From Promethearchaeota archaeon (GTDB lineage Archaea; Asgardarchaeota; Lokiarchaeia; Sigyniarchaeales; SOKP01): DNA of 64,000 bases. Shown piece by piece: positions 1 through 64,000 of the stretch; positions within the stretch are counted from its first letter, which is position 1, and every line of letters begins with the position of its first letter. Location: the NCBI GenBank assembly GCA_029838195.1, contig JALGVJ010000004.1, positions 62,001-126,000 on the forward strand, in the 5' to 3' direction. The position numbers were made by a program, and so were the translations under genes. Below the pieces are notes generated by a model. The model worked only from the letters and a program-made list of their open reading frames with translations. It did not search any database and was not told the DNA's origin.

Positions 1-104
1 GCTTTTCCCTTAAATTTACTCGGATGAGGTAATAATAATCTCGTTATGGAGCTTTTACCCACGTTAGAATTTCCAATAATGAGAAGAGAAGGTTTTTCTT
101 TCAT
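1..104 (-). CDS. N-terminus of a P-loop GTPase, EngB-like (partial, runs off window start)
   Basis: Minus-strand translation MKEKPSLLIIGNSNVGKSSITRLLLPHPSKFKGK; G1 motif GNSNVGKSS. Confidence 0.75.
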   Translation of the reverse strand, partial: MKEKPSLLIIGNSNVGKSSITRLLLPHPSKFKGK

Positions 105-161
105 GATACTTAATAAGATTCTAATACTTTATTCTTTTTTTCTCATCCTAATAATACAAGT

Positions 162-1001
162 CTAAATAAAATCAGAGAAATCCTCTTGCAAAAATTCCTT
201 GAACATCTTTTTTTTCTCATCTTCTTTTATAACCGGTCTTGTATCAATCGGTTCTCCAACCTTTTTTAAAATGTCTTTTAAAAGTTCCACGTCCACATTA
301 ATTTTAAATTTGCCTCCCAACATGTATCGTATTACCCGTACGCCATTAATCTCTAATTTCAAGAGATGACCCAAACCAAAATAAAATTTATGCGATTCAA
401 TGGGATCAATAGGACTTTTACTTACTTTTTCTTTCAACATTTCATACAATAACTCCTTACTCGCCACGTGATCTTCTACATTAAAAGTCAAGTAATAAAG
501 CGCATGATAATAAATCTTGTTTCTTTTATTTTTTAAATATTTCAAGAATTGTTCTGGTGTCCATTCTTCTTTTTCTACGCTTTTTTTCCTTTTTATGAGC
601 TCATCTTCAATTTTCTTTTCGATGAGAGTTTTTGCACCATTTTTGATGCTTACGCTCTTTTCTGCCGTTTCGTTCTCCATCATTTCTCCATATTTTACCA
701 ATTCAATTGCTTCTTTCATTTCTCTTAACTCATCTAGATCCATTTTTCCCAAATCAGAAAAATCTGCTATTAAATCGGTTTGATATCCCCTTTTGGCTTC
801 TTGATCCCGTTTAATTGCATCTATTCCATCATTTCGGGGCTTTCCATTCATTTTTTTGACTTGTTCTATTGCTTCTTGTATTTCCTGAATTTCTTCGATG
901 TCCAATTCTTCCAGATCAGAGAAGTCCGTTTTAAGTTGCTCCATCTCGTTGATATATTTTTTATAATCGCTTTCTTCATGATCTTCTTCATCTTCATTCA
1001 T
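162..1001 (-). CDS. Hypothetical charged protein with repeated DFSDL-helix motifs
   Basis: 279-aa ORF; internal repeats at residues 25-50 and 79-104 plus C-terminal DFSDFI; no family recognised. Confidence 0.7.
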   Translation of the reverse strand: MNEDEEDHEESDYKKYINEMEQLKTDFSDLEELDIEEIQEIQEAIEQVKKMNGKPRNDGIDAIKRDQEAKRGYQTDLIADFSDLGKMDLDELREMKEAIELVKYGEMMENETAEKSVSIKNGAKTLIEKKIEDELIKRKKSVEKEEWTPEQFLKYLKNKRNKIYYHALYYLTFNVEDHVASKELLYEMLKEKVSKSPIDPIESHKFYFGLGHLLKLEINGVRVIRYMLGGKFKINVDVELLKDILKKVGEPIDTRPVIKEDEKKKMFKEFLQEDFSDFI

Positions 1002-1187
1002 GTTATTATCACCTTGTGAATCCTTTCTTATGGTTTATTTTTTAAGTGAAGTGCTTTCAAAAAACAAATTAATCTTGTTCTCTTCTATATTTATCATGAA
1101 GCTCTTAATAATTAAAATTAAGCACATCTAACTAAAATGAGGAAATAAAGAATTATTTAAATTAGAACAGAAAAAAATGACAAGAAT

Positions 1188-3440
1188 TCAAGTCCTCTTG
1201 TATATGAATCGTTCCCAACTCGATTTGTTGGGGAGTTCCTCCTTCATGCCCTTTCTCTTGCGTATTTCAAATATTAGATCCTTTTCAATATTAGCAGGAA
1301 CTTTTTCAAATCCTTTAAATTCATAACCGAAGAATGCTCTACCTTGCGTGGTGCCTCTAATTTCATCTGCAATTCCAATCAATTCAGCAGCAGGAAGCTC
1401 TCCTTTTACTCTAACAAATTCTCCTTCAGGAATCACGTCAATAACTTGCCCTCGATGTTTATTTATGGTTGAAATAACACCACTTTCAGTACCTTGGGGA
1501 GTTTTAACATCTATAATTTGTATGGGTTCATATAAATGAGGATCTGCATCAAGCATCGCTAAAGAAAGAGCGGAATACGTCATACTGGCAGTTTGAGCAA
1601 ATTGCGTGTGGCGAGGATCTTCGTGAATTGTTAAATCCGTGAACACGGCTTTTATTCCCATGGCTGGTTCCCGTGCTAAAATGCACTCTTCCGTCCAACT
1701 TCGAAAGGCACTCACCAAATCGTTCTTAATTCGATCGAATCGTTGTAATCCGGAAGCTCCATTAACCAAGGCATTTCCTTTATACACGTCAACGATTCTT
1801 CTAGCTTCTTTCATATCCCATCCCGCTTCTTTATTAAGAATTTGGGCACGTTCTTTTTCATTCATCAAATCCGTGATCTTTCCCGTTTCAATTAATTTTT
1901 CTGCAACGGGATCAAGGGGTTCTACGTATAAGAGAATACGATTATGCGCATTAGAAGATTTTGTATAAAATTCTCGGCTTTTCTTGGTAACTTTTTCCCG
2001 ATAGACGATAATTGGCTCTCCAACATCAATAGGCACTTGATTGTTTATCCTCTTGGTTAGAATTTCGATCTGGAGGGGATCAATCCCACTTAAAATGTAT
2101 TCTTTTGATTCTTTATTTAGTCTAAATTCCGCAGTAGGATCTGCTTGAAGCCATTTTGAAACCACTTCTCCTAATTTAGCTAAATCTTGAGGATCCTTTG
2201 GTTTTATGCTTCTTGACACGACTGCTTCACAAGCATATTGAATCTTTTCAAAAGAAGGAATTAAACTTGCCTCTTCCTTATCTTTTGGAACAGCATTTGC
2301 AGCGATGAAGGTCTCACCTGAAGGACAAATAAAACCATATAATGCAAACAAGTTTCCCGCCGGAATTTGAGGAATATCGAGGATATCCGTAATCTCCATT
2401 ACACCCAAGCGTTTAATGCGTTTTTTAACTCTTTGGTTTACCAAGTATAAAACTTCGGATAAATCTAAGGTCCCTGAAAACACCCTGCCAATAAGCGTTG
2501 GACGATACCCTTGTTTGGGATCCAAAAAGATTTTCGTGATCATCCCATAAAGAGGCCCATTTGGATCACATTTTACGAGAGCTTGTCCTAATTCGGAATT
2601 TAAATCGCCCCCCCAAATCTTAGGTATTCGATATTTAGCCGCTTTAATGGGATCGGGTAAGTGATCTACCACCATTCTTAAAATGGGTTCATCAAGGGGC
2701 AAATTCTCTCGTAACCAGAGTATATCTCCTTCATTATATTTCTCAAATACGGTTATCGGAGTAATTCCTTTCTCTTTCAAGATTTCATACGTAAATCCCC
2801 AACCATGCTTTGCTGAACCGATAGCTACACTATTTTGAGCGAAATCAATGCTCCAATTTGAACCTTTTGGACGAACTTTCTTTATTAAATCATTCACTTG
2901 CTTGGTAATCTCATCAATTCGAGCATAGGTCTTCTGAGGAGTTAATTTTAATTCACTAATTAACCGATCCACTTTATTAATAAAGAGTACCGGTTTACAA
3001 TATTCTTCTCCTACAGCAAGGCGTATGTTAGTTTCAGTTTGTGTCATTACACCTTCGAGGGCATCAACTAAAATGATTGCACCATCACTCCCTCGTAAGG
3101 CACGAGACACTTCTCCTGTAAATGAAATGTGCCCCGGCGTGTCATTTATTTGTAAAATATAAGGCTCTTTATCATCAGGTTTGCGTGGATCGGTAAAGGA
3201 AAGGAGAACGACCGAGGTAAATATCGTGATTCCTCTTTCTTGTTCTTCCTCGTCACTATCTGTCATTTGTAGTTGTCCGGCATCCTCTTCGCGCATTAGA
3301 CCCGCCCTTCTCAGCAGATAGTCACTTGCGGTTGTTTTCCCGTGATCTATGTGCGCTACAATTGAGAAAATACGCTTTTTTTCATAACTGCCCTTGGTGA
3401 CTAATCGAGAAATCTCATCAGCGTTTTTTACTTTGACCAT
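1188..3440 (-). CDS. Translation elongation factor 2 homolog (aEF-2 or aEF-2 paralog)
   Basis: AHIDHGKTT, RGITI, NDTPGH, NKVDR and IRKRKGMKEELP tail; 750 aa. Confidence 0.93.
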   Translation of the reverse strand: MVKVKNADEISRLVTKGSYEKKRIFSIVAHIDHGKTTASDYLLRRAGLMREEDAGQLQMTDSDEEEQERGITIFTSVVLLSFTDPRKPDDKEPYILQINDTPGHISFTGEVSRALRGSDGAIILVDALEGVMTQTETNIRLAVGEEYCKPVLFINKVDRLISELKLTPQKTYARIDEITKQVNDLIKKVRPKGSNWSIDFAQNSVAIGSAKHGWGFTYEILKEKGITPITVFEKYNEGDILWLRENLPLDEPILRMVVDHLPDPIKAAKYRIPKIWGGDLNSELGQALVKCDPNGPLYGMITKIFLDPKQGYRPTLIGRVFSGTLDLSEVLYLVNQRVKKRIKRLGVMEITDILDIPQIPAGNLFALYGFICPSGETFIAANAVPKDKEEASLIPSFEKIQYACEAVVSRSIKPKDPQDLAKLGEVVSKWLQADPTAEFRLNKESKEYILSGIDPLQIEILTKRINNQVPIDVGEPIIVYREKVTKKSREFYTKSSNAHNRILLYVEPLDPVAEKLIETGKITDLMNEKERAQILNKEAGWDMKEARRIVDVYKGNALVNGASGLQRFDRIKNDLVSAFRSWTEECILAREPAMGIKAVFTDLTIHEDPRHTQFAQTASMTYSALSLAMLDADPHLYEPIQIIDVKTPQGTESGVISTINKHRGQVIDVIPEGEFVRVKGELPAAELIGIADEIRGTTQGRAFFGYEFKGFEKVPANIEKDLIFEIRKRKGMKEELPNKSSWERFIYKRT

Positions 3441-4219
3441 TGTTAATTTTCACTTAAAAAAATTCTGATTTTCATAAATCCAAGTTATAATTGAGGGAAA
3501 AAATGATGAAAAAAATAAAAATTTTATGAATATAAGGCATAAAACGCTTTTATTTTGAAGATTTTAAAAATCTTCTCAAATTAGGACAATGGTTTCTAAG
3601 TTTTCAGGAAAATGAGTAAAGTTTTTCCATCTAGATTAGGAGAGATTTTTATGTTGGATGATTTATTCAAAATTTTAATAATTTTTCGAAGCATGAACAT
3701 CGTGTAAAGAGTATAAAAGAGAAGAAAGACATTAATAATGAGAAATATTTGAGCAGAAATACTAACGATAAAATAATGAAAAGTTTCTAAGGGAATATTA
3801 AAAATACGTGCTAAATTTATCCAAAATTGAAAAAACTTGATTGTTGTAGAGAAAGAAAGAAAAAGTTCAATTTAACATTTAATGAAAATCCACCCGATTA
3901 ATCATTAAAGATTCCAAGTTTTAAGAAAATATTTCGAAATAATTTTCATTTTTTCTAAAGAAAATTTTAAAATGGGATGATTTATAGCAATTTCATGAAA
4001 TTTTTTACATTTAAGCTTCACTCGGGAAATAAAATTAGGAATGCATTAAATTTATCAAAAAAGATAAGATAAAAAGACGATAAAAGAAATTATCATGAGG
4101 AAAACATTTGGTTTAAAGGGAGGGATTTTTTTAAGAAATGATGTAAGAAAAAATAAAGTTTATTGAGAAAAAGAAGCATTAGAAAAAAAAATAGTCCATG
4201 ATGATAATTTTTAACTCAA

Positions 4220-4855
4220 TTAAGAGGCAGAGAGGAGATTTTTAATGTGTTTAACACCGTCGACAGCATCGGGGGCAAAATCATCCGCACCAAGCTTTTT
4301 AGCAAGTTCCATGTTTAAGGGGGCTCCTCCTACTATCAATTTCACTTTATCTCTTAACCCCGCTTCCTTAAAAGCTTTATCCACTTCCGTAATTTGTGGA
4401 ACAGTCATGGTTAAAAGCGAGCTCAAACCAATGATTTTTGCTCCAGTTTTCTTAGCTGTTTCGACGAAATCTTTAGGATCAACGTCCATACCCAGATCAA
4501 TCACCTCGTACCCCGAACTTAAAAGAAGAGTCCCCAATAGATTTTTCCCAATATCATGATTGTCCCCCTTTACCGTCCCAATAATGATTTTCTCTTTTTG
4601 TTTGGATTGGTCGCTCTCGGCAATAGCGGGTTTTAGGACATTAAATGCTTCTTTCATGGTCTCTCCCGCTAAGACGAGTTCGGCAAGGTAATAGATGTCT
4701 TGTTCATAGCGGCGGCCAACTTCATCCATGCCTTTTGTTAGGGCGTTGAGGATATCGAAGGGATCCTTACCTTCATCCAAGGCTTCTTTTACTGCATTTA
4801 CTATTTCATCTACTTCTAGTTCTATAACCAATTCTGTAATTTTTTCAAAATCCAT
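4220..4855 (-). CDS. Corrinoid (cobalamin-binding) methyltransferase protein, MtbC/MtsC-like
   Basis: B12-binding motif GDNHDIGKNL, downstream SSLLTMT and GGAPLN, N-terminal helical cap. Confidence 0.93.
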   Translation of the reverse strand: MDFEKITELVIELEVDEIVNAVKEALDEGKDPFDILNALTKGMDEVGRRYEQDIYYLAELVLAGETMKEAFNVLKPAIAESDQSKQKEKIIIGTVKGDNHDIGKNLLGTLLLSSGYEVIDLGMDVDPKDFVETAKKTGAKIIGLSSLLTMTVPQITEVDKAFKEAGLRDKVKLIVGGAPLNMELAKKLGADDFAPDAVDGVKHIKNLLSAS

Positions 4856-4969
4856 GTATTATTCACAAACGTTTTATCATTTAAGGTAGATTTAGTTTTT
4901 AAAATATTTAAAGATTAAAAATATTGAGTAATTCATGATCCTTTTCGGGTCCAATTTAGTTCAAGGGGA

Positions 4970-6424
4970 TCAAGAGCAGAAAGGCAATATCATGTTTTTT
5001 AACACGTAAAGAGCTTGCATTCCGGAGTCTGTTTTCACGTTAAAAGCATTTGATAAATTCACGAGTTTTAAATGAGAGGGGAGGTTTTTCTTTACGTGAT
5101 CTTGAAGAAAAGAAAGGAATTGATGATGGGTACGGACGGTTTCAACCCAAAGAAAGCCATTTTTAATCACGTGATTAGGGTTTACTTCTTTAAATTTTTT
5201 GGCGTGTTTTTTAGCCTTAAGAGGCGGTCCTCTCCTGAGGTATGATTTGGAAATTTCGGGATCTTCGCAATAAAGCGCTAAATTGTATTCCTCGCAGTCT
5301 ATAATAAAATATACTTCAAATTCAATCTTACCAAATTTTTTCGCATGAGAAAATTCTTTTTCTCCGTGAATTTTTATGCTTTCTCCTAAAGAATAAAGCT
5401 TGTCTCGAGCAACGGTGTAGTGGAGATTTTCTTTTCCTTTTTTAAATTCGATGATAAAAAGATGGGAGAGAAGGTCTTTATCTTTGGTTAAATCAATTGG
5501 TGGAATGGGAGTAATTTCAAAAAATTTCTTATCTGGTTGGTTTAAAAAAGCATGAATTCGATGATTGCAATAATTATAAGCCTTTTCTGAAATGGCAGAG
5601 GCGACATTTCTATTACTATCAATAGGATCAATTATAAAGAGCCAATCATTTTGAAAATGCCGGATTTGTTTTAATTGTTCTAAAGTGCGATTATTTTTAT
5701 CAAGGGGATATTCTTTAAGAGTCTCAAAATTCTGAAACACGGTAAGCAGCGTTTTATAGAAATAAATTAATAATTCAGCACTATATCCTATGAAGCCTAT
5801 TCTTCCAACAGGGCTTTTATCCCCATAACTGTGACACGCCTTAAAAAATTGCTTTAAAAGTCGAACCTCATTTTTTTGTTGAGTGTTCAATTCTTTTTGA
5901 ATAAAACGACCATGCCAAGGAGTACGATCCACAGCAGTAATGGGACCATATTTATTGATATATTCTAAAGGTAAATCAAAATACAATACGATGTCGATTT
6001 TCACTTTTTTTTCCTTATTAATATAGTCCACGGTGACATATGGGTGTTCTGCGTATAATAATCGAGCATTCTGAAATTCGGGAAGGTTTAGAGAAGGGAG
6101 GAGCCAATCATTGCATAGTCTGAGAAATTCTTTTTTAAATTCTTGTTTTTTTTTACTCTTGCTTAATCCCTTGTATTTTAATTCATAGTTTTCATAATTT
6201 AATCCGATAAAAAAATCAATATCAAAATCATCACGTAATTGGGTTTGTTTAATTCCTGTGGAACCTTGAGGTTCCATCCGAGTATACTGAATATTTAATT
6301 CATCGGCTTTTTTAATTAAAAGAGTGGTTAATAAATTGACGATATCTGAGATGAGTCGTAATTCCTTGGAAGTGGGCTTGATTTCTTCCAAGACATCATT
6401 AAATATTTGCTCAATTGTACTCAT
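4970..6424 (-). CDS. cca: CCA-adding enzyme, archaeal class I tRNA nucleotidyltransferase
   Basis: GSTGIKQTQLRDDFDIDFFI, AVDRTPWHGRFI, EVRLLKQFFKACHSYG, GFIGYSAELLI. Confidence 0.9.
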   Translation of the reverse strand: MSTIEQIFNDVLEEIKPTSKELRLISDIVNLLTTLLIKKADELNIQYTRMEPQGSTGIKQTQLRDDFDIDFFIGLNYENYELKYKGLSKSKKKQEFKKEFLRLCNDWLLPSLNLPEFQNARLLYAEHPYVTVDYINKEKKVKIDIVLYFDLPLEYINKYGPITAVDRTPWHGRFIQKELNTQQKNEVRLLKQFFKACHSYGDKSPVGRIGFIGYSAELLIYFYKTLLTVFQNFETLKEYPLDKNNRTLEQLKQIRHFQNDWLFIIDPIDSNRNVASAISEKAYNYCNHRIHAFLNQPDKKFFEITPIPPIDLTKDKDLLSHLFIIEFKKGKENLHYTVARDKLYSLGESIKIHGEKEFSHAKKFGKIEFEVYFIIDCEEYNLALYCEDPEISKSYLRRGPPLKAKKHAKKFKEVNPNHVIKNGFLWVETVRTHHQFLSFLQDHVKKNLPSHLKLVNLSNAFNVKTDSGMQALYVLKNMILPFCS

Positions 6425-6469
6425 TTTTCTAATTTAATAATTTTAATGAAATGGGATGAGAAAAACGAT

Positions 6470-8275
6470 TCACATGCCCCACCAAGGATGTTGGGTTTCT
6501 CTCATCAACTTGATAAATTCTTGAAGGGCTTCTTTTTGGTCAGAAGTTAATTCATTCAAGAATTTGGAGATCAATTGTCTCACGTGAGATTCGGGCACAT
6601 TTACGAATAAGATTTCGTCCTTATCGATATCTCTTCCTATTTCAATTCCTCGGATGGAGATAGCCACCTCAGAGTTCGCATCTGCTTTATCAAGACTCTG
6701 CCCTTTATCTTGTATTTGATGCACGCGCCCGACTTTTTTACCCTTACTCGTGATTAAAGGTACTTTTGGTCTTAAAGTACCTGCTTCTATGCTCACGCCA
6801 AATACAGCCGGATTAGAATGCCGGAAAATGAATTCTGGAAGCATTTTAAGCTTGGCAGGCAATATTAGTTCTCCTAATTCTTTTGCAGTATCTTCTGCTT
6901 TTCTCGTTTCTCTATATTCTATATAATCTTCAAGCAAGCGATAAATCACGTCATTAGTAAAAATGCGCACGTTATCTAAATTAGCCTGCTCTCGAGCTTC
7001 AGGTAGAATGGGAACATTGAATCCTAAAATCACGGCTGAATAGGGATCAAATTGTTTCACGAGATTGGCATTAATCACATCTTCCTTTTTTATTGGCCCA
7101 ACATCCGCAATACTGATTTTGACGCCATTTTGAATGAAATGATTTTCTAATGCTTCTAATGAGCCTAAGGTGTCTGCTTTTAATACTACTCCTGCTTTTT
7201 CTGTTTTGATGCGAATGGCTTGAACCTCCGATTCAATTACTCTATAAACCTCTTCTTCTTCCGCAGAATCGGATATTCCCATGAAGGGAGAGCCTGCAAC
7301 AACATCTTCAATATTCGGTGAGAGGATTTTTACTCCTGCCGCTGCAGAAACCATATCTTGAGAATCGAACTTTTGTCGAGGATCCCGTATCTCATCCAAG
7401 GGTTTAGGAGTCAATAATGCCCGTACTTTTGATTTTACGGGGCCATTCAAGCCTCCTACGATAAAGTCGTCACCTTTTTTCAAAATTCCATCATAGATTA
7501 ACACGTCCATAGTTTTTCCGTATCCTTTCTCTTTCTTAACTTCTAGCACAACTCCTCTTGCGGGGCCTTCTGAAAATTTAAGATTTTCCTTTAGATATTG
7601 TTGGGTTAATCCTAAAAGAATCATGAGCAAGGTAGAGATGCCTTCTCCCGTAACGGCACTTGTCGGGACAATGGCTACTTTCTTTGTAAAATCTTTTATT
7701 TTATCATATCTATCACAGCCTTTAAACCCTTCTTCTAAGAAATCTCCAATTATTTGATAAATTTTTTCATCCAAGTATTCTCTCACGTGAGGCTTTTGTT
7801 TATTATAAGTATCCAAGAAGTCAGCATCTCTAATCGATTTCCACCCCGTAATTCGATCGATTTTATTGGCCGCGATGACGAAAGGAGTTCTTCTTTCCCT
7901 TAAAATTCGCACGGACTCCCAGGTAATGGGCATAGTACCTGCAGTGACATCCACGACTAAAATGGCAATATCTGCTACTGCCCCACCCCGTTTTCTAAGA
8001 TTCATGAAGGCTGCATGACCCGGGGTGTCGACGATGAGAATGCCCGGCACGAAGAATTTTTTTTCTGCAAATTCAGGTTTCGATTTTCTTAAAAATTCAA
8101 CGATGGCTTGGGTAGGAAAATAGGAAGCACCGATGTGTTGGGTGATTCCAGCAGCCTCTCTTTTTTGAACAACCGTGCCTCGAATATAATCCAAGAGCGA
8201 GGTCTTTCCATGATCAATATGGCCCAAAATGCAAGCAATGGGTGCTCTAGTGATTTTTTTTTCTTGCGCTGTCAT
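6470..8275 (-). CDS. infB: Translation initiation factor aIF5B (IF-2 family)
   Basis: LGHIDHGKTSLLDYIRGT, DTPGHAAFMNLRKRGG, NKIDRITGW; start taken at internal M (ORF track 8305). Confidence 0.95.
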   Translation of the reverse strand: MTAQEKKITRAPIACILGHIDHGKTSLLDYIRGTVVQKREAAGITQHIGASYFPTQAIVEFLRKSKPEFAEKKFFVPGILIVDTPGHAAFMNLRKRGGAVADIAILVVDVTAGTMPITWESVRILRERRTPFVIAANKIDRITGWKSIRDADFLDTYNKQKPHVREYLDEKIYQIIGDFLEEGFKGCDRYDKIKDFTKKVAIVPTSAVTGEGISTLLMILLGLTQQYLKENLKFSEGPARGVVLEVKKEKGYGKTMDVLIYDGILKKGDDFIVGGLNGPVKSKVRALLTPKPLDEIRDPRQKFDSQDMVSAAAGVKILSPNIEDVVAGSPFMGISDSAEEEEVYRVIESEVQAIRIKTEKAGVVLKADTLGSLEALENHFIQNGVKISIADVGPIKKEDVINANLVKQFDPYSAVILGFNVPILPEAREQANLDNVRIFTNDVIYRLLEDYIEYRETRKAEDTAKELGELILPAKLKMLPEFIFRHSNPAVFGVSIEAGTLRPKVPLITSKGKKVGRVHQIQDKGQSLDKADANSEVAISIRGIEIGRDIDKDEILFVNVPESHVRQLISKFLNELTSDQKEALQEFIKLMRETQHPWWGM

Positions 8276-8567
8276 TAAAATCGTCCGCCAACTCACGATA
8301 TACACATGATTTTATTTATTCATGATAAACAAAATTCAAGGTAAGATTAGAATTTTTCCATGAAGCAATGGTTTTACTGGAAAAAAAATGAGACCGTGAT
8401 TTTATTGAATTGAGAGGTAAAGGTATTTTTTTAAAGTATCTGGAGTCATGTAGAAATTTTAATTAATCTTGTTGTTTTCAAGCTTCCCCGAGCACTTTAA
8501 TGAGAAAGATAATTAATTATGGTATGCGTATGTTGGACGTTACATAATTCCTTTCATGAGATAATTT

Positions 8568-11468
8568 TTAATTACATTTCCTTTCCAAATATTTTTTTAA
8601 AAATTGGCCCGTGTAGGAATTTTTGTTTTTAATAATTTCTTCAGGCGTGCCTTCTGCAACGATTTTTCCACCATCTTCGCCCCCTTCTGGTCCCAAGTCA
8701 ATGATATAATCTGCGGATTTTATGATTTCCATGTTATGCTCTATGATTATAACCGTATTTCCTTTATCAACAAGACGTTGCAAAACTTTTAATAGAATTT
8801 GAATATCGTAAACGCTTAGTCCGGTGGTTGGTTCATCCAGAATGTATAATGTATTGCCCGTGCTTTTTTTCCGAAGCTCTCGGGCAATTTTTAATCGCTG
8901 TGATTCACCTCCACTTAATGTGGTTGATGATTGCCCCAGTTCTAAATAGCCTAATCCCACATCGATTACCGTTTTGATGGTATTAGTGAGATTAGGAAAG
9001 TTTTCAAAAAACTTAAGCGCACCGTCAAATGTCAGGGAAAGCACGTCTGAAATGTTTTTATCTTTATACTTGATTTCTAACGTTTCTCGATTATATCGAT
9101 GCCCTTTACACAAATCACATTTAATATAGACATCGGGCAAGAAATACATTTCTTTGAGAATATATCCCGTTCCGTGACATTTCTTGCATTGCCCCGATTT
9201 GTTATTAAATGAAAATCGTCCTTTTTTATATCCTCTTTCTCTAGCTTCTGGCAATGAAGCGAAAATTTCTCGGACGTAATCAAAGGCTTTTGAATAGGTG
9301 GCGGGTACTGATCTTGGAGTTTTTCCTATAGGAGACTGATCAATATTAATCACTTTATCGATTAAATTGGCTCCCATGATTTCATCAAATTCTCCCTCTT
9401 GAAGCGGCTTGCTTCTCACGTTCACGAGGTTATGTAATCCTTTATAAAGACAATCAATGATCAAGCTTGTTTTTCCCGCTCCTGAAACTCCCGTGACGCA
9501 CGTCAATACTCCCAGGGGAATTTTGACATCGATATTTTTTAAATTGTTTTCTCTTGCTCCTTTAATCAGGATATAATTGGGTTCTCCTTTCTCTTGAAAC
9601 TTTACTTCTCTTCTTTTTTTTGGTAATTGAATGCTCGCTGTTCCTGACAGATACTTGCCCGTTAGAGAATCCGCCTTTAAGATGGTGTCCAAAGGGCCTT
9701 GAGCCACAACTTGGCCCCCGTGTTCTCCTGCCCGAGGGCCCAAATCGATGATATGATCTGCATTTCGAATGATGTCTTCATCATGTTCCACCACAACGAC
9801 CGTGTTCCCGAGATCCCTTAGCTTTTTTAGCATTCTGATGAGCCTATCAATATCTCGAGCATGAAGTCCCACGCTAGGTTCATCTAATACATACAAGACA
9901 CCTACTAAACTGGAGCCGAGTTGCGTGGCAAGCCTAATTCTTTCAGCTTCTCCAACGGAGAGCGTATCTGCCCTTCTACTTAATGAGATATAATCCAATC
10001 CCACGTTATTTAAAAAGGATAACCGGGCATTAATTTCCTTCAACACTTCTTTAACAATGGCTTGCTCGGTTTCACTTAATTTTAAGTTCTTAAAGAAATT
10101 GATAGCTTCTTTAACCGATAAATCACTTAACTGGGCGATATTCAACCCATTAATCGTGACAGCTCTGCTTTCCTCTCTTAACCTACTTCCCTTACATTCA
10201 GGACATTCTACTTGGTTCATGAAACTTTCATAAATGATTCGTGCTCGTTCAGAGGAGGTTTCCATATAACGACGATGTAACATGGGAAGAATTCCCTCGA
10301 AAGGTTTTTTAAATTTATAAGAAGATTGAAAAGAGGTTTCAGTCCACCTTGAATTATAATCTCCATTACTTTTAAGATTAAATTCTATGGCTTCTTTACC
10401 CGTTCCAAATAAAATTTTTTTTAATTTTTCTTCATCCAGCTTTTTGATGGGTGTACGTTCCAAATCTATATCATAATGCCTAGCTACTTGTTTAATCATT
10501 TGCCAGCTATATCCATCCAAGGACCCAAATCCCGGAATGTTTCGAATGCCACTCTCTTGTAAGGGTACATCTAAACTAGGCCCTAAAATGAGTTTATAAT
10601 CAAACTCCATTACCATGCCTAAACCGCTGCAATATCGACAGCTACCATGGGGGATGTTAAACGAAAACATCTTATGGTCCAATGGTGGGATAGAAATTTG
10701 ACAATCAACGCATGCTAAATGTTCGGAATAGAGAACTTCTCCTTCTTCAAGGATCTCAATGATAATGATTCCATTTCCTAATTCTAACGCCGTTTCAATA
10801 GAGTCTGCCAATCTGGTTTTAATACCCTCTTTCATGACCAAGCGATCGACAATGATATTAATGTCATGCTTAACATTCTTGTCCATGGGTATTTCTTCAT
10901 CGAGTGTATATTGAATACCATCTACTTCTACTCTCACATATCCTTTCTTTTTCAAGTCCATGAGCAAGTCTCGATATTCTCCTTTTCTATTACGAATAAT
11001 AGGGGCTTTAATCAAAAATTTCTTATTTTCTTGCATGTTGGATAATACTTGTTCGATTATTTGCTGCGGAGTCTGAGGTTTTATTTCTTTTCCACATTTA
11101 GGACAATGCGGAATTCCTACATTCGCATATAACAAACGATAATAATCATATATTTCCGTGACGGTTCCTACCGTGCTTCTCGGATTTTTTGATAAGGGTT
11201 TTTGTTCAATGGCAATAGCCGGTGATAATCCTTCTATGCTATCGACATCCGGTTTATCCATTTCTCCCAAGAATTGGCGTGCATAGCTCGATAAAGATTC
11301 AAGAAATCGTCGCTGTCCTTCTGCATATAAGGTATCCATTGCTAAACTGGATTTACCGCTACCACTGATGCCCGTTATGACAACTAATTTATTTCTTGGG
11401 ATTTCTACATTAATATTTTTTAGATTGTTTTGACGAGCTCCCCTTATAATAATGGCATTATCACTCAT
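8568..11468 (-). CDS. uvrA: Excinuclease ABC subunit A
   Basis: Two ABC ATPase halves (GISGSGKSSLA, GVSGAGKTSL), CxxC zinc motifs, LSVGEAERIRLATQ and LSGGESQRLKIA signatures. Confidence 0.97.
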   Translation of the reverse strand: MSDNAIIIRGARQNNLKNINVEIPRNKLVVITGISGSGKSSLAMDTLYAEGQRRFLESLSSYARQFLGEMDKPDVDSIEGLSPAIAIEQKPLSKNPRSTVGTVTEIYDYYRLLYANVGIPHCPKCGKEIKPQTPQQIIEQVLSNMQENKKFLIKAPIIRNRKGEYRDLLMDLKKKGYVRVEVDGIQYTLDEEIPMDKNVKHDINIIVDRLVMKEGIKTRLADSIETALELGNGIIIIEILEEGEVLYSEHLACVDCQISIPPLDHKMFSFNIPHGSCRYCSGLGMVMEFDYKLILGPSLDVPLQESGIRNIPGFGSLDGYSWQMIKQVARHYDIDLERTPIKKLDEEKLKKILFGTGKEAIEFNLKSNGDYNSRWTETSFQSSYKFKKPFEGILPMLHRRYMETSSERARIIYESFMNQVECPECKGSRLREESRAVTINGLNIAQLSDLSVKEAINFFKNLKLSETEQAIVKEVLKEINARLSFLNNVGLDYISLSRRADTLSVGEAERIRLATQLGSSLVGVLYVLDEPSVGLHARDIDRLIRMLKKLRDLGNTVVVVEHDEDIIRNADHIIDLGPRAGEHGGQVVAQGPLDTILKADSLTGKYLSGTASIQLPKKRREVKFQEKGEPNYILIKGARENNLKNIDVKIPLGVLTCVTGVSGAGKTSLIIDCLYKGLHNLVNVRSKPLQEGEFDEIMGANLIDKVINIDQSPIGKTPRSVPATYSKAFDYVREIFASLPEARERGYKKGRFSFNNKSGQCKKCHGTGYILKEMYFLPDVYIKCDLCKGHRYNRETLEIKYKDKNISDVLSLTFDGALKFFENFPNLTNTIKTVIDVGLGYLELGQSSTTLSGGESQRLKIARELRKKSTGNTLYILDEPTTGLSVYDIQILLKVLQRLVDKGNTVIIIEHNMEIIKSADYIIDLGPEGGEDGGKIVAEGTPEEIIKNKNSYTGQFLKKYLERKCN

Positions 11469-11492
11469 GATTTAGCGTACAATAAGATTTTT

Positions 11493-13505
11493 CTAATTAG
11501 AATACACTTTTTCTTTTATTTGATATTTCTCTTTCAATTCTTTGATTTTATCTCTCAAATAAGCTGCATCTTCGAAGCGAAGCTCATTTGCTGCCAGTAA
11601 CATTTTAGTTTCTAAATATTGAATCATCACATCAATATCTTCCATTTGTTCCAAAGTTTCATCTACAACTTTCTTTAATCGCTTGATTTCTCGTTCTTTA
11701 TATTCTTTTTCTTCTGAAAGTGATTGTAATATGTTTTTCTTAATAGTTTTGGGGGTAATTCCATGAGTCTTGTTATATAATAATTGTTTTGCACGACGTC
11801 GATTAGTCTCATTAATCGCATCTTGCATGGCTTGCGTGATTTTATTAGCATATAAAATTGCCCTTCCATTAACGTTTCGTGAAGCTCTTCCTATGGTTTG
11901 AATTAGAGATCTCGTATCTCTTAAAAATCCTAATTTATCCGCATCTAAAATGGCAACCAATTCTACTTCGGGCAAATCTAATCCTTCTCTAAGCAAGTTT
12001 ATTCCGACAATAGCATCAAAAGTACCATCTCGTAATTTTCTTAAAATATCAAAGCGTTCAACCGTATCTACTTCTGAATGCAAGTAAGCTATTTTTATAC
12101 CTAATTCAGAATAATATTCCGAGATATCCTCTGCCATTCTTTTTGTCAGCGTGGTAATTAAAATCCTTCCTCCCCGATTAATGACACCCCGCAGTTCATT
12201 AAGCAAATCATCAATTTGATTATCAGCCGGGCGCACTTCTACTTCGGGATCTACCAAGCCCGTGGGTCTGATAATTTGTTCAGCAGAAATTCCTCCGCTT
12301 TTCTTTAATTCATATTCACCGGGAGTGGCAGACATGAAAATAATATATTTAATTTTTTGTTCCCATTCTTCAAATTTTAAAGGCCTATTATCAAAAGCAC
12401 TGGGTAGTCGCCATCCATACTCAACAAGATTTTTTTTTCGAGAGATATCTCCTTCAATCATGCCGTGAATTTGGGGGATGGTAATGTGGGACTCATCCAC
12501 AACAATTAGAAAATCTTCCGGGAAATAATCGATCAAGCACATGGGTGGCGTGCCAGGAGGCCTTCCATCCAAGTGTCTAGAATAATTTTCTATTCCCTTA
12601 CAATACCCCATTTCCCGCATCATTTCTAAATCAAATTTAACCCTTTTTTCAATCCTCTGAGCCTCCGCATATTTTTTTTCTGCTTTAAACTTGGCTATTT
12701 GTTGTTCTAATTCTTTTTCGATTGATTCTAATGCTTTTTGCTTATTTTCATCCGGGATGATAAAATGAGTTGCTGGAAAGATGCGACAATTGGGCATGGA
12801 TTTAATGATATCATTACTGACGGGGTGAATTTCATGAATAGATTCAATCTCATCTCCAAAAAGAGAGATTCGTATTGCCGTGTCCAAGTAAGCGGGGAAA
12901 ACATCCACGATATCTCCTTTGACTCTTACTTGGCCTCGTTTAAATTCAACAGCACTTCTCTCATAATTCATCTTAATGAGTTTTTCTAAAATTTCTGAAC
13001 GTTTTATTTGTTGTCCCACTTCCAAGCTTATTGCAACATTGGTCCACACTTCGGGATTACCGATTCCATAAATACATGATACGGTCGCTACGATGATGAC
13101 ATCTTTTCTTGTTCTGATGGCATGAGTAGCTGCTAAGCGTAACTTTTCAATCTCCTCATTTACGCTAAAATCTTTTTCTATGTACATCCCTGTAGCGGGT
13201 AGATACGCTTCTGGTTGATAATAATCATAGTATGAAACGAAATAATGCACGGCATTATCTGGAAATAATTCTTTAAGTTCATTATATAATTGGGCAGCTA
13301 AAGTTTTATTAGGAGCCATTACTAACGTGGGTTTTTGGATTTCCTGAATGATATTCGCAATTGAAAACGTCTTGCCTGTTCCCGTCGCGCCAAGCAATGT
13401 TTGAAATCTTTTTCCTTTCATTATATTTTCTGCTAACGTTTTGATTGCTTCAGGTTGATCTCCCTTAGGAGAATAATCGGATTTTAATTTAAATTCAGAA
13501 GGCAT
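11493..13505 (-). CDS. uvrB: Excinuclease ABC subunit B
   Basis: LLGATGTGKTFSIANII, beta-hairpin YYDYYQPEAYLP, DESH, RDTRSLIQTIGRASRN, C-terminal UVR motif. Confidence 0.97.
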   Translation of the reverse strand: MPSEFKLKSDYSPKGDQPEAIKTLAENIMKGKRFQTLLGATGTGKTFSIANIIQEIQKPTLVMAPNKTLAAQLYNELKELFPDNAVHYFVSYYDYYQPEAYLPATGMYIEKDFSVNEEIEKLRLAATHAIRTRKDVIIVATVSCIYGIGNPEVWTNVAISLEVGQQIKRSEILEKLIKMNYERSAVEFKRGQVRVKGDIVDVFPAYLDTAIRISLFGDEIESIHEIHPVSNDIIKSMPNCRIFPATHFIIPDENKQKALESIEKELEQQIAKFKAEKKYAEAQRIEKRVKFDLEMMREMGYCKGIENYSRHLDGRPPGTPPMCLIDYFPEDFLIVVDESHITIPQIHGMIEGDISRKKNLVEYGWRLPSAFDNRPLKFEEWEQKIKYIIFMSATPGEYELKKSGGISAEQIIRPTGLVDPEVEVRPADNQIDDLLNELRGVINRGGRILITTLTKRMAEDISEYYSELGIKIAYLHSEVDTVERFDILRKLRDGTFDAIVGINLLREGLDLPEVELVAILDADKLGFLRDTRSLIQTIGRASRNVNGRAILYANKITQAMQDAINETNRRRAKQLLYNKTHGITPKTIKKNILQSLSEEKEYKEREIKRLKKVVDETLEQMEDIDVMIQYLETKMLLAANELRFEDAAYLRDKIKELKEKYQIKEKVYSN

Positions 13506-13804
13506 GATATTTTTGAGGAACTAATTTTATTTTTATTTGGAACTCTAAACAACATCTAATTAATAGAAAATTATTAGTCAATAGTAATGATTTTTCATTA
13601 ATGATTTTTATTCTTATTTATTAAAACGAGGAAAATAAGGTTTAGGGAAAAATCAAACAAGAGAGATTACTATAATTAAGGGGAAATTTAATTAGAAATT
13701 ACATCATTCGAGCAAATCTGAGTATTTTAGAGGGGTGTTTCTCTTTTTATTTAAATATCGTTTTCATGAAAAAATGAGAAATTTTTATTGAATAATGATC
13801 ACAT

Positions 13805-16800
13805 TTAAGAGACCGTTTCTACATGAGCATCTTCAGCGCCTTCTGCCGTTCTTACCAAAATTTCAATCTTATTTCCAGATACAAAGGACCCTGCATTAGA
13901 TAGAGCCGTAGTCAAGGTCGTGGAGCCTCCCAATCCCTCAATGGTTTCTCCATTACTGAAGGTAAATTTAGACAAGGAAATTTGAGTACCATTAATAAAA
14001 ACGGATTCAATGGACACGTCTAACCTTGCAATATTCTCCACGTTTATTATCAAATCTCCACCTTCCGTTGCTGAGGTCCCCTCATCATTTATTCTAATGG
14101 CATGGAAGCGAGCGTCTACAGTAGCCTCTATGATTGTTTCATGAGAAGTGGCCGTCGCTGATATTTTAAGATTAATCTTATTAGATTCATTTATTTTTAG
14201 AGCAGGAATTGAAAAAGAGATGTAGGCGCATTCTTGGGGGGATAATACCTCATCTCCATGAAGAAATTCGACATCCTTGGGAATGGCTCGCGTGATGGTA
14301 TTATTAATAGTAAGTTGAGTGAGCGTGATGGCTGTATTTCCGGTATTTTTAATAACTACTTGCCCCGTTTCATTTGCTCTCACATGGGAAATGGTAATGT
14401 TATTAAATGTTTCAACTATTCTCACGCTAGGTTGTTTTTTCATGACATGAACGTATCCGACATCAGAAGCTTTAGTTTCTCCATTGAAACTCCCTGTAAT
14501 GGTAATCTTTATCTTATCATTAAGTTGAAACACATCTTTTTGCTTCGTTTCCATGATGATGGTATCGCTCTGTCCTGGAGTTAAAACAAAATCACCATAA
14601 ATCTTCGTCCAAGAATCGGGCTTGGTAAGAAGAATGGAATCGATTCCAAAAACGGTTTCTCCCGTGTTTTTTACTTCAATCTCGAGTCTGGTCTTGCCAT
14701 TATCTTGAAGAACCGCATGAGTAGAGCTTTCATTCAGTTGTATCGTATCTCTTAAAGTATCATTACCGATAGCCGTCGCTTCTGGAGAAGCGATGCGCTC
14801 TTCATTTAAAATACTTAATTCATAATTAGGATAATTTGAACTAAGGAGTAATTCATCTGAAATTCCATTTAAAGTAATAATTCCAATACTATTGGCAGTT
14901 CCAAGAGGAAAAAACGAAACTGAAGCATTCGGAAGATAGATCGAAACTTTTTCTCCCGGCGCTAAGACTTGAGACCCTTCTAAATATTCAATTTTACTGG
15001 TATTAAATCGATTTTCCGGAGTATTATTATTAATATAAAAGGTATCTAAAACCTCAATAGAACCACCATCATTCTCTACTTCTAAATAGACGTTAGCGAA
15101 AGTTTCATTAATTTGCTCCACCCGGCTATTTTCTTTATTAATTTTAATAGAACCGGGTTCAACACCTTCTACGAAAAAGTATTTTGTATAATTACTAAAG
15201 ATATATTTTTTATTTTCTAAAGCTTCCGCTTCAGCAGTTACATTGTAAAATACGGTATCTTTTAATCGAAACTCATTTAATCCCGTATCCACGAAGATTG
15301 TAGTTTTTTGTCCCGCAGGGATTAACGTGTTATTATTTAATTGGCTTGTAGTAAAGTTGTATTTAATATTATTAATATATACGTTATCAATATTTAAATC
15401 TCGTGTTCCCGTATTATGAAGAATAAATGTTCCATACCCACTATTATATATTTTTGGATTTTCAATGGAAAAACTTGATTCTAAAGCAGTATAATCAATT
15501 TTATACAATTTAACTAATCCATTTCGCGAAAAATACTCCTTATTAAAGACCTTAAAATCATATAAGCCATTAGGCGGAATGTGAGACGCATATGTATTTC
15601 CATTATCATCTTTTTGATTATTAATGTAATTAGCATAATACCCTTTTAAGGTGTTGGAACTATATAAATTGGGATTCGTGGGCTCTTCATATGTTAACAA
15701 TTTAAATAATTGAGATTGGAACCAATAATCTTCATATTTTCCCGTAGAACTGTTAATGTACTTGCTTTCATCAAAAACGGCATCTTGTTCCCAATTATCC
15801 TCTTCCCATCCTTTATCTTTATAAATTTCATAATTATCATTACAAATTCTAACCATCCACTGCCATTTTCCTTCATCTCCGGCAAAACCTGATATGAAAA
15901 ATCCAAAGTATACTAGTACATAATCAGCTTTCAATCTTTTAAAAGCCTTTGCACTATATATTTCATTTGTTTGCATCATTCCCATACCAGTAAGACCAAT
16001 TCTAGTTGAATTTACGGTCGCATTATCATTTACAGAGGTTACATTCCCTATTGGCGTGACCCAATAACCATAATCCCACCAACACGCAACCACATCATCT
16101 CCATCAAGATTATTTTCCATCCATGTCAAGGTTTCTTCCCAATCGTGAAATTGTCCATTAACAATCATCTGAGTGTACGAAAGTTGATTAATGGAAATAT
16201 TCGTCCCGTGCAAGATTTGGGCAAACACTAAAAATCCTATTATGAAATACACCGTGAAAATTTCGGATTCTCCTAATGCTCTTTTTATTTGCCTCCGTCT
16301 TTTTCTACTAATTCCGAATTTTCTTTCACCATATAAGCTTCCATAAAGTTTTAAAACATTAACTAATCCATAAGCCCCCATTAGGGAAGCTGCTGGCGCA
16401 AATAATAAGATGATTCTTATCATGCTTCCGGTAAGATAAAATAATGTTAAAAGAAAAATGATTAAAAATACATCCGATACATCCGATCGCTTAAAACAGA
16501 AAAATAATCCAAGTGGAAGAATAATCATGGGAATTAAGGTATTATAGTAAAATACACTCCACGCACTAGGCGCGTGCTCAGCAACCGAAGCTACTAAACT
16601 TAGATCTTCTCTTATTAATGGACTTAATATGCTTTTCAGTCGTGGTCCAAAACCAAGAGGAATTAAATCGGGTTTAACCCAAACAATGATTGCTAAAATC
16701 AAGACTGCTGGTATTAATCCCCACTTTATGCCATTTAAAAATCCGGCATAAAATCTCGGATATTTGCTCTTCGATTTATAGAGAAAATGATAAAAAATCA

Positions 16801-17656
16801 TTATTATAGTGAAGAGGAACACCCCTAGATTTTTATAATCAGAAAATAATTCATTATAATTATACAAAACAAACAAGGAATTGACAAGAAAGCCCATGCC
16901 TTCCACGCCAGCATAGGCGATTAATAGATTTTCATCATATTTTTTAATTAAGATTAAAACAAACGTGATTAAAGGAATCATTAAATATACATATGAATAA
17001 CCCCCCCAGCTTAATCCTAAATAACCTAAGAATAATCCTCCAATCATAGAATAGGTAATTTTCCCGGTTTTTACTGCTTTAATGAAGAATAAGAAAGTCA
17101 TTAATGTAGCAAACACGCCAATCGTCTCATTGTCGAAAAAACCAGCCATGGTACGTTGCATATGTCCCACATTAAAAGCTAAGAAAAACGCAGCGAATAA
17201 CCCACATCCGCGATTTAATATCTCTTTTCCTAAAAAATACATTACAAGAACGGTGACACCTCCCATGAAAGCGGGAAAAAAATAGCATACTTCATAAATG
17301 CTGATGGATAATCCGAAAAAATTCAAAATCTTATAAATAATGACCACGGTAAAAGTTAATCCTGGTCGGAGTGTCCCTCTATCGAAGCCTTCGGGATACC
17401 AGCTCTTGCTATCATGCCAATTAAAATATTCATAAAGTGAATGTTCAGAAAGATATTTAGCATTATAATATTGGATCCAAGGGTCAAAAGCTTTAATAAG
17501 ATAAGGTCCTCTAAGAATGGGAGTTAACCTAATCATTATAGCGAGAAGTACAGTTAAAAAAAGAGCGATAAATAAGAGAATATTTTCTCTTCGAACGTTT
17601 AATTTCGCTCTTGCGATGTCAGTTAAATTTTGAATGCTCTCGCTAATTTTAGACAT
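13805..17656 (-). CDS. aglB: Oligosaccharyltransferase STT3/AglB with extended C-terminal beta-repeat region
   Basis: Multi-TM N-terminus, WWDYGYWV catalytic motif, 1283 aa. Confidence 0.92.
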   Translation of the reverse strand: MSKISESIQNLTDIARAKLNVRRENILLFIALFLTVLLAIMIRLTPILRGPYLIKAFDPWIQYYNAKYLSEHSLYEYFNWHDSKSWYPEGFDRGTLRPGLTFTVVIIYKILNFFGLSISIYEVCYFFPAFMGGVTVLVMYFLGKEILNRGCGLFAAFFLAFNVGHMQRTMAGFFDNETIGVFATLMTFLFFIKAVKTGKITYSMIGGLFLGYLGLSWGGYSYVYLMIPLITFVLILIKKYDENLLIAYAGVEGMGFLVNSLFVLYNYNELFSDYKNLGVFLFTIIMIFYHFLYKSKSKYPRFYAGFLNGIKWGLIPAVLILAIIVWVKPDLIPLGFGPRLKSILSPLIREDLSLVASVAEHAPSAWSVFYYNTLIPMIILPLGLFFCFKRSDVSDVFLIIFLLTLFYLTGSMIRIILLFAPAASLMGAYGLVNVLKLYGSLYGERKFGISRKRRRQIKRALGESEIFTVYFIIGFLVFAQILHGTNISINQLSYTQMIVNGQFHDWEETLTWMENNLDGDDVVACWWDYGYWVTPIGNVTSVNDNATVNSTRIGLTGMGMMQTNEIYSAKAFKRLKADYVLVYFGFFISGFAGDEGKWQWMVRICNDNYEIYKDKGWEEDNWEQDAVFDESKYINSSTGKYEDYWFQSQLFKLLTYEEPTNPNLYSSNTLKGYYANYINNQKDDNGNTYASHIPPNGLYDFKVFNKEYFSRNGLVKLYKIDYTALESSFSIENPKIYNSGYGTFILHNTGTRDLNIDNVYINNIKYNFTTSQLNNNTLIPAGQKTTIFVDTGLNEFRLKDTVFYNVTAEAEALENKKYIFSNYTKYFFVEGVEPGSIKINKENSRVEQINETFANVYLEVENDGGSIEVLDTFYINNNTPENRFNTSKIEYLEGSQVLAPGEKVSIYLPNASVSFFPLGTANSIGIITLNGISDELLLSSNYPNYELSILNEERIASPEATAIGNDTLRDTIQLNESSTHAVLQDNGKTRLEIEVKNTGETVFGIDSILLTKPDSWTKIYGDFVLTPGQSDTIIMETKQKDVFQLNDKIKITITGSFNGETKASDVGYVHVMKKQPSVRIVETFNNITISHVRANETGQVVIKNTGNTAITLTQLTINNTITRAIPKDVEFLHGDEVLSPQECAYISFSIPALKINESNKINLKISATATSHETIIEATVDARFHAIRINDEGTSATEGGDLIINVENIARLDVSIESVFINGTQISLSKFTFSNGETIEGLGGSTTLTTALSNAGSFVSGNKIEILVRTAEGAEDAHVETVS

Positions 17657-17837
17657 GTTTAATGGTAAAAATTCCGATTTGATTAAACTCTGCTTGTTGA
17701 ATATTAAAAATTTACTTATCTTTAAAAGATTTTTCTTAATCTTAAAGAAACGGGTAGGTATTTTAGAAATATGTTGAGAATGCTTAAGAATATTAGTGGA
17801 TTTTCATTATTCTCACTTACAAGAAAATTATGAAATA

Positions 17838-18689
17838 ATGAATGAAAAGAAATACTTGATACGATTCTATTACATTGGAAAAAAGAAATATTACGGAACG
17901 CAGAGGCAATCCCCTGACATTTTAACTATAGAACAATGCTTGATTGAAGCATTGATTAAAAGAAATTACATGCAGGAGCCAAGAAGTGCTAAGTTTGAGC
18001 TTGCAAGTCGAACGGATAGGGGGGTTTCAGCACGCGCTGCTTGTTTTTCCTTTTTTTCGATGAGAACACCAATATTAATGGAACTAAACTCCATTCTTCC
18101 TCCTTCTATAGGACTCTACTCTTTCTGTGAAGTTCCAAAAAATTTTTCTTCCCGCCATGATGCAATAATGAGACATTACAAGTATATCGTACCCATCCCC
18201 CTTTCCATTTTCAAAAAAGAAAAGGAGTTAAATTTAGATATGATGAGACAGGCTTGTAACGCCTTAAAGGGACGTCATAATTTTGTTAATTTTCATAAAT
18301 GGGGGAAGGAAAAAGTGAATACCGTTAGAGACCTTGAGGTTGCTAGCATGGAGGTAATTAGTGATTTTATAGTATTCGATTTTAAAAGTCAAGGATTTCT
18401 CAGACAACAAGTAAGGCGCATGGTAAAAAAAATCTTGGAAGTAGGAATGGGTTTGATAAAATTTGATGATTTTTTAGAATTATTTAACCCTGAAAAGGGC
18501 ATTTCTTACCAACCTGCCGATCCTGTAGGACTCATTTTATGGGATATTTTATATAATCCCGATATTAAATTCCGGCAAGATCCAAAATCGTTAAAGAGAA
18601 TGAAACGTTATTTTCAAACCCATTATTTAAAGTACCGACATAGAGCATTACTCTTTAGCCTCTTGGAGCAAGGCAATGCGAGAAAATAA
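17838..18689 (+). CDS. truA: tRNA pseudouridine synthase TruA
   Basis: YYGTQRQ, ASRTDRGVSARAACFSF, HKWGKEKVNTVRDLE, RQQVRRMV; start taken at MNEKKY. Confidence 0.9.
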   Translation: MNEKKYLIRFYYIGKKKYYGTQRQSPDILTIEQCLIEALIKRNYMQEPRSAKFELASRTDRGVSARAACFSFFSMRTPILMELNSILPPSIGLYSFCEVPKNFSSRHDAIMRHYKYIVPIPLSIFKKEKELNLDMMRQACNALKGRHNFVNFHKWGKEKVNTVRDLEVASMEVISDFIVFDFKSQGFLRQQVRRMVKKILEVGMGLIKFDDFLELFNPEKGISYQPADPVGLILWDILYNPDIKFRQDPKSLKRMKRYFQTHYLKYRHRALLFSLLEQGNARK

Positions 18690-19616
18690 TGCTTGTAGTT
18701 GAATCTCTTCTGTAGCGCCTTGGCTCAACCGATATTCAAATTCAGCCAAAATTTTAATTAATTCTAATTTTTGTTTTTCAGGTATTTCTAAATCATAGAT
18801 TTCTTGATGAATGTTTTTTATAATACTTCGACCTGAAAGGCCGTATTCCTTAATTAAATCATCCAACAATTTTAAGACTAGTGGTAAGTGTCCCTCCAGA
18901 GCGGTTTCTAAAATTTTTTTAATTTTATCAGAGGGTACCTCTCCAGCAACGCGAAATATAAGATCAGCATCTATTTTTTTCGAGAGCGTTCCACAAGATT
19001 GTAAATAGTTAATTGCCCGTCTACAATCTCCTCCCGACACATCCACTAAGGCATTTAATCCATCTTCCGTGATCTGAAGTTTTTCATTTTTTGCGACAAA
19101 TTTCACTCTTTTTTTAATATCTTCTTTACTTAACAAAGAAAATCTGAACACCACGCATCTAGATTGAATGGGAGGGATAATTTTATTGGAATAATTACAT
19201 ATCAATATCATTCTACAATTCTTCGTGTACTTTTCCATAGTTCGTCTCAAGGCTTGTTGGGCAGGTGCCGTCATGTTATCTGCCTCATCTAGAATCAAGA
19301 TTTTAAATGGAATGTCATGAGGGGGTTTGGATTTAGCAAAATCTTTAATAATTGTTCTGATAACATCAATACCGCGAGCATCACTCGCATTTAACTCGAT
19401 GTGAGTGTTATTAGGACTCATGTTCTTACCATACAATTCTCTCACGATTGCCAAGGCAGAGGTGGTTTTTCCCGTTCCAGCGGGTCCCGCAAAAATCAAA
19501 TGGGGCATTGATTGATCTTTTACAAACTGTTTTAATCGCTTGATGATTCCTTTTTGATTAATTATATCATCTAATATACGTGGTCGGTATTTTTCCACCC
19601 AAGGATATGCTGACAT
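18648..19616 (-). CDS. rfcS: Replication factor C small subunit
   Basis: PWVEKYRPR, GPAGTGKTTSALAIVRELYG, LDEAD, CNYSNKIIPPIQSRC; start taken at MSAYPWVEKYRP. Confidence 0.96.
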   Translation of the reverse strand: MSAYPWVEKYRPRILDDIINQKGIIKRLKQFVKDQSMPHLIFAGPAGTGKTTSALAIVRELYGKNMSPNNTHIELNASDARGIDVIRTIIKDFAKSKPPHDIPFKILILDEADNMTAPAQQALRRTMEKYTKNCRMILICNYSNKIIPPIQSRCVVFRFSLLSKEDIKKRVKFVAKNEKLQITEDGLNALVDVSGGDCRRAINYLQSCGTLSKKIDADLIFRVAGEVPSDKIKKILETALEGHLPLVLKLLDDLIKEYGLSGRSIIKNIHQEIYDLEIPEKQKLELIKILAEFEYRLSQGATEEIQLQALFSRIALLQEAKE

Positions 19617-19875
19617 GTTAAAATGAACAAAATTATCTATTTTTATTAATGGATAAGAAGGAATCGAAATAAATTTTATTAACAATAGATATGATGGTTT
19701 TAGATAAACCAATCTAAAAGGAATTTTTTTCCATTTTTATCATCCAAGGAGCGTTTAATTTTATTAACAAGGATATTTGAAATTTAATGAAAAGAAATAA
19801 GAGGAATGAATGAATTTTCATTTTTAATACAATTTAAAGATTACATAGTAATTAATTAAAACGAAGAGAAATCAC

Positions 19876-21177
19876 ATGGAGAGTAAAATAACAAGAATAA
19901 AATCTCGATGGATATTGGATTCACGAGGTAATCCTACGGTAGAAACGGAAATATGGGCAAATAAAATGATGGCACGAGCAGCCGTTCCTTCAGGAGCATC
20001 TACGGGGGAGAATGAAGCTTTAGAATTAAGAGATGGTGGGGATGCTTTCCTTGGAAAGCATGTATCTAAAGCTGTTGCTAACGTGAATACGGTCATTGCG
20101 AAAAAATTAATTGGGTTAGATGTTTTTAATCAAGAGGAACTTGATAAAACCATGCTTGAATTAGATGGCACGGAAAATAAAAGCAAGTTAGGAGCTAATG
20201 CGATATTATCCGTTTCCATGGCAGTTGCTAAATTAGCAGCTAAAGTGGCTGAAAAGCCCCTCTTTCAATATCTTTATGAATTAATTCACGGGAAAACTGC
20301 GAACAAGTATTTATTGCCTATGCCTTTTTCAAATATTCTTAATGGGGGTGAACATGCGGGAAATAATCTTTCCATTCAAGAATTCATGATTATACCCGTG
20401 GGTGCAAAATCATTTTCTCAAGCCCTTAAAATGATCGTGGAAGTTTATCAAACTCTCAAGCAATTGTTGACTAAGAATTATGGAAAGCCTTCAGCTAACG
20501 TGGGAGATGAGGGAGGATTTGCTCCCAATTTTTCTAAAACTAGAGAGGCTTTGGACATCATCTTGGAAGCTATAGAGAAAGCCGGGTATTTAGAAGGTAC
20601 AGATTTTGTATTGGGCTTAGATGCTGCTGCGAGCGAATTCTATAAAGAAAACATGTATCAAATTGATGGGAGAAACTTGAACGAGGATGAGTTGCTCCAA
20701 TATTATCTTGACTTGCTCCATGATTATCCCATAAATTCCATTGAAGATCCCTTTGAAGAAAATGCCTTTCGTGCGTTTGCTAAATTAACTTCTAAGCTCG
20801 ACAAGTCCATTCAAATCGTTTGCGACGATCTTACGGTTACTAATATCAAATTATTAGAGAAAGCTATAAAGGAAAATGCGGGAAATACCTTGCTTTTAAA
20901 AGTTAATCAGATAGGCTCTTTAACAGAAGCAATTAAAGCTGCTAAATTAGCTTTTGAAAATCGATTTAATGTCATGGTATCCCATCGTTCAGGAGAAACA
21001 GAAGATATTTTCATAGCAGATTTAGCCGTAGGATTATGCTCTGGCCAAATAAAAACAGGAGCTCCTGCAAGAACGGATAGGACATGTAAATATAACCAGC
21101 TCTTACGTATTGAAGATTATTTAGGCGAGAATGCTCAATTTCCGGACTATTTTGATTCGTGGAAAAAGTTTCAATAA
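19876..21177 (+). CDS. eno: Enolase
   Basis: LDSRGNPTVE, GASTGENEALELRD, VGDEGGFAPN, LLKVNQIGSLTE, SHRSGETED. Confidence 0.98.
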   Translation: MESKITRIKSRWILDSRGNPTVETEIWANKMMARAAVPSGASTGENEALELRDGGDAFLGKHVSKAVANVNTVIAKKLIGLDVFNQEELDKTMLELDGTENKSKLGANAILSVSMAVAKLAAKVAEKPLFQYLYELIHGKTANKYLLPMPFSNILNGGEHAGNNLSIQEFMIIPVGAKSFSQALKMIVEVYQTLKQLLTKNYGKPSANVGDEGGFAPNFSKTREALDIILEAIEKAGYLEGTDFVLGLDAAASEFYKENMYQIDGRNLNEDELLQYYLDLLHDYPINSIEDPFEENAFRAFAKLTSKLDKSIQIVCDDLTVTNIKLLEKAIKENAGNTLLLKVNQIGSLTEAIKAAKLAFENRFNVMVSHRSGETEDIFIADLAVGLCSGQIKTGAPARTDRTCKYNQLLRIEDYLGENAQFPDYFDSWKKFQ

Positions 21178-21264
21178 CCCGCTCTATTCATTTTTAAGTG
21201 ATAATTTTTCTCTCTTAAAATAATAAAAACCAAAATTTTAAACTTTAAGGAATAAAACTCCATT

Positions 21265-21918
21265 TCAAGAACTTTTAATAAATCGATATACATTTACATT
21301 TATTTTTTTGCTTTTTAGTTCATGAAAATTATATGTTTTTTCTATAATTAAAGTATGAGGAAAGTAATAATCGATCTTCCATCCTAATTTTTCAACATGG
21401 CGTTTAATAAAGGCGTGATTTTTTTCTCCTGCTAAATGCATGGAATATACCACGTAGGAAAAAGAAAATGCTTGTTGTAAGAAAATTCTATCCGCATGTC
21501 GTTTTTTTACACCAAAAGGAGGATTCATGATGGTACAAATTTGAAGGTTTTCATTAATTTTTCCCATTCTCAAGGGAAAAAATTCTATATCCGCACATAT
21601 AACGTGAATGGGCGTTATAGGTTTTAATTTTAGTAGATTCATTCTTAAAACATAAAGAGCACTGGGGTCGATATCCATGCTAAAAATGCACGAGGGATGT
21701 AGAAAAATACTGGCAAGAGTTAACCGTCCAGTACCTGCCCCCAGATCAAAAACAACCTTGTTGGTAATATCATTAAATTCTACACCAGCAAAAAAAATAA
21801 GATCCACTGCACTGGTAGCATCAATGCAGTATTGTTCAAATTTAACGTTAGGTTGGTTAAAACTGTATAATTCTTGAATTAACTCAATAATTTCTTTTTT
21901 TTTCGTCTCAACCACCAC
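21265..21918 (-). CDS. METTL5-like N6-adenine methyltransferase family protein
   Basis: LGAGTGRL SAM motif, MNPPFGVKKRHADRIFL (NPPF), VVYSMH. Confidence 0.85.
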   Translation of the reverse strand: MVVETKKKEIIELIQELYSFNQPNVKFEQYCIDATSAVDLIFFAGVEFNDITNKVVFDLGAGTGRLTLASIFLHPSCIFSMDIDPSALYVLRMNLLKLKPITPIHVICADIEFFPLRMGKINENLQICTIMNPPFGVKKRHADRIFLQQAFSFSYVVYSMHLAGEKNHAFIKRHVEKLGWKIDYYFPHTLIIEKTYNFHELKSKKINVNVYRFIKSS

Positions 21919-22007
21919 GCTTGCGCTGTAAATTATAAAGTCTCATCCAAAAATTTATTTACCTTGAAAAATATATTTTCTATAAGATTGAGAAAGTTTA
22001 AAACCTT

Positions 22008-22619
22008 GTGTACATCAAAATGAACGAAAATTCGAAGAAAAAAAACCAGATCGCCATTACTGGGGAAAAGCTCGGTGTTGTAGAGGAATTCTTACCCGAT
22101 AAATATTCAACATATGTGAAAGATGGAGAAATTCGTGCCTCAAAAACGGGCATGATACAACTTAATAGAAAAAAATGTAAAATCGAGATTGAAACCCATC
22201 AAAGCGACCACAGGAAAAGCGTGCGAGAAGGCGATGTTGTTTTTGGCACGGTCGCTTTTATAAGAAAATATTCTATTGGAGTAATTTTTTATACAATTAA
22301 CGGAAAATTATTACTTAATTCTCCCTACATGGGCAACATCCACGTTTCCCAAATTTCTCACAAGTATGTAGATAACATTTCTGAAGCGTTCCAGCTCACG
22401 GATATAATTAGGGCTAAAGTAGTGGCTAAAGAAGGCACTGAGTTTTCCCTCAGCACGATTGGAAAAGAATTTGGCGTGGTCCACGCAGATTGCATCATTT
22501 GTGGAGATGCTTTGGAAAAAATTGATTATAATAAATTGCGATGTCCGCGATGTGGACACGTGGAAACTCGAAAATTAGCGGATGATTATCGAAACGTACA
22601 TCACGCCTTACGATTTTAA
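22008..22619 (+). CDS. csl4: Exosome RNA-binding subunit Csl4
   Basis: N-terminal GEKLGVVEEFLPDKYSTYVKDGEIRAS, S1-like core, C-terminal zinc ribbon CIICG...CPRCG. Confidence 0.9.
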   Translation: MYIKMNENSKKKNQIAITGEKLGVVEEFLPDKYSTYVKDGEIRASKTGMIQLNRKKCKIEIETHQSDHRKSVREGDVVFGTVAFIRKYSIGVIFYTINGKLLLNSPYMGNIHVSQISHKYVDNISEAFQLTDIIRAKVVAKEGTEFSLSTIGKEFGVVHADCIICGDALEKIDYNKLRCPRCGHVETRKLADDYRNVHHALRF

Positions 22620-22693
22620 ATTCTTAAAAATTCATTAACTATTAAATTATTATTATAAATCCCCTTGGTTCTTTTTTATATTCATGTAAATTA

Positions 22694-22942
22694 TTGAAAA
22701 TAAAACGTATTATGAAAAAAACGGGCAAAAAAATATTAAATTATTATAATCATAGTCATTCTCTCGAAAATATAATCAAATTCCTTGAAAGTATCCAAAA
22801 AAAGGTAAATTTCTTGGATCTAAACGTGTTGGTAGAGAGAAACGTTATTAGAGTGACGCTATATGGCCCTCGCGATTTACAATCTTTAGCCATAGAAAAA
22901 TTAAATGAGCTTGCTAACATGTTGTTAAAAAACCCCCCTTAA
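22694..22942 (+). CDS. Small conserved-looking hypothetical protein in csl4-rpoL cluster
   Basis: 82-aa ORF between csl4 and rpoL on the same strand; faint resemblance to DUF3194-type small proteins, unverified. Confidence 0.5.
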   Translation: MKIKRIMKKTGKKILNYYNHSHSLENIIKFLESIQKKVNFLDLNVLVERNVIRVTLYGPRDLQSLAIEKLNELANMLLKNPP

Positions 22943-23024
22943 TTTGCATGCTTTAGAAGGAACCATAAAAAATTTATTGAAAATAGTATTAATTTACATA
23001 ATTCCATTATCAATTCCACTTATC

Positions 23025-23525
23025 ATGGCAAAGAAAAAGAAAAAGGACTTGAATGAAGATCTCGAAAACGATCTCGAATTTAGCGCAGATGTCCCGATCG
23101 AAAGCGTGTATCCTAGCATTAAAGAACAACCCTCCGAAAAAGAAGCAGCAAAAGCAGAAAAAGACGATGCCACCATCGAAACAATTCCCGAGGTAGAATT
23201 AGAAGGAGCGCTAGAGGAAGAAGGACCGGAAAAACCAAAATATAAATATTTAGATCTTCACCTCTTAAAAGATCCCGAATTTAATAACTATGAATTAACT
23301 ATTGAAGGGCAATCTCACGGATTCTGCAACTTATTGGTAAAACACTTGTTACAAACCGAAGGCGTTATTTCCGCCGCCTATAAATCTACCGAACTCGAAC
23401 CCTCTAAAGTATTCATCCAAATTCGGGATAATTTTGATATTAAAACCATTCTTCAAAAAAGCATCGGATCTTTTCGAGAAGAAGTTACTAGTGCCCAAAA
23501 ATTATTCGAACAACTTCTCAGGTAA
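23025..23525 (+). CDS. rpoL: DNA-directed RNA polymerase subunit L (Rpb11-like) with acidic N-terminal extension
   Basis: YELTIEGQSHGFCNLLVKHLLQTEGVISAAYKS; acidic Lys/Glu-rich N-terminus from MAKKKKKD. Confidence 0.85.
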   Translation: MAKKKKKDLNEDLENDLEFSADVPIESVYPSIKEQPSEKEAAKAEKDDATIETIPEVELEGALEEEGPEKPKYKYLDLHLLKDPEFNNYELTIEGQSHGFCNLLVKHLLQTEGVISAAYKSTELEPSKVFIQIRDNFDIKTILQKSIGSFREEVTSAQKLFEQLLR

Positions 23526-23583
23526 TTATATCTTCTCTCTATTTTTACCAATTTTAACGTGTTTCATAAAATACCGCACTCCC

Positions 23584-24036
23584 ATGTCATACAAATTCTT
23601 GCTTCAAGACCTTCAAGAAACCCCAATATCAATTGGAACGGATAAAGGCCTCGCCAAAATTGGAGATGCCCTTGTAAATCTCTCTTATTCCATTGCTAAA
23701 TCCATCATCATGTCTAAAAATAATGATACTAATAAAATCATCCGAACGGGTACTAAAGTCAGCAAAGAAATCCTCTCCAATGCGTTAAAACAAGCAGGCT
23801 TGAAATATTTTGCCAAAAAAAGAGCGGATGCTCATGACATGGCAAACACCGTAGAAGCAATTCTCGCTTATCTATGGTTGAAAAACGCCATTTCCTTGGA
23901 CGAGATCGTCTCTTTCTTGTCAGAACACTTGAAAGGTAATTTGTCAAATAGAAAGGATGAAATCGCCATTGCCATTCAAGCCTTCAAAAATCTCCTCCTC
24001 CACGTCAAATCTTCACTACCCACAAATACCCCGTGA
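23584..24036 (+). CDS. Archaeal ribonuclease III family protein
   Basis: GTDKGLAKIGDALVNLSYSIAKS; KRADAHDMANTVEAILAYLWL; start taken at MSYKFL. Confidence 0.75.
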   Translation: MSYKFLLQDLQETPISIGTDKGLAKIGDALVNLSYSIAKSIIMSKNNDTNKIIRTGTKVSKEILSNALKQAGLKYFAKKRADAHDMANTVEAILAYLWLKNAISLDEIVSFLSEHLKGNLSNRKDEIAIAIQAFKNLLLHVKSSLPTNTP

Positions 24037-24051
24037 AAAAGGCACCTCCCA

Positions 24052-24612
24052 ATGAAAGATCATCCCATCACCATCGGCATTGATGATTCCCCATTCCACT
24101 TTGATGATGCCTCCAGAAAAACCTCCCTCATTGCCGTGGTCTGCCAAGGTACTCGATTAATGAACGTATTGAAAGCTTACATAACAATTGACGGAAATGA
24201 CTCCACCTCAACCATCATACACCTCGTTAAACAAGCAGAAAAACACGTCCAGTACATCCTCCTCGATACAATCACCTTCGGAGGATTTAATATTTGCGAC
24301 CTTGCCACTATTTACCACGAAACCCATAAACCCGTCATTGCCGTGAGTGAAAAAAAAATTGACTTGGACGGCGTGAAAATGGCTCTCCTTAAGAAATTCC
24401 CCAGCACCTACCATGAAAAATTATATAAAATTATCAACGCTGGAAACCTTTTTGAAATAACTATTAAAACGGCAGGAGGGCCATCCACGATCTACCTCCA
24501 CTTAAAAGGAATCTCCTTAAAAGAAACAAAATCTTTATTAGAAAAAATTTGTATCGACTCTAAGCTCCCGGAATGCATTCGCATGGCTCACATCATCGGA
24601 AGAGCCTTGTAA
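24052..24612 (+). CDS. DUF99 family protein (endonuclease V-like fold)
   Basis: TIGIDDSPF, YILLDTITFGGFNICDL, KPVIAVSEKK, HIIGRAL. Confidence 0.85.
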   Translation: MKDHPITIGIDDSPFHFDDASRKTSLIAVVCQGTRLMNVLKAYITIDGNDSTSTIIHLVKQAEKHVQYILLDTITFGGFNICDLATIYHETHKPVIAVSEKKIDLDGVKMALLKKFPSTYHEKLYKIINAGNLFEITIKTAGGPSTIYLHLKGISLKETKSLLEKICIDSKLPECIRMAHIIGRAL

Positions 24613-24701
24613 AATCTTTTGACGCATTATGAGACCAAGTCTACTTCCCATCTTCCACCTTTAACTTCCTGAAGATGTACTTCCCTTGATTCCCCCTTAA
24701 T

Positions 24702-25205
24702 TTAATTAGAAATCTCCGCCTCTAAGATGGACTTTATCTTATCCCTCATCTCTCGCCGAATCGCCGACATTCCATAGGTTTTTATCCCCAATCTAGCTTG
24801 TACCTCATCCACGCTCATCGCCCCTTCCAAATCTTGCTTGTTTGCAATCGCAATCACCCGTGAACCCAATTTTCTCGAATATCTCTGGCAAATCTCCCGT
24901 GTTTTCTCCACATTACCCTCCGTAGAATCACATACCAATACCGTCAAGCCTACGCCCCTTAAAAAATCTTCCCATAAAAATTTAAACCGCTCCTGACCCG
25001 ACATATCCCAAATAGCACACTTTACCCCATTTAATACCGAATCCTCGATCTCCACGCCAATCGTCGGAGATTTCACGCTTTCTTTCCCAAGTAATAAGCC
25101 AACTAAGGTAGATTTACCTACCCGACTCTCTCCTATGAACGCAATTTTGCTCTTTCCTAACCCCATCCCTTCTTTCTCCCCACTTGCTCCTTCATTTTTC
25201 ATCAT
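24702..25205 (-). CDS. Small GTPase, Arf-like
   Basis: GESRVGKST, PTIGVEIE, WDMSGQERFKFLW, ANKQDLEGAMSVDEVQARLGI. Confidence 0.9.
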   Translation of the reverse strand: MMKNEGASGEKEGMGLGKSKIAFIGESRVGKSTLVGLLLGKESVKSPTIGVEIEDSVLNGVKCAIWDMSGQERFKFLWEDFLRGVGLTVLVCDSTEGNVEKTREICQRYSRKLGSRVIAIANKQDLEGAMSVDEVQARLGIKTYGMSAIRREMRDKIKSILEAEISN

Positions 25206-25710
25206 TTATAATAAATCGAATGACTATCAAAAAAGTAAATAATATCCGTGTATTACTCTTCGCTTTATCATTTATTTCCCCCATTTTCTATCAACTCACA
25301 TTTCCTCGTATCCTCCACGGTCTGCTCTCCTCTCAACCAATCTTACACCTATTCTCTCCATGATTTCACCCAAACTTGAACTACTCCTAAAATAGAAAAA
25401 TAAATGATTCAATTAATACATTAATTAATTTAATTAATAGATCTATTAAAAAAAATAAATGAATGAAAAAATAACACACTTAGCCATAAAACTTTCCAAA
25501 AAAGTTAATCCAATAAGAAAATTACCATGCCTCCACAAATCTGTATTCTTCTTTCAAAAACCCTAAACCTCATACCCTCTCAAGAGCATGAATTCCCTTG
25601 GTTCAAGCCTAAAAAAAGAAAAATAAAAATAGAAAAATGATAAAAATGAATCTCCTTAATCGTAAGAATAATAGAAAGAAAAAATTTTTATTATTACATG
25701 AGGCTGCCAA

Positions 25711-27015
25711 TTAACCCGTAACAATATCCTTTACAATACCCACGGCTACAGTCCTCCCCATATCCCGAATTGCAAAACGTCCCATCTCTGGAATCTCCTC
25801 ATATTTCTCAATGCAAAGCTTCTTGATCGGTTTGAACTTCACGATAGCTGACTCGTTCTTCTTAAGAAACTTTGGATTATCCTCAATAACGGCTCCCGTC
25901 TTTTGATCAAGTTTTTTCATCAGCTCCACGAATTTCGCCGCCACCTGTGCCGTATGAGCATGTATCACCGGCGTATACCCTTGTGCAATCGCCGTAGGAT
26001 GCCAAATCACGATGATCTGGCCCACCCACTCACCATTCGGTGTGATTACCGTGGGCGGATTGTCCGGATGACCAATGCAATCTCCACGCCCCACATCCTT
26101 CATCTGTAATCCACGAATGCTAATGCCGATATTGTCTCCGGGTATCGCCTCAGGAATCTCCTCATGATGCATCTCGATAGACCTTACCTCTCCTTGAAAC
26201 TCCGTTGGCATTATGATAACTTTATCTCCCTTTTTCAATACACCTGTCTCCACCCTGCCTACCGGAACTACACCCGTACCCTTGATCTTATACGCATCTT
26301 GAATGGGCAACCGCAACGGCTTGTCAATCGGCTTCTCCGGCACCTCAAACTTGTCTATCGCCTCGATTAACGTCGGTCCATCATACCACGGCATCTTATC
26401 CGATTTAGTCGTCAGATTTTCCCCTTTCAATCCGCTAACGGGAACGAAATGAATTTTCTTTATCGGAAATCCTATGTTCCGCAAGAGTTGCGAAACTGCC
26501 TCCTTGCACTCGTTAAATCGATCCTCACTATACTCATATGCATCCGCCTTGTTGATCGCCACCACTAATTGCTTCACCCCTAATGTCTGAGCTAAATACG
26601 CATGCTCCCTCGTCTGCCCGTTTGCTGCTATTCCCACTTCCATTTCTCCTTTTTTTCCAGAAACGACAAGCACCGCAGCGTCCGCCTGGCTTGCGCCCGT
26701 TATCATGTTCTTAACAAAATCGGCATGCCCGGGAGCATCGATAATGGTAAAGTACTTGCTCGGAGTTTCGAATTTTCGGAAAGCAAGATCGATGGTAATG
26801 CCTCTTTGGCGCTCCTCTTTTAGTCTATCGAATACATATGCGTAGGACCACGAATCTCTATCGTATTCTTTTGCGATTTTTTCGAGCTCTCTTGCTTCTC
26901 TTTCCGATACAGCGCCAGTTTGTATGAGAAGAGCGCCCATCATTGTTGATTTGCCGTGGTCGATGTGTCCGATGATGACGAGGTTAAGATGGGGTTTTTC
27001 TGTTTTAGACGACAT
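25711..27015 (-). CDS. tuf: Translation elongation factor 1-alpha
   Basis: GHIDHGKST, RGITID, DAPGHADFVKNMITGASQADAA, NKAD. Confidence 0.98.
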   Translation of the reverse strand: MSSKTEKPHLNLVIIGHIDHGKSTMMGALLIQTGAVSEREARELEKIAKEYDRDSWSYAYVFDRLKEERQRGITIDLAFRKFETPSKYFTIIDAPGHADFVKNMITGASQADAAVLVVSGKKGEMEVGIAANGQTREHAYLAQTLGVKQLVVAINKADAYEYSEDRFNECKEAVSQLLRNIGFPIKKIHFVPVSGLKGENLTTKSDKMPWYDGPTLIEAIDKFEVPEKPIDKPLRLPIQDAYKIKGTGVVPVGRVETGVLKKGDKVIIMPTEFQGEVRSIEMHHEEIPEAIPGDNIGISIRGLQMKDVGRGDCIGHPDNPPTVITPNGEWVGQIIVIWHPTAIAQGYTPVIHAHTAQVAAKFVELMKKLDQKTGAVIEDNPKFLKKNESAIVKFKPIKKLCIEKYEEIPEMGRFAIRDMGRTVAVGIVKDIVTG

Positions 27016-27387
27016 TTATCTTCCACTAAATTTGTAATTTTAATTGATATAGATAAAATTTGATTCAGAATGTTAAAAATATACAGTTGATATTGTAATT
27101 AAATGATAAGGAATATAAATTTTTTTCGATATTTTTTTAAATTTTTAGGTTGAGAGAGGGGAGGAGAATAGATTTCGGATTTTTTTGAGTTTCTAAGGTC
27201 CGAGAAAGTGATGTTTATGAAAATCATGAGAGATTTTTAAGGTTTTTTGAATTTGAATTCAAAATTGGATATTAAATTATTATTGACATCTTTTAAAAAA
27301 TGATCAATTTTAATCGCGTGCTGATGTAAAAAATAGGAATTTTGCTTCCATGATGTATGTATTGAACACGTTCATTTATTAATAAAT

Positions 27388-27807
27388 TTAAGAAATTTGC
27401 GAATTTCCTTTCAGATCTTCCAGGAATTCTTTTTTATTCTTTTTAAGGAGCGAAAAGATATCGTTAATTTCTCGAGTGAAAGAGATAATTTCGTGATTGT
27501 TTAACATGAAACGAGGAGGAATTTTTTTGAAAAGGAATTCCCGAAAAACGGAATCGAAGTCATATATATTGACCCTTGTTTCTCGAAAGAAATCCAGTAG
27601 GTGATGGAGGTACAATGCTTTGACATGGATATATTGGGATGAGAACTTTTTTTCCTTGTCTTTCTTGTAAAAATATTTTAATTGTCTGAGGGGAGTAGGG
27701 TCGTTTTCATTATAATAAAATTTCAAAGAACTTAAATTTTCATGTAAAAAAGATGATAAAAGTAAAAAGAGATACGATCTTAAATATATTAAATAGAATA
27801 ACTTCAT
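27388..27807 (-). CDS. Hypothetical protein
   Basis: ORF with internal M (MKLFYLIYLRSYLF...) divergent from aIF2-alpha; no family recognised. Confidence 0.45.
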   Translation of the reverse strand: MKLFYLIYLRSYLFLLLSSFLHENLSSLKFYYNENDPTPLRQLKYFYKKDKEKKFSSQYIHVKALYLHHLLDFFRETRVNIYDFDSVFREFLFKKIPPRFMLNNHEIISFTREINDIFSLLKKNKKEFLEDLKGNSQIS

Positions 27808-27843
27808 GTTAATTATTTTGATGGTGATAGGAGAGGAATCATC

Positions 27844-28659
27844 ATGGTACGGTCTCGGACGAAGTTTCCATCGGAAGGGGAGTTTGTAGTAGCGCGAGTG
27901 AGAGAGATTCAAGATCAACACGTATACGTGGATTTGTTGGATTATGAGGGATTAGACCATGAAAAAACGGCACGAGGAATGGTCCACATCTCAGAGATAA
28001 GCTCTAGATGGGTGAAAAACATTCGAAATTATCTTCGAGAGGGGCAACGAGTGGTCTTACGTGTTTTACGAGTAGATCCCGTGAAAGGTCACGTGGATTT
28101 ATCTTATCGGCGAACGAATTCTGCCCAGCGAGAAAATCGCATGAAAGAATGGAAATATGCGATTAAATATGAGAATTTATTACAATTTTTAGCAGAAGAG
28201 ACAAACATTACGCTAGATGAAGCCTATGACATGATTGGATGGCCTGTATTAGACATGTATAACACGTATCAAGAAGCCATTGAAGAGTTAAAGGAGAATG
28301 GAGAGGAAATCCTTAGTAAATTGAAAATTCCACCTGATATCAAGGAGAAATTTTTAAAAATCGTGGATGAAAATATTAGTATTTCTACTGTGAGCGTGAA
28401 AGGCAGGATAAGGCTTACGATTCGAACGGGAGATGGGATTGAGAAATTAAAAAACATTTTATTAGAAGCAATGAAAGTGATTGACAATCCAAAACCAACG
28501 AGGAATTTAAAGTTAATTTATTTAGGTGCTCCTTATTATAAAATAGAAGTGATTTCAAAAGATTATTTAGATGCGGAAAACATTTTATCGGAAGTTTTAG
28601 ATACCATAGAATCCAAGGTGAAAGAAGTGGATGGTGTATTTGAGTTCATTCGTGATTAA
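27844..28659 (+). CDS. Translation initiation factor aIF2 alpha subunit
   Basis: GEFVVARVREIQDQHVYVDLLDYEG, MVHISEISSRWVKNIRNYLREGQ S1 domain. Confidence 0.96.
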   Translation: MVRSRTKFPSEGEFVVARVREIQDQHVYVDLLDYEGLDHEKTARGMVHISEISSRWVKNIRNYLREGQRVVLRVLRVDPVKGHVDLSYRRTNSAQRENRMKEWKYAIKYENLLQFLAEETNITLDEAYDMIGWPVLDMYNTYQEAIEELKENGEEILSKLKIPPDIKEKFLKIVDENISISTVSVKGRIRLTIRTGDGIEKLKNILLEAMKVIDNPKPTRNLKLIYLGAPYYKIEVISKDYLDAENILSEVLDTIESKVKEVDGVFEFIRD

Positions 28660-28697
28660 CTACACCATTTATAAAAAATAAGGATAAAGGGGACAAA

Positions 28698-28907
28698 ATG
28701 GTAAAATATCTCATGAAATGCCCGAATTGTGGAGAATATAGATTATACAACCCCGAGATGAGATGTAAGAAATGTGGAAGCGTTTTAATCAATCCACGTC
28801 CGGCGAAATTTTCTTTAATTGATAAATACGGCAAGCATCGATTGCAATATTTTAAAGAGAAATATCCACGCCCCGCTTTGGAGGAACAACCATCAAAAGC
28901 TAGTTAA
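28698..28907 (+). CDS. nop10: H/ACA RNP protein Nop10
   Basis: MKCPNCGEYRLYN...CKKCG...PRPAKFSLIDKYGKHR. Confidence 0.95.
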   Translation: MVKYLMKCPNCGEYRLYNPEMRCKKCGSVLINPRPAKFSLIDKYGKHRLQYFKEKYPRPALEEQPSKAS

Positions 28908-28933
28908 TCCTTTCTTTTGTTGAACTTGCCTTC

Positions 28934-29707
28934 TCATTCCTTGATAAGAGGTTCTGCGAACTTTTCTGAAATTAATATTTTCGCATTTTTAAAAGGCAAG
29001 CATGCGATATCTTCTTTTTCAAAAGGTCCATAGTTTAATAGATCAATTCCTACTAATGCAGGAGTTTCTTTTAAAAATCTCACGATCATATATTCCTGTT
29101 TTTCCTCTTGTTCTAATTTTTGAGAAGGAAATTTAGAAAGGACGCCTTCTTTGATGATCTCTACATTTGGGGTGGAAGTAGAAGGGGCTAAATGGGAAGG
29201 CGGAAGACTAGATGGAGAAGAAGAGGGCCCAACTTGAGAATTCTTTTCAAGAAGCGTTTTTTCAGACAATTCTTCCTTCTCAATGCCTTTTTGAACGGTT
29301 TTAGAGGATACGAGCTGAGGAACAGGCATTTCTTGTACGATCTCGTGAAGCGAATGACGTAATACTTTTTCATATCCTTTTAGCGAACTCATGATGTTTT
29401 GATACAATAATTTTTCGGGTTCAATGAGAGCTTTTAAGTCAAGTTCTTGTAAAGAGAGAGCCGCATCTAAAATTTTTTGTTTTCTTAATTCAAGTAAATC
29501 ATCAAAAAGAAAATCGAAATTATTTTTAATTACTTCAAAAACATAAGATTTTATTTCATCCTCATGATTTAATTGAAAATTTTGAAGAAATGATTTACTA
29601 TTTTTGAAGCGTTTAAAATCTGCGTCCGTTAATGGGAATATGTTCTCATTTTCTAACTCTTTTAACCATCGCTCATACAAGCGCTCATATTCTGATTTGA
29701 TATTCAT
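28934..29707 (-). CDS. GINS complex subunit (Gins51-like)
   Basis: N-terminal helical A domain, Ser/Pro linker, C-terminal B domain VGIDLLNYGPFEKEDIACLPFKNAKILI; next to primase and PCNA genes. Confidence 0.8.
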   Translation of the reverse strand: MNIKSEYERLYERWLKELENENIFPLTDADFKRFKNSKSFLQNFQLNHEDEIKSYVFEVIKNNFDFLFDDLLELRKQKILDAALSLQELDLKALIEPEKLLYQNIMSSLKGYEKVLRHSLHEIVQEMPVPQLVSSKTVQKGIEKEELSEKTLLEKNSQVGPSSSPSSLPPSHLAPSTSTPNVEIIKEGVLSKFPSQKLEQEEKQEYMIVRFLKETPALVGIDLLNYGPFEKEDIACLPFKNAKILISEKFAEPLIKE

Positions 29708-29808
29708 GGATAAGGTTCAAGTTCAAGAATAATTTAAATCTAACCCGCAAGAAATTACGCCAACCATTATTAGTATAATGGAAGGTAAACTACTTAAACA
29801 TATTTGAA

Positions 29809-31086
29809 TTAAATGGTTATTGCCACCTCCTTACTGAGAAAGAATACGGCTACATGATTGGGAACTTCTATAATTGCATCTTTGGTGTAGGGTCCATAGG
29901 TTTCATTTTTCATGGTAATTATCGGAACTTTTGGGACTGTGATTTTTAATTTTTGAAGATTATCACTTTCAAATACGATTGGATCAAGGGTTTCATCATT
30001 TTCATTTAAAGGATCGAAGTCTTCTAATTGTTCGTGGGAAAGTTCTGAAACTTTAAAACCCGTTTTTCCGTGTAAGGAGCCCGGATAACGTATTAACCGA
30101 TGGATATCTATTGAAACGGGTTGATCAATCTCCACTGAGATTTCTTTTACTACTGCTTCTAAAAATTTTTTCCATCGACTCATTGTCATGTGTTCAATAT
30201 TCCATATATTAGTTTCATCCTTGTAGATGACAGATAAAAGGTGATTTCCATTTCGCATGAAAGCATCTGCTATATTAGCACTAAATCCTACTTTTCGTTT
30301 ATCCGTTAAAAAAGCTTTAATCTCAGAAGGAGATTTATTTAATAAATCTTCAATGAATTGCAAAATTTTTCTTGACCATCCAATATTGGATTTGGATAAT
30401 CCATAAATGACACCTCCTTTTTCATTTAACCCAAGTAATTCAAGAGTGAGATTTTCACCCGTAAGATAATCCACGATTTCTCGTCTTTTTTCACTGGATA
30501 ACATGCGCAATTTTTCATCTTCTAATTTCACGTGATAGCCCCGATGTCCTGAAAAAGCACATTTTATTCTGGATTCTTCAATTCCAAAATCAGGAACAAG
30601 AAAATGATTAATTACTTTGAACACTTCTTTTTTAGCCTCGTTAAGACATCGTTTACAGATCCACGTGAGGGTACTTAATTTAGGACTTCCGCATTTTTTA
30701 CATGTATTTACCATTCCCTTGCCTTTAGCACCGCAACTTTTACAATACCAAAGGTCATGATTTTCTTTACAAGGTGTATAAAAATGATCCACATCAATAT
30801 CTATTAAAAAATCACAGCCCTTGTATTCTTTTTGATTCATGTCTTGATTCTCTGGATAATTATATAAAGAACCGCTGGCATACACGTGTCTTGGGCTCTT
30901 TTCAATTAAAAAATTTTTTAATTCTTCTTCAGATTCAAATCCCACGTGCCTGATCATCATGGGCTTTTCCCACGGGATAAATCCAAATTCTCTCTGTTGT
31001 AATGAATTGATGGTTGGGAGTTCACTTTTCTTTTCTTGATAATAAGCCTTAAATAATCGTTGTAAAAATATTTTAGAAGATGTCAT
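29809..31086 (-). CDS. priS: DNA primase small subunit
   Basis: REFGFIPWEKPMMIRHVGF, LIDIDVDHF catalytic acidic motif, FSGHRGYHVKLED, zinc Cys pairs. Confidence 0.95.
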   Translation of the reverse strand: MTSSKIFLQRLFKAYYQEKKSELPTINSLQQREFGFIPWEKPMMIRHVGFESEEELKNFLIEKSPRHVYASGSLYNYPENQDMNQKEYKGCDFLIDIDVDHFYTPCKENHDLWYCKSCGAKGKGMVNTCKKCGSPKLSTLTWICKRCLNEAKKEVFKVINHFLVPDFGIEESRIKCAFSGHRGYHVKLEDEKLRMLSSEKRREIVDYLTGENLTLELLGLNEKGGVIYGLSKSNIGWSRKILQFIEDLLNKSPSEIKAFLTDKRKVGFSANIADAFMRNGNHLLSVIYKDETNIWNIEHMTMSRWKKFLEAVVKEISVEIDQPVSIDIHRLIRYPGSLHGKTGFKVSELSHEQLEDFDPLNENDETLDPIVFESDNLQKLKITVPKVPIITMKNETYGPYTKDAIIEVPNHVAVFFLSKEVAITI

Positions 31087-32261
31087 GACTTCTCTTTCTC
31101 ACCCGTTTGTTGGGGCCTCGATGAACGATAATTCTTTATTTGGACATAAAAAAGAGGATGTCGGATGGTTCTTTGTTCCTGATATGTTTTAGAATAATAT
31201 CCTTTCAAGCAGATGGGATCATCATAGTGCTTCGCTTTACACAAAGTCAATGATTTTAAAGTAGCACAAGAATGGGGTGTATATTGCTTTTTTTTAGCAA
31301 ATTGTACTTGATAAGTAGTAATATCTCTATTAAAATCAGGTAATTTAATAAAAAGATTTACAATGTTTTCTTCAGGAAAATTAAAGGAATTGAGAAAAAA
31401 TACTAAAAAGAGTCTCTCCACATGGGTAATATTTTGTCCTTCTTCTATTTTTTTTATTATCTCTTTAACACAAGGGGGAAACATCTCTACAAGGTTATTA
31501 TTTTTATCAAATTGAAGTTCAGTAAAATAATTTATGTCTTCTTTCTTTAATTCCCATCGATTTGAAATCTCATCATACAACTCCCTAAATTCATTAATTC
31601 TCAGCATTCCTTCCTTAAAAGTTTTGACATTTTCAACGTTTCTATTTTCGTAGGGAAATACTTTTTGGCGAACGTACTCTTGTATTAAACGTGCTAATCG
31701 TCTTTCTTGTAAGTAGACAAATCCTTCATGAAGTGCATTATTTATTAACTTTCCATTTGGATCTCTAAGAGAACTCGCGAGTTCTAAATAATCAATATAA
31801 TGAATTCTAAAATGAGTACTGAGTAGAAGAATCTGGTGTTTAGACGTAATTTTTTTATAAATCCAAGGGGGATCGTTGTATTCAATATTGATTTTCAAAT
31901 CCGAACAAATTTCATACAAATTATATTCATTTTCCTGGAGAAGAAGAGCATAATTTAATTTAGAGTATAAATTAGCAACCCGATGAGAGATCATGTTATC
32001 ATTTAAACAATAGAGCAAGATTTTTAAGGTTAAGTATAAATAGATGTTTAACTCATCAATCTTATATTCTGAAAAGGTTTCGCTATTATTAAACGCATTT
32101 TCGATTAACAGAATGATTCTTTTATATAATTCTTCTCCATTTTTCCCGGTTAACACGGTCGTGATAAATTCCTCTGTACTTAAAACTTGGAGATGAGGAT
32201 AATATAATTTTAAGGAAGGAAGCCATGGATACCGATATACCAATTCTCGTCTAATTTCCAT
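31083..32261 (-). CDS. priL: DNA primase large subunit
   Basis: Overlaps priS by 4 bp; C-terminal Fe-S Cys pattern PPCVKEI...HSCATLKSLTLC...DDPIC. Confidence 0.88.
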   Translation of the reverse strand: MEIRRELVYRYPWLPSLKLYYPHLQVLSTEEFITTVLTGKNGEELYKRIILLIENAFNNSETFSEYKIDELNIYLYLTLKILLYCLNDNMISHRVANLYSKLNYALLLQENEYNLYEICSDLKINIEYNDPPWIYKKITSKHQILLLSTHFRIHYIDYLELASSLRDPNGKLINNALHEGFVYLQERRLARLIQEYVRQKVFPYENRNVENVKTFKEGMLRINEFRELYDEISNRWELKKEDINYFTELQFDKNNNLVEMFPPCVKEIIKKIEEGQNITHVERLFLVFFLNSFNFPEENIVNLFIKLPDFNRDITTYQVQFAKKKQYTPHSCATLKSLTLCKAKHYDDPICLKGYYSKTYQEQRTIRHPLFYVQIKNYRSSRPQQTGEKEKS

Positions 32262-32374
32262 GGCTTTTTTAACACCTTCTTTTTGGATTTGAAAGGGTTA
32301 TTAACAAGTTAAAAGAGGAAATTTTAAAAAATTAAGACTCTATAAATTTTCTATTATTTGAGAAAAAACCGATT

Positions 32375-33115
32375 TTAGTACTCTTCCTCTTCTTCCCCGA
32401 ATTCTGCTTCTTCCACGCGAGGCGCCAAGAAATAAATGAGTTCTCCTCCTTCTAACAAATTAAATTTCATTTTTAAGGGATGATCCGTGCGTGTAGAAAT
32501 TTCTAATTTCTCAGTAATGGATGATAGATTTAAAATTGCTTTTAGAAAAGTAAGAGAATATGCTCCCTCGCTCATTTCTGAGATATTAGCATCGAGTAAA
32601 TCATCTAATGATAAGCTATATTCCATTTCCCCTATTTGCCCGGTAGAACTAAAGATCAAGCCTTCATCTTTTACTGCCTTTATATTAATGAGCTCTGAAT
32701 AGATTTCCGCATCTTTAATTGCTTCTACGAGATATTCCGGTGACATTACCCAACTTACTGGATATTCACTGTTAAGGATGTTATCAATGGGTAACTCTTC
32801 AAATTCCATATCCAAAACAGCCAAACTAAACGTGCGGGTCCTAGAAACACCTTCCTTTTGCATTTTAATAAGGATTTTTTGGTCTTTTTCCTTGAAATTT
32901 AATTCAATAGAATCATCCGGCGCACTTCTTTTTAATATCTTATTTAGATCATCTAAATTTAATCCAACTTTAGATTCCTGGCTACATTTAAATTCATCGA
33001 AATTCTCTTTCTGAATCGAGAGTTTTAAAAGACAAATCCGACTGGGATCCATTGCAGAAATAGAAAATTCAGCAGGTGTCACCTTGAATTCCGTCTCATC
33101 AATAATGTTAGCCAA
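32375..33115 (-). CDS. pcn: DNA polymerase sliding clamp (PCNA)
   Basis: ISAMDPSRICLLKLSI, LNLDDLNKILKR, FLAPRVEEAEFGEEEEEY. Confidence 0.93.
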   Translation of the reverse strand: MANIIDETEFKVTPAEFSISAMDPSRICLLKLSIQKENFDEFKCSQESKVGLNLDDLNKILKRSAPDDSIELNFKEKDQKILIKMQKEGVSRTRTFSLAVLDMEFEELPIDNILNSEYPVSWVMSPEYLVEAIKDAEIYSELINIKAVKDEGLIFSSTGQIGEMEYSLSLDDLLDANISEMSEGAYSLTFLKAILNLSSITEKLEISTRTDHPLKMKFNLLEGGELIYFLAPRVEEAEFGEEEEEY

Positions 33116-33369
33116 GGTCTCAATAATAACTTTTAAAATCCGACTATTTTCTAATTTTAATGTAAATGAAATTTATAAGCACCTTGTTTCCTTTTTTTAT
33201 GATAAGATAGAGTTATTCACACTAATTAAAAAATTTAATATTAACCTTTTATTAAACAATAATAATATTAATACCCTTATTATTCTAATGTTCAACTTAA
33301 ACTTTTAATAGTTATTTTAAATTTCTATCCTAAATTATTTTTACCATGTTCCTTCTAAGGTGATTATAA

Positions 33370-33702
33370 ATGGAATCTCAACACGCTCGGCAAAGAACTA
33401 TCGAAGATATTATAAACAACGATATTTACATTCAAATCACGGGTTATGTAAAAGAATTACTCGAAAATAATCAAATCATTTTGAAGGATAATACAGGTAA
33501 GATTAAAATTGATCTCGGTGAAATTGAATTTCCCTACAAAAAGAACGATTTGATTAATGTCATTGGAGAATTAAACATTACCATGGCAGGGGAAAAAATC
33601 ATCCAAGCTAAAATAATTCAGGACATGAGGAATTTAAACTTCGAATATTATGAAAAACTTTATAAAATCAAGAAAGAATTCATTAAACCGGATTCTTATT
33701 GA
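33370..33702 (+). CDS. Single OB-fold nucleic-acid-binding protein
   Basis: ITGYVKELLENNQIILKDNTGKIKIDLGE...NDLINVIGEL OB-fold pattern. Confidence 0.6.
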   Translation: MESQHARQRTIEDIINNDIYIQITGYVKELLENNQIILKDNTGKIKIDLGEIEFPYKKNDLINVIGELNITMAGEKIIQAKIIQDMRNLNFEYYEKLYKIKKEFIKPDSY

Positions 33703-33845
33703 ACTTACTTGAATCTTTAAAAATTCAAAATTTTTCACTTGAATTTTTGGGAGAGGAGTTTTTCACCTAAATTATGTGAAAAATACCTTTTTCTTTAATT
33801 AAATATTTTAACTAATTAAAAATCTAAAGAATTGGAGAAATATTC

Positions 33846-34184
33846 ATGATTCAATTTTGTCCTAAATGTGATGGCCTCCTCCGTAAACAAGTCATTAATG
33901 GAAAAGTTTATCTTGAATGTAAATGCGGTTATAAAATTGAAGCTAAAGAGGATAAGGAAAATTTAAAAAAACGTGTTCAGAGAAAAAAAGAATCCTTAGA
34001 GAAAAATTTAATTATCGTTACACAAGAAGATAAAATCTCAATACATCCAAAAGTTATTAGAACCTGTCCCAAGTGTGGCCATGAAGAGGCAGAAACTTGG
34101 CAAGAACAAACGAGGAGTGCAGATGAGCCGAGTACTCATTTTTTTAGATGTTTAAAATGTAGATATACTTGGCGGGAATATTAA
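33846..34184 (+). CDS. tfs: Transcription factor S (TFS/RpoM)
   Basis: FCPKCDGLL...CKCGYK and CPKCGHEEAETWQEQTRSADEPSTHFFRCLKCRYTWREY. Confidence 0.97.
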   Translation: MIQFCPKCDGLLRKQVINGKVYLECKCGYKIEAKEDKENLKKRVQRKKESLEKNLIIVTQEDKISIHPKVIRTCPKCGHEEAETWQEQTRSADEPSTHFFRCLKCRYTWREY

Positions 34185-34242
34185 TTATTTGTTTAAATCT
34201 TTGAAATGTGACCTAACCAAGTTAATAATAATTAAATATTGC

Positions 34243-34446
34243 TTACGTTAGTACTTCTAAAATTTTCGTTAATATTCGAGCTTTACCACCCGTGGATTGT
34301 AAGAGGGTCTTTCCGCATACTAAACATTCCACATCTGTGGCGGCGCAACCAAAAACAATTTGTTGATTTCCACAATTAAGGCATTTGACCCTTAAAAACC
34401 TGCTTTTAGGTTGCGGTATTAATTCTTTTTTTTTCTTGTTGCGCAT
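34243..34446 (-). CDS. rps27e: Ribosomal protein S27e
   Basis: [42 protein letters not shown]. Confidence 0.97.
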
Positions 34447-34465
34447 GAGCTTACACCTTCTTTAA

Positions 34466-34747
34466 TCAAACTTCCTGTAATTCTATTTTTTTCACACGAT
34501 ACGATTTAGCATAATGTTTTTTATTACATTCCGTGCATTCCAAAACTGGAACAGTTTTTTTGTTAATTTTAGCATTTTTATGAAAAATTTCTTTGGGAAA
34601 AGATCCATAACCTTTTTTCTTTCGTTCTAATCTTCTCCTTCCGTGATTTAACATCCGTTCTTTTCCTTTTTTATATATAGTTACATTATGCACCGTATGT
34701 GCGCGACAATAAGGACAATAACGACGGATCGTTTTAGGGTACTTCAT
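34466..34747 (-). CDS. rpl44e: Ribosomal protein L44e
   Basis: MKYPKTIRRYCPYCRAHTVH...LECTECNKKH. Confidence 0.97.
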   Translation of the reverse strand: MKYPKTIRRYCPYCRAHTVHNVTIYKKGKERMLNHGRRRLERKKKGYGSFPKEIFHKNAKINKKTVPVLECTECNKKHYAKSYRVKKIELQEV

Positions 34748-35002
34748 TCATCATCCCACATAAATCGAAAATAACTTAGGATTTATAATTTTATATTGAA
34801 ATTAAATTTTATTAATAAATTAGAAGTAAACTTATCTCTTTAATTAAAATCTTTATCGAAAAACTTCACGGATATGATGATGGGCACATTTGTATTATAA
34901 AATAGTTTTAACGGCGCGTGATCTCTCATTTAAAAAACGAATTTGAGGAAACAAAAAATAATTTAAATAGCACTTGATTTATTGTTATAAAAAAGGAAAG
35001 TA

Positions 35003-35929
35003 GTGTTCATGTTTAAAGAGAAATTTCGAAAGGGCATTATTAGTGCTAAACAATTTAATAGGGAAGATCTCGAATATATTTTAAAAAAAGCAAAGGAAAT
35101 GATGAGTATTCAAAATTCCAATATTTTACAAGGAAAGATATTGGCAACCTTATTTTTTGAACCTTCTACAAGGACACGTCTCAGTTTTGAATCGGCGATG
35201 TATCGATTGGGGGGAAAGGTGATAGGATTTCAATCAAGAGAGGTTTCCTCTATCAAGAAAGGAGAATCCCTGGCAGATACCATTAGAACAGTGCAAAATT
35301 ATTGTGATTGCATTGTCATACGGCATTCATTAGAAGGAGCTGCGAAATTGGCTTCAAGATTTGCTAAAGTTCCTATCATTAATGCAGGATCGGGTAGTGG
35401 AGAGCATCCAACGCAAGCTTTACTGGATTTATTTACAATAAAAGAAGAATGTGGTACGATCGATGGATTAAATATCGGGATCATGGGTGATTTAAAATAT
35501 GGAAGAACTGTTCATTCCCTTTCCGTATTATTAATAAATTTTGATGTGAACATATATTTTATTAGTCCAAAAGAATTGGTCATGAGAGATAGCGATAAGG
35601 ATTTTTTACTCTCCCGTCAAGTAAAGGTTAAAGAAATTTTCGATTACAGAAAGGTCTTAGATATTTTAGATGTACTTTACATGACAAGAATTCAAAAAGA
35701 ACGATTTATAGATCCTGAAGAATATGAAAAAATGAAAAATATCTATAAATTCACGGAGAAGGATCTGGAGCTAACTAAAGATAATTTTATTTTACTACAT
35801 CCTCTTCCCCGGGTTACAGAGATTTCTTATAACATAGACAAATATGAAAACAAAGCAAAATATTTTAAGCAAGTATATTATGGATTGCAATTACGAAAGG
35901 CTCTTTTAGCCGAATTATTAGCAGATTAA
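35003..35929 (+). CDS. pyrB: Aspartate carbamoyltransferase catalytic subunit
   Basis: FFEPSTRTRLSFESA, HPTQALLDLFTI, LHPLPRVTEI. Confidence 0.97.
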   Translation: MFMFKEKFRKGIISAKQFNREDLEYILKKAKEMMSIQNSNILQGKILATLFFEPSTRTRLSFESAMYRLGGKVIGFQSREVSSIKKGESLADTIRTVQNYCDCIVIRHSLEGAAKLASRFAKVPIINAGSGSGEHPTQALLDLFTIKEECGTIDGLNIGIMGDLKYGRTVHSLSVLLINFDVNIYFISPKELVMRDSDKDFLLSRQVKVKEIFDYRKVLDILDVLYMTRIQKERFIDPEEYEKMKNIYKFTEKDLELTKDNFILLHPLPRVTEISYNIDKYENKAKYFKQVYYGLQLRKALLAELLAD

Positions 35930-35949
35930 ATCTCTGTAAAATTTTAAAT

Positions 35950-37956
35950 TTATGAATTTTTAATGCTAAAAAATGGGATATTCGACTTGAATAAAAGTCG
36001 CTCTATTTCTCGAACTTCTTGATTGTCAATTGAGGGCATGAACACGTTAAATAATGACCCTCCATTCATGAATTGAGATAGTTTTTCATGTAGTTTAATT
36101 CTTTCTTGTAAGGATAACGATGTTTTTTTCTTTATTAACGTTGTATTGAATTTTATTTGAGAATTTTTCATTTCTCCTCCATATTCCCGATGTTTCTTTA
36201 ATCCTCGATTAAGGACATGAGGTTGAGTTAATGTATAATTGATATTTTCATCTTCTTTCCGCTCTTGAATCAAGGAATTCATTTCTTTTAAGATTTTTAG
36301 TCCAAAATGCATGCTACTTTGAGATTTTTCAAAATCTAGACCACAGTGGGTAATAATGGCTTCCCTAAAGTTAAAAAAACTAATAGATCGTACAGCTGAT
36401 TCCATACATTCTTTTGCGGAATCCTCAAAACATTTAGAAATAAAATAATTCCACCATTTGTTCTTTCCTATTTTTTGAGTAATAAAAGATTCTTTAAAAG
36501 AAAACAATTCAAAAACAGAATTTAACCGATCATCAACTTTTTCAAGAAAAAAATCGTCATTACCTTTAGATAATGATGCTATGGATAGAAGATTTATCAA
36601 AATTTTATCCATAATTAGTTGGTTTGCTATATGATTATTTCTTGTCTCTTTTGATATTTTAATAAGAGCGGAATTTAACAAATTAGAGTATTCATTTACA
36701 TGAAAAATAATGTTATTTTTTCCACCATTGATTAGCCGAATTTTTTGAAGAAAAGAAACTTTATCATTCTTTAAAAATCTAGGTAATTGAATTAAAATTA
36801 ATGGCTTGACAGGAAAACCACCGTAAAAACCCTCATTTTCATTTAAAATTTGAGTGATTTTCTTAAAAAATGTTAAATTCTCCTCATTTTTATCTTGTTC
36901 TTGAAGGCTCTGAGAAAAGTCTAATCCTAAATTCGGAACGAAGGAATCTCTTGTTTTATTTAAAAAATAGGTTATTCGGGATTGTAATACTGATGATATA
37001 ACAGGATTATATGAATGATTTTTGAATTTATCCAAAAAAAATTGATCAAAATCCCCTAAAATAATATCTTCTGAAAAGAATTGAGAGATATTTTCTAAAA
37101 AATCGAAACTTTTTAAGATACATTCGGTAATAGAATGTTGGTCATTATTATTAAGAGGAGGCAGATGTTCTTTTTCTTGAATAAAATTCATTAAATTGTT
37201 TGTATTCAAAAGACAAGAAAAAGGGCGTAAATTCCAAGTATTTAAATGTAATAATAAAATATCATTAGAAAGATATGAATCCGCTAAATTATTTGGTAAT
37301 AAATTTAATAATAAAAATTGTTCAGAAACATCGGAACCTAATTTTTTCAAATAATGTGCGGGCAGAATATTATTATCATTAAATAACTTAAATACCTCAT
37401 GAGGAGGACTTCCCAGACGCGTGAGTTTATGCCTAACTTTCTCAAGGCCATTTTCTATTAAAATTGCGTTAATTAATTCTCTCATCAAGGGGGCAGTAAG
37501 ATATTCTATATTTGTTTTTTGGAGCCTCTCAATAGTCTCATTTGCTATTTTTTTAGCCAAATTTTGCTCCAAATTTCCTTCTTTTATTAAATATTCCTCG
37601 ATTTTTTCGATTTTAAAAGGCTCCTTAGAATACTTTGAAGTTCGTATCATCACTGTTTCATTCTCTTCATTTAAAATATTTTCAATGGTTTCAAGACTTT
37701 TTACCATTTTTTGTCCTAAAGGCGTGAGTAAATAGCCATTTTTAGAGCTCTTAATGAGATTATTATTTTTTAATGTATTCAGGTGGAACGATAAATTAAC
37801 ATTATTCGAATAGTGCATCGAAATTTTCTTCTTTAAATAAGAAAAAGACAGGGGATGAGATGAGCGCTGCAACGATTTCAATAAATTGATTCTAACTTCA
37901 TGGCTAATAATTTTTAATTGCTCTTCTAATAATCGTGCGATTTCGTCGGCGAGCAT
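35950..37956 (-). CDS. HTH + ATP-cone + truncated/degenerate anaerobic ribonucleotide reductase (NrdD)-like protein
   Basis: N-terminal winged HTH (ISHEVRINLLKSLQR...LSFHLNTLKNNNLI), ATP-cone (MIRTSKYSKEPFKIEKIEEYLIKEG), NrdD-like segments (LADSYLSNDILLLHLNTWNLRPF; SLQERIKLHEKLSQFMNGGSLFNVFM), no C-terminal CxxC or glycyl-radical motif. Confidence 0.75.
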   Translation of the reverse strand: MLADEIARLLEEQLKIISHEVRINLLKSLQRSSHPLSFSYLKKKISMHYSNNVNLSFHLNTLKNNNLIKSSKNGYLLTPLGQKMVKSLETIENILNEENETVMIRTSKYSKEPFKIEKIEEYLIKEGNLEQNLAKKIANETIERLQKTNIEYLTAPLMRELINAILIENGLEKVRHKLTRLGSPPHEVFKLFNDNNILPAHYLKKLGSDVSEQFLLLNLLPNNLADSYLSNDILLLHLNTWNLRPFSCLLNTNNLMNFIQEKEHLPPLNNNDQHSITECILKSFDFLENISQFFSEDIILGDFDQFFLDKFKNHSYNPVISSVLQSRITYFLNKTRDSFVPNLGLDFSQSLQEQDKNEENLTFFKKITQILNENEGFYGGFPVKPLILIQLPRFLKNDKVSFLQKIRLINGGKNNIIFHVNEYSNLLNSALIKISKETRNNHIANQLIMDKILINLLSIASLSKGNDDFFLEKVDDRLNSVFELFSFKESFITQKIGKNKWWNYFISKCFEDSAKECMESAVRSISFFNFREAIITHCGLDFEKSQSSMHFGLKILKEMNSLIQERKEDENINYTLTQPHVLNRGLKKHREYGGEMKNSQIKFNTTLIKKKTSLSLQERIKLHEKLSQFMNGGSLFNVFMPSIDNQEVREIERLLFKSNIPFFSIKNS

Positions 37957-38111
37957 CAGTTATTCTGTAATGTCCCAATTTTTTTAGAAAATATCTAAAA
38001 AATAATAGGACTCTTACTTATAAAAAAATTTGGGACAGATCTCATGGAAAATTAAATTCTAATAATATCCCGGTGATATTTTATGAAAAATAGAAAATTT
38101 TTTTGTTTGTC

Positions 38112-38732
38112 TTACCGGGCAGAGACCGCAATCCTTTCAATTTCGTCTTTTCTTTTAATTGCCTTTGATTCTTGGCTATTTTGAGCCGCACTAATAAGTT
38201 CTCGGGTAATGCTTTCTTCAAATCGTCTGATAGTATTGTGGGAATCTGTCGCAATTGCTTGGACTAAAAGTTTCAATGCAAGATCTACTCTTCTTTGAGG
38301 CGAAATGTCCACGGCGGAAGCATAGGAAATGCCCCCCATGGCAATCCTAGTGGTTTCTTCTCGTGGAGCTACGTTAACGATAGCATCTACTAACACTTGG
38401 ATGGGATTTTGTCCGGTATTTAAATGAATCAAGGTAAATGCTTCCTCGACACTTCGGATAATTTTTTTCTTTTTTCCAGAATTATAGGAGGACTTATGCC
38501 CTTTTATCTTATTATCAATGAATCCCGGTGAGAGTAATCGATTAATGAATCGTTCGACAATTGAAACCTTTTGTGATTTCCAAAATTTTTTATGAGAATG
38601 ATTTCCTCCGGTACTTGGTACGATTATTTTTTTCAAATTAATGTATTTTTCCAAGCTAAAATCCTTTATTTCGATACCGTCGAAAGACCATTTGTTAAAA
38701 AGTTTAATATCTTCTTTTTTCGTTTTACTCAT
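38112..38732 (-). CDS. rps7: Ribosomal protein S7
   Basis: NTGQNPIQVLVDAIVNVAPREETTRIAMGGISYASAVDISPQRRVDLAL. Confidence 0.97.
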   Translation of the reverse strand: MSKTKKEDIKLFNKWSFDGIEIKDFSLEKYINLKKIIVPSTGGNHSHKKFWKSQKVSIVERFINRLLSPGFIDNKIKGHKSSYNSGKKKKIIRSVEEAFTLIHLNTGQNPIQVLVDAIVNVAPREETTRIAMGGISYASAVDISPQRRVDLALKLLVQAIATDSHNTIRRFEESITRELISAAQNSQESKAIKRKDEIERIAVSAR

Positions 38733-38868
38733 TGATCCACAGCATAATTAATATTAAATTACTTATTATTGTAAATAATTGCTCATTTTAATTTTTTATG
38801 ATAAGTAATCTTGAAATACAAAATTTTAAGAGATATCACGTATTAAATTTAATCATATATTATAAAAG

Positions 38869-39312
38869 GTGAATACGATCGGAAAAACGAAAGGCCTATA
38901 TGCTGCAAGAAAATTAAAAAATAATCGCAAGAAATTTCGATGGTCAAAATCTAAATATAAAAGAAAAAAATTGAAATTAAAGCAAAAAGTAGACCCTTTA
39001 GAAGGTTCACCTCAAGCTACGGGTATCGTTCTCCAGAAAGTGGGGAGAGAAAGCAAGCAACCCAACTCTGCGATTCGAAAATGTGTCCGTGTTCAATTGA
39101 AGAAAAATGGAAAAGGAATTACTGCTTTTTTACCTGGTGATGGTGCATTAAACTTTATAGATGAACATGATACCGTACTTGTAGAAGGAATTGGAGGATC
39201 AAAAGGAAGAAGTATTGGAGATCTTCCCGGAGTTCGATGGAAAGTAGTTAAGGTAAATGGTGTCAGCTTGGAGGCTCTAATTAAAGGAAAGAAAGAGAAG
39301 CCCATCCGTTAA
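38869..39312 (+). CDS. rps12: Ribosomal protein S12
   Basis: [36 protein letters not shown]...FLPGDGA; GTG start. Confidence 0.97.
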
Positions 39313-39424
39313 TCGAAGCTTCATTATTATTAAAAAAGTTCCACTACTCTCTTCTTGAATCTTTTTAATTATCTAAGGAATTAACGAATTAAAAGAAAGA
39401 TAATATTACGTGTTTAAAAACAAG

Positions 39425-39898
39425 CTAATTTTTCGTATTTATAATAACGTTATCCACATCAAAATGTCGTAGTACGAGATGTTTTATTTTTCTAATCATT
39501 GATCCATTTTTACCGATTGCTTTTCCTCGATCTTGGGGCCTTACGGAAATGATGACCGTTTTCTTTTCATTTCGGGACTCTCTAATCTCTATATTTTGAA
39601 TTTTAATGGAATTTCTCGAAGTATTGAGAATATATTGGATGAATTTATTGAGTTGTTCAGAAAAGGGGATCACGTCGATTTTCTTTTGAAGTCGTGCCAT
39701 TAAATCTTTCACGTGCTCTCCATCCCGACCAATAGCTTTCCCTATATCCTCTTTTTTTACCAGAAAGATTATTACTTCGGAATCATCATTTGGTAATTGA
39801 AAGGTCAAACAATCTTTAATAATAGCTCCGCTAATATTATTAAATAAAGACATTAACTCCATGGACTCCCGATCAATTTTAATATTTTTTTTCAACAT
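39425..39898 (-). CDS. nusA: Archaeal NusA-like KH-domain protein
   Basis: Two KH GxxG segments: VKKEDIGKAIGRDGEHV and DRGKAIGKNGSMIRKIK. Confidence 0.93.
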   Translation of the reverse strand: MLKKNIKIDRESMELMSLFNNISGAIIKDCLTFQLPNDDSEVIIFLVKKEDIGKAIGRDGEHVKDLMARLQKKIDVIPFSEQLNKFIQYILNTSRNSIKIQNIEIRESRNEKKTVIISVRPQDRGKAIGKNGSMIRKIKHLVLRHFDVDNVIINTKN

Positions 39899-39937
39899 TT
39901 TAAGAACCCAACCTGCTTTAAGAATTCACGATGCTTT

Positions 39938-40294
39938 CTATTTTTTAGGTATGACGGAGAGAATATCTGAATCTCCTGGATCCACAATTCCTAACACGGA
40001 TACCCAGTAAGGTAAAGCTAAGGCTAAACCTAGTTCGAGACTCGACCCTTTATATTTATAAATATAAGGTTTGTCCTTCAAGAGAGAAACATAATAATTA
40101 AATTGAGTTTCTAATTCTTGAGGAATATTATTCGCAATAACGAGCATTTTAAAGGGATTATTTCTCAAGGCTTTAAGAACTTGATTTTTCCCATATATTA
40201 TTTTTCCCGTCTTAAAAGCAACTTTAAGATTGGTCTCGAAATCAATTCCTTTCTTTGCTTTTTTACTTCGTGAAAAATCGATTTTACTCGACAT
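39938..40294 (-). CDS. rpl30e: Ribosomal protein L30e
   Basis: GKIIYGKNQVLKALRNNPFKMLVIANNIP...LELGLALALPYWVSVLGI. Confidence 0.9.
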   Translation of the reverse strand: MSSKIDFSRSKKAKKGIDFETNLKVAFKTGKIIYGKNQVLKALRNNPFKMLVIANNIPQELETQFNYYVSLLKDKPYIYKYKGSSLELGLALALPYWVSVLGIVDPGDSDILSVIPKK

Positions 40295-40419
40295 ATATTC
40301 GTGTAGTATTTGTAGTTATAATTAATATATTTATTTTTAAAAAAAAAACCTTTATGTTAATTACATGTTATATTTCATGGTATTTATTAAATTGTTAGTA
40401 AATTCCTTCTTCATAAAAA

Positions 40420-43200
40420 TTATTTCTTTCTAGATTTAATAAGCTCCAGGTTTTTATCGAGATCAAACATGATATGGACCGATCCGGTGCCTATTGGCGA
40501 CACTTGTCCTACAATAACGTTTTCGGGTATTCCTAATAATCTTTCTTCCTCTCCATAAAGACCGGCATCTAAAAGTTGGTTAACGGTTACTTCGAAGGCA
40601 GCCCTGGCAAAAACGCTTGATTTTGAACCTGAAATCCCGTGTCGGCCAATGGATTGGATGGTTCCTGTACTACACATTAAATCGGCCAGAATTAATAAGT
40701 GACGCAAATCCACGTCTAACCCTTGTTGTTCTAAAACTTTTTGAGATTCTATTATGATTAAGTTACGAGCGGCTTCAATTCCGAATAATTTTTCCACTTC
40801 ATGTAAGTGATTGGAAATGGTTCTTGTAGGATCTACGCCTTCAATTTGAATGGCTCCTTGTAAATTCGTACCTTCGGTTTTAATTACCCATTCATTTCCA
40901 TCTTCGGTAGGGGTGAGAAGACCCCTTTTAATTCCTCTTATTCCTTTTATTACTTTTTTTAATATTTTTTCACGCAATTTTTGTAAACTCTGTAGATCTT
41001 CTATACCGGGGTCAATGATGATAGAATTCTTTTCTCTCTTGATAGTTCCTTTTTTCTTATACCTCTTTAAAATTTCGGGAATTTCATCAACATTAATCCC
41101 TTTTTTTTCACAAAGTTCGGGTATGAGATTTACCACGATATTCCAATTCACGAAATCAATATCCGCATCCGAGGTGATTTGCTCAATTCGTATTTGCTCA
41201 ATTCGATTATGTACCTTTATCGCTTCTTCTTCGCTCTTGTTATAAGGCTCTTCTAAATATATCGTCATCTGAGGAGTACTAGGAAATCTACGAGCATCTA
41301 CGATTTCGATTAAACGTGGAAGACCTTGCGTTACTGAAAACTCTTCTACGCCAGCGTAGTGAAATGTCCGTAATGTATTATGGGTAATTAAACCCTCCGC
41401 TGTAGTGAAATTTTCATGATTTTCAATTGAAAAATCGTATAAATATGGTGTAGGTGATTTTATTAATCTAATAGAAATAATTTCATCCCATATAATATCA
41501 CTTTGCAATGCTTTATGTAGAATATTCAATTCCTCGCTGATATCGATGCCCTCTTCTTTTGCCCTTCGTTCAAATATTTTTATATACCGATGAAGGGTTT
41601 GGCGTCTGATTTTTTGCTTGCGAGTATATTTTTTAATACTTGCTGCTAAAGCAGAATGCGCATCTATTTTTAATTTCATGTAGAGATTATTTAAAACTTT
41701 TCCAAATCCCGGAATTATATCTAAGCTATCACGTGATGAATCTTTTGATAGCTCTCTCTCCACTATTTTATTTAAAATAATATTCTTTTCAGATATGATT
41801 GAGCCAATTTTTTTCTTATATGTTGGAGCATATTTTCCTGAAATCCTTAAACAATAACAATTTTTTTCCTTGAATTTTGAAGCAATTATTCCAAATCTAG
41901 ATAATAATAAGCATATCCCATCTCTTAATTCCTTGGAACTTGTACTTGCCCTAATTTGCATTCTTTCGGCAGAAAAATTACCATCTCCATCAAAATAGGC
42001 TTGAAGTAACCCGGCTATAAAATCATCAGGCGCATTTAATGCCCACGAGGGTATAAATTTATTTCTTGCTCCTTTTCCGCAAAGTCTTTTAAAAATTGTT
42101 CCCAATAATGATGAAGAAAGAATAATTGATGAATTTGGTCCAAATTCTCCTTTTTCTTCATTTAAACTCCAAGAAATAGAATAGCTATTCGCAAAATCTA
42201 ATACTCGCTTCTTAAAATTTTCATCAATATTGGTTAATGCTATGAAATTTCCGGCATTAGTTCCTTCAGATAAATATGCTCCCATGATCCAACCAAAAGA
42301 AAAATTAAGAGGTAATTTATCCGGAATTACTATATTCGGATTCGAACAGGTTTTAGGATATATCTGACTATCTTGAAGCAAATCATTTTTCCCGGTTTTT
42401 AACGCTTTTAGTAATCCATTTACTCCAACTGGGATAGTATATTCTATATTGAATTCTTCCTTCCGGTTTCTTCCCATCCAATCTTTTGATTCTTTAACTG
42501 CATTTAACTCGGAACCAAACCAAGCCTCTTTTTTTGATACGTATTGTTTGATGTCCATGAAATCGATGGGATCTTCTGTCGGCAGATTTTTTATTAAGGG
42601 AATCCGATCTCCTATTTTTAATGTTCGCCCCTCGACAGGAATAATTTTATTATTTTTTCTCATCAAAAATGAATGTGAAAGGGTTGCCTCTATACTTCTA
42701 CCCGAACGTGTCTTTATCCTCAAAATTTCTCGTTTAGCAGGATGTCTACTTACTTGTTGAATGCGCCCCCAGTGAATCTTTTCATCTTGACCTAAACAAG
42801 GAACTTTTATTTCCTTAGAATCTAAATTTAATACTTCACAGTCGCCAACATGTTCTAAAATTTCTGCGTTTGACATTAATTCATCAATAAAATCTCCAAT
42901 ATTCAAGATTTTAGTATAGTTTCCCTCTTTTATGATTACTTTTTCTGTTCCCGGAATGCTCATCTGTGTTCCCGGTTCGCCAATAGATTGTGCGGCTACC
43001 GTGCCGACAGGTTCAGAAGCTTCCACGATTGCATTGGTATAATTAATGAAAATTTTATTCAAGAAATATTCTAATTGCTCTTCCTCTAAGTCTTCATCCT
43101 TAATTTTATCTCTAATCTTATCGATTAAATCTTCAGGAATACCATCTTCTTTCAATTCTTGTAATTTTTCTTCCAAAAACTTTTTTGTTACTTTTACCAT
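40420..43200 (-). CDS. rpoA2: DNA-directed RNA polymerase subunit A'' interrupted by an intein
   Basis: Exteins ...AAQSIGEPGTQM / TLRTFHYAGVEEFSVTQGLPRLIEI...; in-frame 528-aa insert. Confidence 0.97.
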   Translation of the reverse strand: MVKVTKKFLEEKLQELKEDGIPEDLIDKIRDKIKDEDLEEEQLEYFLNKIFINYTNAIVEASEPVGTVAAQSIGEPGTQMSIPGTEKVIIKEGNYTKILNIGDFIDELMSNAEILEHVGDCEVLNLDSKEIKVPCLGQDEKIHWGRIQQVSRHPAKREILRIKTRSGRSIEATLSHSFLMRKNNKIIPVEGRTLKIGDRIPLIKNLPTEDPIDFMDIKQYVSKKEAWFGSELNAVKESKDWMGRNRKEEFNIEYTIPVGVNGLLKALKTGKNDLLQDSQIYPKTCSNPNIVIPDKLPLNFSFGWIMGAYLSEGTNAGNFIALTNIDENFKKRVLDFANSYSISWSLNEEKGEFGPNSSIILSSSLLGTIFKRLCGKGARNKFIPSWALNAPDDFIAGLLQAYFDGDGNFSAERMQIRASTSSKELRDGICLLLSRFGIIASKFKEKNCYCLRISGKYAPTYKKKIGSIISEKNIILNKIVERELSKDSSRDSLDIIPGFGKVLNNLYMKLKIDAHSALAASIKKYTRKQKIRRQTLHRYIKIFERRAKEEGIDISEELNILHKALQSDIIWDEIISIRLIKSPTPYLYDFSIENHENFTTAEGLITHNTLRTFHYAGVEEFSVTQGLPRLIEIVDARRFPSTPQMTIYLEEPYNKSEEEAIKVHNRIEQIRIEQITSDADIDFVNWNIVVNLIPELCEKKGINVDEIPEILKRYKKKGTIKREKNSIIIDPGIEDLQSLQKLREKILKKVIKGIRGIKRGLLTPTEDGNEWVIKTEGTNLQGAIQIEGVDPTRTISNHLHEVEKLFGIEAARNLIIIESQKVLEQQGLDVDLRHLLILADLMCSTGTIQSIGRHGISGSKSSVFARAAFEVTVNQLLDAGLYGEEERLLGIPENVIVGQVSPIGTGSVHIMFDLDKNLELIKSRKK
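41377..42960 (-). mobile_element. Intein with LAGLIDADG homing endonuclease in RpoA''
   Basis: Starts Ser (SIPGTEKVIIKEG), block B ATLSHSFL, LAGLIDADG-like FGWIMGAYLSEG and IAGLLQAYFDGDG, ends LITHN followed by Thr; boundaries read from codons. Confidence 0.95.
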
Positions 43201-43213
43201 ATTTATTCCCTCC

Positions 43214-46195
43214 TTATTTTAATGAAGCTTTCCATTCTTTATATCCTTTAGTCATTTTCCCTCTCCAAATTGCATTTTTTCCAGTTTCCCTTTCGTATTG
43301 TGCCCGTAATTCCTCTTCGCTCATTTCTTCAATTAGTTTATGCTTGTCAATCTCCGATTCTGCAGATTCAACTTCTGCTTCTTTTTCAATTTTTGTTTCC
43401 GTCTTAGTTTTTGTTTTTTTTGATTCTTCAGCTTTAGAGATCATCTCTCTTGCTTGTTTTTCATATTTTTGAAGTTCCTCTCTTATTTTACTTACATCAA
43501 GACTCTTGGCTTTCAGAAGCAAGACATCTAAATTCACTGCATCTCCATGATCGGTCATTTGGGGATTTATTCCATCATCTCCATATTCAAATTGAATGAT
43601 ATTTTTATCTGCATTCCTTACGGTCCCATCGTTTTCAATGACCATATCTTGTAGTGCATTCACTAAACGACGTTGCATGTAGCCGCTCGTGGATGTCCGA
43701 ACTGCCGTGTCCACGAGTCCTTCCCTACCACCCATGGCATGGAAAAAGAATTCTGAAGGCTGTAGTCCATTTCGATAAGAAGAAGCAACAAAACCTCGTG
43801 CTTTTGGCGTTAAATCATTTACCTTGAAATGGGGCAATGTTCTCCACGTATATCCCCTATTAATTCGCTCTCCTCGAATAGCTTGTTGACCTACTACGGC
43901 GGACATTTGCCCTAAATTCAAAATATTTCCCCTCGCACCCGATTTCGTCATTATTACGGAATGAGCCTCATCTCCGATGTAATTAGCGGCTATTTCCATC
44001 GCTTTATTTCGAGCTTCTGCTAAGACTTGTCTTATTCGAAGTTCTAAAGTTTCTCTCATTGAACGTCCCGGAGCTCTTTTTAAAATCGTTGTATCATTAG
44101 TATAATACGCTTCAATTAATTTATCACATTCTTTGTCAGCAATCTCTAATTCTTCTTGAATTTTTTTATAGGCTTCTCCTTTCACATATACCTCATCAAG
44201 TCCCATTGTCATTCCATTTTTCCGAATGATGTATAACAACATTTTTGTTGCGCTGTCTAAAAATTCTCTACCTCGAGCATTCCCATGATCTTTAATGATT
44301 CGCTGTAATATACTGTTAGATTGCATCGGTCCAAAGGAATTTTCATCAATCGTTCCCGTGATTAATTTTCCATTCTTTATCATCACGTATGCATCATACG
44401 GACAATCTAATTCCTTACATTCCTCCCCTTCTATTGTATAACATTTCTTACAGAATTTAGAACGCACGTGAATATTTAGATCTTCCGGAAATAATGCACT
44501 AAAAATTTGTTTTCCCGAATATAAAGGTTCAGGCTCCTTAACCACGGGTTCAAAATCATTTATGGAAAAATTAGGATGCGTTTTGAAAATATCTGCCATG
44601 TAAAGTAATTTTAAAGCTTCCTTTTTTGTATAAAGAGAATCCTTACTGGTGAATTGAAATACACTGGAAATAAAATCTTGAATGCCCCCCAAAATAGGGC
44701 CCCCAAAACGAGGAGATAAAATGTGTTCTTGAACCTTTAATAAAAATTCTGCCTCTGTTCGAGCCTCTTCACTCTGGGGAACGTGTAAATTCATTTCATC
44801 TCCATCAAAATCCGCGTTGTAAGGGGGACAAACAGTAAGGTTAAGTCTAAAGGTTTTTCCATCCATGATTTTTACTTCATGGGCCATGATGGACATTCGA
44901 TGGAGGGAGGGCTGGCGATTAAAGAGGACTAAATCACCATCATTTAAGTGACGCTCCACGATAAACCCTGGTGCTAACATGTCTGCTATGATCTTCCGAT
45001 TCTTTACATATCGTAAATCAATCCGCCTGCGATCATTTCGAATGATATAATTCGCTCCAGGATGCTTGTTCGGACCATTTAATACTATTTGTTTCATTTC
45101 TTCAATGTTCCAATCATTTACATTGGTTGGAATCGTTAAAATTTTAGCGATATCGATGGGCACCCCCACTTCATTAATGCTAATGTGAGGATTAGGCGTG
45201 ATCACGCTCCGTGCTGAAAAATCTACCCGCTTGCCGCTTAAATTGCTCCGAAATCGCCCTTCCTTTCCCTTTAATCTTTGAGTAAGAGTTCTTAAAGCTC
45301 GTCCGGATCGGTGCCGTGCTGGAGGAATCCCTGAAACTTGATTGTCAAAATAAGTGGTTACGTGATATTGTAATAATTCCCATAAATCTTCTACAATCAA
45401 GTGAGGAGCACCGGCATCAATATTTTCCCTTAATCTCTGGTTAATACGGATGACATCCACTAATTTATGGGTTAAATCATCTTCTGAACGAATTCCACTA
45501 TCCAAGGTGATAGAAGGTCTCGCACAAACAGGGGGAATGGGTAATACCGTAAAAATAACCCACTCTAATCGAGCATTTTCCGGTTGAATGCCTAAAATTC
45601 GCATGTCACCATCCGGAATCTTTTTTAACCTCTCTAAAATTTCAATAGGAGTTAACCTTCGGGATCCCTTCCCCTCTTCCTCCTCATAAAAAGTTGTGGG
45701 TTTTTCTATTATGATCTTTTTTCTTTTCGTCCCACAATAAGGACAAATCCTGTTTTTCCGGGCTAATTTGAAAACATTTCGCGTGGTGTCTACATCGCCT
45801 TCAAAATACATTTGACGATGCTTTGATTGTTCTTTTCTAAACCGTTCTTTATCCTCTTCAGAAAGTAATAATCGGGAACATTCCGGACAAATCGAACGTA
45901 AGACTTTTAATACCTTTTTAGCATAACCAACATGAATGACTGGACGAGCTAATTCAATATGACCAAAATGCCCTAGACAATTCGAAACCAAATTACCGCA
46001 AGTTTGGCAACGCTGGCCAGGTTCAATCGTTCCTAAGCGCTGATCCATCAAACCAGATGGAATGGGAAGTCCATCTTCGTCGTATGTGTCTGCCGTAATT
46101 ATCCGTGCAGCAGACATTTTTCGAATCTCATCCGGACTCAATAATCCGAACTTGATTTTCTCGATTAATTTTGTTTTAGAAATGAAGTGGCTCAT
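43214..46195 (-). CDS. rpoA1: DNA-directed RNA polymerase subunit A'
   Basis: NADFDGDEMNLHVPQ catalytic motif, LFNRQPSLHRMSIMAHEV, MTKSGARGN, N-terminal zinc Cys motif. Confidence 0.98.
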   Translation of the reverse strand: MSHFISKTKLIEKIKFGLLSPDEIRKMSAARIITADTYDEDGLPIPSGLMDQRLGTIEPGQRCQTCGNLVSNCLGHFGHIELARPVIHVGYAKKVLKVLRSICPECSRLLLSEEDKERFRKEQSKHRQMYFEGDVDTTRNVFKLARKNRICPYCGTKRKKIIIEKPTTFYEEEEGKGSRRLTPIEILERLKKIPDGDMRILGIQPENARLEWVIFTVLPIPPVCARPSITLDSGIRSEDDLTHKLVDVIRINQRLRENIDAGAPHLIVEDLWELLQYHVTTYFDNQVSGIPPARHRSGRALRTLTQRLKGKEGRFRSNLSGKRVDFSARSVITPNPHISINEVGVPIDIAKILTIPTNVNDWNIEEMKQIVLNGPNKHPGANYIIRNDRRRIDLRYVKNRKIIADMLAPGFIVERHLNDGDLVLFNRQPSLHRMSIMAHEVKIMDGKTFRLNLTVCPPYNADFDGDEMNLHVPQSEEARTEAEFLLKVQEHILSPRFGGPILGGIQDFISSVFQFTSKDSLYTKKEALKLLYMADIFKTHPNFSINDFEPVVKEPEPLYSGKQIFSALFPEDLNIHVRSKFCKKCYTIEGEECKELDCPYDAYVMIKNGKLITGTIDENSFGPMQSNSILQRIIKDHGNARGREFLDSATKMLLYIIRKNGMTMGLDEVYVKGEAYKKIQEELEIADKECDKLIEAYYTNDTTILKRAPGRSMRETLELRIRQVLAEARNKAMEIAANYIGDEAHSVIMTKSGARGNILNLGQMSAVVGQQAIRGERINRGYTWRTLPHFKVNDLTPKARGFVASSYRNGLQPSEFFFHAMGGREGLVDTAVRTSTSGYMQRRLVNALQDMVIENDGTVRNADKNIIQFEYGDDGINPQMTDHGDAVNLDVLLLKAKSLDVSKIREELQKYEKQAREMISKAEESKKTKTKTETKIEKEAEVESAESEIDKHKLIEEMSEEELRAQYERETGKNAIWRGKMTKGYKEWKASLK

Positions 46196-46640
46196 AGAAG
46201 TTTAACCTCATGAAGTTATAGAATTTTGATTATTTTTTTCATAAATGAGAGCAAACCTGCTATTAGAAAATTTTGTATTCATAGAAGAATGCACTCTTCT
46301 TCAATTTTAGATTTGATATAAGTGATAAAATGAGTTGATAAAGTACAGCACACTGTATTAGATTTAAATGTATTAAATTAAAAAAATTTTACGCTTTTTT
46401 CCATATAAAACATGATGATTCTTACATTATTATGAGTACGCAGTTGCACGTGAATGATAAACCGAAGTTGGATTTTATCTCTTTTACTTTACTCACTCAT
46501 TTCTATTCGTGGCAAAATTAACAAGTTTAGGAACAAGTTTTATAATTATTTTTTCTATTACGCTACAAACTTTTAAAAAAGAACCTTAATTTCTAAATAT
46601 TTCTATTTTTATATAAAATGTTTTATTTAATTAAATAGAA

Positions 46641-47240
46641 ATGAACAAGCTAAGAGTAATTCTGGAGAAGAAAATAGTTATTTTCATCATGCAATTCAGT
46701 TTTTTATCCTTGCTCCTTCAAGTTGGAGATTATCACGTTAATTTACTTTTTGATGAAGGCATTATAGAAGTGAGGAGAACAATCATCTCCTTTCTTGGAA
46801 GATTGATTATATATCAAACGCACCATGACTTTTTATTTCTTAATGCTTGCTGGATGTTTATTTCCTTGATCCCCTCGCTTTTATATTTAGATTATAAAAA
46901 AGCCACTTCCATGAATTTGACCACGTTTTTCATTCCTAATTTCTTTTTTTATATATTTTTTTCCCGTTATTCTCCCGATTATTTTTCTATGTATTTTACC
47001 AAATTTTTCCTTCAAACAATCATCATGGGCTTAATAATAATTTCTTTTTCAATTGCTAGTGCTTTAGTGCTATTGAAAATTAAAAATTTTTTCGCAACCA
47101 CGTGGAGGAAAGAAGCAAATAAAGTTGAATTGAATATTCAATCCAAATGTCCGTATTGTGGAACCGAATTTCAATCCATGCCAAAAATTTGCTATAATTG
47201 TTCGAAAGAATTAAAAGAAGAGGTACGGGAACATGAGTGA
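46641..47240 (+). CDS. Predicted membrane protein with C-terminal zinc ribbon
   Basis: Several hydrophobic segments then CPYCGTEFQSMPKICYNC; 8-bp overlap with next ORF. Confidence 0.75.
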   Translation: MNKLRVILEKKIVIFIMQFSFLSLLLQVGDYHVNLLFDEGIIEVRRTIISFLGRLIIYQTHHDFLFLNACWMFISLIPSLLYLDYKKATSMNLTTFFIPNFFFYIFFSRYSPDYFSMYFTKFFLQTIIMGLIIISFSIASALVLLKIKNFFATTWRKEANKVELNIQSKCPYCGTEFQSMPKICYNCSKELKEEVREHE

Positions 47241-48675
47241 AAGGGATTTTCATGCTTTATTTTATCCTAAAACAGTCGTGATCCAAGAAGCAAAGGAAAA
47301 AATTGCCTTTTTCATCAAGGGATTTAAAAGACAAGGCTTTCCTTTAGAAAACTTGTATTTAATTAATTCAAGAGAGCAGAATTTACTTGGTTTAAAATGT
47401 TATCCATCCATTGACGAAATCCCCATTGAAACGATTGATTACTTGATTTTTGCAATAAGAAGAGAAAAAACAATCGACTCTCTCAATGAAATATTATCAA
47501 AGAAAAAGGTTAAATTCATTCATATTTTTACTGCTGGAATGGGAGAAGCTGATGAAATTGGAAGCCAAATTGAGAAAGAAATAAAAAATTTACTCGATAA
47601 ATATCCCAAAACTCGTGCTATAGGCCCCAATTGCATGGGCGTGTATTGTCCACGAGGAAAAAACGCATATTATTCATCTTTTCCCGTAGAAAGTGGTACT
47701 ATTGGATTAATATTTCAATCAGGCGATCTTCATTCTCGTATGATAAAATTTGGCTCTAGATTATATGGTTTGAGGTTTGCCAAGGGAATTTCCATTGGAA
47801 ATACCGTTGATCTCCAAGTCTCTGAGTTTTTGGAATATTTTAATGAAGATCCCGAAATTGAGATCATCTGTGTCTATTTTGAAGGTTTTTCTCCCCTTCA
47901 TGAAAAAGAGCCGAAACGATTTTTAGAAACCGTGAAAAAGGTTAAAAAACCCGTGCTTTTCATGCGCGGAGGACGGACTAAACGAGCCCAGACGGCTATA
48001 ATATCTCATACGGGAACGTTAGCATCCTCTCAAAAGATATGGTCAGCAATCTATAAGCAAACACCCTTGTTGGAAATACCGCCTTCCTTGGAAGATCTAT
48101 TAGATACCACCTACATGTTTAAAAATTATATATCCAGATTTAAAAACGGGAAAAATATACTATTTCCCCAAAATAAGCGGGTTTTAATCGTTTTATGGTC
48201 CGGGGGATTTGGGATTTTAGCGACAGATACCCTAACAGAATTAGGTTTTAAAATTCCTCAATTTAAAAAAAAAGCATTAGATGAATTAAAAAAGATCTAC
48301 CCCTTGAAAATTGGCTCCCTTTCGAATCCTCTTGACATGCCTTGGATCACTTCAAAAAAAGCATTTGTCGATATTACAATTAAAGCCTTAGAACAAGGCA
48401 TTGATTTCTTGATAATTGAAACGGATGCGTGGCGAAACATGGAAGGAGAAGAATTTAAAAATTATTACAATAATTTGAAAAAAATAAAGGAGCACGTGGA
48501 GAGTTCGAATAAAGTTTTTTCCATTGTGCTACATCAATATCCGAGTAGTTCAAGAGAAAAATTTTATTCCATGCTAATTAAGGATAATTTTCTCGTATAT
48601 TCCACCATAGAGAGAGCCGCAAGAGCATTTTTAAAACTTCTTGAATATGGTAAAAAAGTGGAGAAATTTACTTGA
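47233..48675 (+). CDS. NDP-forming acyl-CoA synthetase alpha-like protein (tandem copy 1)
   Basis: GLKCYPSIDEIP, AIGPNCMGVY, IFQSGD, ISHTGTLAS; no ATP-grasp domain. Confidence 0.8.
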   Translation: MSERDFHALFYPKTVVIQEAKEKIAFFIKGFKRQGFPLENLYLINSREQNLLGLKCYPSIDEIPIETIDYLIFAIRREKTIDSLNEILSKKKVKFIHIFTAGMGEADEIGSQIEKEIKNLLDKYPKTRAIGPNCMGVYCPRGKNAYYSSFPVESGTIGLIFQSGDLHSRMIKFGSRLYGLRFAKGISIGNTVDLQVSEFLEYFNEDPEIEIICVYFEGFSPLHEKEPKRFLETVKKVKKPVLFMRGGRTKRAQTAIISHTGTLASSQKIWSAIYKQTPLLEIPPSLEDLLDTTYMFKNYISRFKNGKNILFPQNKRVLIVLWSGGFGILATDTLTELGFKIPQFKKKALDELKKIYPLKIGSLSNPLDMPWITSKKAFVDITIKALEQGIDFLIIETDAWRNMEGEEFKNYYNNLKKIKEHVESSNKVFSIVLHQYPSSSREKFYSMLIKDNFLVYSTIERAARAFLKLLEYGKKVEKFT

Positions 48676-48817
48676 TTGATAACGAGACTTAAATATAACC
48701 ATTTTGCTTCCATGAGAATCTTAAACTCTAAATCTAATCCTTAATTTTATTAAATAATTTTTAATAAAACGTCGTTTAACTTAAAACACTAAAAAATCTT
48801 TAATTGAGATTTTTATC

Positions 48818-50275
48818 ATGCCGAATTTAGACCTTCTATTTGCTCCAAAAACCGTTGCCATTTACGAGGCAAAAGAGAAATTTCAATATTTTATAGAAGG
48901 ATTTAAATCTCAAGGATTTAATCTTGAAAATCTATTTTTAATTACGCCCTCTTACGACCATTTATTTGGTATTAAATGTTATCCCTCTTTTGAAGAAATT
49001 CCCGTATCCTCCATAGATCTATTAATTTTAGCTATCGGGAGAAATAGAGTCGCTAATGAATTAGAACAAATATTAAAAATAAAGAAAGTAAAATTTATAC
49101 ATTTATTCACTGCGGGTTTGGGAGAATTTGATGAAAAGGGCATGCAAATCGAAAGAAAATTAAAGGAACTCATAGATTCCAATGAAGACGTAAGAGCTTT
49201 TGGTCCAAATTGCATGGGGGTATACTCTCCAGCAGGAAAAAACGCTTATCTTCCCGACTTTCCTGTTGTAAGCGGAAAAATTGGATTGATTTATCAATCT
49301 GGTGATCTTTTGACTCAAACCATTCGATTTGGCTACACTCGCCATGGACTCACCTTTTCTAAAGGAATTTCTGTTGGAAATTGCATGGATTTACAAGTTT
49401 CTGATTTTTTAGAATATTTTAATGATGACCCGGAAATTGAAATTATTGGAATTTATTTTGAAGGTTTCCCTAAATACCGACCAAGTGAAGGAAAAAGATT
49501 TTTTCACCGGTTGAAAAAAATAAAAAAGCCCATTCTATTTTTGAGAGGGGGAATTACAACTCGAGCTCAAACAGCGATCATGAGTCATACGGGAACCTTG
49601 AGTACGGATGATAAAATTTGGAACGGCATCTCCAGGCAATCCACCTTGATCAATGTAGAAAGTTCTTTAGATGATATGATTGACGCTCTTGCCATTTTCG
49701 ATCATATTTTTAGAAAATATCCGGCAATGTCTTTAAGAGAAAAAATTCAATTTCTTCCAAAAGGGAAGAATGCTTTGGTTCTTCTCTGGTCGGGAGGCTT
49801 GGGTGTTTTAGATACGGATACGCTAACCAAAATAGGACTCAATCTTCCTCTATTCAAGGAAGAAACAAAAGATAAATTATTGAAAATCTATCCGTTAAAA
49901 GTAGGGTCTCTTTCAAATCCCTTAGACTTACCTTGGATCACTCGTTCTGAAGTATTTTTTAAGCTATGCAAGGCGGCGATCACGGAAGAAATTGACGTTA
50001 TTATCATGCATACCAATATTTTTGTTTTACGAGATAATGAACGATTCAGGTTATATCTTGAAAATTTAAATAAATTAAAAGAGCATGTTGATTCCAACCA
50101 TAAAATTCTCATGCTAATCTTATTTGATTCCCCTGAAAAAGAATGGATTTACTATTATAACATCCTCAAGGAAAATGGTTTTCTCGTATATCCCAATTTA
50201 AAACGGGCGGCGAACGCCTTTTTAAAATTGCATGAATATCGTACAAGAATGCGATTTGATTCCTTGAAAAGATAA
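48818..50275 (+). CDS. NDP-forming acyl-CoA synthetase alpha-like protein (tandem copy 2)
   Basis: Colinear with the preceding ORF: AFGPNCMGVY, IYQSGD, MSHTGTLST, YPLKVGSLSNPLDLPWIT. Confidence 0.8.
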   Translation: MPNLDLLFAPKTVAIYEAKEKFQYFIEGFKSQGFNLENLFLITPSYDHLFGIKCYPSFEEIPVSSIDLLILAIGRNRVANELEQILKIKKVKFIHLFTAGLGEFDEKGMQIERKLKELIDSNEDVRAFGPNCMGVYSPAGKNAYLPDFPVVSGKIGLIYQSGDLLTQTIRFGYTRHGLTFSKGISVGNCMDLQVSDFLEYFNDDPEIEIIGIYFEGFPKYRPSEGKRFFHRLKKIKKPILFLRGGITTRAQTAIMSHTGTLSTDDKIWNGISRQSTLINVESSLDDMIDALAIFDHIFRKYPAMSLREKIQFLPKGKNALVLLWSGGLGVLDTDTLTKIGLNLPLFKEETKDKLLKIYPLKVGSLSNPLDLPWITRSEVFFKLCKAAITEEIDVIIMHTNIFVLRDNERFRLYLENLNKLKEHVDSNHKILMLILFDSPEKEWIYYYNILKENGFLVYPNLKRAANAFLKLHEYRTRMRFDSLKR

Positions 50276-50745
50276 GTTAAAAGCCCGTTAATTAAGAATT
50301 AAATATTTTCCTCTTTTTTTTAATGAGCATCATTTAGGATATCCCTCCAAATTCACTTTTAACTTTATTTTAATATAGTAATAAAAAAGGTCAAAATTTT
50401 TAAAAATTTAATAATAATAAACCTGAAAAATTTGAATATTAAGGAATAATTAGCTGATAAAATAAAGATGTTAAAGAGATGTTTATTTTTGTTTCTACTT
50501 TTGCAATAGGAGTTAATATCATATCGCTCTTTATTTTTTACTGGCCGAACTTTTGATTTCCATGAAAACGTAAGGGATATACCTTAGTTTCATTAAAAAG
50601 TGTGTCTATTACACTTGTTATTAATCTTAAATTTAAAAATGAATCATCTTAATAAAGGATAAAAAATTTAGAAAAACATTGATATATCATTTTGGACTCA
50701 TCTAATTTAATCAGAACCCAATTTTAAATTAGGAATAAAAAAAAT

Positions 50746-52215
50746 ATGGTAGACAATCCTAATTTTATTATAATCATGCCCGATCAGCATAGAGCTGATG
50801 TATTAGGCATGGTAAATCCTCAAGTTAAAACACCAAACCTCGATCGACTTGCTTCTGAAGGCGTGAGATTTGCTAATGCGATCACTCAAAGTCCACTTTG
50901 TGTTCCTGCGAGAGCGGCATTCTTAGTAGGGAAGTATGTCCATGAAACAGGGGCATACACGAATAAGATGTTCATTCATAAAACCAATCCAATGTTGATA
51001 AAGGATTCTTTTTTAAATCTCTTAAAAAAGCGAGGTTATCGTAATATTGATATAGGAAAGATGCATCTTGTGCGTCATCATGGGTATGATGCTTTGAAAA
51101 AAGCGGGAGATAAAAACTTAAAAATAATTGATAATGTGAGTTTTCATTATGATAAAATGGAAGAATTAGGATTTACTGAATGCCAGGAAGTATGTGGAAA
51201 AATGGAAAGCGCTTACGTAGGCTCAAAATATATAGATTCTTTACAAGAACATGGATTTTTAAAGATATATCATGAGTGGGCAATGAAATATCCTATTCTT
51301 TTAGCAGAGCCCATGCCCATCCCGAAAGAGTTTTATATTGATTATTTCGTTGGCGATATGGCTATAAAATGGTTAGAAAATCATCTGAAAAGCCCAAAAT
51401 CTGACAAGCCATTCTGTTTATTTATTGGTTTTCCAGGTCCCCATGATCCATTTGATGTTGTAAAAGAATATGCTGATTTATATGATCCCGATGAGATTCA
51501 ATTAATTGATGAAGAGTTAGAAGAACCTAAACGACCATTTCCGAAATACATCATGCGATCAAGAATTATAAGTCGTAGCAAGCATGTAACTGAAGATTAT
51601 ATAAGAAAAGCTCGAGCAATGTATTATGGTAATGTAACATTAATAGATGAAAAGGTGGGAGAAATCAGAAAAATACTTGAAGAAAATGGGGTATTAGACA
51701 ATACTTGGATAATTTACACGAGCGATCATGGCGAACAATTAGGCTCTCATAAACTTTTCATGAAATTCGTGTTTTATCGGGAATCGGTAAATGTACCCTT
51801 GATCATTCGTCCTCCTCAAGGCATGAAAGGTAAGGTTATCGAAAATGATGTTGAGTTAATAGATGTTCCAACTACCCTTCTTGATATTCTCAATATAGAT
51901 CTTCCTCCAAACCATCGAGGAAAATCTTTATTGCCGCTGATCATGAATGAAAAGGAAGGAACTGATTACCAACATAAAGAATTATGCATTAGTCAAGTAG
52001 GGAATTATGCGATGGGGCTTACAAAAAAATGGAAATTCGTTGTCGATAGTTCAACCGGAAAATTATTAGAATTATATGAAAGAGAACATGATTATTATGA
52101 AAATAATAATTTAGCATTGATCTCAGAGGAAAAACATACAGGAGAACAACTTTATCGAAAATATTTGGAGAAAATTATTCCAAAAATAGAAATTCCAGGA
52201 GGGTTTCAATTATAG
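50746..52215 (+). CDS. Sulfatase family hydrolase (Cys-type)
   Basis: IIMPDQHRADVLG, SPLCVPARAAFLVGKY (CxPxR), GPHDPFD, IIYTSDHGEQLGSH; no obvious signal peptide. Confidence 0.92.
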   Translation: MVDNPNFIIIMPDQHRADVLGMVNPQVKTPNLDRLASEGVRFANAITQSPLCVPARAAFLVGKYVHETGAYTNKMFIHKTNPMLIKDSFLNLLKKRGYRNIDIGKMHLVRHHGYDALKKAGDKNLKIIDNVSFHYDKMEELGFTECQEVCGKMESAYVGSKYIDSLQEHGFLKIYHEWAMKYPILLAEPMPIPKEFYIDYFVGDMAIKWLENHLKSPKSDKPFCLFIGFPGPHDPFDVVKEYADLYDPDEIQLIDEELEEPKRPFPKYIMRSRIISRSKHVTEDYIRKARAMYYGNVTLIDEKVGEIRKILEENGVLDNTWIIYTSDHGEQLGSHKLFMKFVFYRESVNVPLIIRPPQGMKGKVIENDVELIDVPTTLLDILNIDLPPNHRGKSLLPLIMNEKEGTDYQHKELCISQVGNYAMGLTKKWKFVVDSSTGKLLELYEREHDYYENNNLALISEEKHTGEQLYRKYLEKIIPKIEIPGGFQL

Positions 52216-52459
52216 CTCCTAATAGTAAATTGCATGATATAAATCAAATCTATATTTAAATCCGGAATTTTATTTAGTTCAGTAGAAAAAAAGAGATCTC
52301 GTTGAATATTTTTATTTATCATAATATTGAAAATTAAAATCATAATTATAGAAAAGCAAACTCTAATGGACACGCAATCGTCGTTCTTTTATAAGAACAT
52401 GAGAAACGATGATTGTTTGAATTTTAAAATTTCCAAATAATCAAGAATTAACTTTTAAA

Positions 52460-53857
52460 ATGATTGAAGATAAACCAAACATTTTAATTTTTTTTCCGGA
52501 CCAGCATAGAGGAGATTGGATGCCTTATACTAGAGATGTATTTAAGCGTCTTGGAATGCAAGAATTACCTTTAAGGATGCCTAATATAAAGAAGATGATG
52601 AAAAACGGAGTATCATTTACAAATGCGATAACCTCCTCTCCTTTATGTGCTCCAGCAAGAGCATGTCTTGCCGCGGGATTGCGATATAAAAACTGTAAAG
52701 TAAAGGGAAACCATGAAAATTTTCCTATTGATCAGAAGGTTTATTATTCCATATTAAAGGAACATGAATATAGTGTCGGATCTGTTGGTAAATTAGATTT
52801 ACATAAACCATCACTTTATTGGGGTTTAAATGGGTGGATTCCAGATCTGGAAATGCTCGGTTTTACCCATGTGATCGATTGTGAAGGAAAATGGGATGCA
52901 ATATTATCTGTAATCATGGAAAATGATGATAAAGAGAAGAAAAAAAGGGTAAAACCAAAGGATTTTAAACCTAAAGGTCCCTATCTAAAATATCTTCAAG
53001 AAAATGACTTGTTAATTACCCATGTTAAAGATTTCTTAAAACGATTTGGTAAAAGAAATTTTAATACAGAACCAACACCCTTACCTGAAGATGCATATTG
53101 CGATAACTGGATTGGAAGAAAAGCGATAGAAATGCTGAGAAGATTTCCTGAAGATAAACCATGGCATCTAGTTGTCAATTTCACGGGACCTCATGATCCT
53201 TGGGACGTGACTAAAAGAATGAAGAAAGCATGGGAACATGTTTCTTTTCCAGCACCTCATGCCGGAAATGAAGAGACGGTTGATGATGAAATTAAAGTAA
53301 GGCAAAATTATGCTGCAATGTTAGAAAATATTGACCGCAATATTGGTTTGATTCTTGAGGAAGTAAAAAAAGCAGGTCAATTATCAAACACGATTGTTAT
53401 CTATACGAGTGATCACGGGGAAATGTTAGGTGATTTCAAACGATATGGCAAAACTAGACCTGAAAGAGGGTCAGTAAAAATTCCCTTGGTTATAACGGGG
53501 CCAAATATAGAAAAAGGGAAATATTCAGATGCACTTGTTGAGCTTCAAGATTTAACAAAAACGATCCTCGATTATGCGGGAGCAGAAATGAGAGAAGCAA
53601 GGGATTCACTCTCCTTTAGGAAAATCCTCGAAGGAACCGAAAAAGACCATAGGGAATGTCAAATTTCGGCTCTTGATCTTTCGGATATTGGTTCAATAAA
53701 ATGGAAGATGATATCAAATGGAAAATATAAGTTAATTATAGAAAATAGTGAAAACATTCGATTACATGATATGGAAGTGGATCCTTGGGAAGATCACAAT
53801 ATCGCAGAAAAACGTCCATCCGTTGTAGCTGAATTATTAAAAAAATTAAATTGCTAA
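52460..53857 (+). CDS. Sulfatase family hydrolase (Cys-type), second copy
   Basis: FFPDQHRGDWMP, SPLCAPARACLAAG (CxPxR), GPHDPWD, IVIYTSDHGEMLGD. Confidence 0.92.
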   Translation: MIEDKPNILIFFPDQHRGDWMPYTRDVFKRLGMQELPLRMPNIKKMMKNGVSFTNAITSSPLCAPARACLAAGLRYKNCKVKGNHENFPIDQKVYYSILKEHEYSVGSVGKLDLHKPSLYWGLNGWIPDLEMLGFTHVIDCEGKWDAILSVIMENDDKEKKKRVKPKDFKPKGPYLKYLQENDLLITHVKDFLKRFGKRNFNTEPTPLPEDAYCDNWIGRKAIEMLRRFPEDKPWHLVVNFTGPHDPWDVTKRMKKAWEHVSFPAPHAGNEETVDDEIKVRQNYAAMLENIDRNIGLILEEVKKAGQLSNTIVIYTSDHGEMLGDFKRYGKTRPERGSVKIPLVITGPNIEKGKYSDALVELQDLTKTILDYAGAEMREARDSLSFRKILEGTEKDHRECQISALDLSDIGSIKWKMISNGKYKLIIENSENIRLHDMEVDPWEDHNIAEKRPSVVAELLKKLNC

Positions 53858-53878
53858 AATCATCAATATTTCCGAATT

Positions 53879-54241
53879 CATTTTAACACGTTTTTAATGA
53901 GCTGTTTTAGCATTCGAGCTGTATCAATAATGATGTTGTTTAAACCTGCCCCACTTTCGCTTTGGGAGCCGATAAACCATAAATTCTTAATAGGTGTTTC
54001 ATGAGGAATTTTTGGCATGTCCTTTATCGGAGCCATCCCGCCAAATGCGTGGTGTTTTACTCGGATTATTTTCTTAAAAATCTTCTGTGGTTAAGAGGAT
54101 TTTTATTTTTACGTGCTTCCGCAAGTCGGGAATGAATTTTTCTGCTTGAATTAATAATTTTTCAGTAAATCCTTCCTTTTTTTCTTCCCAGCTCCTGCAT
54201 TCTAATTTATTCTCTATGAAAATAGAGAAGAGGATAAATTT
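53879..54241 (-). pseudogene. C-terminal remnant of a FAD-dependent oxidoreductase (phytoene desaturase-like)
   Basis: Minus strand reads FIENKLECRSWEEKKEGFTEKLLIQAEKFIPDLRKHVKIKILLTTEDF*, then after a frameshift KKIIRVKHHAFGGMAPIKDMPKIPHETPIKNLWFIGSQSESGAGLNNIIIDTARMLKQLIKNVLK*. Confidence 0.75.
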
Positions 54242-54648
54242 TCAGCATTTATAGCAGTCTTTTAGCATTATTTTGTAAAAAAATCTCAACTATGCGTTAA
54301 TTTTAAAATTTTCATTTTAGGATATTTTATTATACCCTTTCTATTCATACTAATTCATTATGATCGTGAAACTTCTGTTTCTCGAAAAAACAAGTTTATC
54401 GGTATATTATAATCATTTATATTTAAGTAATTCTTTTACCATTATTTTTCATGATATCCTTCATGATAATTTTAAAATATTATTTCTCTTTTCTTCTACT
54501 AGAATTTTTGCCATTAATTTTTCTCAGAGAAATTGTTTATAGACTTGATGTTCTTTTCTTAAATCAATGCTTTCATTATCTAGCATTTTAGATTCTTGCG
54601 TGAAATGGATCAAGTTCCTATCCCCCAAATAAAAACCTTGCTATTTGG

Positions 54649-54670
54649 CATGATTAATTGATTAATCATG
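54649..54670. repeat. 22-bp inverted repeat catgattaat-tg-attaatcatg
   Basis: Perfect 10-bp arms with 2-bp centre, upstream of histone gene. Confidence 0.85.
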
Positions 54671-54811
54671 GGACATGGGATTCACTATTAAAAAAAAATA
54701 TATTTTCTAATAAATAGGTTTTTTGTCGAATAGAATTGAGTAAAATTTTTCATCCGGTACCCGCTATCAACCATCACATTTAAATAGGAAAAAAACCAAT
54801 ATTTAACTAAG

Positions 54812-54848
54812 TACCTTAAATTTATAGGACATTTCAAAATTTAAGGTA
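54812..54848. promoter_or_regulatory. Inverted repeat taccttaaattt-N13-aaatttaaggta upstream of histone gene
   Basis: Perfect 12-bp arms, 13-bp spacer, about 60 bp before the histone ATG. Confidence 0.7.
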
Positions 54849-54908
54849 TCGCATAAATAAGCAATTAGAATAAAAATATTAAATAAAAAAGTGGAGGAAT
54901 AAAAAATC

Positions 54909-55115
54909 ATGCCAGCTTTTGCATGGTCGCCCCTACGTGCTTTAATGAAAAAAGCAGGGGCAGAAATCGTAAGTCGTGCTGCTGTAGACAAATTAATGGA
55001 TTACTTAGAAGAATATGCTAAAGAATTAACCGCATGTGCTCTTGACATTGCCAAGCATTCCGGAAGAAAGAAAATTACAGCGGATGACATGAAATTAGCC
55101 ATTAAAATGGTCTAA
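54909..55115 (+). CDS. Archaeal histone
   Basis: PLRALMKKAGAEIVSRAAVDKLMDYLEEYAKELTACALDIAKHSGRKKITADDMKLAIK histone fold, 68 aa. Confidence 0.96.
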   Translation: MPAFAWSPLRALMKKAGAEIVSRAAVDKLMDYLEEYAKELTACALDIAKHSGRKKITADDMKLAIKMV

Positions 55116-55229
55116 ATTTAAAAACAATTAATTAGCACGACCAAATACTTAAAATTTTATTTTATTTTTTTTTTTTTTTCTTGATATAATCCATCTTATA
55201 ATTAAAGGAAAAAATTTTAGTGATTAGAA

Positions 55230-55245
55230 GCGAACTATAGTTCGC
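55230..55245. repeat. 16-bp perfect palindrome gcgaactatagttcgc
   Basis: Read directly; lies between histone and GH127 genes and is followed by a T-rich run. Confidence 0.85.
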
Positions 55246-55447
55246 AAGGAATTTTTTTTATTTTAATATTTTTCAAATTTATCTATTTTCTTGTTGTCAA
55301 TCTGATTAAATACCATTAGATTTTAGAGGGGGTTATAAATCTTACCTTGTATTCATGAAAGATTGTTATTTACATTTTAGTATGAAAAAGTGTAAAAAGT
55401 AAGGGAGAAATCAAAAACGATAAAATGAAAGAAGAATTTTAAAAAAT

Positions 55448-57433
55448 ATGGATGGAGACCCTCAGAGAAGGCCTTTTACCAAATTATATTCGATCCCTTT
55501 CCATGAAGTAGAGATCACGGATGAGTTTTGGTCGAAGAAGCAAGAGATTAATGCAACAATTTCCCTGTATAAAATGTATGGAGAACTTGAGAAACACCAT
55601 CACGTGGATAATTTTAGAGTGGCGGCGGGTGTAAAGAAAGGGATTCAAATGGGAGATTTTTATTACGATTCGGATCTTTATAAGTGGTTAGAAGGGGCTT
55701 GTTATTTTTTAAAATTAAAAAAAAATTATGATTTAGAGCGAATAATTAGAGAAATTGTCGAGCTAATTAAGAAAGCACAATTAAAAGATGGATATATAAA
55801 TACGTTTTTTTCAACTAAATTTATTGAGAAGAGATTTACTAATTTTATGGTTTTTCATGAATTATACTGTGCGGGTCATCTTTTTGAAGCTGCCGTGGCA
55901 CATCATGAGACTTTTAAAAATTCAGAATTATTAGAAGTAGCTAAGCGATTTGCAAATCTATTGGTAAATTTGTTTTTAGAAGGTCAGATAGTGGATACCG
56001 CCGGACATCCTGAAATAGAATTAGCATTAATGAGATTAAATGAGATTACCGGAATAAAAGAATATGTGGAACTAACACGGAATTTAATTGAATTAAGGGG
56101 AAATTTACCGAGGTATAAGACGTATGTTTTAAGAAATTTAATCCACTTGATAAGAACATTAAATGCAGCGGAAAAAATCAAGAAAGAATACATGAAAGAA
56201 GCAGGCATTTTAGAATTACCGAAAGAGGAAGTTTCGGAATTTATTGCCGGTTTAAATATGTCTGATGGAGTACAATTTTTATTAGAAAATTTAAATGGTA
56301 AGTATTATCAATTAGATAAACCAATAAGAGAGGTTTGGGAGCCAGTAGGACATTGCGTTCGAGCTTTATATCTTTATTGCGGTGTGTTAGATTTATATTG
56401 CCTGATAGGAGATGAATCATTATTAACAGCCATGGAAAGAACGTGGTTAAAGATGGTGAAGGCTCGAATGTACGTAACCGGGGGTGTAGGGAATACGAGA
56501 GGTACAGAAGGATTCTTAAATGATTTTAATTTAAAAAATGAGGATTCATATTCAGAAACTTGTGCTACCATTGCTAATTTCTTCTGGAATTGGCGTTTAT
56601 TAAATGTAACGGGAAAAAGCAAGCACGCAGATTTAATGGAGAAGCTCATGTATAATGCTATATTAGTAGGGCAATCCTTAGATGGAAAAAAATATTTTTA
56701 TTCTAATCCGATGCTTTCAAAGGGAAAGGATGAGCGCAAGGAATGGTTCAAGTGTGCTTGTTGTCCAACAAATTTCATACGATTCATTCCAACTATTGGT
56801 CAATATATTTATGGTTTTAATGAAAGGGGTATATGGGTCCATCAATATATTAGCAGTAAAACTACCTTGAAACTTCCATCGGGGCAAGAAATTTCTCTAA
56901 CTCAAAAAAGTGGGTTTCCATGGAAAGGAAATGTGGAGCTCCAATTAGAATCGGATAAAGATGGAAGATATTCTCTTTTTCTACGTATTCCAGAATGGGC
57001 TCAATCCACGAAACTTAGTTTAAATGATGAGCCTTATCAAGGAAATGTTCAATCAGGCAGGTATCTTCAAATTATAAAAAGTTGGAACAAGGAAGAGAAG
57101 ATTAACTTGAATTTTAAGATGGCCCCTTATCTTATTAAAAGTGATCCTCGAATAAAATCAAATAGAAATAAAATAGTAATAGCATGTGGACCATTAATTT
57201 ATTGCATGGAACAAGTTGATAATAAAGATTTTGACATCTTTCAATGTAAGATTTCAAAGCAACCGAATTTAGTTGTAAAAAAGAAACCCGACCTTTTAGA
57301 AGGGATACATGTAATTCAAGGTGAAACATCGAAGGGTAAAATTTTTACGGCAATTCCTTATTATGCCTGGTGCAATCGTGGTCCGACGGCCATGCAAGTG
57401 TGGTTACCAATCGAGACAATTGAACGAGAGTGA
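55448..57433 (+). CDS. Glycoside hydrolase family 127 (beta-L-arabinofuranosidase/DUF1680-like)
   Basis: EVEITDEFWSKK, TRGTEGF, SETCATIANFFWNWRLL, WFKCACCPTNFIRFIPTIGQYIY, CGPLIYCMEQ; no obvious signal peptide. Confidence 0.9.
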   Translation: MDGDPQRRPFTKLYSIPFHEVEITDEFWSKKQEINATISLYKMYGELEKHHHVDNFRVAAGVKKGIQMGDFYYDSDLYKWLEGACYFLKLKKNYDLERIIREIVELIKKAQLKDGYINTFFSTKFIEKRFTNFMVFHELYCAGHLFEAAVAHHETFKNSELLEVAKRFANLLVNLFLEGQIVDTAGHPEIELALMRLNEITGIKEYVELTRNLIELRGNLPRYKTYVLRNLIHLIRTLNAAEKIKKEYMKEAGILELPKEEVSEFIAGLNMSDGVQFLLENLNGKYYQLDKPIREVWEPVGHCVRALYLYCGVLDLYCLIGDESLLTAMERTWLKMVKARMYVTGGVGNTRGTEGFLNDFNLKNEDSYSETCATIANFFWNWRLLNVTGKSKHADLMEKLMYNAILVGQSLDGKKYFYSNPMLSKGKDERKEWFKCACCPTNFIRFIPTIGQYIYGFNERGIWVHQYISSKTTLKLPSGQEISLTQKSGFPWKGNVELQLESDKDGRYSLFLRIPEWAQSTKLSLNDEPYQGNVQSGRYLQIIKSWNKEEKINLNFKMAPYLIKSDPRIKSNRNKIVIACGPLIYCMEQVDNKDFDIFQCKISKQPNLVVKKKPDLLEGIHVIQGETSKGKIFTAIPYYAWCNRGPTAMQVWLPIETIERE

Positions 57434-57505
57434 GAATATTTAATATTCAATAATAAGAAAAAAGGTTTTTTTAGCATTTTTCGATTATTTCTTTTAAAAT
57501 TTATA

Positions 57506-58786
57506 TTACTGAGAAGAAGTTCTCTTTTTAATGAATTCTTTGAATCTACACATCCTATCTAAGGCCTTGGCTGTTAAATCAATGGATTCAAAAATGGGAA
57601 TTCCATGCTTGAAGAGTTCTTGCTTGAATTTTAATTTCTCTTTGTAATCATCCACGTTATCTATCACTTTATTCGTTAATCCACTCCCTCCTAAATCTAA
57701 AGGATTGCGAATGATCGTGTTGACCGAAGGTAAGAACTTGTTAAATTCACGCGCCGTTTCCGTTGTCAATTTTGGTACTTTTAAATTGTAAAATTCCATT
57801 TGCTCGGTTAATTCAATGGAAGAGCCTCCTCCTACTGCCACAATTCCCAAATTGCGATCAACTAATTCTATATCCAAATAATTAAAAGCCATTGCTAAGG
57901 TGACTAATTCAAAAGAATCTTGTACTAAATTTGCCCCCGTTTGACTCGCTATCGCCTTCCAAATCCTTGTAGAACCCGCCATCCCTCCTGTATGTGAAAA
58001 AATAGCTTCTCTCGCAGATTCTCCGCTTCCAACCTTCCAAAGAATTACGGGTTTTTTATTCAAAGATAATTCTTTTACAACATGTAGAAATTCTCTCCCG
58101 GTTTTTTGACTCTTAATGTTTTCCAAGTAAATTCCAATGACTTTAGTTTCTTGATCCTTCAAGAAATATTTTAAAAAATCCACGACATTTAAATCAATTT
58201 GATTTCCGATAGAAATTAGCTTGCTCACGTTCGTTCCGTAGGTATATGTCGCCATGTTAGAAATGTTTATAGAGAGTCCACCCGATTGACTGATTACTCC
58301 AAAATTACCGGACTCCGTGGTATGCCATCGACTCACGGCTAACTTTGATTTTGGATTATAAATTCCAAGACAATTGGGGCCAATTATCCTCATATTGTAT
58401 TTTCGAGCAATTTCCAGTAATTTTTTTTCCAAATCCTTGTTCCCTATTTCAGAAAAGCCCGAGGAAAAAATAGTTACAAAAGGAACACCTTTTTTACCCA
58501 CTTCTTCTAATAATTGCGGACATATGGGAGCAGGTACCGCCATGATCACGTAATCGATGGGTTCATTTTCAGGAATTTCTAAAATGGAGCCGTGGACCTG
58601 CAACCCTTCTAAAATTTGTCCTTTCAAGCGCGGATTAAATAAATAGAGGGGTCTATCAAAGCCAATGGACTTTAAACATCGTAAAAAATATCCTCCTCCA
58701 TATGGTTTATTATTTGCTCCAATTATCGCAACAGCTCTTGGATTAAATAATCGTTCAAAATCAATTTGTTCAAAATCAGCTGGCAT
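57506..58786 (-). CDS. NDP-forming acyl-CoA synthetase alpha subunit-like (CoA-binding) protein
   Basis: FNPRAVAIIGANNKPYGGGYF, IIGPNCLGIYNP, SQSGGLSINISN, FSHTGGMAGS. Confidence 0.88.
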   Translation of the reverse strand: MPADFEQIDFERLFNPRAVAIIGANNKPYGGGYFLRCLKSIGFDRPLYLFNPRLKGQILEGLQVHGSILEIPENEPIDYVIMAVPAPICPQLLEEVGKKGVPFVTIFSSGFSEIGNKDLEKKLLEIARKYNMRIIGPNCLGIYNPKSKLAVSRWHTTESGNFGVISQSGGLSINISNMATYTYGTNVSKLISIGNQIDLNVVDFLKYFLKDQETKVIGIYLENIKSQKTGREFLHVVKELSLNKKPVILWKVGSGESAREAIFSHTGGMAGSTRIWKAIASQTGANLVQDSFELVTLAMAFNYLDIELVDRNLGIVAVGGGSSIELTEQMEFYNLKVPKLTTETAREFNKFLPSVNTIIRNPLDLGGSGLTNKVIDNVDDYKEKLKFKQELFKHGIPIFESIDLTAKALDRMCRFKEFIKKRTSSQ

Positions 58787-58885
58787 GATGAGAAAAATGA
58801 AGTTATAAGTAATTATGGAAGATAATTATTAATGTAATAATAATTTAATTCTAAGGAACTGCGAAAATACGCGCAGATATTATTG

Positions 58886-59470
58886 CTATTTTAAGACATA
58901 TTTCGCAAATAAGCATTGAGTCATTATATTAAAAGCTTTCTCAACATTCTCTCCAGTTTTTGAGCTTAATTCAATGTAATGCTTCAAATTATATTTTAAT
59001 GCCGTTAATTCCCCTTCTTTTTGTGAGACTGCTCGAAATTCATCTAAATCAAGCTTTGATCCAATTAAAATAATGGGAATATCTCCAGCGACTTCTCGGA
59101 CTATACTTGTCCAATCCGGGAGATGGGAAATTGTGAGGGCATTAGTAATATCAAAGAGGAAAAAAGCACCATTTGCGCCCTTGCAATATTGAGATAATAA
59201 ATATCTGAATCGAATTTCTCCACCAAAATCCCAGATTTGGAGTTTTACTTTTTTACCATTAAATTCCGTTATTTTGGAATAAAAATCCACGCCAATAGTG
59301 AGTCTAAGATCTTCAAGGAAATATCCTGAAACATATCTTACAGTGAGCGAGGTTTTTCCTACAGAGGCATCGCCCAACATTAATATTTTAAAAGTATAAT
59401 CGTACTCTGGAGTCATGAATGGATTTAAATTGGAATTTGGTTTTAGAATTTGTATTTTATTAACGTTCAA
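58886..59470 (-). CDS. Rab/Ras-like small GTPase
   Basis: GDASVGKTSLTVRYVSGYF, LTIGVDFYSK, WDFGGEIRFRYL, IGSKLDL, ELSSKTGENVEKAF. Confidence 0.93.
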   Translation of the reverse strand: MNVNKIQILKPNSNLNPFMTPEYDYTFKILMLGDASVGKTSLTVRYVSGYFLEDLRLTIGVDFYSKITEFNGKKVKLQIWDFGGEIRFRYLLSQYCKGANGAFFLFDITNALTISHLPDWTSIVREVAGDIPIILIGSKLDLDEFRAVSQKEGELTALKYNLKHYIELSSKTGENVEKAFNIMTQCLFAKYVLK

Positions 59471-59709
59471 ATAGATATCCTAGTAAAGAAAAACAAGTCA
59501 TGTTAATTTAAAATTAATTGAAGATATATTTAATATTAATTATATTTTTAGAAATTCTCTAAGAATATTATTTTGTTTATTATAATAACCTAAAAAACTT
59601 ATTAATATTTTTACCCTTAGAAGGATAGAGTTTTCTTTTAAGGAATAAAAAATCAAAAAATCAAGGATCTCTTGGTTTTTAATTTTTAAGATTTTTATTA
59701 GGAATCAAG

Positions 59710-60969
59710 ATGACCCTTGACAGCAAAAAAATTGAGGCAATTGAAAATTTAGAAACTGAACAAATTCCTTTTGGCTTAACCAAAGAACAGATATTTTCTA
59801 ATAATTTAAAATTAATTGCTAATAAATTAATTAATCTTGAGCATCATAAAATACAATTTTCTGAATTATTATTAAAAAATTTAGATAAATTAGATTTTTC
59901 AGATTTCGTGGATGATCCTTATTTTCTTATCAAGGAAAAAAGAATCAAAACGCGCGTGGAAGCTTCCAACATTTATGGATTGAATTATGCCTGCGTGGAT
60001 GGAAGTTCAGTTCTGAAAAATTTTATGAATATCGATTTCTCTTTTTTGAAAGCTATCGTTGTCAAATATTATTTCAAGGATAATTTTAATGCCGACATCA
60101 GCTATTTTCCAGATTTAAATGGATTTAATAACTATGCCATCGAGGGCAATTATTTAAACACTGAAGAGCAAGTGATGGATGCTAAAGTCTCCTTGGATTT
60201 GAGATTCATGGAATTAAATCTACTCAATGAATTGCTTACCAGAGAATCAGATATAGATTTAATCATTATTGATGGTTCGATCTTAATTACTCCCATCAAT
60301 CTAATATTTTCTAAAAATTACGAAATTTCCCAGACATACGATAAATTATTACAAGAATACCAAAAATTATATTATAATTGTAAGGAAAATCGAGTTCTTT
60401 TAGTTGGGGTCATCAAGGATACTAAAACGAGTGCATTAACCAATGAACTTAGAGAAGCAATAAATTTATTGAAACCAAACACCATAAATCTCCAACATTT
60501 TCTTACTTCTAATTATCGCATACTCATGGATTATTTCACGGATCTTGATTTGTTTAATCGAGTATTAGAAAAAGGAGAGAGGAGTTGCGTTTTTAAAATA
60601 AAACGTGAAATCGATAAAATTAGGGATGATGGCATTAAAAAAGAGATTCCCTATTATTTTCCCTTAGATTTTCATGCTTTTTATCTCAAATCTGTTCGCC
60701 ATGATTTTCCCATTCGAATTGAATTTTTCTTGGAAAAAGGGAGCTCTCGAAATGATGTCATTTCTAAAGCAAATTTAATTGCTTCCTTGCTCCTTCCAAT
60801 ATCGAGCTGTAATGAAAATTATGCGCTTCCCATACCTCAGATTGAAGCTCATAAAAGAGCTACTTTTAAACCATCAGAAATTGATTTTCTTTTTAATAAC
60901 CTTGTTAGATCCTTACATAAACATGGTCTACAATTGGTGGAAAAAAGAAGAAACAGAAGACCTTTTTAA
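59710..60969 (+). CDS. nurA: NurA-domain protein
   Basis: YACVDGSSVL, DLIIIDGSILITP, LLVGVIKDTKTS, C-terminal YALPIPQIEAHKRATFKPSE. Confidence 0.75.
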   Translation: MTLDSKKIEAIENLETEQIPFGLTKEQIFSNNLKLIANKLINLEHHKIQFSELLLKNLDKLDFSDFVDDPYFLIKEKRIKTRVEASNIYGLNYACVDGSSVLKNFMNIDFSFLKAIVVKYYFKDNFNADISYFPDLNGFNNYAIEGNYLNTEEQVMDAKVSLDLRFMELNLLNELLTRESDIDLIIIDGSILITPINLIFSKNYEISQTYDKLLQEYQKLYYNCKENRVLLVGVIKDTKTSALTNELREAINLLKPNTINLQHFLTSNYRILMDYFTDLDLFNRVLEKGERSCVFKIKREIDKIRDDGIKKEIPYYFPLDFHAFYLKSVRHDFPIRIEFFLEKGSSRNDVISKANLIASLLLPISSCNENYALPIPQIEAHKRATFKPSEIDFLFNNLVRSLHKHGLQLVEKRRNRRPF

Positions 60970-61035
60970 CTGGATTAAAGAGAATTAATTTGAATAAAAA
61001 GCGAAGGTTCCATATTAACTACTACCTCTAACGTT

Positions 61036-61719
61036 TCATTTAATACTACATCGATTTAAAACGATATCCTCGAAAAATACATGTTTTTTAGTAACAATCT
61101 CGTTCTTGTATCCTTTTTCCTTCAAGATGGAATTTAATTTTGTCATGTCTGTGGCACCAGAACTAACGAAATAAATATAACATTCATGAGAAAGGTTTAA
61201 AAAAGAAGTTACTTCCTCAAAGAACCTTTTAAGAATTTCAATTCCCCCAATCCCCCCATTCCAACTTGCATCGATTTTAGCGTGGTTCTCATCCTTTTCA
61301 ATAATTAATTCTAAGGGAGGGAGATAAGGTGGATTAAAAATAATTACATCAAATAACCCTTGAAATTGAGTGGGAAAAGATTTAAAAAGATCCGATTGAA
61401 TGAATTGAATCTTATCTTTGATATGATTTATTTGCTTATTCTTTCTTAGGCTTTCTTCACTCTCTTCTAAAATATCCGACGCAACGATTCTTACTGAGGC
61501 GAAATTAGGATTAATTCTCTTAACCAAGCATAAAAATATAGCTATAATTCCGGTTCCTGTTCCAAGATCCAAAATATTTTTTACTTGATTAATGTTTAAT
61601 TCATCAAATTGATTAAGAGTAATGTTCTCTTTCAAGTAATCAATTAATAGATAAGTATCATCCGAGGGGGTATAAAGCACTTCGCTCGAGAATTCTATTT
61701 TTGGATCGGGATATTTCAT
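61036..61719 (-). CDS. HemK/PrmC-family methyltransferase (Mtq2-like)
   Basis: VLYTPSDDTYLLIDYL, LDLGTGTGIIAIFL, FNPPYLP. Confidence 0.92.
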   Translation of the reverse strand: MKYPDPKIEFSSEVLYTPSDDTYLLIDYLKENITLNQFDELNINQVKNILDLGTGTGIIAIFLCLVKRINPNFASVRIVASDILEESEESLRKNKQINHIKDKIQFIQSDLFKSFPTQFQGLFDVIIFNPPYLPPLELIIEKDENHAKIDASWNGGIGGIEILKRFFEEVTSFLNLSHECYIYFVSSGATDMTKLNSILKEKGYKNEIVTKKHVFFEDIVLNRCSIK

Positions 61720-61737
61720 TAGGAATAGGCTCCAAGT

Positions 61738-62586
61738 TTATTCATTCATTAAAGAATAAAAGATTTCGCTTAATTGGATGAGCTGATCTAGAGAGAGATT
61801 AAATACTTTACAATTTTTAAAGCCATATTGAGTTAATAGAATTAAAATGGTATCTTTTTCGAGAGTAAATTTAAAATGATGTTTTAAACCTAAATGAATG
61901 GCATTTATCAAACTTTTGTTTTTGTAAGGGAATAGAGCAGCGATAAAATCTAAATAAAATTTTCGCGTGTTCTTTTTTAATAAAAAAGACGGAATGCCGC
62001 GTTTAGGAACAGTTTTAATGATAGATAACTGAATAGAAGGAATAGGGAAAAACGCATGCCGAGGGATATCAATTTTTTTTTCTACTCGCATGAATGTACC
62101 ATGAATAATTCCAAGTCGAGAAATTTTTTTATATTCACCATGCAAAATTAATTTATCTGCAAGAGTGCGTTCAATAGTAATAACTCCAATGGGAGAGTCT
62201 TCATAATAAAATAATTTTTCTAAGAGTGGACCTGTTATGGAGTAAGGAATATTAGAAACAACTTTATCGTGTGGAGGTAATTTTGTGGTAAGAATATCGC
62301 CATTAATGAGTGTAAGATTGTCAAAATTAGAAAATTTGTTAGAAAGGTAATTATATAAAACCGGATCAATTTCAATTGCAATTACTTTTTTAGCAAGGGT
62401 TAATAATGGTTTTGTTAATGCCCCTAATCCAGCTCCAACTTCAAGGACGATATCCTGAGGAGAAATATCTGCTAACGTCACGATTTCATGACAAACTTTT
62501 TCGTTTATTAAAAAATTTTGCCCGTATTTTTTCTTAGGGGTAAATTGAAGATTATTCAGTAAGGATAAGACTTGATTTTTATTCAT
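61738..62586 (-). CDS. ksgA: rRNA adenine dimethyltransferase KsgA/Dim1
   Basis: KKYGQNFLINEKVC, LEVGAGLGALTKPLL, VSNIPYSITGPLLEKL, RHAFFPIPSI. Confidence 0.96.
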   Translation of the reverse strand: MNKNQVLSLLNNLQFTPKKKYGQNFLINEKVCHEIVTLADISPQDIVLEVGAGLGALTKPLLTLAKKVIAIEIDPVLYNYLSNKFSNFDNLTLINGDILTTKLPPHDKVVSNIPYSITGPLLEKLFYYEDSPIGVITIERTLADKLILHGEYKKISRLGIIHGTFMRVEKKIDIPRHAFFPIPSIQLSIIKTVPKRGIPSFLLKKNTRKFYLDFIAALFPYKNKSLINAIHLGLKHHFKFTLEKDTILILLTQYGFKNCKVFNLSLDQLIQLSEIFYSLMNE

Positions 62587-62608
62587 GATGTATTATTAAC
62601 ATGAAAAA

Positions 62609-63274
62609 TTATTCATATCGTTGGGTTTTACTAAAAATGTAATATTTTGCATCTCTTTGAAGTTCCTTAATAATTCGTTGAGCGATCAATTTCGCAGGGT
62701 TCGAAATACTTGTTCGATCAATGATATCTTGAAAAGTAGTAAATTTTTGACGATCACGAGCCTCTAAAATCTCCCACATGTGTTTTTGTCCAATGCCAGG
62801 TAGCAATTTTAGAGCATGCATGCGCGGGGTAATTGAACTTGAATTGTTAAAAAAATTAATGAACATCTCTTCATAATTAACTACTTCTCGTTCTAAAATA
62901 GGTTCTAAAAGAGCTTTCGAAGTAGTGGTTAAATCATCGTAGTCAATTTTTCTTAAAACATCTTTTAGTTGGCCTCTTGCGATGAAATTTTCATAGATGT
63001 CTTTATCCTGAATGTTTAGATTTGTCTCTCTCTCGCTTAATCTTACCTCATACAGAACAAAGTCAGGAAAAGTAAGAACTTGTGCGAGGGGTTGCTTGGT
63101 CCAACTCGGTCGCTCATCATCTGGATGCCCATAAGGTAATATGTCTAAGATAATCAACTCTCGAGACTTTTTTATGAACTGTTTTTTTTTTCCTTTGAGA
63201 TCTCTGTCTCGAGATTGCCGCCTGTAGGGAGGCCTCCTTTGAGTTCTCCGATAATTCCTTTCCATACCTACCAA
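62609..63274 (-). CDS. DUF655 family protein
   Basis: ELIILDILPYGHPDDERP, LKLLPGIGQKHMWEIL helix-hairpin-helix; canonical position between rpoF and ksgA. Confidence 0.9.
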   Translation of the reverse strand: MVGMERNYRRTQRRPPYRRQSRDRDLKGKKKQFIKKSRELIILDILPYGHPDDERPSWTKQPLAQVLTFPDFVLYEVRLSERETNLNIQDKDIYENFIARGQLKDVLRKIDYDDLTTTSKALLEPILEREVVNYEEMFINFFNNSSSITPRMHALKLLPGIGQKHMWEILEARDRQKFTTFQDIIDRTSISNPAKLIAQRIIKELQRDAKYYIFSKTQRYE

Positions 63275-63467
63275 TTTTTTTATTTAATGATTTTATAATA
63301 TTCATAATATTTGTTATTCAGCGTTCAAGAACATTATAAAAAAGTGACTTCAATTGTTGGACCGTCTATAAAGATTAAAATGATTCAAGTATATAAACTC
63401 TTTTATTTTTATAAGAAAGCCCATGTTTATTTTTAATAAGAGAAAAGTAGCGTTCTTTAGAAATTTT

Positions 63468-63830
63468 TCAAGATTTTAATTCTTCAATTTCGTATAAAAT
63501 TTGTCGCAATTGTTCCTCATCAAATGTTTTTCCATGAAAGGATTTTTCAAGAATGACGCGTAATTCCAGAGTAGTTTTTGGGTCTATATTCACGATATTT
63601 ATCGCAAATTCTTCCTCTATGTCATAAGTTTCCATGAGATGTTTAATAATTTTTTTCGCCGTTTTATCATCCATTTTCGCAAACTTCTGAACGTAGTTAT
63701 AAGTAATTTCTTGAAAATGAGAAAGTCCCTCTTCACTATCAATTTCCATAATTTTTTCATTCAAATCTTCCATAATCTTTTTAACTTCAGGGATAGAAAC
63801 CGTCCTCTCATCAATTTTTCTGCCAAACAT
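63468..63830 (-). CDS. rpoF: DNA-directed RNA polymerase subunit F (Rpb4-like)
   Basis: SIPEVKKIMED...TYNYVQKFAKMDDKTAKKIIKHLME...EEFAINIVNIDPKT; between L21e and DUF655. Confidence 0.92.
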   Translation of the reverse strand: MFGRKIDERTVSIPEVKKIMEDLNEKIMEIDSEEGLSHFQEITYNYVQKFAKMDDKTAKKIIKHLMETYDIEEEFAINIVNIDPKTTLELRVILEKSFHGKTFDEEQLRQILYEIEELKS

Positions 63831-63866
63831 TTTTATCTTTCAAGTTTTCTTTTAATTTCATGATTT

Positions 63867-64000
63867 TTATTCTTTTATAGATGCATGATTTAATCGCAGG
63901 TGTTCTCGCCCAATAATCAATAATTTCTTTTTATTTTGAAGTTTTACTTCTACCTCAAAACATCGTCCCCGTTTTCCTACAATGATTCCCGTTTTTCCAT
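63867..64000 (-). CDS. rpl21e: Ribosomal protein L21e, C-terminal part (runs off window end)
   Basis: Minus translation GKTGIIVGKRGRCFEVEVKLQNKKKLLIIGREHLRLNHASIKE*; upstream of rpoF. Confidence 0.85.
   Translation of the reverse strand, partial: GKTGIIVGKRGRCFEVEVKLQNKKKLLIIGREHLRLNHASIKE

Follow-up and report, generated by a model that had tools for sequence, protein, structure and literature searches.

A catalytically dead class III ribonucleotide reductase with a winged helix, encoded beside pyrB, as a probable nucleotide-responsive transcription regulator of archaea

When a protein resembles a class III ribonucleotide reductase (RNR), carries a winged helix at its N-terminus and stops short of the glycyl-radical segment, is it still an enzyme, and if not, what has it become? 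The question is raised by a 668-aa open reading frame in the window (the whole stretch of 64,000 nucleotides of DNA that was analysed), which belongs to a genome of 4.5 Mb in 94 contigs, assigned to the Lokiarchaeota/Lokiarchaeia by its named homologues. A sequence-only reading of the DNA had described a winged helix-turn-helix (HTH), an ATP-cone and landmarks of the anaerobic reductase NrdD, and had inferred a dead reductase reused as a dNTP/ATP-sensing transcription regulator. The gene, its parts and its neighbour were located as follows.

35950..37956, minus strand: ORF of the proposed dead-NrdD regulator, 668 aa, ATG start, stop codon at 35950-35952
37696..37923, minus strand: N-terminal winged HTH, residues 12-87 (PF24038, HTH_45/ArsR-like; Pfam E 1.5e-10)
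37381..37653, minus strand: ATP-cone, residues 102-192 (Pfam match to residues 103-174 plus invariant residues)
35953..37380, minus strand: NrdD-fold core, residues 193-668 (PF13597, AlphaFold/Foldseek and motif table)
36580..36597, minus strand: retained 'INLLSI', residues 454-459, equivalent of the NrdD NLPR strand (motif table)
35003..35929, plus strand: pyrB, aspartate carbamoyltransferase catalytic chain, start probably the ATG at 35009 (orthologous neighbour annotated OTCace_N/OTCace)

The observed domain build agreed with the sequence-only reading, and both NrdD landmark peptides that it quoted are present. The PF24038 match of the window protein was above the Pfam cut-off, as was that of the NRDD profile PF13597 (residues 453-666, profile positions 283-505 of 562, E 2e-18). 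The ATP-cone match (E 8e-4) was under the cut-off by itself; despite this score, the cone has residues that are invariant in all relatives. An AlphaFold model built from 76 sequences (pLDDT 81.4, pTM 0.73) was compared with the PDB using Foldseek, a check against class III RNR that had been proposed beforehand, and the first 36 matches were all class III NrdD, the best being 8p28 (P. copri NrdD; E 2.4e-19, TM 0.56-0.58). The model of a Culexmicrobium homologue, which has kept the Zn tail, gave a stronger NrdD match (E 2e-27, TM by target up to 0.77), so that the whole NrdD scaffold was confirmed by two models. The window protein ends, as had been claimed, at the point where intact NrdDs run on into 'YFAYSPDFTYCPHC...RVTGYY', a CxxC...CxxC...RVTGYY module. 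No CxxC pair or RVxGY motif was found past the stop in any frame of the downstream sequence of the window. That sequence holds only pyrB, which converges tail-to-tail with the gene, as first described, across a gap of 20 bp (35930-35949), and therefore no frameshift conceals a radical domain. A hidden intact C-terminus, which would have refuted the idea of a dead reductase, was thereby ruled out; the other refuting condition, a lack of likeness to NrdD beyond the ATP-cone, does not hold either.

Loss of catalysis was observed across the family in a motif table in which members were set against intact archaeal NrdDs. The finger-loop cysteine (CCR/GCR), the NxN flap and the PAE loop are absent from 36 of 36 family rows and the RV(T/C)GY motif from all members, whereas the intact archaeal NrdDs keep the catalytic motifs; four intact rows (L166-L169) were misaligned at the finger column, yet carry MCCR. 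Among the family rows, RGGQ is kept only in L145; the (I/V/L)N part of the NLPR strand persists. The Zn module (two CxxC) persists in most members outside Lokiarchaeia; in these the radical Gly has given way to N or S, has shifted or is missing. Lokiarchaeia have the module only in reduced form or not at all, and the window protein lacks it. The whole C-terminal module was lost late, in Lokiarchaeia and some others. The Zn-ribbon tail of most non-Loki members, together with a Gly close to the radical position in a few (L125 RSIGPY, L129 RNIGHY, L143 RLTGPY), could suggest a glycyl-radical or reductase enzyme of altered chemistry. We regard this as very improbable: sister groups have N or S in place of that Gly or lack it, no member retains the finger-loop Cys, NxN flap or PAE loop, nothing of the module is left in the window protein, and aerobic ammonia oxidisers have retained the gene.

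Complete chromosomes were informative on the same point. No other NrdD match was found in those of Prometheoarchaeum MK-D1 and Lokiarchaeum ossiferum, nor in the Harpocratesius genome, and all three have a class II RNR. The MK-D1 member is an ORF at about 4245266-4247446 on the minus strand of NZ_CP042905.1. Separate reductases had been named as a check on the window's own genome: no intact NrdD was found there, and a class II RNR lies on contig C34 (missed by a six-frame search with PF02867 and found with PF17975). Intact NrdD was also not found in the aerobic ammonia oxidisers. The dead protein occurs together with a separate intact NrdD in several Bathyarchaeota-like, Baldr-, Jord- and Freyarchaeota genomes, and both kinds are held by many Thermoproteota and non-Loki Asgard genomes. 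A catalytic class III RNR was rejected for the window protein, given the missing catalytic motifs and the closed Loki genomes that carry the family without an intact NrdD. The family is a homologue, not a functional member, of class III RNR, and the earlier inference of a catalytically dead reductase is strongly supported.

What remains of the enzyme may point to what it senses. The mean majority-residue frequency was 0.73 in the ATP-cone, 0.68 at the cone-barrel junction, 0.59 in the HTH and 0.35 in the N-terminal half of the barrel. Invariant positions comprise R105, T106, S107, E112, F114, Y152, P156, R159, E160, R175, T179, R180 and G182 in the cone, and R22, H58 and L62 in the HTH, whose recognition helix is conserved (76 aligned sequences). 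In the P. copri NrdD, Lys7, Arg8, Arg87 and Arg91 of the cone neutralise the nucleotide phosphates, and the NxN flap and the loop after the third-last strand hold the substrate (PMC11226230). Since the cone residues are conserved and the flap and substrate loop are gone, the activity (a-) site seems to survive in the dead family and the substrate site to be lost; the specificity site looks degenerate. The canonical KRDGR phosphate lid of the cone is replaced by R-T-S without exception in the aligned set, and the choice of nucleotide may differ with it.

Homologues (E < 1e-80) were found in 33 of 37 same-family genomes, one of them a fragment and most full-length with the same end point; the four genomes without a homologue are 61-78% complete. 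A protein-alignment scan returned 296 relatives, the best 80 of which include Lokiarchaeota, Prometheoarchaeum syntrophicum MK-D1, Lokiarchaeum ossiferum and Harpocratesius, together with Jord-, Frey-, Baldr- and Helarchaeota, Culexmicrobium, Methanomethylicota and Bathyarchaeota. When 251 genomes from the phylum of a Bathyarchaeota genome were scanned with a profile of the HTH and cone, 172 gave a match, five of the matched genomes being ammonia oxidisers by AmoA; most listed matches cover both domains within open frames of about 540-840 codons, and not all matches at the loose end need be full members. In a tree calculated without the HTH, all 26 sampled members fell on one side of a branch with SH-aLRT support of 100, the other side holding 14 rows of the catalytic type together with a second dead lineage, which arose later. 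The family has a single origin. Its subgroups mostly track host taxonomy, so the HTH-NrdD fusion is old; transfer among archaeal groups cannot be excluded. What the window carries is a widespread conserved archaeal family and not a local oddity, and a local pseudogene was rejected on the 33 of 37 genomes and the one clade. A relict in decay, left over from a class III RNR that was lost, could call on the stepwise loss of the C-terminus and the fast evolution of the barrel. It is hardly credible and is refuted in the main by the conservation pattern, the cone and HTH being strongly conserved, the reading frames intact in nearly all of about 100 relatives and the clade single and ancient.

Other dead NrdDs came to light beside this family. 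The second lineage of the tree is an independent dead NrdD of 602-625 aa (L053:7141-8958, equal to G000:C89:77140-78957; also in L051, L057 and L059), which has an ATP-cone and barrel, lacks the HTH, finger Cys and radical module, and derives from the Loki catalytic NrdD. It is followed on the same strand, in four genomes, by a gene for a Gtr1/RagA-like GTPase (L053:9139-10551 in L053), and it is possible that the two are partners, the dead NrdD sensing nucleotides for a Rag-type GTPase. L058 (L058:1309-3534, from a same-order genome), which had been picked as a 'catalytic' row of the motif table, turned out to be a further dead NrdD, with Gly changed to Asp (KITDYY), no finger-loop Cys and one CxxC left. 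A Thermoprotei genome (G064) encodes a second HTH plus NrdD-like paralogue on a long branch (L195:1024-3264) in addition to the main member and an intact NrdD.

Gene neighbourhoods supplied the main argument for function. Aspartate carbamoyltransferase, the product of pyrB, performs the first committed step of pyrimidine synthesis. Among 80 loci, 68 have pyrB right next to the family gene (62 convergent, five directly upstream on the same strand, with gaps of 7-46 bp in four of these, and one downstream) and two more have it within 2.3 kb; in eight of the ten loci without it, the contig ends within 4 kb of the family gene. Among 20 further Thermoproteota loci, three have a convergent pyrB and five (L248-L250, L252 and L253) a head-to-head one, the two starts there being 26-301 bp apart or the genes overlapping slightly. 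Neither pyrB nor an RNR gene was found nearby at L125 and L129 (Jord- and Freyarchaeota), L237, L239, L240 and L251. In four arrangements, pyrB is a conserved partner and not a chance neighbour. At five loci (L126, L130, L136, L143 and L242), pyrB and pyrI form no operon, pyrB converging with the family gene and diverging from pyrI; the genes after pyrI include A-type ATPase subunits in several of them.

The commonest arrangement, being convergent, provides no shared promoter, and this counts against transcriptional regulation, as do the members with neither gene nearby and the lack of an established operator. The convergent arrangement leaves room for regulation at the protein level, in which the dead NrdD would bind and tune aspartate carbamoyltransferase or RNR by sensing nucleotides and the HTH would serve assembly only; the constancy of the pyrB adjacency, and the nucleotide-driven oligomerisation known for RNR cones (PMC11226230), would both fit. 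We nevertheless consider this explanation unlikely, because the conservation of an ArsR/HTH_45-type winged helix, with R22, H58 and L62 invariant, is difficult to account for without DNA and because regulator-target pairs are typically placed head-to-head, as the family gene and pyrB are in five genomes.

A second partner is RNR itself. In five AmoA-positive single-contig genomes, the family gene lies directly upstream of an RNR large chain (PF02867 with an ATP-cone) on the same strand, and in one ammonia oxidiser the order is regulator-RNR-pyrB. At three Bathyarchaeota-like loci (L234-L236), an intact nrdD is 570-580 bp away on the same strand. This proximity, the co-occurrence of dead and intact NrdD in many Thermoproteota and non-Loki Asgard genomes, and the position beside an RNR gene in ammonia oxidisers could also reflect an activity switch for the catalytic enzyme, made of hetero-oligomers of dead with live NrdD or of dead NrdD with class II RNR, the HTH being secondary. 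The closed Loki genomes and the ammonia oxidisers, however, have no NrdD to pair with, and both the pyrB link and the HTH would be left unexplained; we think such a switch improbable. That the family gene is found repeatedly, and in varied orientations, beside the gene for the first pyrimidine step or beside RNR genes points to nucleotide supply as the context of the family.

Two features upstream of the gene were considered in the search for an operator.

38015..38032, minus strand: putative TATA/BRE region of the gene, inferred from position and conservation
38061..38079, minus strand: conserved upstream element ATATCACCGGGATATTATT, tandem ATATYAYC N3 ATATYAYY, from conservation in Loki loci

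The tandem element stands about 120 bp upstream of the gene in most Loki genomes. Genome-wide in G000, 32 sites with at most one mismatch were counted against 9 for the reversed control, an excess lying before unrelated genes, and the element was therefore not claimed as the regulator's own operator; it resembles a binding site for a different regulator of broad reach. In a promoter scan of limited extent, palindromic EM on the upstream regions of pyrB and the family gene yielded no shared operator; it returned AT-rich palindromes resembling TATA boxes and, ahead of the family gene, one strong element, which is the tandem repeat. A palindrome-like TTATTTACATAATGTTAATAA at pyrB of several relatives was likewise not claimed, being absent in the window and sitting where an AT-rich initiator would. 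Elsewhere in the window, the RNA polymerase large-subunit gene (40420-43200, minus strand) seems to hold an in-frame intein, the insert ending '...DFSIENHENFTTAEGLITHN' before TLRTFHYAGV; relatives have shorter uninterrupted versions.

Taken with the observed domain build, catalytic-motif loss, single origin, conservation pattern and neighbourhoods, the best explanation, to which we assign a probability of roughly 0.7, is a (d)NTP-responsive transcription regulator of pyrimidine and dNTP synthesis made from a class III RNR that lost its chemistry. The N-terminal winged helix would bind DNA, and the ATP-cone would read the cellular ATP/dATP or a related nucleotide state; both activities are inferred. 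The dead NrdD barrel would serve as dimerisation and allosteric body, and a nucleotide-driven change in cone arrangement or oligomer state might be passed to paired HTHs, by inference from NrdR (PMC9110341, PMC12176259). The presumed targets are nucleotide-supply genes, foremost pyrB, joined in other lineages by an RNR gene. Within the window, the protein would most likely control pyrB, and perhaps itself, turning pyrimidine synthesis up or down with nucleotide pools. The direction of regulation is inferred, and repression at high dATP is a guess by analogy with NrdR. The transcription regulator first proposed from the letters alone is therefore favoured by the conserved HTH, the hyper-conserved cone and fitting neighbourhoods, its DNA and ligand binding remaining inferences. 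Whether it is, more broadly, an archaeal counterpart of NrdR and a pyrimidine regulator, an ancient protein coupling (d)NTP pools to transcription of pyrB and RNR across much of the archaeal domain and perhaps predating the Asgard/Thermoproteota split, we judge to be evenly balanced.

No known regulator of RNR or pyrimidine synthesis was found for most archaea, and a protein with an HTH, an ATP-cone and a dead RNR, encoded beside pyrB or RNR genes, is a direct candidate for it in Asgard archaea and in culturable ammonia oxidisers. The family also offers a whole ribonucleotide reductase turned sensor with surviving intermediates, from the Zn module kept without its radical Gly in most lineages to the loss of the entire module in most Lokiarchaeia. 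NCBIfam matches of the family are all below the curated cut-off; some family genes may bear the name 'anaerobic ribonucleoside-triphosphate reductase', which would mislead inferences on archaeal dNTP metabolism. No described HTH-NrdD regulator or RNR-based case was found in the open-access literature (arCOG-type annotations and subscription papers were outside the scope), and to our knowledge this is the first known regulator to join a dead enzyme on an RNR scaffold to a winged HTH.

Among known systems, the closest in build are the class III NrdDs of Prevotella copri (8p28/8p2c), Streptococcus thermophilus (9d3x), Thermotoga maritima (4coi) and phage T4 (1h78), in which, as in the family, an ATP-cone is followed by the NrdD barrel; homology is supported by profile, fold and tree. 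The family differs in adding an N-terminal winged HTH, in lacking the finger-loop Cys, NxN flap, PAE loop and glycyl radical (and, in the window protein, the Zn module), and in coexisting with other RNRs. The bacterial RNR repressor NrdR (Zn-ribbon and ATP-cone), which is rare in archaea (PMC9110341, PMC12176259), shares the logic of an ATP-cone coupled to a DNA-binding domain and aimed at RNR expression. The family has a winged HTH instead of the N-terminal Zn-ribbon (two CxxC), measures about 535-780 aa instead of about 150, has a whole dead reductase attached and has pyrB as its main genomic partner; the NrdR-like logic on an NrdD scaffold envisaged at the outset is thus upheld, in an unrelated build that is not a member of NrdR. 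Bacillus subtilis PurR joins a winged HTH to an inactive phosphoribosyltransferase, and ROK repressors join an HTH to a sugar-kinase fold. The principle is the same as that proposed here, a DNA-binding domain fused to a metabolic enzyme that has lost catalysis, senses the ligands it once used and governs the pathway it came from, although the folds and ligands are unrelated.
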